Part shown: piece by piece, positions 1-32,062 of the stretch
Numbering within the stretch: the first letter of the stretch is position 1
Layout of the letters: each line of letters starts with the position of its first letter
NCBI RefSeq assembly: GCF_024055795.1
Contig: NZ_JAMXMY010000040.1
Span: 1-32,062 of the forward strand
DNA: 32,062 bases
Direction: 5' to 3'
Origin: Actinoallomurus purpureus
GTDB lineage: Bacteria; Actinomycetota; Actinomycetes; Streptosporangiales; Streptosporangiaceae
Made by a program: the position numbers and the translations under genes
The notes under the pieces: model-generated
What the model saw: the letters and a program-made list of their open reading frames with translations, nothing else
What the model was told of the DNA's origin: nothing
Databases searched by the model: none

Positions 1-79
1 TTGGCGTGAACACCACGTCGACCCAGTAGTTGGTGGACTGATAGCTCCCCGTGGGGAACGTGTTCGTGGCGCCGTAGGA
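1..79 (-). other. Open reading frame continuing past the premature stop of the DUF4082 protein
   Basis: Read on the minus strand, the bases after the TAG at 80-82 stay in the same frame to the window edge. They encode the expected end of a DUF4082 module (S-Y-G-A-T-N-T-F-P-T-G, then a Y-W-V-D-V-V-F-T-P ending). The sister modules in this window carry the same ending, where Tyr occupies the stop position. The segment is therefore a cut-off tail, not an intergenic region. Whether more modules follow lies outside the window. Confidence 0.75.
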
Positions 80-3046
80 CTACACGCCGTTCCCGCCAGA
101 ATCAGCGCTCGCCGGCGCGGTCAAAGGATCGTTGATGTACGCACTGGTGAAATACGGCCGCGTCACGGAATAACCCGACGACGTGAAATAAGACGCGACA
201 TACGTAGTATTCGCCGTCACCGCCACCGGGGTGGAGAAATTCACCTGCTGCCAGCCCGACGCCGACTCACCGGTGAAGGTCGCACTCGCCAGCAACGTCC
301 CGCTCGAAGTCCACAGACTTCCCACGTGGGTCCCCGTGTTCAGCGAACCCTTGTAGAACCGGATCCCAGTGATGAAACCGTTCACAGACGCCGTGAACTT
401 CACCCCGAGGGTAACCGGCTGAGCATCGGGATGCGACTGAACGGCTGGAACAGCCGTGGGGTCCCACAGGGTGTACGTTGGCGTGAACACCACATCGACC
501 CAGTAGTTGGAGGACTGGTAGGTCCCTGTGGGGAACGTGCTCGCGGTGCCGTAGGAATACACGCCGTTCCCGCCAGAATCAGCGCTCGCCGGCGCGGTCA
601 AAGGGTAGTTATTATATGGATTTGTGAAGTACGGCCGCGAAAAGGCATAATGGCCCGGCGTATGATAAGACGCGACATAGGTGGTGTTCACACTGACTGC
701 CACCGGGGCAGAGAAATTCACCTGTTGCCAGCCGCTTGCTGTTTCATTGGTAAAGGTTGCTTCCGCGAGTAGCGTCCCGGTAGAACTCCATAGATGGCCG
801 ACGTGCGTCCCCGTGTTGGCCGTGCCCTTGTAGAACCTGATTCCGGCGATTTGGCCAGAGGCGGTGGCCTTGAACTTCACCCCTACTTCTACGGACTGGG
901 TATCGTCGCTCGCCTCCACGTCCGGGACAGTCGTCGACGACCAAAGCGTGCAACATGTTCCGCCTACGGTCACATTCACTGTGGTCGGATTCGTCTGAAC
1001 GTTGCCGATATCATCGACTGCGCGAACCCTGATCGTCACGGGTCCAGCGCTGGTGGGCGTCCATTGGTACTGCCAGGCACTTCGGCCGGTCGCGTGGAAC
1101 CATCGTGTGCCGTCGAACGAGACTTCCACACCCCCGACGACGCCGCCCCCGGTATCGCTGGCCGTTCCCTGAATAGTGACCACCCTTCCCGTGGCCACAC
1201 CGGCACCGCTCGACGGATTGGTGATCGTTGACGTCGGTGGAGACGTGTCCGTCGACTGGGTCGCCGGCACCAGGCCGGGCTGGAGGCTGGCCGGCTGAGT
1301 GCCCATGTCAGCGAAGAGGTTGACCGTCGCCTGCTGCATATTGATGTCCGTGGGGCTTCCGGCCCGATCGTGAACTGCGTCGAGCCCCCACGCCCACTGG
1401 GTGGTCCCCGCTCCGAAGACGAGCGCTCCGCTGGAAGCCCGGTAAAGCACCAGGCTGTGTGTGGCGGTCCCAGCGCCGTATAGGCCCCCGTAGTCGAGCA
1501 GGAATTGGGTGCTCGTGGTCACGGTCGTGCTCGAGAACCTGACCAGTCCGGGCGGTGCGGTTGCGTCGTCGGGAGCCTCGTCCCACTCGTACCCCAGCGT
1601 TCCTGCGGGAAAGGTCGCCGTCTGGCCGGGAGTAAGATTGGCGATCGACGTGTTGCGCCACAACCGCATGTCGCTGAACGCAGCGGGGACCTTTATCGAA
1701 TCGTTGGCGACCTGGTTGACCATATACAGCGTGCCTGTCACTGCGTTCTCCGGTCGCCCTCCGTCCGCCGGCGGGGAGTAACGCGGATCTCGCCAGGTCC
1801 CCGTCCACGTCGGAGTCGGATCGAGCCTCGTGCCGTTCGCGAGCGTCTCCTTGTAGCAGACGAGTGTCCTGAACGAGGTGCCGTCCGCGATGCTGTTCTC
1901 CCACCTGGTCTTCCAGAACATCTCGTTTCCGGAGAAGAAGGTGAGGTTCACGCCGTTGCCGCGAGCGTTCTCCACGTTGTTCCGCATCTCGTTGGACCAG
2001 TATTCGTCATGGCCGGAGGACATGAAGACCTTGTGTTCGAGAATCTCCGCTCCCCGCATGGCGGTGTCCACGTCGGTGGTGTAACTCACGTCGAACGCGT
2101 TCGCCTCGAGCCATCTGACCATCGGATATTCGGAATCGAAGAACCAGCTGTACACAGAGCTTTCCCGGGTGTTGAACGGACGGTTGTAGCTCACCTTGAA
2201 CGCCCGGCCCGCCGGAGCACCTGTATAGAGGCTGTTGCCGCCGTAGGAGTTGTACGCCTGCCACGTGGCGTCAGACGTCTGAACCAGAAAATCCGAGTGA
2301 CGTGTGTCGTCCCTGACGACGAAGATCATCTGGCTGGCCTCACCGGTCACATCATCACGCACCAGCTTCGCGATGTAGACGCCGGAGACCGCGCTCGCCG
2401 GCACAGCCCATGAAGCCGATACCGCCCAGTTGCCACAGTCGATCAGGCCAGTCGTGCTGTCGGTCAGACAAGCCGGCTGCGTCTGCGGCAGGGCGGCGGA
2501 CGGCTGAACCGTAGCGATCAGGCGCGCTCCCTGGCCGCTGTAGTAGCCCATGCGATAGATGTCCAGGTGATAGGCGGTCGCGGGAGTCAGCACCTTGAAT
2601 TGTACGGTCTCCCCGTGGTTGACACTAATTTGAGTGGCATATCCCTGGATATTTGGGGAACCTGCTCCAGAGATATCCCATTGGCTGGGCGGGTTGCCAG
2701 GAAGGCTGTTCTCGATGCAAATGACTGACGTCGGCGGGCACGCGGCCCTACGAGCGCGGACCCCGCTCTTGGCAATTCGGCGGTTTCTCGGGGGTGGTGC
2801 GAGGGCTGAGCGCATGTCGGCGGACATGGGGACGGGTGCGTTTCTCGACGATGCTGCCGGTGGTGTCTGCGAACCACTGCCGACCTGAGGGACGTGCTCA
2901 GCAGTCTTAGGGGTGGACGCGTGCGAAGGACTGGAAACGCCCAGGAGCAGACAGAGCAGGACGACCAGACTGTTCCCGCAAGCGATCCAGAGCCTCAGGC
3001 GCTGCCCGCGCCTGTTAGCACCGTCTCGCACCTTCGATCTGCTCAA
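80..3046 (-). CDS. Secreted N,N-dimethylformamidase-beta-like protein with Ig-like and two DUF4082 domains, truncated by a nonsense codon
   Basis: The protein has 988 residues. A signal peptide lies at about 1-43 (hydrophobic LWIACGNSLVVLLCLLLG, then S-P-S-H-A). A domain of the N,N-dimethylformamidase beta-subunit-like family follows at about 105-595; it includes the family-type stretches H-L-D-I-Y-R-M-G-Y-Y and F-F-S-G-N-E-M-F-W. A bacterial Ig-like domain lies at about 598-695, and DUF4082 modules start near 700 and 858. The start is TTG, preceded by AAGGA at 8-nt spacing; an ATG 5 nt upstream meets TGA after two codons. DUF4082 modules recur in actinobacterial secreted proteins and are probably carbohydrate- or wall-binding. 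Catalysis by the first domain is unproven here, and a subunit partner is not visible. The last module is cut by a TAG where both intact paralogous modules have Tyr. An IS256 remnant lies immediately upstream, so its promoter may be altered. Confidence 0.85.
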   Translation of the reverse strand: MSRSKVRDGANRRGQRLRLWIACGNSLVVLLCLLLGVSSPSHASTPKTAEHVPQVGSGSQTPPAASSRNAPVPMSADMRSALAPPPRNRRIAKSGVRARRAACPPTSVICIENSLPGNPPSQWDISGAGSPNIQGYATQISVNHGETVQFKVLTPATAYHLDIYRMGYYSGQGARLIATVQPSAALPQTQPACLTDSTTGLIDCGNWAVSASWAVPASAVSGVYIAKLVRDDVTGEASQMIFVVRDDTRHSDFLVQTSDATWQAYNSYGGNSLYTGAPAGRAFKVSYNRPFNTRESSVYSWFFDSEYPMVRWLEANAFDVSYTTDVDTAMRGAEILEHKVFMSSGHDEYWSNEMRNNVENARGNGVNLTFFSGNEMFWKTRWENSIADGTSFRTLVCYKETLANGTRLDPTPTWTGTWRDPRYSPPADGGRPENAVTGTLYMVNQVANDSIKVPAAFSDMRLWRNTSIANLTPGQTATFPAGTLGYEWDEAPDDATAPPGLVRFSSTTVTTSTQFLLDYGGLYGAGTATHSLVLYRASSGALVFGAGTTQWAWGLDAVHDRAGSPTDINMQQATVNLFADMGTQPASLQPGLVPATQSTDTSPPTSTITNPSSGAGVATGRVVTIQGTASDTGGGVVGGVEVSFDGTRWFHATGRSAWQYQWTPTSAGPVTIRVRAVDDIGNVQTNPTTVNVTVGGTCCTLWSSTTVPDVEASDDTQSVEVGVKFKATASGQIAGIRFYKGTANTGTHVGHLWSSTGTLLAEATFTNETASGWQQVNFSAPVAVSVNTTYVASYHTPGHYAFSRPYFTNPYNNYPLTAPASADSGGNGVYSYGTASTFPTGTYQSSNYWVDVVFTPTYTLWDPTAVPAVQSHPDAQPVTLGVKFTASVNGFITGIRFYKGSLNTGTHVGSLWTSSGTLLASATFTGESASGWQQVNFSTPVAVTANTTYVASYFTSSGYSVTRPYFTSAYINDPLTAPASADSGGNGV

Positions 3047-3057
3047 TTCATCAGTCC

Positions 3058-3293
3058 TTGGTCACGTCCAGCGGAGTGGTGTATGAGTCGGCCTCCGCGT
3101 GATCCGTTGTTGCAGGTTAATCGGCGATTGCTTGTTGGGTGGTGTTCTCGCCCGGTGGGTCGCCGCTGATCACGCGGAGAAGGGCTTTGGCGAGGAATTC
3201 TATGCCCATGTAGCGGCGGACTTCAGCCCATTCGTCGGTTTGTTCCATCAGGACCGCGCCGACCAGGCGGATGATCCTTCAGACAGTCCCAGG
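3058..3293 (-). mobile_element. Remnant of an IS256-family insertion sequence (transposase C-terminus plus probable right end)
   Basis: The block holds the transposase tail (3117-3293). Past its stop, at 3061-3090, a stretch on the minus strand contains TACACCACT followed by GGACGTGACC, which resembles the terminal inverted repeats I recall from actinobacterial IS256-type elements. The opposite end and most of the transposase are absent, so it cannot move on its own. One side abuts the end of the inverted-repeat arm of the DUF3494 gene (3294). The other stops about 10 bp before the ribosome binding site of the dimethylformamidase-like gene. Exact ends are inferred, because no target duplication is visible. 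Confidence 0.65.
3117..3293 (-). pseudogene. IS256-family (mutator) transposase, C-terminal fragment
   Basis: The minus-strand frame ending at TAA 3117-3119 reads I-I-R-L-V-G-A-V-L-M-E-Q, then T-D-E-W-A-E-V-R-R-Y-M-G-I-E. This matches the characteristic C-terminal signature of IS256/mutator transposases (R-L-V-G-A-V-L-x-E-Q-x-D-E-W). Only about 52 codons of an enzyme of roughly 400 residues remain, so the DDE catalytic core is gone. Upstream, CTG GGA CTG (L-G-L) fits the preceding family sequence in a different frame, which suggests a small indel. The fragment is read in the same direction as the DUF3494 gene and lies just beyond its stop; that gene's final P-G-T-V and stop codon appear to come from this IS DNA. 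Confidence 0.8.
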
Positions 3294-4358
3294 AGATACG
3301 GTTTGGTTGATTGTGGGTGAGGTGCTTGGGGCCCAGTGGATGGGTTGTTCTCCGTCGAAGGTGGTTCCACCGAGGTAGACGGCGGTGATGCGGTGTTGGC
3401 CTGCGGAGAGGGTGGAGGTGGTGAAGGTGGCGGGTTGGGTGGTGCTGCGGAAGAAGTCGGTGCCGATGACGGTGTTGCCGTCTTTGAAGGCGACGTTTCC
3501 TTGAGGGGTGAGGGTTCCGCTGGTTTGCTGGACGGTCGCGGTGAAGGTGACGGGTTCTCCGCTTCTGGCGGTGTTGTTGTTGGAGGTGACCGTGGTGGTC
3601 GTCGGGCGGTCGTCGGGAAGTTGGATGAGGGTGGGGGGCTGGCTGGTGACGCCGGTGATGGTAATGGCGTTGTTGAGGGTGAACAAGCGGCCGATGGGAT
3701 TGGCTCGGCTGTTGACATTGATGGCGTTGGCGGCGATGAGGTTGCCGCGGAAGGTGGTGAAGGTGTCGAGCGTGGCGGAGTCGCTGATCACCCAGTAGAG
3801 GTTGTTGGCTTGAGCGCCTCCGGTAAGGGTGATGGTGCTGGACATGGCGGCGGTCAGGGTGGCGGCTTTGAAGACGAAGATGGCGTCGGGGTTGGCTTGG
3901 GCGTCCAGGGTGAGGGTTCCGTTGATCTGGAAGTTGCCGGTGGTGGAGTCGTAGACGCCGGGGGTTCTGGTGGTGTTGCCCAGTTCTGCGGGCAAGGTGG
4001 CATCCGGCGTCATTGCTGTGAGGTTGTTGTAGGCGGTCACGACGTCGGCTTTGGCGTTGGCCGCGGTGGAGTCGCCGGCGTGGGTGGTGCCGTTGATGGT
4101 GCCGGGCGGGAAGCCGGTGACGGTAGAGCCGGGGCTCACCCCGAGGTCTCCGATGACCCGGGTGAGATTGGTGTTGGTGACGCTTGATCCCGCCAGGACC
4201 GCGAACGGCGCCGCATTACCAATACTCACCGACTGAGCCTTGAAGACGTTGCTCTGTGTTCCGCTGGCCACGGTCGTGACAAGAAGGGCCGCCAGAGGCG
4301 CTGCCAACGAGATGCGCGCCTTCAATGCAAGCAGTGTACAGAAACCAGTAAATGCCAT
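3279..4358 (-). CDS. Secreted ice-binding-like (DUF3494) protein with one Ig-like domain, C-terminally shortened
   Basis: The protein has 359 residues. The ATG at 4356-4358 has GGAG 6 nt upstream. A hydrophobic signal segment runs from about residue 5 to 33, and the mature part starts near A-Q-S-V-S. DUF3494 (ice-binding-like beta-solenoid) covers about 42-245, including G-D-L-G-V-S-P-G and N-N-L-Y-W-V-I-S-D. An Ig-like repeat domain of the Big_3_5 type follows at about 255-350. DUF3494 proteins bind ice in cold-adapted microbes but are also common as surface adhesins; the role here is not known. The DUF3494+Ig part is almost identical to the divergent gene at 4725-6899, which continues into two DUF4082 modules. 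Here the sequence instead runs into IS256 remnant DNA and stops after P-G-T-V. It may be a functional short form or a truncated copy. Confidence 0.88.
   Translation of the reverse strand: MAFTGFCTLLALKARISLAAPLAALLVTTVASGTQSNVFKAQSVSIGNAAPFAVLAGSSVTNTNLTRVIGDLGVSPGSTVTGFPPGTINGTTHAGDSTAANAKADVVTAYNNLTAMTPDATLPAELGNTTRTPGVYDSTTGNFQINGTLTLDAQANPDAIFVFKAATLTAAMSSTITLTGGAQANNLYWVISDSATLDTFTTFRGNLIAANAINVNSRANPIGRLFTLNNAITITGVTSQPPTLIQLPDDRPTTTTVTSNNNTARSGEPVTFTATVQQTSGTLTPQGNVAFKDGNTVIGTDFFRSTTQPATFTTSTLSAGQHRITAVYLGGTTFDGEQPIHWAPSTSPTINQTVSPGTV
3294..4240. repeat. Left arm of a 947-bp inverted repeat (DUF3494-Ig coding)
   Basis: Pairing position x with 9227-x aligns this arm with 4987-5933 without any gap. 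By eye I count 10 mismatches in 947 bp (about 99% identity). Four of them change the protein (D/N, T/S, V/A, R/H). Both ends are sharp. On the inner side, identity begins at AGGCTCAG, after the signal peptides. On the outer side it ends after CCAAACCGTATCT, where this arm meets IS256 DNA. Confidence 0.95.
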
Positions 4359-4986
4359 AATAGCTCCAGCGACGCCCGAAATGTGTAATCCATTACCGTC
4401 TGGTCAATATGTAAGTTATGTCGCTTGCGTCCTGTGATTCGACACGCCGCGCAGGGTCGTCACTGGCACGCTCAGATCAAGATATCGAGTTAAAACCTCC
4501 AGGCAAGTAAAGCGCATGGACATGGAGGGGTAAGGTTCGCGCTAAAAGCCCAATCAATCGGGGTCTTTGTTGATCAAATAAAACGCGCACTTGCTACCGT
4601 TCTAAGCGCACACATCGTCGCATGTCGTGACGGCTCACAGTCGAGCGCTGACATTCGCGCGATATTTCACGCCCTGATCGTGGCTGTGCGAGCTCCGGCA
4701 CGAGGCTTTGAGGAGTTGTGTCACATGTCGATGTTCCGTCGCAACGCATCCGATGACGCGGTCGGCTCGACCGCGCTGGAGCGTGGGGTGAATGCTCAGC
4801 AGCGTCCAGGAACTCCGGAACCAGCAGCGAACCGCAGTAGCGTACGCCCCTGGAGGAAGTGCGCGACCGTGGACGACGCTGGAGGCCGGCGTAGCTCACG
4901 AAGCATCGCTCGTTCCTGGTTGTCCGCCGCGCTGACGGCCGTTCTCCCGATGGGTGGTGCCATCGTCATGACACCGAGAAGTGCTC
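4241..4986. other. Unique 746-bp spacer between the inverted arms, holding both 5' ends
   Basis: The spacer carries the start codons, ribosome binding sites, different signal peptides and the whole divergent intergenic region of the two DUF3494 genes. Homologous recombination between the arms would flip exactly this piece. Each signal peptide and promoter would then be joined in frame to the other gene's body, because the arms align without indels and the frame is the same at both junctions. No site-specific recombinase gene is visible nearby, so any flipping would have to use general recombination. Confidence 0.6.
4359..4724. promoter_or_regulatory. Divergent intergenic region of the two DUF3494 genes
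   Basis: These 366 bp are clearly more AT-rich than the flanking genes (for example around 4381-4425 and 4490-4600), as expected for promoters. A possible plus-strand promoter is TTGATC at 4570-4575 with TACCGT at 4595-4600; the 19-bp spacer is longer than ideal. TTGATCAA at 4570-4577 is a small palindrome. On the minus strand a TTGACC lies at about 4398-4403 without a well-spaced -10. I see no gene or RNA structure here. Confidence 0.4.
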
Positions 4987-6899
4987 AGGCTCAGTCGGTG
5001 AGTATTGGTAATGCGGCGCCGTTCGCGGTCCTGGCGGGATCAAGCGTCACCAACACCAATCTCACCCGGGTCATCGGAGACCTCGGGGTGAGCCCCGGCT
5101 CTACCGTCACCGGCTTCCCGCCCGGCACCATCAACGGCACCACCCACGCCGGCGACTCCACCGCGGCCAACGCCAAAGCCGACGTCGTGACCGCCTACAA
5201 CAACCTCACAGCAATGACGCCGGACGCCACCTTGCCCGCAGAACTGGGCAACACCACCAGAACCCCCGGCGTTTACAACTCCACCACCGGCAACTTCCAG
5301 ATCAACGGAACCCTCACCCTGGACGCCCAAGCCAACCCCGACGCCATCTTCGTCTTCAAAGCCGCCACCCTGACCGCCGCCATGTCCAGCACCATCACCC
5401 TTACCGGAGGCGCTCAAGCCAACAACCTCTACTGGGTGATCAGCGACTCCGCCACGCTCGACACCTTCAGCACCTTCCGCGGCAACCTCATCGCCGCCAA
5501 CGCCATCAATGTCAACAGCCGAGCCAACCCCATCGGCCGCCTGTTCACCCTCAACAACGCCATCACCATCACCGGCGCCACCAGCCAGCCCCCCACCCTC
5601 ATCCAACTCCCCGACGACCGCCCGACGACCACCACGGTCACCTCCAACAACAACACCGCCAGAAGCGGAGAACCCGTCACCTTCACCGCGACCGTCCAGC
5701 AAACCAGCGGAACCCTCACCCCTCAAGGAAACGTCGCCTTCAAAGACGGCAACACCGTCATCGGCACCGACTTCTTCCACAGCACCACCCAACCCGCCAC
5801 CTTCACCACCTCCACCCTCTCCGCAGGCCAACACCGCATCACCGCCGTCTACCTCGGTGGAACCACCTTCGACGGAGAACAACCCATCCACTGGGCCCCA
5901 AGCACCTCACCCACAATCAACCAAACCGTATCTACTAGTTTGTGGAGAAGTACCGACGTTCCGGATGTCCCGTCTCACAGCGATGCGTTGGCGGTCACAC
6001 TGGGTGTCAAGTTCACGGCATCGACGAGCGGGACCGTGACAGGTATCCGGTTCTACAAAGGTTCACTGAACACCGGAACTCACGTGGGAAGTCTGTGGAG
6101 TGCGAGCGGGACGCTGCTGGCGAATGCGACCTTCACCGGCGAGTCGGCGTCGGGCTGGCAGCAAGTGAACTTCACGGCACCGGTGGTGGTGACGGCGAAT
6201 ACTACGTATGTCGCGTCTTATTTCACGTCGTCGGGTCATTATTCTGTGACGCGGCCGTATTTCACCAGTCCGTACACCAACGGTCCTTTGACCGCGCCGG
6301 CGAGCGCTGATTCCGGTGGGAACGGCGTGTACGCCTACGGCGCCACGAACACGTTCCCCACGGGGACCTTCCAGTCCACCAACTACTGGGTCGACGTGGT
6401 GTTCACGCCGGCGTCCAACCTGTGGGACAACACGGCTGTTCCCGCCGTCCAGTCGCAACCCGATACTCAGCCGATCACCCTCGGGGTGAAGTTCACGGCG
6501 TCTGCGAACGGTTTCATCAGTGGTATCCGGTTCTACAAGGGTTCGTCGAACACGGGGACTCACGTGGGAAGTTTGTGGAGCGCGAGCGGGACGTTGCTGG
6601 CGAGCGTCACCTTTATCAATGAAACAGCAAGCGGCTGGCAACAGATGAACTTCTCCACCCCGGTGGCGGTGACGGCGAATACTACGTATGTCGCATCTTA
6701 TTTCACGTCGTCGGGTAATTATTCTGTGACGCGGTCGTATTTCACCAGTGCGTACACCAACGGTCCTTTGACCGCGCCGGCGAGCGCTGATTCCGGCGGG
6801 AACGGCGTGTATTCCTACGGCGCCACGAACACATTCCCCACGGGGACCTTCCAGTCCACCAACTACTGGGTCGACGTGGTGTACGAAGAATCGAGCTAG
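4725..6899 (+). CDS. Secreted ice-binding-like (DUF3494) protein with Ig-like and two DUF4082 domains
   Basis: The preferred ATG at 4725 has GAGGAG 9 nt upstream and gives 724 residues; a GTG at 4680 in the same frame lacks such a site. The N-terminus is unusually long, about 60 mostly polar residues before a hydrophobic segment (W-L-S-A-A-L-T-A-V-L-P) and A-Q-A, so the true start could lie further in. DUF3494 covers about 88-290, the Ig-like domain about 298-402, and DUF4082 modules about 405-562 and 563-724. It is a likely surface or wall-associated adhesin with DUF4082 modules that may bind polymer; this role is inferred. The first half is a near-exact inverted copy of the gene at 3279-4358. 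The DUF4082 modules resemble those of the gene at 80-3046 as a mosaic. It ends 8 bp before the convergent response regulator. Confidence 0.9.
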   Translation: MSMFRRNASDDAVGSTALERGVNAQQRPGTPEPAANRSSVRPWRKCATVDDAGGRRSSRSIARSWLSAALTAVLPMGGAIVMTPRSAQAQSVSIGNAAPFAVLAGSSVTNTNLTRVIGDLGVSPGSTVTGFPPGTINGTTHAGDSTAANAKADVVTAYNNLTAMTPDATLPAELGNTTRTPGVYNSTTGNFQINGTLTLDAQANPDAIFVFKAATLTAAMSSTITLTGGAQANNLYWVISDSATLDTFSTFRGNLIAANAINVNSRANPIGRLFTLNNAITITGATSQPPTLIQLPDDRPTTTTVTSNNNTARSGEPVTFTATVQQTSGTLTPQGNVAFKDGNTVIGTDFFHSTTQPATFTTSTLSAGQHRITAVYLGGTTFDGEQPIHWAPSTSPTINQTVSTSLWRSTDVPDVPSHSDALAVTLGVKFTASTSGTVTGIRFYKGSLNTGTHVGSLWSASGTLLANATFTGESASGWQQVNFTAPVVVTANTTYVASYFTSSGHYSVTRPYFTSPYTNGPLTAPASADSGGNGVYAYGATNTFPTGTFQSTNYWVDVVFTPASNLWDNTAVPAVQSQPDTQPITLGVKFTASANGFISGIRFYKGSSNTGTHVGSLWSASGTLLASVTFINETASGWQQMNFSTPVAVTANTTYVASYFTSSGNYSVTRSYFTSAYTNGPLTAPASADSGGNGVYSYGATNTFPTGTFQSTNYWVDVVYEESS
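4987..5933. repeat. Right arm of the 947-bp inverted repeat (DUF3494-Ig coding)
   Basis: This is the partner of 3294-4240, with 10 mismatches and no indels by eye. Five of the ten fall in about 65 bp (5528-5591, with a further one at 5609), while long stretches such as 5621-5777 have none. That uneven distribution fits partial gene conversion. Beyond 5933 this arm continues into the DUF4082 modules and is therefore the more complete copy. Confidence 0.95.
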
Positions 6900-6907
6900 G
6901 CGCGCGG

Positions 6908-7570
6908 TCAGTGGGCGCGCCAGTGGTACTGGTGTTCGGGGCGGCCCGTGGTGCCGTACCTCAGGGTGACGTGCACCCGTCCCGCCTGGGCGAGTGAGGC
7001 CAGGTAACGCTGGGCGGTCGCCCGGGAGATGCCGACCTCGTCGGAGACCTCGGCGGCCGACCGCGGCTCGCCGGCCCGCCGCAGGGCCTCGGCGACGAGC
7101 CGCCCGGTGACCGAGGACTGTCCCCTGGCGGGCCGGGGCTCGGTGCGCGGCGCGGCGTGCAGGGCCCGGACGGCGCGGTCCACGTCGGCCTGGGTGAGCT
7201 GCTCCCCGGCCGTCATGAGGTGCTCGCGGTAGCGGGCGTAGGCCTGCAGCCGCCGGCCCAGCTCCTGCGCGGTGAACGGTTTGATCAGGTAGTGCAGCGC
7301 GCCGTGGGAGAAGGCGGTGCGGACCGAGTCGGGATCGGTCGCTGCGGTGGCCATGATGACGTCGGCGGTCAGCTCGGGCAGCAGGGACAGTCCGGACTCG
7401 TCGGGCAGGTAGACGTCGAGGAGCACCAGGTCGACCTCTGCCGCGCCGGCCCGCGCGTCGGCGGCGGTGTGGGCCCGCCCCGCCACGCGGAAGCCGGAGA
7501 CGAGTTCGACGAACCCGGCGTGGATCTGCGCCACCCGGAAGTCGTCGTCGACGACCAGCACATCGATCAT
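6908..7570 (-). CDS. CitB/DcuR-family response regulator
   Basis: The protein has 220 residues. The receiver domain covers about 1-120, with the acidic cluster D8-D10, phosphoacceptor D52 (in V-L-L-D-V-Y-L-P-D) and K97 in L-I-K-P-F. A helix-turn-helix lies at about 165-205 (A-A-E-V-S-D-E-V-G-I-S-R-A-T-A-Q-R-Y-L). The architecture is that of CitB/DpiA/DcuR regulators, which control organic acid uptake and use. Its ATG overlaps the end of the histidine kinase gene by 4 bp (ATGA), so the two are translationally coupled. The divergent ABC importer is the most likely target. No diagnostic effector can be read from the sequence. Confidence 0.93.
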   Translation of the reverse strand: MIDVLVVDDDFRVAQIHAGFVELVSGFRVAGRAHTAADARAGAAEVDLVLLDVYLPDESGLSLLPELTADVIMATAATDPDSVRTAFSHGALHYLIKPFTAQELGRRLQAYARYREHLMTAGEQLTQADVDRAVRALHAAPRTEPRPARGQSSVTGRLVAEALRRAGEPRSAAEVSDEVGISRATAQRYLASLAQAGRVHVTLRYGTTGRPEHQYHWRAH

Positions 7571-9162
7571 TGCAGCACCTCCGGGAGGCTCGCCACGAAG
7601 ACGGCCCCGGCGTCGTCGGGGCCGGGGGCGGCGATGGTGACGTCGCCGCCGCGCGACCGGGCCGCCTGCCGGGCGAGGGCCAGGCCGAGCCCACGCGGCC
7701 GGCCCTCCTCGGGCTCGCGGGTGGACACGCCGTCGCGGAAGACGGCCTCTCTCAGCTCGTCCGGGACGCCCTCCCCCGAGTCCGCGACGGTGACGTGGAG
7801 ATCGGTGCCGTCACCGAGCAGCTCGACCTCCACCCGCGCCGGACGGTGCGTGCCGAGCCGGGCCGCCTCGATGGCGTTCTCGACGAGGTTGCCGAGCACG
7901 GTGGTCACGTCGAGCGGGTCGACGACCCGGCCGGGCACCCAGCTCGTGTCGGCGATCTCCAGCGCGACGCCCCTCTCCGTGGCGACGGCGGCCTTGGCGG
8001 CGAGGAACGCCCGCAGGTACGGGTCGGGGACGCTGTCCGGGGGCGCCTCCCGCGTCGTCGGGACCTCAGCGAGGGTCCGGATGTAGCCGGCCGCCTCCTC
8101 GTAGTGTCCGAGCTGGAGGAGTCCGGACAGCGTGTGCATGCGGTTGGCGTACTCATGCCGTTGCGCGCGCAGCGCGTCGAACAGGGCGCGCACCCCGTCG
8201 AGCTCCCGGGCCAGCGACTCGACGTCCGTACGGTCCCGCAGGGTGATCACCGTGCCGAGCAGGCGGCCGTCGTGGCGGACCTCCCGCCGGTTGACGACGA
8301 GGACGCGCTCGCCCGCGACGACGAAGAGGTTGCGCGCCTCCTCCTCGCCGTCCAGGACCGACCTCAGGCGTCCGCGTACGGGCAGCTCGGCGACCGGCTC
8401 GCCCCGCGCCGGGGTGACGCCGAGCAGTCGCGCCGCCTCGGCGTTGCAGGCCGTGACCCGGTTGCCGGCGTCCACCGCCAGCACGCCCTCGTTGATGCCG
8501 TGCAGCACCGCCGCGCGTTCCTGGACCAGCTCGGCCAGCTCGTACGGCTCCAGGCCCAGGGTCTGGCGTTTGAGCCGGCGCCCGATCGCGACCGACCCGG
8601 CCACGCCGAGCGCGACGGCGGCCGCGGCGAACAGGGCGGCGACGGCCATCGTGCGGTGCACCCGCCGGTCGATGTCCCCGGCGTCGAAGCCGACGCTGAC
8701 CTCGCCTACGAGGGCGCCCCGGTGGTCGTACAGCGGGACCTTGCCGCGTGCGGACAGGCCGAGGGTGCCGCGCTCGATGACCTTCACCTCCCGGCCGGAT
8801 AGCGGGGCCGAGGGGTCGGTGCTGACGCGTTTGCCGATCAGCGCGTGGTTCGGGTGCGCGAGGCGGATGCCGTCCCGGTCGGTCACGACGACGAAGAGCG
8901 CGCCGGTGGCGCGGCGCACCCGCTCGGCCCTGTCCTCCACGACGCCCTTCGGGTCGCCGCCGGTCGCGACCGTGTCGCCGATCATCGGGTCGGCCGCGAC
9001 CGAGCGGGCGAGCGTGAGCGCCCGCCAGGCGTACTGGTTGCGCAGTTCGTCGCGCTGCATCCAGGAGGCCAGGCCGTACCCGGCCAAGGCCACGAGCACC
9101 ACCACACTGATCTGCAGGATCAGCACCTGGTGCGCGAAGCGGATCCGGATACCACGGGACAT
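7567..9162 (-). CDS. CitA/DcuS-family sensor histidine kinase
   Basis: The protein has 531 residues. TM1 lies at about 12-33, an extracytoplasmic Cache/PAS-like sensor domain at about 36-168 and TM2 at about 172-194. A cytoplasmic PAS domain covers about 215-315. The phosphoacceptor region is L-R-A-Q-R-H-E-Y-A-N with H336, followed by HATPase boxes (N-L-V-E-N-A-I-E-A-A, D-S-G-E-G-V, G-L-G-L-A-L). Family members sense di- or tricarboxylates such as citrate and fumarate in the periplasmic domain; the ligand here is unknown. The ATG is preceded by TACCGT and then exactly 6 nt, which predicts a leaderless mRNA. It is the first gene of a two-gene operon with the response regulator and lies divergent to the importer. 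Confidence 0.94.
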   Translation of the reverse strand: MSRGIRIRFAHQVLILQISVVVLVALAGYGLASWMQRDELRNQYAWRALTLARSVAADPMIGDTVATGGDPKGVVEDRAERVRRATGALFVVVTDRDGIRLAHPNHALIGKRVSTDPSAPLSGREVKVIERGTLGLSARGKVPLYDHRGALVGEVSVGFDAGDIDRRVHRTMAVAALFAAAAVALGVAGSVAIGRRLKRQTLGLEPYELAELVQERAAVLHGINEGVLAVDAGNRVTACNAEAARLLGVTPARGEPVAELPVRGRLRSVLDGEEEARNLFVVAGERVLVVNRREVRHDGRLLGTVITLRDRTDVESLARELDGVRALFDALRAQRHEYANRMHTLSGLLQLGHYEEAAGYIRTLAEVPTTREAPPDSVPDPYLRAFLAAKAAVATERGVALEIADTSWVPGRVVDPLDVTTVLGNLVENAIEAARLGTHRPARVEVELLGDGTDLHVTVADSGEGVPDELREAVFRDGVSTREPEEGRPRGLGLALARQAARSRGGDVTIAAPGPDDAGAVFVASLPEVLQ

Positions 9163-9174
9163 GCGTGCACGGTA
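9163..9174 (-). promoter_or_regulatory. -10 element for a leaderless sensor kinase transcript
   Basis: On the minus strand TACCGT (9169-9174) fits TAnnnT, and 6 nt separate it from the ATG, placing the transcription start on the initiation codon. No Shine-Dalgarno is present and no clear -35 is seen. Confidence 0.5.
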
Positions 9175-9281
9175 GCCGAAAGCGCTCCGGCGGCTCCGTT
9201 CCGCGTGAGCAGAATGCGGTAAACGCCGCTAAGGTCGATAACCTCAGGAAACACGGCTTGCGATTACATCGCGAGCAAGGC

Positions 9282-9317
9282 TTAACGGGCCGGAAACGTA
9301 CTCGTAACCTCCCGGCA
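9282..9317 (+). promoter_or_regulatory. Promoter for a leaderless ABC importer operon
   Basis: TTAACG (9282-9287), a 17-bp spacer, then TAACCT (9305-9310) and 6 nt to the ATG at 9317. The geometry of a vegetative actinobacterial promoter is met and the predicted start is the A of the start codon. There is no Shine-Dalgarno. Just upstream an interrupted inverted repeat with CTTGC/GCAAG ends (9257-9279) could be the response-regulator site, but that is weak. Confidence 0.6.
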
Positions 9318-10162
9318 TGCGCACGCAAGCAGAGCCTGACGGCCCCGCGATCGAGCTTCGCGACGCGACCAAGCGTTTCCGCTCGTCGTCGGGTGGAGTG
9401 CACACCGCCGTCCGCAACCTCGACCTGACCGTACGCGCCGGTGAGTTCGTCGCCGTCGTCGGTCCCACCGGGTGCGGCAAGTCCACCACCCTGTCCCTCG
9501 TCTCGGGCCTCGAACCCCCCTCGGTGGGCGAGGTCCTGGTGCACGGCCGGCCGGTCGACGGCATCCCCGACGGTGTCGGGTACATGTTCCAGACCGACGC
9601 CGTGCTGCCGTGGCGCACCGTGCTCGACAACGTCGCGACCGGTCCCCGCTACCGCGGCGTGGGCCGGCAGAAGGCCCGTGAGCAGGCCCGCGACTGGGTC
9701 CAGCGGGTGGGCCTGGGCGGATTCGAGTCCTACTACCCCCACCAGCTGTCCGGTGGCATGCGCAAGCGCGTCGCCCTCGCGCAGACGCTGGTCAACGAGC
9801 CCTCGATCCTGCTCATGGACGAGCCGTTCTCCGCGCTGGACGTGCAGACCCGCGGCCTGATGCAGGACGAGCTGCTGCGCCTGTGGGCCGGCGACGACCC
9901 CCTCGGGCGGGGCGGCGGCGCCGCCGTCGTCTTCGTCACGCACGACCTGGAAGAGGCCCTCGTGCTCGGCGACCGGGTCGTGGTCATGACCGCGGGCCCC
10001 GCCACCGTGAAGGCGTCCTTCGACGTGCCCCTGAAGCGGCCGCGCGACGCCGAGGAGATCCGGCTCACCCCGGAGTTCCTCGAGATCTACCGCGAGGTGT
10101 GGGAGTCCCTGCGCGAAGAGGTTCAGATCACCCGCGAGAGGGGAACCGGCAATGCTGCTTGA
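9317..10162 (+). CDS. NitT/TauT-family ABC transporter ATP-binding protein
   Basis: The protein has 281 residues. Walker A is G-P-T-G-C-G-K-S-T (49-57), with a Q-loop near Q92, signature L-S-G-G-M (144-148), Walker B I-L-L-M-D-E (164-169) and an H-loop in V-F-V-T-H-D. It belongs to the SsuB/TauB/NrtD group, which energises import of nitrate, sulfonates, riboflavin or thiamine precursors and similar small molecules. It is the first gene of a three-gene operon, and its last 11 bp overlap the permease start. Upstream lies a promoter that predicts leaderless translation. The divergent CitA/CitB pair probably controls it. Confidence 0.95.
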   Translation: MRTQAEPDGPAIELRDATKRFRSSSGGVHTAVRNLDLTVRAGEFVAVVGPTGCGKSTTLSLVSGLEPPSVGEVLVHGRPVDGIPDGVGYMFQTDAVLPWRTVLDNVATGPRYRGVGRQKAREQARDWVQRVGLGGFESYYPHQLSGGMRKRVALAQTLVNEPSILLMDEPFSALDVQTRGLMQDELLRLWAGDDPLGRGGGAAVVFVTHDLEEALVLGDRVVVMTAGPATVKASFDVPLKRPRDAEEIRLTPEFLEIYREVWESLREEVQITRERGTGNAA

Positions 10163-11000
10163 GCTGGACGACCACGCGACGGCCGTCGCCCAGGCCCGCG
10201 CCGTGGGCCGCCGCCGCTCCCTCACCGTCAACGCCGTACGGATCCTGCTGGTCGTCGCCGTGCTCGGCACGTGGGAGCTGGCCGCGACGTACTGGATCGA
10301 CCCGTTCTACTATTCCAAGCCGAGCGCGATCTGGAACCGCCTCGTCGACTGGTTCACCTCGGGCACGTCGCAGGGGTCGATCTGGACACAGATCGCCTAC
10401 ACCCTCGAAGAGGCCCTGATCGGCTTCGCGCTGGGCAGCGTCGGCGGCGTGATCCTCGGCATCATCCTGGGCCGCAGCCGGTTCCTGTCGGACGTGTGCG
10501 CGCCGTTCATCAAGGCCGCCAACGCCATCCCCCGCATCATCCTGGCGTCGCTGTTCGTCATCTGGTTCGGCCTGGGCATGTCCTCGAAGGTCGCCACCGC
10601 CTTCATCCTGGTGTTCTTCGCGGTGTTCTTCAACGCCTTCCAGGGTGCCCGCGAGGTGGACCGCAACCTGGTGAACAACGCGCGGATCCTGGGCGCGAGC
10701 CGTAGGGCCGTGCTGCGCACCATCGTCGTGCCCAGCGCCACCTCCTGGATCCTCGCCTCGCTCCACTCGGCGTTCGGGTTCGCCATCATCGGCGCGATCG
10801 TCGGTGAGTACAGCGGCGCGGACAAGGGACTCGGCCTGCTGATCAACCACGCCCAGGGCACGTTCGACTCGGCCGGCATCTACGCCGGAATGATCATCAT
10901 CACGGTGATCGCGCTGCTCGCCGAGTGGCTCCTCACCCTCCTCGAACGCCGCCTGCTGCGCTGGCGCCCGCCGGCCGCCGGCAGCGACGCGCAGATCTGA
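10152..11000 (+). CDS. NitT/TauT-family ABC transporter permease
   Basis: The protein has 282 residues with about six membrane segments, the first near residues 25-45 (V-R-I-L-L-V-V-A-V-L-G). The BPD_transp_1 core lies at about 85-270. The cytoplasmic coupling loop has the form found in this family (N-N-A-R-I-L-G-A-S-R-R-A-V-L-R, about 176-190), which docks on the ATPase. The ATG lies inside the ATPase gene, with GAGGGGA about 8 nt upstream, so translation is coupled. It should form a homodimeric channel with the neighbouring ATPase and receive substrate from the lipoprotein encoded next. The substrate cannot be read from the permease. Confidence 0.94.
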   Translation: MLLELDDHATAVAQARAVGRRRSLTVNAVRILLVVAVLGTWELAATYWIDPFYYSKPSAIWNRLVDWFTSGTSQGSIWTQIAYTLEEALIGFALGSVGGVILGIILGRSRFLSDVCAPFIKAANAIPRIILASLFVIWFGLGMSSKVATAFILVFFAVFFNAFQGAREVDRNLVNNARILGASRRAVLRTIVVPSATSWILASLHSAFGFAIIGAIVGEYSGADKGLGLLINHAQGTFDSAGIYAGMIIITVIALLAEWLLTLLERRLLRWRPPAAGSDAQI

Positions 11001-11079
11001 CCGGCGCGCCACGCCGCGCCCCTCCCCCGAGCCGGGATCCGAATCCGCCCCCGCTCCACGTCACCAAGGAGAGCTCGTC

Positions 11080-12135
11080 ATGCGCACCACCACCCGTATC
11101 GCCGCGGCGGCACTCGCCGCCACGACCGCCCTGTCGCTGGCCGCCTGCCGCGACTCGCGTAGCTCCTCCGGAGGAGGCGGCGGCGGCAAGGAAGGCGGCA
11201 CCGTCAAGATCATGGTCGGCGGCATCGACAAGGTCATCTACCTGCCCGCGAAGCTCACCGAGCAGCTCGGCTACTTCAAGGAGCAGGGCCTGAACGTCCA
11301 GCTGCTGACCGAGCCGGCGGGCGCGCAGGCCGAGAACGTCATGATCTCGGGCGACGTCCAGGGCGTCGTCGGCTTCTACGACCACACGATCGACCTGCAG
11401 ACCAAGGGCAAGTGCGTCCAGAGCGTCGTCCAGTTCGCCGATGTGCCGGGCGAGGTGGAGGTCGTCTCCACCAAGAAGGCCGGCCAGATCGCCTCACCGG
11501 CGAACTTCAAGGGCAAGAAGCTCGGCGTGACCAGCCCCGGTTCCTCCACCGACTTCCTCACGCAGTACCTGGCCACCAAGAACGGCGTGCCGACCTCCGG
11601 CTACACCACCGTCAAGGCGGGGGCGGGCCAGACGTTCATCGCCACGCTGGCCAACGGCGGCATCGACGCGGGCATGACCACCGACCCGACGGTCGCCAAG
11701 CTCACCAGCACCGGCCAGGCGAAGATCATGCTCGACATGCGGAACGAGGCGGGCACCAAGGCGGCGCTCGGCGGCCTGTACCCGGCCAGCTCCCTCTACA
11801 TGAACTGCGACTACGTCAAGAACAACGCGGCGACCGTGCAGAAGCTCGCCAACGCGTTCGTCAAGACGCTCGGCTGGATCAAGACGCACAAGCCGGCGGA
11901 GATCGCCGCGAAGATGCCGGCGGACTACGCCGGCGGCGACCCGAAGCTGTACGAGAAGGCGATCACCGACAGCATCGGCATGTTCACCGCGGACGGCGTC
12001 ATGCCCGCCGACGGGGCCAAGAACGTCCTGAACGTCCTCGCGCAGTTCTCTCCGAACGTCAAGGGCAAGAAGGACACCATCGACCTGTCCAAGACCTACA
12101 CCACCGACTACGTCTCCAAGGCGCCCAAGCAGTGA
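11080..12135 (+). CDS. NitT/TauT-family ABC substrate-binding lipoprotein
   Basis: The protein has 351 residues. The lipoprotein signal ends in L-S-L-A-A-C with C23 as lipidation site, followed by a Ser/Gly-rich tether. The body is an NMT1/SsuA-like periplasmic-binding fold: K-I-M-V-G-G-I-D-K at the first strand, Y-L-P-A-K-L-T-E-Q-L-G-Y-F-K-E-Q-G typical of the family, and L-G-V-T-S-P-G-S-S in the second lobe. The start ATG has AAGGAGA about 8 nt upstream. It is the last gene of the importer operon, followed 5 bp later by a strong terminator. Candidate ligands include sulfonates, nitrate-like anions and pyrimidine precursors; the CitA-type sensor next door hints at an organic acid, but that is inference. 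Confidence 0.93.
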   Translation: MRTTTRIAAAALAATTALSLAACRDSRSSSGGGGGGKEGGTVKIMVGGIDKVIYLPAKLTEQLGYFKEQGLNVQLLTEPAGAQAENVMISGDVQGVVGFYDHTIDLQTKGKCVQSVVQFADVPGEVEVVSTKKAGQIASPANFKGKKLGVTSPGSSTDFLTQYLATKNGVPTSGYTTVKAGAGQTFIATLANGGIDAGMTTDPTVAKLTSTGQAKIMLDMRNEAGTKAALGGLYPASSLYMNCDYVKNNAATVQKLANAFVKTLGWIKTHKPAEIAAKMPADYAGGDPKLYEKAITDSIGMFTADGVMPADGAKNVLNVLAQFSPNVKGKKDTIDLSKTYTTDYVSKAPKQ

Positions 12136-12140
12136 CCATC

Positions 12141-12178
12141 CGTACGGCCCCCGGGACGCCCGTCCCGGGGGCCGTACG
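12141..12178. terminator. Bidirectional terminator, perfect 17-bp stem
   Basis: CGTACGGCCCCCGGGAC, loop GCCC, then the exact complement. It lies between the convergent importer operon (ends 12135) and the aldehyde dehydrogenase (ends 12187). No U-tract follows, as is usual in high-GC actinobacteria. Confidence 0.85.
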
Positions 12179-12186
12179 CGTGCCCG

Positions 12187-13608
12187 TCACAGATCGACGG
12201 CGAGGTACTTCAGCTCGAGGTAGTCGTCGATGCCCTCGAAGCCGCCCTCGCGGCCGATCCCGGACTCCTTCACCCCGCCGAACGGCGCCGCCGGGTTGGA
12301 CACGAGCCCGCGGTTGAGACCGACCATCCCGGCCTCGAGCGCCTCCCCGACCCGAAGCGCCCGGCTCAGGTCGCGGGTGTAGGCGTAGGCGACCAGGCCG
12401 GCCTCCGTGTCATTGGCCGCCGCGATCATGGACTCCTCGTCGGGGAAGGCCGCGACCGGCGCGACCGGGGCGAAGATCTCCTCCCGCATCACGCGGGCGT
12501 CCGGCGGCACGTCGCTCAGCACGGTCGGCGGGTAGAACCACCCCGGCCCCTCCGGCACCTTCCCGCCCGTACGAAGGGTCGCGCCGCGTTCGAGCGCGTC
12601 GGAGACGAGGCCGGCGACCCGGTCCCGCGCCCGCTCATCGACCAGCGGGCCGACCTCCGTCTCCGGGTCGAGGCCCGGGCCGGGGCGCAGGGCGCTGAGT
12701 CGTTCGGCGAGACCGGCCGCGAACTCTTCGGCGACGGCCTCGTGGACGATGAACCGGTTCGCCGCGACGCACGACTCGCCGGTGTTGCGCATCTTGGCCA
12801 GCACCGCGCCAGTGAGCGCGGCGTCGAGGTCGGCGTCGTCGAAGACGAGGAAGGGGGCGTTGCCGCCCAGCTCCATCGTCGTCTTGATCACCTTGCCCGC
12901 CGCCTGTTCCATCAGCTTCCTGCCGACGGGCGTCGAGCCGGTGAACGAGAGCATCCGCAGCCGTCCGTCCGTGATGAGGGCGTCGGTCACCTCGGGTGCG
13001 CGGTTCGTCGGCAGCACGCTCAGGACGCCCTCCGGCACGCCGGCGTCGGCCAGCAGCCGGCCCAGGGCCAGCGCGGAGAAGGGCGTCGCCTCGGCCGGCT
13101 TGATGATCATCGCGCAGCCCGCGGCGATCGCCGGGCCGACCTTCCGAGTGATCATGGACAGCGGGAAGTTCCACGGCGTGACGAGGTACGCCGGACCGAT
13201 CGGCTGCCGGGTGGTGAGGATCCGGTAGTCGCCGCCCGGGGCGACCCGGTACTCGCCCCCGACGCGGACCGCCTCCTCGGAGAACCACCGGAGGAACTCC
13301 GCCGCGTAGGCGACCTCGCCGAGTGACTCGGCCAGCGGCCGTCCCATCTCCCGGGTCGTCAGCCGCGCGAGTTCCTCGGCGCGCTCGTGCATCAGCTCGT
13401 ACGCCCGGCGCAGGATGTCCGAACGCTCGCGCGGAGCGGTCGCGGCCCAGGACGCCTGGGCGGCCGCCGCGGCGTCGAGCGCGCGTACGGCGGCGTCCGC
13501 GCCGGCGTCCGCGACCGAGGCGAACACCTCGCCGGTGGACGGGTCCGTGACGTCGAAGGTCGCCTCCGCCGTCTCCCACGTGCCGCCGATGTACAGCCTG
13601 TCGTCCAT
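12187..13608 (-). CDS. NAD(P)-dependent aldehyde dehydrogenase, succinate-semialdehyde dehydrogenase type
   Basis: From the ATG at 13608 (GGGAGG 8 nt upstream) the protein has 473 residues, a normal family length. The frame stays open 61 codons further, but that stretch has no family sequence. Visible features are P-W-N-F-P (N147, oxyanion), E-L-G-G-N-A-P (general base E247) and the catalytic Cys C280 in N-T-G-E-S-C-V, plus S-F-T-G-S-T-P-V-G-R for cofactor binding. The combination matches the SSADH/GabD group, which oxidises succinate semialdehyde to succinate in GABA or polyamine catabolism. Other short-chain semialdehydes are possible. No GABA transaminase lies beside it. Confidence 0.9.
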   Translation of the reverse strand: MDDRLYIGGTWETAEATFDVTDPSTGEVFASVADAGADAAVRALDAAAAAQASWAATAPRERSDILRRAYELMHERAEELARLTTREMGRPLAESLGEVAYAAEFLRWFSEEAVRVGGEYRVAPGGDYRILTTRQPIGPAYLVTPWNFPLSMITRKVGPAIAAGCAMIIKPAEATPFSALALGRLLADAGVPEGVLSVLPTNRAPEVTDALITDGRLRMLSFTGSTPVGRKLMEQAAGKVIKTTMELGGNAPFLVFDDADLDAALTGAVLAKMRNTGESCVAANRFIVHEAVAEEFAAGLAERLSALRPGPGLDPETEVGPLVDERARDRVAGLVSDALERGATLRTGGKVPEGPGWFYPPTVLSDVPPDARVMREEIFAPVAPVAAFPDEESMIAAANDTEAGLVAYAYTRDLSRALRVGEALEAGMVGLNRGLVSNPAAPFGGVKESGIGREGGFEGIDDYLELKYLAVDL

Positions 13609-13702
13609 GCCGATCGCCTCCCGGTGCCTCTCGCTCCGCACGTTACCCGGCCCGTCGAGAGGGACCTCGTGCAGGTCGCGCTGTGGCGCCGCCGATGCGG
13701 TG

Positions 13703-13730
13703 ACGGCCGTTACGCCTGCTAAACGGCCGT
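13703..13730. promoter_or_regulatory. Twin ACGGCCGT palindromes, 20 bp apart
   Basis: ACGGCCGT at 13703-13710 and again at 13723-13730. Each is self-complementary and their centres are exactly two helical turns apart. They lie between the divergent aldehyde dehydrogenase and phosphatidyltransferase genes, about 95 bp from the dehydrogenase start. The layout suits a dimer-of-dimers regulator. In GC-rich DNA one such 8-mer could be chance; the pair and its spacing are the argument. Confidence 0.35.
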
Positions 13731-13857
13731 AGATCCAAAATCTCCGTAAACAATGGGTAAACCAGGCAATCTGGCGCGGCGTCTCATCCAATACCGATCG
13801 GATCAGCCAGGCCCGGGGTTTCCGGGCCGTTCCTCATGTGACCAAGGGGCCAACCGT

Positions 13858-14757
13858 ATGAAGTTCACGCTGGAAGAGGTGAAGTCCCAGACCTTCAAGG
13901 CCCGGGACGCCTGGTGGACGGTGTTCCTCGTGGACCCCCTGGCCGGCCGGCTCGTCGTCGGAACCGCGAACAGGACCTCCATCACGCCGAACCAGATCAC
14001 CTGGGGCGCGCTCTTCCTCGGCCTCGGCTCGGCCGGCTGCTTCCTCATGCCCGACTGGAAGTGGCTGGTGCTCGGCGCCCTGCTCTATCACCTGAGCTTC
14101 GTGCTGGACTGCATGGACGGCAAGATCGCGCGGCTCAAGGGCACCGGCACCGTGCTCGGCGGCTGGCTCGACTACGTCTTCGACCGCATCCGCGTCCTCA
14201 CCTGCACGCTCGCCCTGATGTGGGGGCAGTACCACGCGACCGGCCGGGAGCTCTACCTCATCCTGGGCGTCGCGGTCGTCTTCCTCGACATGCTCCGCTA
14301 CGTCGACGCCCTCCAGGTGGCGAAGGTCCGCCGCCAGATGCGCGGCGAGCTGACCAAGGCGATCGAGGAGTCGGTCTCCGACCGCACGCCCGTCTTCGCG
14401 GAGGACCTGCTGCGCGAGGACCCCGACCTCGACCCGGACGAGATCAGGACCCGCACCGCCGAGGTCATCGACCTGCAGGAGGAGTTCCGGTCCCGCTTCG
14501 CGTGGTACATCCGCGTCCGCGACTGGCTGCGTGACCACCGCGTCCGTACGCACCTGGTGAGCGGCATCGAGTTCCAGATGGCCGTGTTCATCATCGGGCC
14601 GCTGGTGAACCAGATCGCCCCGGTCACCATCGGCGCGGCGGCCCTGCTGCTCGTCTTCGAGTTCGCGATCATGTACAAGCTCTGGCTGTCCTCCCGGGAC
14701 TTCACCCGCGCCCTCGCGGAGATCCGGGGCGAGGACCCGCAGCCCGCGAGCGTCTGA
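13858..14757 (+). CDS. CDP-alcohol phosphatidyltransferase family membrane enzyme
   Basis: The ATG at 13858 has AAGGGG 8 nt upstream and gives 299 residues. The full family motif D-x2-D-G-x2-A-R-x8-G-x3-D-x3-D is present with D84, D87, G88, A91, R92, G101, D105 and D109. Membrane segments surround it at about 48-62, 68-84, 115-150 and 240-280. A polar insert rich in acidic and basic residues lies at about 150-225, longer than in minimal family members. The enzyme would transfer a phosphoalcohol from a CDP-linked donor to an alcohol acceptor in phospholipid (inositol, glycerol) or phosphoglycan synthesis; the substrate is not identifiable. It is monocistronic, with a TACCGAT -10-like box about 60 bp upstream and a hairpin after the stop. 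Confidence 0.9.
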   Translation: MKFTLEEVKSQTFKARDAWWTVFLVDPLAGRLVVGTANRTSITPNQITWGALFLGLGSAGCFLMPDWKWLVLGALLYHLSFVLDCMDGKIARLKGTGTVLGGWLDYVFDRIRVLTCTLALMWGQYHATGRELYLILGVAVVFLDMLRYVDALQVAKVRRQMRGELTKAIEESVSDRTPVFAEDLLREDPDLDPDEIRTRTAEVIDLQEEFRSRFAWYIRVRDWLRDHRVRTHLVSGIEFQMAVFIIGPLVNQIAPVTIGAAALLLVFEFAIMYKLWLSSRDFTRALAEIRGEDPQPASV

Positions 14758-14763
14758 GGCCGC

Positions 14764-14790
14764 GCGGCGGGCGTCCTTGACGCCCGCCGC
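14764..14790. terminator. Bidirectional terminator, perfect 12-bp stem
   Basis: GCGGCGGGCGTC, loop CTT, then the exact complement, followed by TCTCC. It lies 6 bp past the phosphatidyltransferase stop and 9 bp from the end of the convergent esterase gene. Confidence 0.8.
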
Positions 14791-14799
14791 TCTCCGTCG

Positions 14800-15879
14800 T
14801 CAGGACGGGCGGGGGGCGGACAGGCGACCGCTCAGCCAGGCGTACGCCTTGGGGAGCATCGAGTTCCACACGGAGGCGTTGTGGCCGCCGCTCGGCAGGA
14901 CGAACAGGAACGCCGCCGTCGGTGGCCGTATGAGCGGCATGATCTGGTTGATCGCGTCATCGGAGTGGCGGTCCTGCCGGGTGCCCGCAAGCAGCAGGCC
15001 GACCGGCGGGCGGTGGGTGCGCAGCAGGTCGAGCACGGAGTTCTGGGCGTTCAGCGCGCGGTCGCGGCGGACCTCCGGGGTCTGGGGGACGGCGTCCCCC
15101 TGCATGGTGACGGCCGCGCTGAACAGGTCGGGCCGGCGGATCGCCATCTTCGCCGCGCAGTAGCCGCCGGTGGAGAATCCCATGAGACCCCAGGCGCCCC
15201 GGTCCGGCTGGGCGCGGAACGCCTTGGTGACCGCCTGGCGCACGTCGTCGGTGAGCCAGGTCTCGACGCGCGGCCCCTTGGGGAAGTCGACGCACTCGGT
15301 GTCGCGGCCGTGGACGACCGTCGTCACGGGAGCGACGAGGATGAACGGATGAGAGTGGCCCGACGCCATCGCCTCCTTGAGGGCACCGGCGCCGTGCACG
15401 GCGTGGAACCAGGTCGAAGGGGTGCCGGGGTAGCCGGGCAGGAGTTCGACGACGGGATAGGTCTGGTGGGCGTTCGCGGGCGCGTTGTACCCCGGTGGCA
15501 CCCAGACCAGGATCCGGGAGCGTATCCCGGAGCGTTCGCCGGTCAGCGTCGCGGTGTACACGTCCGGGTCGAGCTTGGGAGTGTGATGGAAGCGCACGTG
15601 ACCGTCGCCGACCGCACCCGGGCCGACCTGCTCGATCGGCGTGTCCTCGCCCTTCCCCCCGCCGAACAGGTCGCTCCAGGAGGCGTAGAACTCGAAGTAG
15701 TGGTTCACGGCGACGCCGCCGACCGTCAGCGCGAACACCTGACACATCACGACCATGAAGAGCCGGACCGCGACGGCGAGCCGTCCCTTGACGCGGTTCC
15801 ACAGGTAGAGGCAGGCCACCGGCCCCGCGACGGCGAACAGGACGACCGCGATGAGAAGCGGCCAGCCCATAAGTCCCAT
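14800..15879 (-). CDS. Membrane-anchored esterase (esterase D / antigen 85-like alpha/beta hydrolase)
   Basis: The protein has 359 residues. Two N-terminal membrane helices lie at about 5-26 and 38-59, and an alpha/beta-hydrolase domain faces outside from about 90. The nucleophile elbow is G-F-S-T-G with S236. The stretch Y-P-V-V-E-L-L-P-G-Y-P-G and the C-terminal G-G-H-N-A-S-V-W carrying the likely catalytic His are as in the esterase D/FbpA (antigen 85) family. Members act as esterases or acyl/mycolyl transferases; mycolic acids are not expected in this lineage, so a plain extracellular esterase is more likely. The start ATG has GGGGGA about 6 nt upstream. It is a single gene converging on the phosphatidyltransferase. 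Confidence 0.88.
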   Translation of the reverse strand: MGLMGWPLLIAVVLFAVAGPVACLYLWNRVKGRLAVAVRLFMVVMCQVFALTVGGVAVNHYFEFYASWSDLFGGGKGEDTPIEQVGPGAVGDGHVRFHHTPKLDPDVYTATLTGERSGIRSRILVWVPPGYNAPANAHQTYPVVELLPGYPGTPSTWFHAVHGAGALKEAMASGHSHPFILVAPVTTVVHGRDTECVDFPKGPRVETWLTDDVRQAVTKAFRAQPDRGAWGLMGFSTGGYCAAKMAIRRPDLFSAAVTMQGDAVPQTPEVRRDRALNAQNSVLDLLRTHRPPVGLLLAGTRQDRHSDDAINQIMPLIRPPTAAFLFVLPSGGHNASVWNSMLPKAYAWLSGRLSAPRPS

Positions 15880-16088
15880 GAAGTCCCCCGAAGAACCCGT
15901 TGACGCGAGCAGGCCGAGGCTAAGGCCCGCTTCGCAGCCCGGCCTTCTGATTCATCCTCATTTCGAGCGATGTTCACCCGGGGATCCGCCCCCTGATCAA
16001 CCTTCCGGAGACACATCCATGGCCTGACGCCGAGGAATGCCGTTGATTCGTCACATCAGGCGGCATCACCTCGTCGTTCGGACGCCGA

Positions 16089-16119
16089 AGGGGCCGGTCG
16101 GACGAACGATCCGGCCCCT
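16089..16119 (-). terminator. Terminator hairpin after the TAP-like hydrolase gene
   Basis: AGGGGCCGG (16089-16097) and CCGGCCCCT (16111-16119) form a perfect 9-bp stem with a 13-nt loop. It begins 19 bp past the stop of the minus-strand hydrolase gene and has no U-tract. The rest of 15880-16137 shows no gene. Confidence 0.65.
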
Positions 16120-16137
16120 GGCGACCGCCGCGTGCCG

Positions 16138-17601
16138 TCAGCGGCCGAGGAACGCGATCACCGCGTCCCGTCCCGCGTGGCCGCGCTCCCGGTTCTGGAT
16201 CGAGTGTGAGGCGCCCTTGACGACGACGACCCTGCCGTTCGGCGCGTGCGTCGCCTCCTCGTACGCCCACTCGAGCGGCGTGGACAGGTCGTGGTCACCG
16301 TTCAGCAGCAGCACCGGGACGTCGGGCAGCCGGGCCGGCGGCTCCTCGGCCGGGCGCGAGTGCCAGCGCAGGCACTCCTGGGTGAATCCGCTGCCCGCCG
16401 ACGTCGCCCGGGTGTACGGCCACACGCGGCGCGGGTCGGTGCGCCGCAGTGCCTGGTCGAGCCTGGCCTGCCGGGTCTGCAGGGGCGCGTCGGACCGGCC
16501 CCACGGGAAGACGCTGTCGGAGCAGAAGGTGTCGATGTGCAGGCCGGAGCTGTAGGAGGTCACGGGATCCCCGCCGGGTGCCATGTCCGCGATGATCGTG
16601 TTCAGCCTGGCCGGGTCACCCTGCCGGGCGGCCCGCAGCGCGCCGATGAGGTCACCGTGCCCCGCGGGCAGGCCCGGCGGGTTCGGGTCCCGGTAGGTGG
16701 GATCCACGAACTCGTACGACACGATGGCGTCGAAGATCTTGACGCCGTCCGCAGCCGTGCGGTGGCGGACCACCCAGGCCAGGTCCTCGGCCGGGTCGGA
16801 CGCGCAGGCGGGCGCGGTCGCGCACGCGTCGCGCAGCACGCGCGCCTGGGCGTGCAGGCCGACGAAGTACAGGCCGTCGTCGGCCTGCGGGTCGACGTGC
16901 GGCAGCACCGAGTCGAGGACGACCTTGCGGACGTGCGCCGGGTGGGCCACGGCGTAGCGGGCGGCGGTGAAGGAGCCGTACGAGACGCCGTCGACGACCA
17001 TCGTGTCGACGCCGAGCGCCCGCCGGAGCGCCTCGTAGTCGGCGACGGTCTGCTCGGTGCTGTAGAGGCCGCGCCGAGCGCCGAGGACGTCGGAGCACTC
17101 CTTGACGGCGGCGGGGGTGGGCGCGGCGATGTCGGAGCTGCCGACCTGGGCCTGCAGCTGCGGGCAGTCGATCGCGCCGAACTCACCGGTGCCGCGCTGG
17201 TCCAGCATGACGAACCGGTAGTCCTTGGCGAGCTCGGGCAGGCGCTGGGTGGCGATGCGGGTGATGAACGGCACGCCGGGCTGACCGGGTCCGCCGGTGA
17301 GGAACAGCAGGACGCCCTTCGGCGCGCCGGCGTTGTCCGCGGTGGCGACCTGGAGATCGAGCGTTCCGGGCACCCTCCCGCGGTGGTCGAGCGGGACCCG
17401 CAGGGTGGAGCACGTGAATCCGGGCTGGTTCTTGCACGGGTGCGGGTCGGCCAGCCGCGGACGGCCCGTGGGCGCCGAGACGCCGGCGGGTCGCGGGGTG
17501 GCGTCGGTGGTTGGCGGCGGGCTGCCGTCGGCGCCGGCCGGGCCGGCGATGGCGGCCACGGCGGTGGCGACGACCGCGGTGACGAGGAGTCGTGATCGCA
17601 T
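16138..17601 (-). CDS. Secreted alpha/beta hydrolase, tripeptidyl-aminopeptidase (TAP)-like
   Basis: From the ATG at 17601 the protein has 487 residues and begins with a classical signal peptide (R-S-R, then L-L-V-T-A-V-V-A-T-A, ending A-G-A-D). The frame also allows an ATG at 17637, but the shorter form has the better signal peptide. It is also preceded by CAGAAT and exactly 6 nt, suggesting leaderless expression. The oxyanion region is T-G-G-P-G-Q-P-G (102-109) and the nucleophile elbow G-V-S-Y-G has S207. The TAP-like C-terminal domain carries L-N-G-D-H-D (acid) and G-A-S-H-S (His). This family (peptidase S33, SlpD/SlpE/Tap-like) removes short peptides from the N-terminus of secreted or dietary peptides. 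It is a single gene. Confidence 0.92.
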   Translation of the reverse strand: MRSRLLVTAVVATAVAAIAGPAGADGSPPPTTDATPRPAGVSAPTGRPRLADPHPCKNQPGFTCSTLRVPLDHRGRVPGTLDLQVATADNAGAPKGVLLFLTGGPGQPGVPFITRIATQRLPELAKDYRFVMLDQRGTGEFGAIDCPQLQAQVGSSDIAAPTPAAVKECSDVLGARRGLYSTEQTVADYEALRRALGVDTMVVDGVSYGSFTAARYAVAHPAHVRKVVLDSVLPHVDPQADDGLYFVGLHAQARVLRDACATAPACASDPAEDLAWVVRHRTAADGVKIFDAIVSYEFVDPTYRDPNPPGLPAGHGDLIGALRAARQGDPARLNTIIADMAPGGDPVTSYSSGLHIDTFCSDSVFPWGRSDAPLQTRQARLDQALRRTDPRRVWPYTRATSAGSGFTQECLRWHSRPAEEPPARLPDVPVLLLNGDHDLSTPLEWAYEEATHAPNGRVVVVKGASHSIQNRERGHAGRDAVIAFLGR

Positions 17602-17724
17602 GTGCGGATTCTGACGACCGGAAGCGCCGAGGAACATCCTTGACGCGCTGGTTGGCGCTTCCCTGACCTCTCGTGGCCATTCGGTGCGCCGTGTCGCCGC
17701 TCTGGGCGTCTACGGTGAACCTCC

Positions 17725-18144
17725 ATGAGCACCCCGCGAAGGAGAACGCGCCTCCGTTCACTCGCCGCCCTTCTGTGCTTGGTGGGCCTCGGGCTCGCCC
17801 CCTCCGCGTGTTCGACGACGACCGAGGCGAGGCCGTCGTCCGTGTCGGGCGCCCCGTCGCCGACGGGCACGGTCTGCCGTTCGACGCTGCCCCCGCAGGC
17901 CGCTGACACGCTCCAGTTGATCGCGCAGGGCGGCCCCTTCCCATACCGGCAGGACGGTCAGGTGTTCCGGAACCGGGAGCACGTCCTGCCCGCCCGGCCC
18001 ACCGGCTATTACCACGAGTACACGGTCGTGACTCCCGGCGCTCCGACCCGTGGCGCACGGCGAATCATCGCCGCGCAGAACGGAACGGACTACTACACGG
18101 CCGACCATTACGCGACGTTCAACGCGATCGACCCGCGCTGCTGA
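17725..18144 (+). CDS. Secreted guanyl-specific ribonuclease (RNase Sa / N1-T1 family)
   Basis: The protein has 139 residues. A basic N-terminus and hydrophobic core (about 11-29, ending A-P-S-A-C) give export, possibly with lipidation, although the lipobox is poor. The mature domain from about C51 aligns by motif with RNase Sa: E98 in Y-Y-H-E-Y-T-V (general base), R109 and R112-113 in T-R-G-A-R-R-I, and H128 in T-A-D-H-Y-A-T-F (general acid). C51 and the terminal C139 would form the single disulfide. It cleaves RNA after G outside the cell; no barstar-type inhibitor gene lies next to it. TACGGT lies 8 nt before the ATG with no Shine-Dalgarno, so it is probably leaderless or nearly so. Confidence 0.92.
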   Translation: MSTPRRRTRLRSLAALLCLVGLGLAPSACSTTTEARPSSVSGAPSPTGTVCRSTLPPQAADTLQLIAQGGPFPYRQDGQVFRNREHVLPARPTGYYHEYTVVTPGAPTRGARRIIAAQNGTDYYTADHYATFNAIDPRC

Positions 18145-18257
18145 CGTCAACCGATCGCCGTGACCGCGCCATGACTGGACCAAGCCGCGCGCGCTCACGG
18201 CGTCGCCCGCGAACCGTACGGCTAGCGTCTGACGCCGATCACCATCAGGGGGACGTC

Positions 18258-19037
18258 ATGCGCTCATTCACGATCACCGCACTCATCGGCACGGGCCTGC
18301 TCGGCCTCGCGCCGCAGGCCCAGGCCGCGTCACACGCCCGGCCGGCACACCCGCAACCGGACCGGGGCGCCCAGAAGGCCGCGCACGCCCGGCCCGCCGA
18401 CCCGCAGCCTCAGCCGGACCGGCCCGGCATCCAGACCGCGGTCCACGCGCAGGCTCAGCCGGACCGGCCCGCCGGCCAGCCCGTCGGCCAGACGCTCGGC
18501 CAGAACGCCGTCCACGCGCGCCCGGCCGACCCGCAGCCGGACCGGCCCAACACCCGCGTCATCCATGTTCGGCAGGCCGAATCGCAGCCGGGCCGGCCGG
18601 GCGTCCAGAACGCCGTCCACGTCCGGCCCGTGGACCCGCCGCCTCAGCCTCAGCCGCAGCCGGTCCGGCCGTCGTTCGGCCTGCACATGACCGGCCAGGC
18701 GGCCCACTGGGAGGTGTCGCCGGGCGAGCTCGAGACGGTGCGCTGGACTCTCACCAACACCGGTAACCGGCCGCTGGACCACGTCCAGCTGGTGGCGTCG
18801 ATACCCGCCGGGTGGACCGTCCGGGAGGGACAGGGCTGCGCGCGCCGCGGCGACTACCTCGGCTGCGACCTCGGTGGGCTGGAGCCGGGGCGGAGCGCGG
18901 CCGTCCTCGTGCCGATGGTCGTGGGAGGACAGCCCGGACCCGTGCGGCTGGCCGCATGGTCGCGGGCGACGGCGGGTTCGCTGAGCATTCCGGGACCGAC
19001 GACGTCGTTCCGCGTCGTCGTCACCGGACGCCGGTAG
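18258..19037 (+). CDS. Secreted protein with proline-rich repeats and an extracellular DUF11/NEW3-like beta domain
   Basis: The ATG at 18258 has a strong site (AGGGGGA, about 5 nt away) and gives 259 residues. A signal peptide lies at 1-23 (ends A-Q-A). Residues about 24-140 hold five or so degenerate copies of H-A-R-P-A-D-P-Q-P-D-R-P followed by a short Gln/Val linker, a low-complexity, probably extended wall-spanning stalk. Residues about 142-259 look like a beta-sandwich of the DUF11/NEW3 kind (W-T-L-T-N-T-G-N-R-P-L-D, I-P-A-G-W-T-V, then C-A-R-R-G-D-Y-L-G-C-D-L with two Cys). The function is unknown. No sortase signal or membrane anchor is seen at the C-terminus. A large hairpin follows the stop. 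Confidence 0.8.
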   Translation: MRSFTITALIGTGLLGLAPQAQAASHARPAHPQPDRGAQKAAHARPADPQPQPDRPGIQTAVHAQAQPDRPAGQPVGQTLGQNAVHARPADPQPDRPNTRVIHVRQAESQPGRPGVQNAVHVRPVDPPPQPQPQPVRPSFGLHMTGQAAHWEVSPGELETVRWTLTNTGNRPLDHVQLVASIPAGWTVREGQGCARRGDYLGCDLGGLEPGRSAAVLVPMVVGGQPGPVRLAAWSRATAGSLSIPGPTTSFRVVVTGRR

Positions 19038-19053
19038 GTTCTGGCCAAGACGG

Positions 19054-19103
19054 ACCTCCTGGGGCCAAACTGAACGCTGTTCGGTTCGGCGCTCCCAGGA
19101 GGT
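19054..19103. terminator. Large hairpin after the proline-rich protein gene, also covering a Shine-Dalgarno
   Basis: ACCTCCTGGG (19054-19063) pairs perfectly with CCCAGGAGGT (19094-19103). The inside pairs further: 19064-19075 with 19079-19090, one mismatch and one wobble, closing a 3-nt loop, with a 3-nt bulge at 19091-19093. The total is about 21 bp. It starts 16 bp after a stop codon, so a terminator is the simplest reading. It also buries AGGAGG, which is ideally placed before a GTG at 19108. Confidence 0.7.
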
Positions 19104-19107
19104 ACCG

Positions 19108-19212
19108 GTGCCCGGAGCCGCCGTCTGGCTGCAGTGCATCGGCGTCGAGAACGGCACGTGGGGACTCACCGGCTTCACCGAGATCCAGGTCGTGCACCGC
19201 GCCAGGCGCTGA
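19108..19212 (+). CDS. Possible 34-residue small protein, unknown
   Basis: The GTG start is preceded by AGGAGG with 5-nt spacing, a near-perfect ribosome site, and the frame runs 34 codons to TGA. The product has a hydrophobic start (A-A-V-W-L-Q-C-I-G-V) and a basic end (H-R-A-R-R). I do not recognise it. The ribosome site lies inside the right arm of the 19054-19103 hairpin and would be masked when folded. It may be a hairpin-gated small ORF, a relic of a larger gene, or chance. Confidence 0.25.
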   Translation: MPGAAVWLQCIGVENGTWGLTGFTEIQVVHRARR

Positions 19213-19340
19213 GCCCCCTCCACCGCGAGACGGAGAGCCGGGCGGCGCACGCCGGCACCGTGGTGCCAGATTCGTCACGTTCGCCGCGAAGAAGCGGAAA
19301 GTGCCGAACCACGCCTGATCCGACCGCCTACGATGAGGCC

Positions 19341-20048
19341 GTGCCCGAACTGTTGTTCCCCTTTCTCGGCGTCGTCGCGCTCCTCACCGTAACGCCCGGC
19401 CCGGACATGCTCCTCGTCGTGCGCAACGGCCTGAGCGCCGGCAGCCGCGCGGCGTGGTTGACCGGGCTCGGCTGCTGCCTGGGCATCTCGATCCACGCGA
19501 CGGCCGCGGTGCTGGGACTGTCCGCGATCCTCTCGGCCTCCGCGACCGCGTACACGGTGGTGAAACTGGCCGGCGCGGCCTACCTCGCCTACCTGGGCAT
19601 CCGCATGCTGATCTCGGCCATCATGTCCGTCGACCCGGCCGCGGACGTCGAGGCCGGCACCGCTCCGCTGCCGACCGCCGTTCCGGCACAGGCCCTTCCG
19701 GCCGCGGGGGTGGGCATGCCGGAGGGCGTGCGGACCGAGCCCGGCACCGACGCGGCGGTGTTCCGGCAGGGGCTGATCACCAACCTGCTCAACCCCAAGA
19801 TCGCGTTGCTGTTCCTGACCCTGCTGCCGCAGTTCGTGGCGCACGACGAACCCCGCCTGCGCACCACCGCCACCCTCGCCGTGATCTTCCTTGCCGTGGC
19901 GGTCGTGTGGTGGCGCACCTTCTCCCTCGCGATCGGCCCGATCTCCCGCGTCCTGCGCGGCGGCACCGCCCGCCGTGCCCTCGACGGACTCGCCGGCTCG
20001 GCCCTCCTCGCCATCAGCGCGGCGGTGGCCCTCGACGGCGACCGTTAG
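19341..20048 (+). CDS. LysE/RhtB-family amino acid exporter
   Basis: The GTG at 19341 gives 235 residues, normal for the family; earlier in-frame starts add only non-family sequence. Signature features are the N-terminal L-T-V-T-P-G-P-D-M-L-L-V (about 15-26) and the central N-L-L-N-P-K-I-A-L-L-F (about 150-160), with about six membrane helices. A Pro/Ala-rich insert at about 105-135 lengthens the loop between helices 3 and 4. It exports amino acids or homoserine-lactone-like compounds; the substrate is unknown. TACGAT sits exactly 6 nt before the GTG, which predicts leaderless translation and supports this start. It converges on the PucR-type gene. Confidence 0.92.
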   Translation: MPELLFPFLGVVALLTVTPGPDMLLVVRNGLSAGSRAAWLTGLGCCLGISIHATAAVLGLSAILSASATAYTVVKLAGAAYLAYLGIRMLISAIMSVDPAADVEAGTAPLPTAVPAQALPAAGVGMPEGVRTEPGTDAAVFRQGLITNLLNPKIALLFLTLLPQFVAHDEPRLRTTATLAVIFLAVAVVWWRTFSLAIGPISRVLRGGTARRALDGLAGSALLAISAAVALDGDR

Positions 20049-20078
20049 AGGTCTCCCCCGGCGGCGACCGTCCGAGAG

Positions 20079-20094
20079 CCGCCCTGCGCGGCGG
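20079..20094. terminator. Weak hairpin between convergent LysE and PucR genes
   Basis: CCGCC, loop CTGCGC, GGCGG. The stem is only 5 bp; it is listed because it lies in the 49-bp gap between two convergent stop codons. Confidence 0.3.
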
Positions 20095-20097
20095 TCG

Positions 20098-21189
20098 TCA
20101 GGGACGGGTCGCGAGCCAGGTCCGCAGCGCCCACCACCAGTGCGCGGAGTGGGTGACCGCCGTTCCCGCCGGCGCGGCGAGGCACCGGCCGGTGATCTCA
20201 TCGAAACGCCGCACGCGGTACTTCACGGTGTTCGGGTGGACGTGCAGGACGCCGGCCGTCGGCTCGATCCGCCCGGCGTTGTCGAGGTAGGCGAGGGCGG
20301 TCTCGGCGAGCTGCCGATGGAAGACTTCGGCCGGGTCGAGCCGTTCGAGAAGCGTCTCCGCCAGCAGCCGCCCCAAGTCCGGCGCGCCCGTGGTCGCCAC
20401 CGCGAGGGCCAGGTCGGGCAGCCGGTGCAGGCCCTGCTCCCCCGCGACCGCGTGCAGCCCCGCCCGGCACAGGTCGTACATCGCCGGCATGGCGGCGAGG
20501 GGCACCGCCGGGGACGCCACGAGCGGCGGCGTGCCCTCCGGCAGGTCCGGCAGCCGCGGCACGAGTGCGGCGAGGCGGCCGTCGACCAGCCCGCAGAGCC
20601 CGCCGGTCAGCCGCCGCTCCAGCGACGCGGCCGTTCGCGGGTCGCTGACGTCGCCGACCAGGCAGTGGTACGGGCGCGCGTCGTCCAACGGGGCGGGATC
20701 ACCGCTCTCGCCGTGCAGGACCCGCCGGAGCACCTGGGCGTGCGCGTCGCGCGTCGTGCGCGCCATCTCCATCTCGGCGATCCGGTGCGCGTGCACCATT
20801 CGGTGCTCCAGCGCCGTGGCGACGGCGTCGATCCGGATCATGCCCTCGAGGAGGTCGTCGGCGGGCAGGCCGGCCGCCCGGCCGCGTTCGACGACCGTGC
20901 GCACGATGAGCGCCCGCGCGGCCTGGAACCCGTCCAGGAGTGCCGCCACCGGGACCCCCTGACGGGCGCGGTCGGCGCCGAGCCGCCCGGCGGCCCGCAG
21001 GTCGGTCTCGCTCATCTCGCCTCCGGCGGTGATGGCGCCGATCGCGGCCTGGACCACCGCCCGCACGTGCCGGCGCACCTCGTCCTCCGGAAGCGCCGCG
21101 ACCGGGGGCGAGTGAACGCGCGCGGCCCGCACGGCGGCGTCCGCGATCGCGCCGTCGTCGTCTCTCAACAGCTCGCTGAAACGGTCCAT
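20098..21189 (-). CDS. PucR/CdaR-type transcriptional regulator with RsbRD-like N-terminal domain
   Basis: The protein has 363 residues. The N-terminal helical domain (about 5-160) resembles RsbRD_N-type sensor domains, the middle (about 170-290) is GGDEF-like but degenerate, and the C-terminal PucR helix-turn-helix lies at about 305-360, with the hallmark H-P-N-T-V-K-Y-R-V-R-R-F. Family members respond to metabolites and activate purine, sugar-acid or amino acid catabolic genes. It is transcribed away from the class II aldolase gene with a 107-bp shared promoter region, so the aldolase is the obvious candidate target. The ATG has AAGGGG only about 3 nt upstream, which is tight. Confidence 0.88.
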   Translation of the reverse strand: MDRFSELLRDDDGAIADAAVRAARVHSPPVAALPEDEVRRHVRAVVQAAIGAITAGGEMSETDLRAAGRLGADRARQGVPVAALLDGFQAARALIVRTVVERGRAAGLPADDLLEGMIRIDAVATALEHRMVHAHRIAEMEMARTTRDAHAQVLRRVLHGESGDPAPLDDARPYHCLVGDVSDPRTAASLERRLTGGLCGLVDGRLAALVPRLPDLPEGTPPLVASPAVPLAAMPAMYDLCRAGLHAVAGEQGLHRLPDLALAVATTGAPDLGRLLAETLLERLDPAEVFHRQLAETALAYLDNAGRIEPTAGVLHVHPNTVKYRVRRFDEITGRCLAAPAGTAVTHSAHWWWALRTWLATRP

Positions 21190-21296
21190 TGGCCCCTTCG
21201 GATAATCACCGTCGGCATCCTTGGTGCCGGCACGGCTAGGCGAAGCGTCTTCCGATCAGGTTTGGTATTAGGAGACAACGCCGAAGGAGTCAACCC

Positions 21297-22088
21297 ATGT
21301 CCGACGAGTTCCTCGACAAGCTGCCCCCGCAGGATCTCATCTTCAACCTGCCCCCGACGTTCGAGACGGTCGAGGAGGAGCGGCGGCATCGCAAGGAGCG
21401 GCTCGCGGCGGCGCTGCGCCTGTTCGGCAGGCTCGGATTCGAGGAGGGCGTCGCCGGGCACATCACCGCGCGCGACCCCGAGCTGACCGACCACTTCTGG
21501 GTCAACCCGTTCGGGATGTCGTTCAAGCACGTCCGCGTGAGCGATCTCATCCTGGTGAACCACGAGGGCAAGGTCGTCCAGGGCCGCTACCCCGTCAACG
21601 AGGCGGCGTTCGCCATCCACTCCCAGATCCACCAGGCACGGCCCGACGTCGTGGCCGCCGCGCACAGCCACTCCGTGCACGGCCGGGCGGTGTCGGCCCT
21701 GGGCGAGCTGCTGGAGCCGATCACGCAGGACGTGTGCGCGTTCTACGGGGACCACGCGCTGTTCGACGACTACACCGGCGTCGTCACGGACCTGGAGGAG
21801 GGCCGGCGCATCGCCACGACCCTCGGCGACCGCAAGGCCGTGATCCTGCGCAACCACGGCCTGCTCACGGTCGGGGACTCGGTGGACGCCGCCGCCTGGT
21901 GGTTCATCACGATGGAGCGCTCCTGCCAGGTACAGCTGCTCGCCAAGGCCGCCGGCCGGGTCGTGCACATCTCCGAGGAGAACGCCAAGCTCACCCACGA
22001 CCAGCTCGGCAACGACCTGGTGGCGTGGATCAACTACCAGCCGATGTACGACCAGATCGCTCGTGAGCAGCCCGACCTGTTCGAGTGA
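21297..22088 (+). CDS. Class II aldolase/adducin-family protein
   Basis: The ATG has AAGGAG 8 nt upstream; the protein has 263 residues. The metal ligands of the family are present: H123 and H125 in A-H-S-H-S and H187 in R-N-H-G-L-L. G-H-I-T-A-R-D (about 54-60) and N-P-F-G-M-S-F form the substrate/phosphate loop region. Relatives include L-fuculose-phosphate and ribulose-phosphate aldolases and many decarboxylase or isomerase-like proteins of unknown substrate. The long N-terminus before the fold (about 1-30) is typical of the actinobacterial/fungal-like subgroup. No kinase or isomerase of a sugar pathway is adjacent, so the substrate is open. Control by the divergent PucR-type protein is inferred. 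Confidence 0.92.
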   Translation: MSDEFLDKLPPQDLIFNLPPTFETVEEERRHRKERLAAALRLFGRLGFEEGVAGHITARDPELTDHFWVNPFGMSFKHVRVSDLILVNHEGKVVQGRYPVNEAAFAIHSQIHQARPDVVAAAHSHSVHGRAVSALGELLEPITQDVCAFYGDHALFDDYTGVVTDLEEGRRIATTLGDRKAVILRNHGLLTVGDSVDAAAWWFITMERSCQVQLLAKAAGRVVHISEENAKLTHDQLGNDLVAWINYQPMYDQIAREQPDLFE

Positions 22089-22233
22089 CGAGGGCCGGCG
22101 AGGCACGGAGATCGCCGTCCCTCCCGGCGGCGCGGCGGCGGCGCACCCCTCGCGCGTCCGCGCGAGCGCCGGAATATCCGCGCGGGTGAGCCGTTCTGCT
22201 CCGAGAAGGCACATCACAGGAAGGGTGATCCGG

Positions 22234-22635
22234 ATGCTGTTCGGAGAGGAACACGTGCGGCGCTACGTCGAGACCGACGGGGCGGAGGGCCATGACTGGC
22301 AGGGCACCATAACCCTGCTGCTGACGACGACCGGCCGCCGGACCGGCCGGTCGCGCACCACCCCGCTGATCTACCAGAAGAACGGCGACGACTACCTCGT
22401 CGTCGCGTCGAAGGGCGGCTCCGACGAGCCGCCCCTGTGGTACCTCAACCTCCAGGCCGACCCGGAGGTGGACGTGCAGGTGCTCGGTGACAGGTTCACC
22501 GCCCGCGCCCGCACGGCCACCCCGGAGGAGAAGCCGGCCCTGTGGCGGAAGATGGCCGCCACCTGGCCCGCCTACGACGACTACCAGACGAAGACCTCAC
22601 GGGACATCCCCGTCGTGGTCCTCGAACGCGTCTGA
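22234..22635 (+). CDS. Deazaflavin (F420)-dependent nitroreductase-family protein
   Basis: The ATG at 22234 (AAGGG about 8 nt upstream) gives 133 residues; a GTG three codons earlier is possible. It has the Ddn-like split beta-barrel signature T-L-L-L-T-T-T-G-R-R-T-G followed by R-T-T-P-L-I-Y and S-K-G-G, with W-Y-L-N-L near residue 70. Ddn-type enzymes use reduced F420 to reduce quinones or nitro compounds. The LLM-class oxidoreductase 1 kb away may use the same cofactor, but the two are not in one operon. It ends 2 bp before the convergent HNH gene. Confidence 0.9.
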   Translation: MLFGEEHVRRYVETDGAEGHDWQGTITLLLTTTGRRTGRSRTTPLIYQKNGDDYLVVASKGGSDEPPLWYLNLQADPEVDVQVLGDRFTARARTATPEEKPALWRKMAATWPAYDDYQTKTSRDIPVVVLERV

Positions 22636-22637
22636 CG

Positions 22638-23075
22638 TCACGGCAGGAGTTCGCTCCACTGCGGGACACGCGGCTCGGTCAGCAGCCGCATCCCGGCCTC
22701 TTCCGGCGTGCGGTCCCGCTTGCGGTTGTTGCAGGGGCCGCACGCCAGGACGGTGTTCTCCCACGTCGACCCGCCGCCGCGCGACTGCGGGAGGATGTGG
22801 TCGACGGTGTTCCCCCGCCCACCGCAGTAGGCGCACAGCCCGCCGTCGCGGCGCCGGAGCCCCCGTTTGCCCCACGCCGGCAGGTGGCCGTGGCGCCACC
22901 GCATGGTGACGTAGCGGACGAGCCGCAGCACCCGCGGTAACGGGAAGTGCCCGATCCGCCTTCCCTCCACCGCCTCCTCGACCACCGCGACGCCACGCAC
23001 GAGCATGCGTACGGCGTGCCGCACGTCGACCTTCTGGAGCGGCTCGTACGACGCGTTGAGAACGAGTACGTACAC
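22638..23075 (-). CDS. HNH endonuclease-family protein
   Basis: The protein has 145 residues. The GTG start has AGGGGA about 6 nt upstream. The N-terminal part is V-L-V-L-N-A-S-Y-E-P-L, typical of a widespread actinobacterial/bacterial HNH subfamily. The nuclease core has C81-x2-C84 and C112-x2-C115 as zinc ligands, catalytic D92-H93 in V-D-H-I-L-P, N107 in W-E-N-T, and N116/N117 with K/R. It nicks or cuts DNA. Such free-standing chromosomal HNH genes are housekeeping-like with unknown role, and nothing nearby suggests restriction, phage or intron context. Confidence 0.92.
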   Translation of the reverse strand: MYVLVLNASYEPLQKVDVRHAVRMLVRGVAVVEEAVEGRRIGHFPLPRVLRLVRYVTMRWRHGHLPAWGKRGLRRRDGGLCAYCGGRGNTVDHILPQSRGGGSTWENTVLACGPCNNRKRDRTPEEAGMRLLTEPRVPQWSELLP

Positions 23076-23143
23076 CGAAATCCCCTATCGAATGAAAAGG
23101 CCGCTCCCGGGGGTCCGGAGGCGGCCGACATGGAACCAGGGCG

Positions 23144-23461
23144 TCAATCGCCCCGGCGCTGGTCTCCGTCGGCTATTCGATCGTGCCCCCGGTGTCCGTC
23201 CGGACCGTGCTCCGCCGGATCGCCGCAGGCCAGAACCTCGGTGGACACACGTGAGCGCCACTCCGGCAGGGTCTGCGCGGCCGGCGCGTCGCTCGGCGCC
23301 TCGCCCGCCGACTCGATGATGTCGTACACCGTCTCCCCCCTTTCTTCCCCGAAATCGTGAATAGCATGAATCAACCGTCGCACCGCAGGCAACGCCTTTT
23401 TCGGAATATCCCACGGGATGCGGCCGACGACAATGGGCGACGTCGGTCCGCACCCCGCCAC
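23144..23461 (-). CDS. Small hypothetical protein
   Basis: The longest form is 105 residues from a GTG, with no clear ribosome site; shorter GTG starts exist, one in V-Y-D-I-I-E with a very strong AGGGGGGAG upstream. The middle has I-P-W-D-I-P-K-K-A-L-P-A-V-R-R and L-I-H-A-I-H-D-F-G-E-E-R, a plausible amphipathic helix; the C-terminus is polar and His/Asp-rich. Bases 23335-23410 are visibly richer in A/T than neighbouring genes. It lies downstream of the LLM oxidoreductase and upstream of the HNH gene on the same strand. I do not recognise the family. Confidence 0.45.
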   Translation of the reverse strand: MAGCGPTSPIVVGRIPWDIPKKALPAVRRLIHAIHDFGEERGETVYDIIESAGEAPSDAPAAQTLPEWRSRVSTEVLACGDPAEHGPDGHRGHDRIADGDQRRGD

Positions 23462-23542
23462 GCGCTGACCCGACGGCGGTGCGACCGCTCATCCAGGGGT
23501 ACGCGGCCGCACCGGCCGATGGTTCGGCGATCCGCGCCCGGG

Positions 23543-24511
23543 TTACGGGATGAGCCCTCGGATCGCGGTCAGCGTGCGCTCTCCCCCGGGGTCGCCACCG
23601 GTGGCGGGGGCCACGGCGACCTCGTCGACCCCGGCGTCGGCGTACTCCCGCAGCCGCGACCGCACCTCGTCGGCGGTGCCGACCAGCCCGACCAGGCCCG
23701 CGACGTCGAACGGCAGGGCGGTGAGCAGTTCCCTCGGCTCGGCTCCGCCCCGGGCCAGGGCGACCGCGTCGCCCAGCCCGACACTGGTGAACGCCTCGGC
23801 GTAGCCGGGCAGCCCCAGGTACGGGACGATGCTCCACATCAGCTGCGCGTACGACTCGGGCGTCGGATCGACGGCCGCGGGCAGCCAGGCCACCAGCCGG
23901 GGCGCCGGACGCCCCGTCTCGCCGGCCGCCGCGTCCAGCTTCGCCCGCAGCTCGGCGGCGACCCGCGGAGAGACCATGTCGATCAACATCCGGTCCGCGT
24001 GCTCCGCCGCCGCCCGCACCGCCCGGTCACCGAAGGCCGCCACGCTGAGCGGGCCGTCGGAGGGTGCCAGCCTGAGCCGGAAGCCGTGCGTCCGCACGGC
24101 CACGCCGTCCAGGTCGACCCGCTTCCCGGCCAGCAGCCCGCGGACGGCCCGCGCGCTCTCCTCCAGGACGGCGGCGGAACGCTCCCACGACCGGCCGTGC
24201 CACTCCTCGACCACGCGGGGGCTCGACGTGCCGAGCGCGACCCCGATCCGTCTGCGCGTGAGGGCGGCGACCGAGGCGGCCCCCATCGCGATCATCGCGG
24301 GGTCGCGGACGGCCACGGGGAGCGGGCCGACGGTCATCGCGATCTGGTCGGTTGCCAGGCCGATCGCCGACGCCAGGGCGAACGCGTCCCAGGTGTCGGT
24401 CTCACCGATCCACAGCTCCCCGAAGCGCAGCCGGTCGGCGATCGCCGCCGTGTGCAGGGCCTCCTCCGCCGGGCGGTCGGACCAGTTTCCAATGACGACA
24501 CTGAGATCCAT
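23543..24511 (-). CDS. LLM-class (F420-dependent type) flavin oxidoreductase
   Basis: The protein has 322 residues from the ATG at 24511; the frame is open far upstream across murA, but family sequence begins here. The luciferase-like TIM barrel shows L-W-I-G-E-T-D-T-W-D-A-F near residues 32-43, R-R-I-G-V-A-L-G-T-S-S-P at about 87-98 and a C-terminal D-E-V-R-S-R-L-R-E-Y-A-D-A-G-V-D-E-V, as in F420-dependent glucose-6-phosphate dehydrogenase/Mer-like relatives. It probably uses F420, although FMN-type members exist. The substrate is unknown. TTCGAT lies 6 nt before the ATG with no Shine-Dalgarno (a weaker leaderless case). It is divergent from murA over 204 bp. Confidence 0.9.
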   Translation of the reverse strand: MDLSVVIGNWSDRPAEEALHTAAIADRLRFGELWIGETDTWDAFALASAIGLATDQIAMTVGPLPVAVRDPAMIAMGAASVAALTRRRIGVALGTSSPRVVEEWHGRSWERSAAVLEESARAVRGLLAGKRVDLDGVAVRTHGFRLRLAPSDGPLSVAAFGDRAVRAAAEHADRMLIDMVSPRVAAELRAKLDAAAGETGRPAPRLVAWLPAAVDPTPESYAQLMWSIVPYLGLPGYAEAFTSVGLGDAVALARGGAEPRELLTALPFDVAGLVGLVGTADEVRSRLREYADAGVDEVAVAPATGGDPGGERTLTAIRGLIP

Positions 24512-24702
24512 ACGGTCATCGAAGCAGAGCCGGCCGGGTTCCCTCTCACTGCCGCAGGCGATGGACCCCGTCCTGCTGCACCTGCTCGGCGCGGACAACC
24601 GCTTCCAGGCGGGTGCGCAGGCCGTCCGGCGCGGCCCCGTACGGGACGGGTCATCTCGCGGGGCCACGGCGCGCGGCGTCGATGCCTCCTGCGTTTCACC
24701 CG

Positions 24703-24716
24703 TACAGTGGTCCGCG
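24703..24716 (+). promoter_or_regulatory. -10 element for a leaderless murA transcript
   Basis: TACAGT at 24703-24708 is followed by 7 nt and the GTG start. There is no Shine-Dalgarno, so the transcript is expected to begin at or next to the start codon. The other 190 bp of the divergent region show no gene. Confidence 0.5.
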
Positions 24717-26023
24717 TGGCTGAAGAGGCATGGAAGGTAGAACCCTCGGGTCCGCTGCGCGGCGACATCCACGTGCGCGGGTCGAAGAACGCCGTGACGA
24801 AGCACATGGTCGCGGCGATGCTCGGGGACGGCGAGAGCACGATCCGCAACGCCCCCGAGGTGGGTGACGTGGAGATCACCGGCGCGATGCTGGAGGCCCT
24901 CGGGCACACGGTCGAACGCCAGGGTCCCGACATCACGGTCGCCCCCGGAGCGGTGACCGAGCCGCGCGTGCCCAGGGCGTTCACCGGGCTCAACCGCATT
25001 CCGATCCTCATGGTCGGCCCGCTGCTCCACCTCGCCGGAGAGGCGTTCGTCCCCCTCGTGGGCGGTGACCCCATCGGCCGCCGTCCCGTCGACTTCCACG
25101 TCGACGCGCTGCGGGCCATGGGCGCGGAGGTGGAGGTCGGAGAGACGGGCATCGCGGCCCGCGCGAGCCGTCTGTACGGCGCCCGCATCGACCTGCCCTA
25201 CCCCAGCGTCGGCGCCACCGAGACCGTGCTGATGACCGCGGTGCTGGCCGAGGGCAAGACGGTGCTGCGCGGCGCGGCCATGGAGCCCGAGGTCGTCGAG
25301 CTGGCCCTGTTCCTGCAGCGCATGGGCGCGCAGATCGAGCTCAGCCCCGACCGCCGCATCGTCATCGAGGGCGTCGACAGGCTGAAGGGCGCGTCGACGC
25401 GGCTCGCCGGGGACCGCCTGGAGGCGTTCTCCTACCTCGTCGCCGGGCTCATCACGCGCGGCGAGGTCCGCGTGCACGGCTGCGCGCAGGACCGCCTCGT
25501 CACCGCGATCACGACGCTGGCCCGGATGGGCGCCCGCTTCGAGATCACCGACGAGTGGATCACCGCGTCGGCACCGGACGGGCTGCGTCCGGCCGCCGTG
25601 CACACCGACACGCACCCGGGCTACATGACGGACTGGCAGCAGCCGCTCATGGTGCTGTTCACGCAGGCCGAGGGCATGTCGGTGCTGCACGAGACCGTGT
25701 TCGAGAACCGCCTCGTGTACGTCCCTGCGCTGAAGAAGATGGGCTGCGAGATCGAGGTCTTCAACGCCTGCCTCGGCGGCCCCGCCTGCCGGTTCCACGA
25801 CAGCAACTCGGTGCACTCGGCGGTCGTGCGGGGCGTGTCGAAGCTGACCGGCGCCGACGTCACCATGCCCGACGTACGAGCCGGGTTCTCGGCCGTCCTG
25901 GCGGCGTCCGTGGCCGACGGCCCGTCGACCCTGCGCGGCGTGCACCACATCGAGCGGGGCTACCACCGCCCGGCCGAGCAGTTCGCCTCCCTGGGGCTCA
26001 AATTGCAGCCCGTCACCGTCTGA
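24716..26023 (+). CDS. murA: UDP-N-acetylglucosamine 1-carboxyvinyltransferase (MurA), Asp-type active site
   Basis: The protein has 435 residues from the GTG at 24716. MurA transfers enolpyruvate from PEP to UDP-GlcNAc, the first committed step of peptidoglycan synthesis, in the cytosol. K24-N25 in R-G-S-K-N-A is the substrate-binding pair. In the active-site loop V-G-G-D-P-I-G-R-R-P-V-D the nucleophile position (Cys115 in E. coli) is D118, as in mycobacterial MurA, where the change gives fosfomycin resistance. T-D-W-Q-Q-P near 305 and D-V-R-A-G near 395 match the other catalytic and Arg regions. An insert of about 10 residues (C-L-G-G-P-A-C-R-F-H-D-S-N-S) precedes H-S-A-V-V-R-G-V. It could be the sole housekeeping copy or a second paralogue; it is not in a cell-wall cluster. 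Confidence 0.93.
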   Translation: MAEEAWKVEPSGPLRGDIHVRGSKNAVTKHMVAAMLGDGESTIRNAPEVGDVEITGAMLEALGHTVERQGPDITVAPGAVTEPRVPRAFTGLNRIPILMVGPLLHLAGEAFVPLVGGDPIGRRPVDFHVDALRAMGAEVEVGETGIAARASRLYGARIDLPYPSVGATETVLMTAVLAEGKTVLRGAAMEPEVVELALFLQRMGAQIELSPDRRIVIEGVDRLKGASTRLAGDRLEAFSYLVAGLITRGEVRVHGCAQDRLVTAITTLARMGARFEITDEWITASAPDGLRPAAVHTDTHPGYMTDWQQPLMVLFTQAEGMSVLHETVFENRLVYVPALKKMGCEIEVFNACLGGPACRFHDSNSVHSAVVRGVSKLTGADVTMPDVRAGFSAVLAASVADGPSTLRGVHHIERGYHRPAEQFASLGLKLQPVTV

Positions 26024-26048
26024 CCGCGCGGCGCGGACAGGAGCCCCG

Positions 26049-26075
26049 GCCGTCGCGCCGTGGCGGCGCGACGGC
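26049..26075. terminator. Bidirectional terminator between murA and the lipoprotein gene
   Basis: GCCGTCGCGCCG (26049-26060), loop TGG, then the exact complement to 26075, a perfect 12-bp stem. It lies in the 62-bp gap between the convergent stops. Confidence 0.8.
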
Positions 26076-26085
26076 GGCCGCCGGT

Positions 26086-26532
26086 TCAGGGGTGGTAGGC
26101 CTCGGCGACCTTGGTCACCGTGCGGCCCTTCATGGTCAGGTAGGCGTCGACCTGGTCGCCGCCCTTGATGGCCGTTTCGAGCTGCTGCAGCGTGCAGGGC
26201 TTGGTGCCGACACCGGTCTTCTCATCCACGGTCGCGTCCTCGCCGGAGCAGATGTTGACCGCGCTGAGCACGGTGGCGTTCTTCGCGACGGTGGCGGTCT
26301 GGACGGGCCCGGTCGGCTCGATGGCCTCGTCGGGCTCCTGGACCTTCTTGGTGCCCTGGTACTCCAGGGCTCCCGACGCGGCGTCGTACTTCTTCAGCAG
26401 GACGATCTGGGTCGTCACGACCTTCCCCGATTCGGCCGCGGCGGCCTTGGGCTTGTCGCCCGAGCAGGCCCCGCTCAGCAGCAGGGCGGCCATCGCCCCG
26501 GCCACTCCGAACACTCGCACCGATCTCGTCAT
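26086..26532 (-). CDS. Small putative lipoprotein, unknown function
   Basis: The protein has 148 residues from the ATG at 26532, with GGAGG 5 nt upstream; the in-frame GTG two codons earlier sits too close to that site. The signal sequence ends L-L-L-S-G-A-C with C23 as likely lipidation site, then a short Lys/Ala tether. The body has K-V-V-T-T-Q-I-V-L-L-K-K-Y-D and a pair of Cys (about C95 and C112) in N-I-C-S-G-E and K-P-C-T-L-Q-Q-L, probably a disulfide. No known domain is recognised. It lies downstream of the glycosyltransferase on the same strand but with its own strong ribosome site and 63-bp gap. Confidence 0.8.
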   Translation of the reverse strand: MTRSVRVFGVAGAMAALLLSGACSGDKPKAAAAESGKVVTTQIVLLKKYDAASGALEYQGTKKVQEPDEAIEPTGPVQTATVAKNATVLSAVNICSGEDATVDEKTGVGTKPCTLQQLETAIKGGDQVDAYLTMKGRTVTKVAEAYHP

Positions 26533-26595
26533 GATCACCTCCGGCCCGGAGACGATACAACAGCGCGGGGCGCGGTGCGCCGGAATCGCACCAGA

Positions 26596-28110
26596 TCAGG
26601 CGCGCATGCGGCGTACGGCCCGGCGGGCGCCGGGGATCTTCTTGATCGCACGCCGCAGCAGCGGGCCGTTCGTTCTGACGCGCTCGCCCTCGGACGCCAG
26701 GACGCGGACGCTGAGCCTGCCGTTGTCGGTGCGGTACGGGACCAGCAGACCCCGGCGGGCGATCTTCACGCCGCCGCCCTCCAGGCGTCGCTCGGCGATC
26801 CAGCCGCCGGCGTCCAGCCGGGCGACGAAGTCCCAGGCGCCGGGCCTGAGCGCCGGGTCGGCGGCCGGATCGATCACGGCCTCGCCGGACATCGCGAACA
26901 CCCCGGACGACTCGACCGTCACCGGCAGCGGGTGGTCGGCCGAATCCTCCCGGCGCCGGACGTAGAGGTCGAGACGGCGGCCCTCGCCGGTGACGTCGAG
27001 CATGTCGGCGGGGATCGGCAGGGGCACGGGCGGCTCCCACCGGCCGTCACGGGCGGTCAGCGGCGTGCCGTCCGCGTAGACGAGCCGGGCGGTGAAGCGC
27101 ACGACCAGCCGGTCGTCGTCCCAGCGCAGGCCGTCCAGGGTGGTCGCGACCGTGACGCCGCGTTCGGCCTCGACCAGCCGGAACAGGTCGTCGTGGGCGT
27201 CGGCGCGCAGCAGCGCGGCGCGGACGCGCATCCGGAACGGAAGCCGGAGGTCGACGCTCTCGCCGAAGCGCTCGACCACCACCCGCCGGGCCTCGTCGTA
27301 CACGGCGCGGCGGTAGTCCGGCGGTGCCTCCAGGAAGCTCTTCTCCCCGAGCCGCTTGAGGATCTTCCCGCGGTACCAGTGCGCGTAGTAGCGCTCGCGG
27401 TCCGGACCGGGCTCGACGTGCCCGTCGACGATGTCGAGGACCTCCCGCAGCGCGCCGTAGTAGTGCGCCGGGTCCGGCCGGTTGCGGGAATAGCTGCCAG
27501 GGCGCCGCACCCAGTGGCAGCACGGGTAGTCGGCGAGCACCGAGATCGTGCCGGCGCGGAAGTACGCCTTGAGGACGAAACGGTGGTCCTCAAGCCGCAC
27601 CGACCCTTCGGGGAACCGAATCCGGTGCGCGTCGAGGAACGACCGGCGGAACAACTTGTGCGGCGTGAGGATGCCGTACAGCGCGTCCTTCAGCACGTCG
27701 GCCCGGTCGCGGGACTGCCGGAACATGGCGCGGGGCACCGTACGGCCGTGCCCGACCATCTTGCCGATCACGATGTCGGCCTCGTTGCGGACCGCCATCG
27801 CGTGCATGCGCTCGAGCGCCTCGGGGCCGAGCCAGTCGTCGTCGTCGAGGAAGTAGACGTAGTCGCCGCGGGCCGCGTCGATGCCGACGTTGCGCGGGCC
27901 ACCGGGACCGCCGCTGGGCGGCAGGTGGATCACCCGGACGCGGTCGTGCTCGGCGGCCAGCTCGTCGAGGCGCGTCTCCGTGCCGTCGCTCGACCCGTCG
28001 TCGGCGAAGATCACCTCATAGTCGTCGAGCGTCTGGCCGAGGAGCGACTCGACGCACCGGGACAGGTGCTCGCCGGTGTTGAACACCGGCACCACCACGC
28101 TCACCTTCAA
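26596..28110 (-). CDS. Family 2 glycosyltransferase (TarS/TarP-like, wall-polymer type)
   Basis: From the TTG at 28110 the protein has 504 residues and begins directly with the GT-A strand K-V-S-V-V-V-P-V-F-N-T. Nucleotide-binding D37-D38-G, metal-binding D-D-D-D at 89-92 and the probable catalytic acidic stretch R-L-E-D-H-R-F at about 175-181 are present. A C-terminal region from about 300 looks like beta-sandwich modules, as in poly-ribitol-phosphate glycosyltransferases. It probably decorates a wall glycopolymer or capsule from a UDP-sugar, at the inner membrane face. The TTG overlaps the stop of the Nudix gene (TTGA), with GGAG 8 nt upstream inside that gene, so translation is coupled. 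No polymerase or teichoic-acid cluster lies beside it. Confidence 0.9.
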   Translation of the reverse strand: MKVSVVVPVFNTGEHLSRCVESLLGQTLDDYEVIFADDGSSDGTETRLDELAAEHDRVRVIHLPPSGGPGGPRNVGIDAARGDYVYFLDDDDWLGPEALERMHAMAVRNEADIVIGKMVGHGRTVPRAMFRQSRDRADVLKDALYGILTPHKLFRRSFLDAHRIRFPEGSVRLEDHRFVLKAYFRAGTISVLADYPCCHWVRRPGSYSRNRPDPAHYYGALREVLDIVDGHVEPGPDRERYYAHWYRGKILKRLGEKSFLEAPPDYRRAVYDEARRVVVERFGESVDLRLPFRMRVRAALLRADAHDDLFRLVEAERGVTVATTLDGLRWDDDRLVVRFTARLVYADGTPLTARDGRWEPPVPLPIPADMLDVTGEGRRLDLYVRRREDSADHPLPVTVESSGVFAMSGEAVIDPAADPALRPGAWDFVARLDAGGWIAERRLEGGGVKIARRGLLVPYRTDNGRLSVRVLASEGERVRTNGPLLRRAIKKIPGARRAVRRMRA

Positions 28111-28481
28111 GGCACCAGCTCCAGCGCGGCCCGCACCGCCGGGGCGAGCAGGTGATGGTCGGCCGGGTCGACGTAGAGCCACTCGTCGACCTCACCGGTG
28201 GCGGACAGGTCGCCCTCGTAGTCGGCGGTGTAGCAGGCCATCCGCACACGGGTGCCCGGCGGCTGGTCGTGCGCGGGCGCCTCGACGACGCCGATCGGGC
28301 GGAAGGTGTGCCGGTCGAGCCGGACGCCGAGCTCCTCGCGCACCTCGCGGGACAGCGCGGTCCAGTCGTCCTCCCCCGGCTCCCGCTTGCCGCCGGGCAG
28401 GTAGAGCCGGTCGCGCGACCGGGCGCGTACGGCCAGCAGCCGCCCCTGCGACACGTGAACCCATCCCACGACGTCCAGCAC
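28107..28481 (-). CDS. Nudix hydrolase
   Basis: The protein has 124 residues. The complete Nudix box G-x5-E-x7-R-E-U-x-E-E-x-G-U is present at about 31-53 (G-K-R-E-P-G-E, then R-E-V-R-E-E-L-G-V), so it should hydrolyse a nucleoside diphosphate linked to another group, with Mg2+. It is short and resembles MutT/NTP pyrophosphohydrolase-type members, but the substrate cannot be told. The GTG start is preceded by CAGGAT and 6 nt, predicting a leaderless transcript. Its stop overlaps the glycosyltransferase start, so the two form an operon; nucleotide-sugar housekeeping for that enzyme is a possible link, by inference only. Confidence 0.92.
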   Translation of the reverse strand: MLDVVGWVHVSQGRLLAVRARSRDRLYLPGGKREPGEDDWTALSREVREELGVRLDRHTFRPIGVVEAPAHDQPPGTRVRMACYTADYEGDLSATGEVDEWLYVDPADHHLLAPAVRAALELVP

Positions 28482-28617
28482 GGGCCCATCCTGCCAGGCC
28501 CGCGCCGTTCGCGCGCGTCAGACGCGGGCCGGAGCCGCAGGTCACCGTGTGCGGCCGGGGCACGGCGGCGGGTCAGCACGGGCGGCTGCGCGACGACGGG
28601 TCACGACCCGCTCATCC

Positions 28618-28634
28618 GGCGGTTCCAGACCGCC
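28618..28634 (-). terminator. Small hairpin in the gap between the ThuA-lectin and Nudix genes
   Basis: GGCGGT, loop TCCAG, ACCGCC: a perfect 6-bp stem about 70 bp past the ThuA-lectin stop on the minus strand. It may end that transcript. The rest of 28482-28705 holds no recognisable gene; it contains the -10 box of the Nudix gene at 28488-28493. Confidence 0.35.
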
Positions 28635-28705
28635 GAAGCGCCAGACTGAGTGCCACGCAGCGCTGACGCCTCGAGCGGGTCTCCCTGGATACCACCGGGA
28701 AATCC

Positions 28706-30001
28706 TCAACTCTGTGCGGCCAACCGGTAGGACTGGGCGGCCGTGCCGTTGCACGTGTACTGGACGAGTTGGACTCCGTCGGCGGTCGACGCGGCGGGGA
28801 CGTCGAGGCACTTGCCGCTGTTGCGGTTGACGAAGTGGTAGTAGCCGCCCCCCTCGGACACCGGCTGCCACTGCTGGTTGTTGCCGCCACCGTACGTCCA
28901 GGTCTGGATCGGAGCGTTGTCGGCGGTCGACACGTTGGTCACGTCAAGTACCTGGGCGCTGTTGCCGCGGTTGTTGACGCGGACAAAGTTCCCGCTGGTC
29001 GGCGCGAACTGGTACTGCTGAGCGTTGGTGGCGTTGCAGGTGTACTGCTGGATCGCGGTGCCGTCGGCCGTGCCGGCCGAGCGGGCGTCGACGCACTTGC
29101 CGCTGCCCTTGTTGACGACGGAGTACCACGCCGTCGGGCTCGGCTCTGTCGTGGGAGGCGTGGTGCCGTCCGCGCCGGCCAGCGAGAGCAGGCCGTTGAT
29201 CAGCCACTGGTTCTGCTGGGCACTCGCGAAGGTCGACGATTTGCGCGTGTTGGTGGAGTAGTCCATGTCATTGTGGCCGAAGTTGGCGTACAGCATTTTG
29301 TACTTCTTGTTGGTCCACATGATCGGGTAGTAGCCGCTGTGCCACTGCTGGTTCGGGTCGGTGCCGACCGGGAAGCTGGAGGCGTCGATCGACGCCAGGA
29401 TGTCGATGTCGGGGTTCTGCCGCAGGTCGCGGCTCCACGAGTACCACTCGCTCACCGAGGACTGGATGGTCGCGGGCAGTCCCGCCGTGGACGGGTGGCC
29501 CTGATCCTCGATCTTCAGGGTCTCGGCGGTCGGCCCCCAGGTGTTCGTCTCGAACGCGCCCGAGCCCAGGAAGGTGTTGTAGTACCAGCTCCACGAGTCG
29601 GGGTCGGTGGTGAACGCGCTGACGTGGAAGCCCATCCAGGCCCCGCCGTTCTGCATGTAGGTCTGGAACGCGGCGCGCTGGCTCGCGGGCGGGGCGTCGT
29701 CCAGGAACATGATGACCTTGTACTGCGACAGGCCCGCGGAGCTGAGGCGGCTCCAGTCCGTCGTCGCCTCCCAGGTGAAACCGTATTGGGCGCCGGCCGC
29801 GGGGAACCATTCCTTGGCCTCTTTGTCGAAGTCGATGTGGGCGGCGTCCCACGTGCCGCTGTAGAAGGCGAGCACCTTGAACGGGGTGGCGGCTTGCCTG
29901 GTGACGGCACTGCCGGCAGGGCTGCCGGCGACGCCGATGGAGGCCGCGACCGTGACGCCGAAGAGCACGGCGAGGGAGCGTTTCACGAATTTTCTGAGCA
30001 C
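28706..30001 (-). CDS. Secreted ThuA-domain protein with ricin-type beta-trefoil lectin domain
   Basis: The protein has 431 residues. The GTG start has AAGGA about 5 nt upstream. A signal peptide lies at about 1-32. The ThuA domain (about 40-275) begins F-K-V-L-A-F-Y-S-G-T-W-D-A-A-H and carries G-A-W-M-G-F-H and H-N-D-M-D-Y; it has a glutamine-amidotransferase-like fold, and in secreted actinobacterial proteins it often partners sugar-binding modules. A Thr/Pro linker (about 280-292) leads to a ricin-type lectin (about 293-431) with repeated K-C-x-D and Q-x-W/Y/F motifs, C-type pairs and G-T-A-x-Q. It probably binds a polysaccharide; catalysis is unproven. Regulation probably involves the palindrome at 30152-30168, which lies about 150 bp upstream. 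Confidence 0.93.
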   Translation of the reverse strand: MLRKFVKRSLAVLFGVTVAASIGVAGSPAGSAVTRQAATPFKVLAFYSGTWDAAHIDFDKEAKEWFPAAGAQYGFTWEATTDWSRLSSAGLSQYKVIMFLDDAPPASQRAAFQTYMQNGGAWMGFHVSAFTTDPDSWSWYYNTFLGSGAFETNTWGPTAETLKIEDQGHPSTAGLPATIQSSVSEWYSWSRDLRQNPDIDILASIDASSFPVGTDPNQQWHSGYYPIMWTNKKYKMLYANFGHNDMDYSTNTRKSSTFASAQQNQWLINGLLSLAGADGTTPPTTEPSPTAWYSVVNKGSGKCVDARSAGTADGTAIQQYTCNATNAQQYQFAPTSGNFVRVNNRGNSAQVLDVTNVSTADNAPIQTWTYGGGNNQQWQPVSEGGGYYHFVNRNSGKCLDVPAASTADGVQLVQYTCNGTAAQSYRLAAQS

Positions 30002-30151
30002 AGGGATCCTTCAGCGGTGGGGGTGGCCAACGCTGAGAATGGTGATGGCCACCGGTGCCGTGGCCTGCCGTTGCCTACTCGACGGTGGGCAACTGCGGCC
30101 TTTGCGCCATCGTGGGGGTGCAGGAGCCCTCAGATCACCGACGTCCTTTCT

Positions 30152-30168
30152 TTAATAAACTTTACTAA
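30152..30168 (-). promoter_or_regulatory. 17-bp palindromic operator upstream of the ThuA-lectin gene
   Basis: On the minus strand it reads TTAGTAAA-G-TTTATTAA; the two 8-base halves are complementary except for one position. It lies in an AT-rich island (30145-30170) within GC-rich DNA. The layout resembles TTAGGAAA-type palindromes reported at actinobacterial secreted polysaccharide-degradation genes under ROK-family repressors such as CsnR; the comparison is from memory. The regulator gene is not in this window. Confidence 0.6.
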
Positions 30169-30238
30169 CAGTGGGCTCTCGCTGAGATTACGATCGGCTG
30201 TCACCGCTGTCAATGCTGCGGATCACCCTCACCCGCGT

Positions 30239-30257
30239 GCCGACCGTCCCGGTCGGC
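30239..30257 (-). terminator. Terminator hairpin after the L,D-transpeptidase gene
   Basis: GCCGACC, loop GTCCC, GGTCGGC: a perfect 7-bp stem starting 20 bp past the minus-strand stop. Confidence 0.55.
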
Positions 30258-30277
30258 GGTGTCGAGGCTCGGCGCCG

Positions 30278-31426
30278 TCAGTGGAGGGCGCTGCCCTTGC
30301 GCCAGTCGGCCCACGACAGCTGCCAGTAGCCGTAGCCGTTGTCCGGTTCGAGCTCGCGGTCGGTGCCGGTGACCTTGACGATGTCCCCGCGGTTCGAGAG
30401 GCCGTAGAACCACTTGGCGAAGGAGGGCGGGGCGTTCACGCATCCGTGGCTGACGTTCTCCCGGCCCTGCGACCCGGTCGACCAGGGAGCGGAGTGGACG
30501 TACTCGCCGCTGGAGGAGATCTGCACGGCCTGGTAGACGGTCAAGCTGTAGTAGTTCGCATCACTTTTGTCGGTGACGCCCATCCAGCCCGACGTCATGG
30601 TGACCGGGCTCTGCTTGCCCATGACGGCGTGGACGCCGTTCGTGGTGGTGTACTTGCGCGCGCCGCCCTTGCCCGCGCTGATCGGGGCGGTCTCGGCGGT
30701 CCGGCCGTCGACCGTGACGGTCATCCGGTGCGCCTTCACGTCGACGGTGCTGATGTGGGAGGCGCCGATCGTGAACGCACGGCTGTAGTCCTTGGTCCCG
30801 TAGGTGTCCTTGGCACCGCGAACGCCGGTCAGGCGGGCGGTGAACGTCACGGTCTGGTGCGGCTGCCAGTAGTCCTTGGTGCGGTAGACGGCCTCCTGGT
30901 CGCCGTACCACCGCCAGGCGCCCTCCGCGGACTTGGACGAGGTGACCCGCAGGGCGCGTTCGACGTTCGCCTTGTTGTAGACAGGGTCGCTGAACTTGAC
31001 GATGAGCGGCATGCCGACGCCGACGGTCTCGCCGGGCATGGGCGTGATGTCGGCGATGCCGAACGTCCGCTTCGGGGTGAGCGTCTGGAAGGCGCTGTTC
31101 GCCGTGGTGGTCCTACCGCTGGAGTTCTTCGCGGTCGCGGTGACCGTGTACTTCGTCGCGGGCTTGAGCGTCCCGGCCGACGTCCACTGGAGATGGCCCT
31201 TGTCGAACGTTCCGCCGACCTGCCCGCCGACGGCCCGAACGGTGACGTCTCGCAGCCTTCCCTTGGCCGCCTTGACGACGATCGGCTGGTCGGGACGGCT
31301 GTCGGCCGCGCCGTTGGCCGGCGTGATGGTGACCGTGGCCGGCGAGGACGACGAGCCGAACAGACCGCATCCCGTGGACATCAGCAGCGTCGTTCCGGTC
31401 ACCGCAAACATCGCTCGGCGCTTCAC
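30278..31426 (-). CDS. Lipoprotein L,D-transpeptidase (Ig-like domains plus YkuD)
   Basis: The protein has 382 residues. The GTG start has GGAGG 5 nt upstream. The lipobox ends M-S-T-G-C with C20. Two Ig-like domains occupy about 30-125 and 130-240, and the YkuD catalytic domain about 245-370 with Y-V-H-S-A-P-W and S-H-G-C-V-N (H327, nucleophile C329). It forms 3-3 crosslinks between meso-diaminopimelate residues in peptidoglycan on the outer face of the membrane, and is insensitive to most penicillins. The architecture matches LdtMt2-type enzymes including a C-terminal Trp-rich tail. The left end of an IS605-type element starts at or near its ribosome site, so the native promoter may be lost. 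Confidence 0.95.
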   Translation of the reverse strand: MKRRAMFAVTGTTLLMSTGCGLFGSSSSPATVTITPANGAADSRPDQPIVVKAAKGRLRDVTVRAVGGQVGGTFDKGHLQWTSAGTLKPATKYTVTATAKNSSGRTTTANSAFQTLTPKRTFGIADITPMPGETVGVGMPLIVKFSDPVYNKANVERALRVTSSKSAEGAWRWYGDQEAVYRTKDYWQPHQTVTFTARLTGVRGAKDTYGTKDYSRAFTIGASHISTVDVKAHRMTVTVDGRTAETAPISAGKGGARKYTTTNGVHAVMGKQSPVTMTSGWMGVTDKSDANYYSLTVYQAVQISSSGEYVHSAPWSTGSQGRENVSHGCVNAPPSFAKWFYGLSNRGDIVKVTGTDRELEPDNGYGYWQLSWADWRKGSALH

Positions 31427-31444
31427 CTAGTCCTCCGGAGGATG

Positions 31445-31464
31445 CCCCGGCCTTCAGGCCGGGG
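31445..31464. repeat. 8-bp perfect hairpin at the IS605-type left end
   Basis: CCCCGGCC, loop TTCA, GGCCGGGG, followed by AGGAATCC. The form is very like the hairpin that ends omega-RNA and right ends of tnpB elements in actinobacteria, but here it is on the 5' side of tnpB. Confidence 0.8.
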
Positions 31465-31472
31465 AGGAATCC

Positions 31473-31525
31473 GGACTCCGTCAGGAGCGGCCCGGCGTAG
31501 CCGGGACGGCCTGAGAACGGAGTCC
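31473..31525. repeat. Long imperfect hairpin at the IS605-type left end
   Basis: Outer arms GGACTCCGT (31473-31481) and ACGGAGTCC (31517-31525) are perfect complements. Inside are CAGG/CCTG (31482-31485/31510-31513) and CCCGGC-GTA-GCCGGG (31491-31505). It probably is the recognition palindrome of the element or a folded RNA leader. Confidence 0.75.
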
Positions 31526-31581
31526 GCCGACGTTCGGTCATTCGACTTACATGGGAGCGCGACAGTTGTAAGGTGTCGGTC

Positions 31582-32062
31582 ATGCGGACGGCGTACAAGT
31601 GCCGGGCCTACCCGGACCCCGAACAAGCGGCAGTGTTCAGCCGCACGTTCGGCTGTGTGCGCCTGGTATGGAACAAAACCCTCACCGAACGCCACACGGC
31701 CTACCACCAGCGGGGCGAGAAGACCTCCTACAAGCAGACCGACGCCGCTTTGACCGGATGGAAGAAGACCGAGGACCTGGCGTTCTTGTCGGAGGTGTCG
31801 TCGGTTCCGCTGCAGCAGACGCTGCGGCATCAGCATGCGGCGTTCGCGAACTTCTTCGCCGGCCGCGCCAAGTACCCGCGGTTCAAGAACCGCAACTCCC
31901 GGCAGTCCGCGCACTACACCCGCTCGGCGTTCCGGATGAAGAACGGCGAGTTGTCCATGGCCAAGACCGCCACCCCGCTGAGGTTCGTGTGGTCCTTCGA
32001 CGACGTCGAGGTCTCCACGCTCAACCCCACCATGGTCGTCATCTCCCGGGATCCGGACGGCC
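31582..32062 (+). CDS. tnpB: TnpB (OrfB) RNA-guided nuclease of an IS605/IS1341-type element, 5' part
   Basis: The frame is open from the ATG at 31582 (AAGGTG about 6 nt upstream) to the window edge, 160 codons. It starts M-R-T-A-Y-K-C-R-A-Y-P-D-P-E-Q, the N-terminal OrfB helix-turn-helix, with F-G-C-V-R-L-V-W-N-K (about 24-33), and then R-A-K-Y-P-R-F-K-N-R typical of the OrfB core. Full TnpB proteins have about 370-400 residues; the RuvC triad and zinc finger would lie outside. TnpB cuts DNA guided by an omega-RNA made from the element's 3' end and helps retain the element. Intactness cannot be judged from this part. Confidence 0.92.
   Translation, partial: MRTAYKCRAYPDPEQAAVFSRTFGCVRLVWNKTLTERHTAYHQRGEKTSYKQTDAALTGWKKTEDLAFLSEVSSVPLQQTLRHQHAAFANFFAGRAKYPRFKNRNSRQSAHYTRSAFRMKNGELSMAKTATPLRFVWSFDDVEVSTLNPTMVVISRDPDG

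Follow-up and report, generated by a model that had tools for sequence, protein, structure and literature searches.

The gene pair and its neighbours

Near the start of the window, by which we mean the whole stretch of 32,062 nucleotides that was analysed, lie two divergent genes, one short and one long, whose mature parts are inverted copies of each other (Table 1). Pfam finds PF11999 Ice_binding (DUF3494) and PF16640 Big_3_5, an Ig domain, in both proteins, and the PF11999 matches score 157 and 156.6 bits against a curated cut-off of 28.7. Only the long protein has PF13313 DUF4082, which matches over two stretches, in agreement with the earlier note on this DNA, which had described one body as short and the other as carrying two DUF4082 modules. 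The open frame of the long gene begins at GTG 4680, and ATG 4725 is most likely the start, because this ATG is conserved behind GAGGAG (AGGGAG in the relative G167).

Table 1. Positions in the window of the two genes, the inverted repeat and adjoining features.
Feature	Position	Strand	Basis
Neighbouring secreted-type gene: DMFA2_C, Big_7 and DUF4082 (two stretches)	80..3046	-	ORF list, repeat search, Pfam
Short gene, 359 aa: signal peptide 1, DUF3494, Ig (Big_3_5)	3279..4358	-	ORF list, Pfam
Inverted-repeat arm 1, mature part of short gene	3291..4240	-	repeat search, base-by-base comparison
Spacer, 746 nt: both upstream regions, starts and signal peptides	4241..4986		repeat search
Part coding for signal peptide 1, outside the homogenised tract	4244..4358	-	signal peptide judged by eye
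Divergent intergenic region	4359..4724		comparison with relatives
Long gene, 724 aa from ATG 4725: polar N-terminal extension, signal peptide 2, DUF3494, Ig, two DUF4082	4725..6899	+	ORF list, Pfam
Polar extension and signal peptide 2	4725..4983	+	comparison with relatives
Inverted-repeat arm 2, mature DUF3494-Ig of long gene	4987..5936	+	repeat search, base-by-base comparison
Two DUF4082 modules, period 480 nt	5940..6896	+	repeat search, Pfam

The DUF3494 domain matches the ice-binding proteins of PDB entries 5uyt (E 6.5e-45) and 6eio (E 4.6e-43). These share the domain with the present proteins, which differ in having it joined to an Ig domain and, in the long protein, to DUF4082, and ice binding is putative here. 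DUF3494 may serve in this setting as a secreted adhesive or polysaccharide-binding head.

Farther out from the repeat, the long gene and the neighbouring gene carry DUF4082 modules that are again inverted copies of each other, 71-94% identical in parts, reaching 94% over about 170 nt. DUF4082-like stretches on two other contigs (G000:C52:218920-219333 and G000:C6:235961-236251) are 92% and 95% identical to window positions 1-480, and the DUF4082 modules may be homogenised across loci too. There is an in-frame stop (80-82, minus strand) inside the last DUF4082 module of the neighbouring gene, near the start of the contig, which is either a real stop or an assembly error.

The inverted repeat and its spacer

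Compared base by base, the arms are 950 nt each and 98.8% identical, with 11 mismatches and no gaps. A match of that length and identity is far beyond chance and the inverted repeat is real. The earlier note had reported ungapped inverted copies of 947 bp with 10 mismatches around a 746-bp spacer, and this is correct as far as it goes: 10 of the 11 mismatches lie inside 3294-4240 x 4987-5933, and the arms extend a little further. Comparison of 140 nt inside and 90 nt outside the arms showed that similarity is lost abruptly at the boundary of signal peptide and mature part, and again a few codons past the Ig domain. The mismatches had also been described as clustered, and here the statistics give little encouragement, as neither the tightest five, which fall within 81 nt (P = 0.055), nor the largest gap between mismatches (P = 0.46) reaches significance.

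The spacer occurs once in the genome. It consists of the two 5' ends only, as had been stated, while the statement that it contains both promoters was an inference, and a sigma-70 scan of the spacer found none against 0.4 expected. An Rfam scan of 3000-7000 gave nothing at E <= 1. RNAalifold applied to three intergenic sequences gave 101 pairs, 9 of them with both sides changed in at least one sequence, and a covariation term of -3.07 out of -83 kcal/mol, from which we draw no conclusion on structure. About 55 nt of the intergenic region (4577-4631), with no Rfam match, are nearly invariant among the window, Actinoallomurus spadix and G167.

The possibility that a chimeric or collapsed repeat arose in assembly has to be considered, as this is a draft in 52 contigs and the first base of the window, which falls within a DUF4082 module, is also the first of its contig. 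We find it hardly conceivable, given that the sequences adjoining the arms differ on both sides, that the same pair is present in independent assemblies, one of them on a 3.1-Mb contig, and that mismatches are derived in both copies: of nine polarised with A. spadix as outgroup (from a table read by eye), six are derived in the short copy and three in the long.

The same pair in related genomes

We examined 341 genomes of the family. The nearest named relative is A. spadix KCTC 9252 (G005), of the same genus, the sole relative that came from the scan of genome contigs. Its locus is collinear with the window and has the spacer in the same orientation, with window segments 3-2835, 4244-4731 and 4913-6407 all matching in the plus direction. 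The same back-to-back pair is present in the independent assemblies of A. spadix, G167 (another genus) and G287, so that short and long genes are divergent in all three as in the window genome. When the spacer was searched for in the family, with two candidates scored per genome, strong similarity (E <= 3.5e-70) was confined to the window genome, A. spadix and G167, followed by G287 at E 4.3e-7; 53 genomes had a match at E <= 0.001, and beyond those four the matches were short and weaker.

The intergenic region is 80.9% identical to that of A. spadix and 77.7% to that of G167, in the same orientation, and for the part coding for signal peptide 1 the values are 75.7% and 72.3%. Within a genome the identity of the arms falls as low as 83.7%, in G167. 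The A. spadix short gene (L025:8917-9537) has signal peptide 1 joined directly to the Ig domain and DUF3494 is missing; the simplest reading is that it was lost by deletion, since the G167 short gene has it. The polar extension of the long gene is mostly absent from A. spadix, where it was probably lost, as it is present in G167 and G287 as well as in the window.

Relationships of the copies

For the phylogenetic analysis, 56 of the 341 genomes had matches at E <= 1e-60, with at most six candidates scored per genome, and adjacent pairs of DUF3494-Ig genes were picked by eye to give 30 genomes. Adjacent pairs with a weaker copy (G213, G150 and G218) were left out, a weaker divergent pair in G006 was treated apart, and the A. 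spadix short copy, being weaker, was taken from a separate search. The tree has 64 arms, 60 from the 30 pairs and four single ones.

In this tree the two copies are within-genome sisters in all four divergent pairs (support 100/96 for the window, 100/97 for A. spadix, 100/98 for G287 and 98/76 for G167) and in none of the other 26 (25 on the same strand and one convergent). A DNA tree of 11 rows again gave the four divergent pairs, with bootstrap values of 99-100. Trees in which the short copies are held together were rejected by AU tests, on DNA with p 4.7e-8 for the window and G167 and 4.5e-66 for all four, and on protein with p 1.7e-4 and 1.9e-27 respectively. The same applies to long copies held together, with p 1.2e-32 for three on DNA and 5.3e-4 for four on protein. 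The groups tested were chosen after the first tree was known.

Site patterns tell the same story. Counted as concerted:orthologous:crossed, they are 89:2:0 for the window and G167, 150:0:0 for the window and G287, 117:11:6 for G167 and G287, 35:0:0 for the window and A. spadix, and 27:4:3 for A. spadix and G167. Taken together, site patterns and AU tests reject a history in which short and long copies form lineages of their own. The copies group by genome, and not with their positional counterparts, in four genomes that belong to two genera.

Raw identities are less clear-cut in two of the genomes. The G167 copies are 78.7% identical as proteins to each other and 78.8-79.0% to the window copies, a tie, and this pair has an SH-aLRT value of only 76 in the 64-arm tree. 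The A. spadix long protein is 88.1% identical to the window long protein over the full length and 81.5% to its own Ig-only neighbour over the common part; on DNA, the part that the short copy has kept is 89.5% identical within the genome, whereas over that part the A. spadix long copy is 86.9-87.1% identical to the window copies.

At synonymous sites the window arms are separated by a dS of 0.025, about a tenth of the 0.27-0.29 that separates them from the long copy of A. spadix, and so the similarity of the arms is unlikely to stem from purifying selection on the protein alone.

Probable gene conversion between the two genes

On these data we consider it very probable that recurrent gene conversion has acted between divergent paralogues, with the upstream regions and signal peptides left outside. 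These lie outside the homogenised part and have retained their pairing. Gene conversion had been named in the earlier note, in last place, as an ongoing process, on the strength of the mismatch clustering, which proves not to be significant; the trees, AU tests, site patterns and dS now give it strong support.

Another explanation of the trees is a separate recent duplication of the body of the long gene in each lineage, for which within-genome sisters would be equally expected. In G287, where signal 1 has no clear homology above 10 shuffles, it may have taken place. As a general account it is very improbable, as the window, A. spadix and G167 share, in the same places, a homologous intergenic region and homologous versions of both signal peptides, and similarity is uneven along the arms of G167 and G287. 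In G167 the DUF3494 half is 89.1% identical within the genome and 83.2-85.0% across to the window, and the Ig half 73.0% and 72.9-78.6%. For both G167 and G287, each with four cross-genome comparisons, the excess leans to the spacer-proximal DUF3494 half, in the same direction in all eight contrasts and with p < 0.05 in six; significance is missed by G167 when set against the comparison of short copies with the window (p 0.19) and by G287 when set against the comparison of long copies with G167 (p 0.054). On balance the pattern tends to favour tracts of conversion over new duplications. The window arms are similar throughout, at 98.6 and 99.4% for the two halves. The homogenised part varies by lineage: it is the whole arm in the window, chiefly the half with DUF3494 in G167 and in G287, and the Ig part in A. 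spadix, where Ig is the only part of the short gene that can be compared.

With regard to mechanism, we suggest that the two genes are old paralogues whose common mature part, DUF3494-Ig, has repeatedly been homogenised by ectopic gene conversion, with RecA the presumed agent. The pairing of signals with bodies would be kept either by non-crossover resolution or by selection, and inversions would be rare by-products. The short protein may then be a secreted binding head and the long protein the same head with a DUF4082 tail, under different upstream signals.

The association with inverted geometry needs care. All four homogenised pairs form one clade in the 64-arm tree, so the association is effectively of one origin, and the comparison of four pairs with 0/26 rests on one clade. 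A fifth divergent DUF3494 pair, of another subfamily, is present in the same genus (G006, L110:5507-7553) and is not homogenised: its arms are 77-78% alike, and the minus copy is 76.4% identical to its neighbour and 95.3% to its counterpart in G004, the other counterpart comparison with G004 giving 79.6%. Inverted geometry alone is therefore insufficient. In the same-strand pairs of G253, G149, G283 and G295 the short and long copies fall into one clade of eight rows, not as within-genome sisters, which means that there, as well, the copies underwent older homogenisation or later duplication.

Is the spacer an invertible switch?

The principal proposal of the earlier note was a two-state switch, in which the arms recombine, the 746-nt spacer is inverted and the two bodies thereby exchange upstream region and signal peptide. 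Such a switch is mechanically possible to judge from the repeat. The arms are long and nearly identical, and at either end they share a reading frame, so that, as had been predicted, a flip would join in frame and two working fusions are possible, leaving the flipped state competent for coding. The arms also demonstrably exchange sequence, as site patterns and trees show, and arms that recombine can in principle cross over. There is in addition a precedent in Lactobacillus acidophilus, where, according to PMC7858073, inversion at the slp locus switches S-layer genes.

The relatives speak against it. In all four genomes with the pair the long body carries signal 2, at modest similarity in the case of G287 (55-59% against shuffle maxima of 49-55%), and the short body carries signal 1 in all three in which it is recognisable, namely the window genome, A. 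spadix and G167. Signal 1 compared with signal 2 of other genomes gives 41-53%, values that come without shuffled controls. Under free flipping, the probability, calculated by hand, of four alike is 0.125 and of three alike 0.25, too high to disprove switching, and constant pairing is what a fixed arrangement would predict. Comparison of orientation across relatives, the check that had been proposed, reveals no difference among the window genome, A. spadix, G167 and G287 where it can be judged. Furthermore, with arms down to 83.7% identity in G167 and DUF3494 lost from the A. spadix short copy, the substrate for a switch has not been maintained. Pfam was run on 23 ORFs of the window (113 ORFs of at least 100 aa are listed, most of them overlapping), and none of the 23 matches a recombinase, integrase or transposase. 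We conclude that a switch of promoter and signal peptide is unlikely and is unsupported by the pairing.

A related idea, which seems doubtful to us, is that one and the same recombination process homogenises the arms and inverts the spacer, and does the latter so frequently that populations are mixed, with upstream regions and export signals traded between the short and the long DUF3494 protein. If true it would be a double swap that is free of any recombinase and has both genes active, and the orientation seen in genomes would be merely the favoured one.

Relation to known systems

Inversion between the slpA and slpB genes is driven by homology between the genes, and the mechanism of inversion at the sap locus of Campylobacter fetus involves a single promoter. 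The L. acidophilus locus resembles the present one in having two related secreted-protein genes together, where inversion would change the one expressed. It differs in that slpB is described as silent and inversion has actually been seen there (PMC7858073), whereas in the present pair each gene has an upstream sequence and a start of its own, and no inverted form has come to light. In C. fetus, inversion takes place between the homologous surface-protein genes of the sap locus (PMC5634654), which illustrates how repeats of this kind might operate, but that is a known switching system and the pair discussed here has no support for switching.

Gene conversion finds a closer parallel in the study of Wang and Chen 2018 (PMC6053082), which describes long-lasting concerted evolution of prokaryotic paralogues for 26 genes, mostly of complexes or pathways. 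The likeness lies in paralogues that are closer than orthologues, at synonymous sites too and recurrently over lineages, and in the weighing of synteny against independent duplication. That study treats homogenisation over full length; here only the common mature part is affected, the proteins are secreted and multidomain, and the orientation is inverted. Concerted evolution driven by conversion is thus already known in prokaryotes, and the present case has an inverted and domain-limited anatomy. In open-access articles we found none linking DUF3494 to gene conversion, and in titles and the starts of abstracts of the open-access literature no account of this gene pair.

The locus is a natural example of concerted evolution in which homogenisation is domain-limited and the copies are inverted. 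With 26 related pairs of the same family for comparison, it can be used to ask which geometry or selection sustains conversion in actinomycetes. It is also a reminder that two divergent gene starts may be flanked by a near-identical inverted repeat without forming a switch, and that relatives should be compared first.

Other observations

The DMFA2_C gene is present at 13 of the 30 loci (in stretches of unequal length), and the DMFA2_C, short and long genes may work together. It adjoins the short gene in the window and in A. spadix (L025) and the long gene in G167 (L060), the pair being inverted as a block relative to DMFA2_C. Elsewhere in the window, at 18306-18643, there are imperfect repeats of 45-53 nt in a gene of 288 aa with an NPCBM-associated domain.
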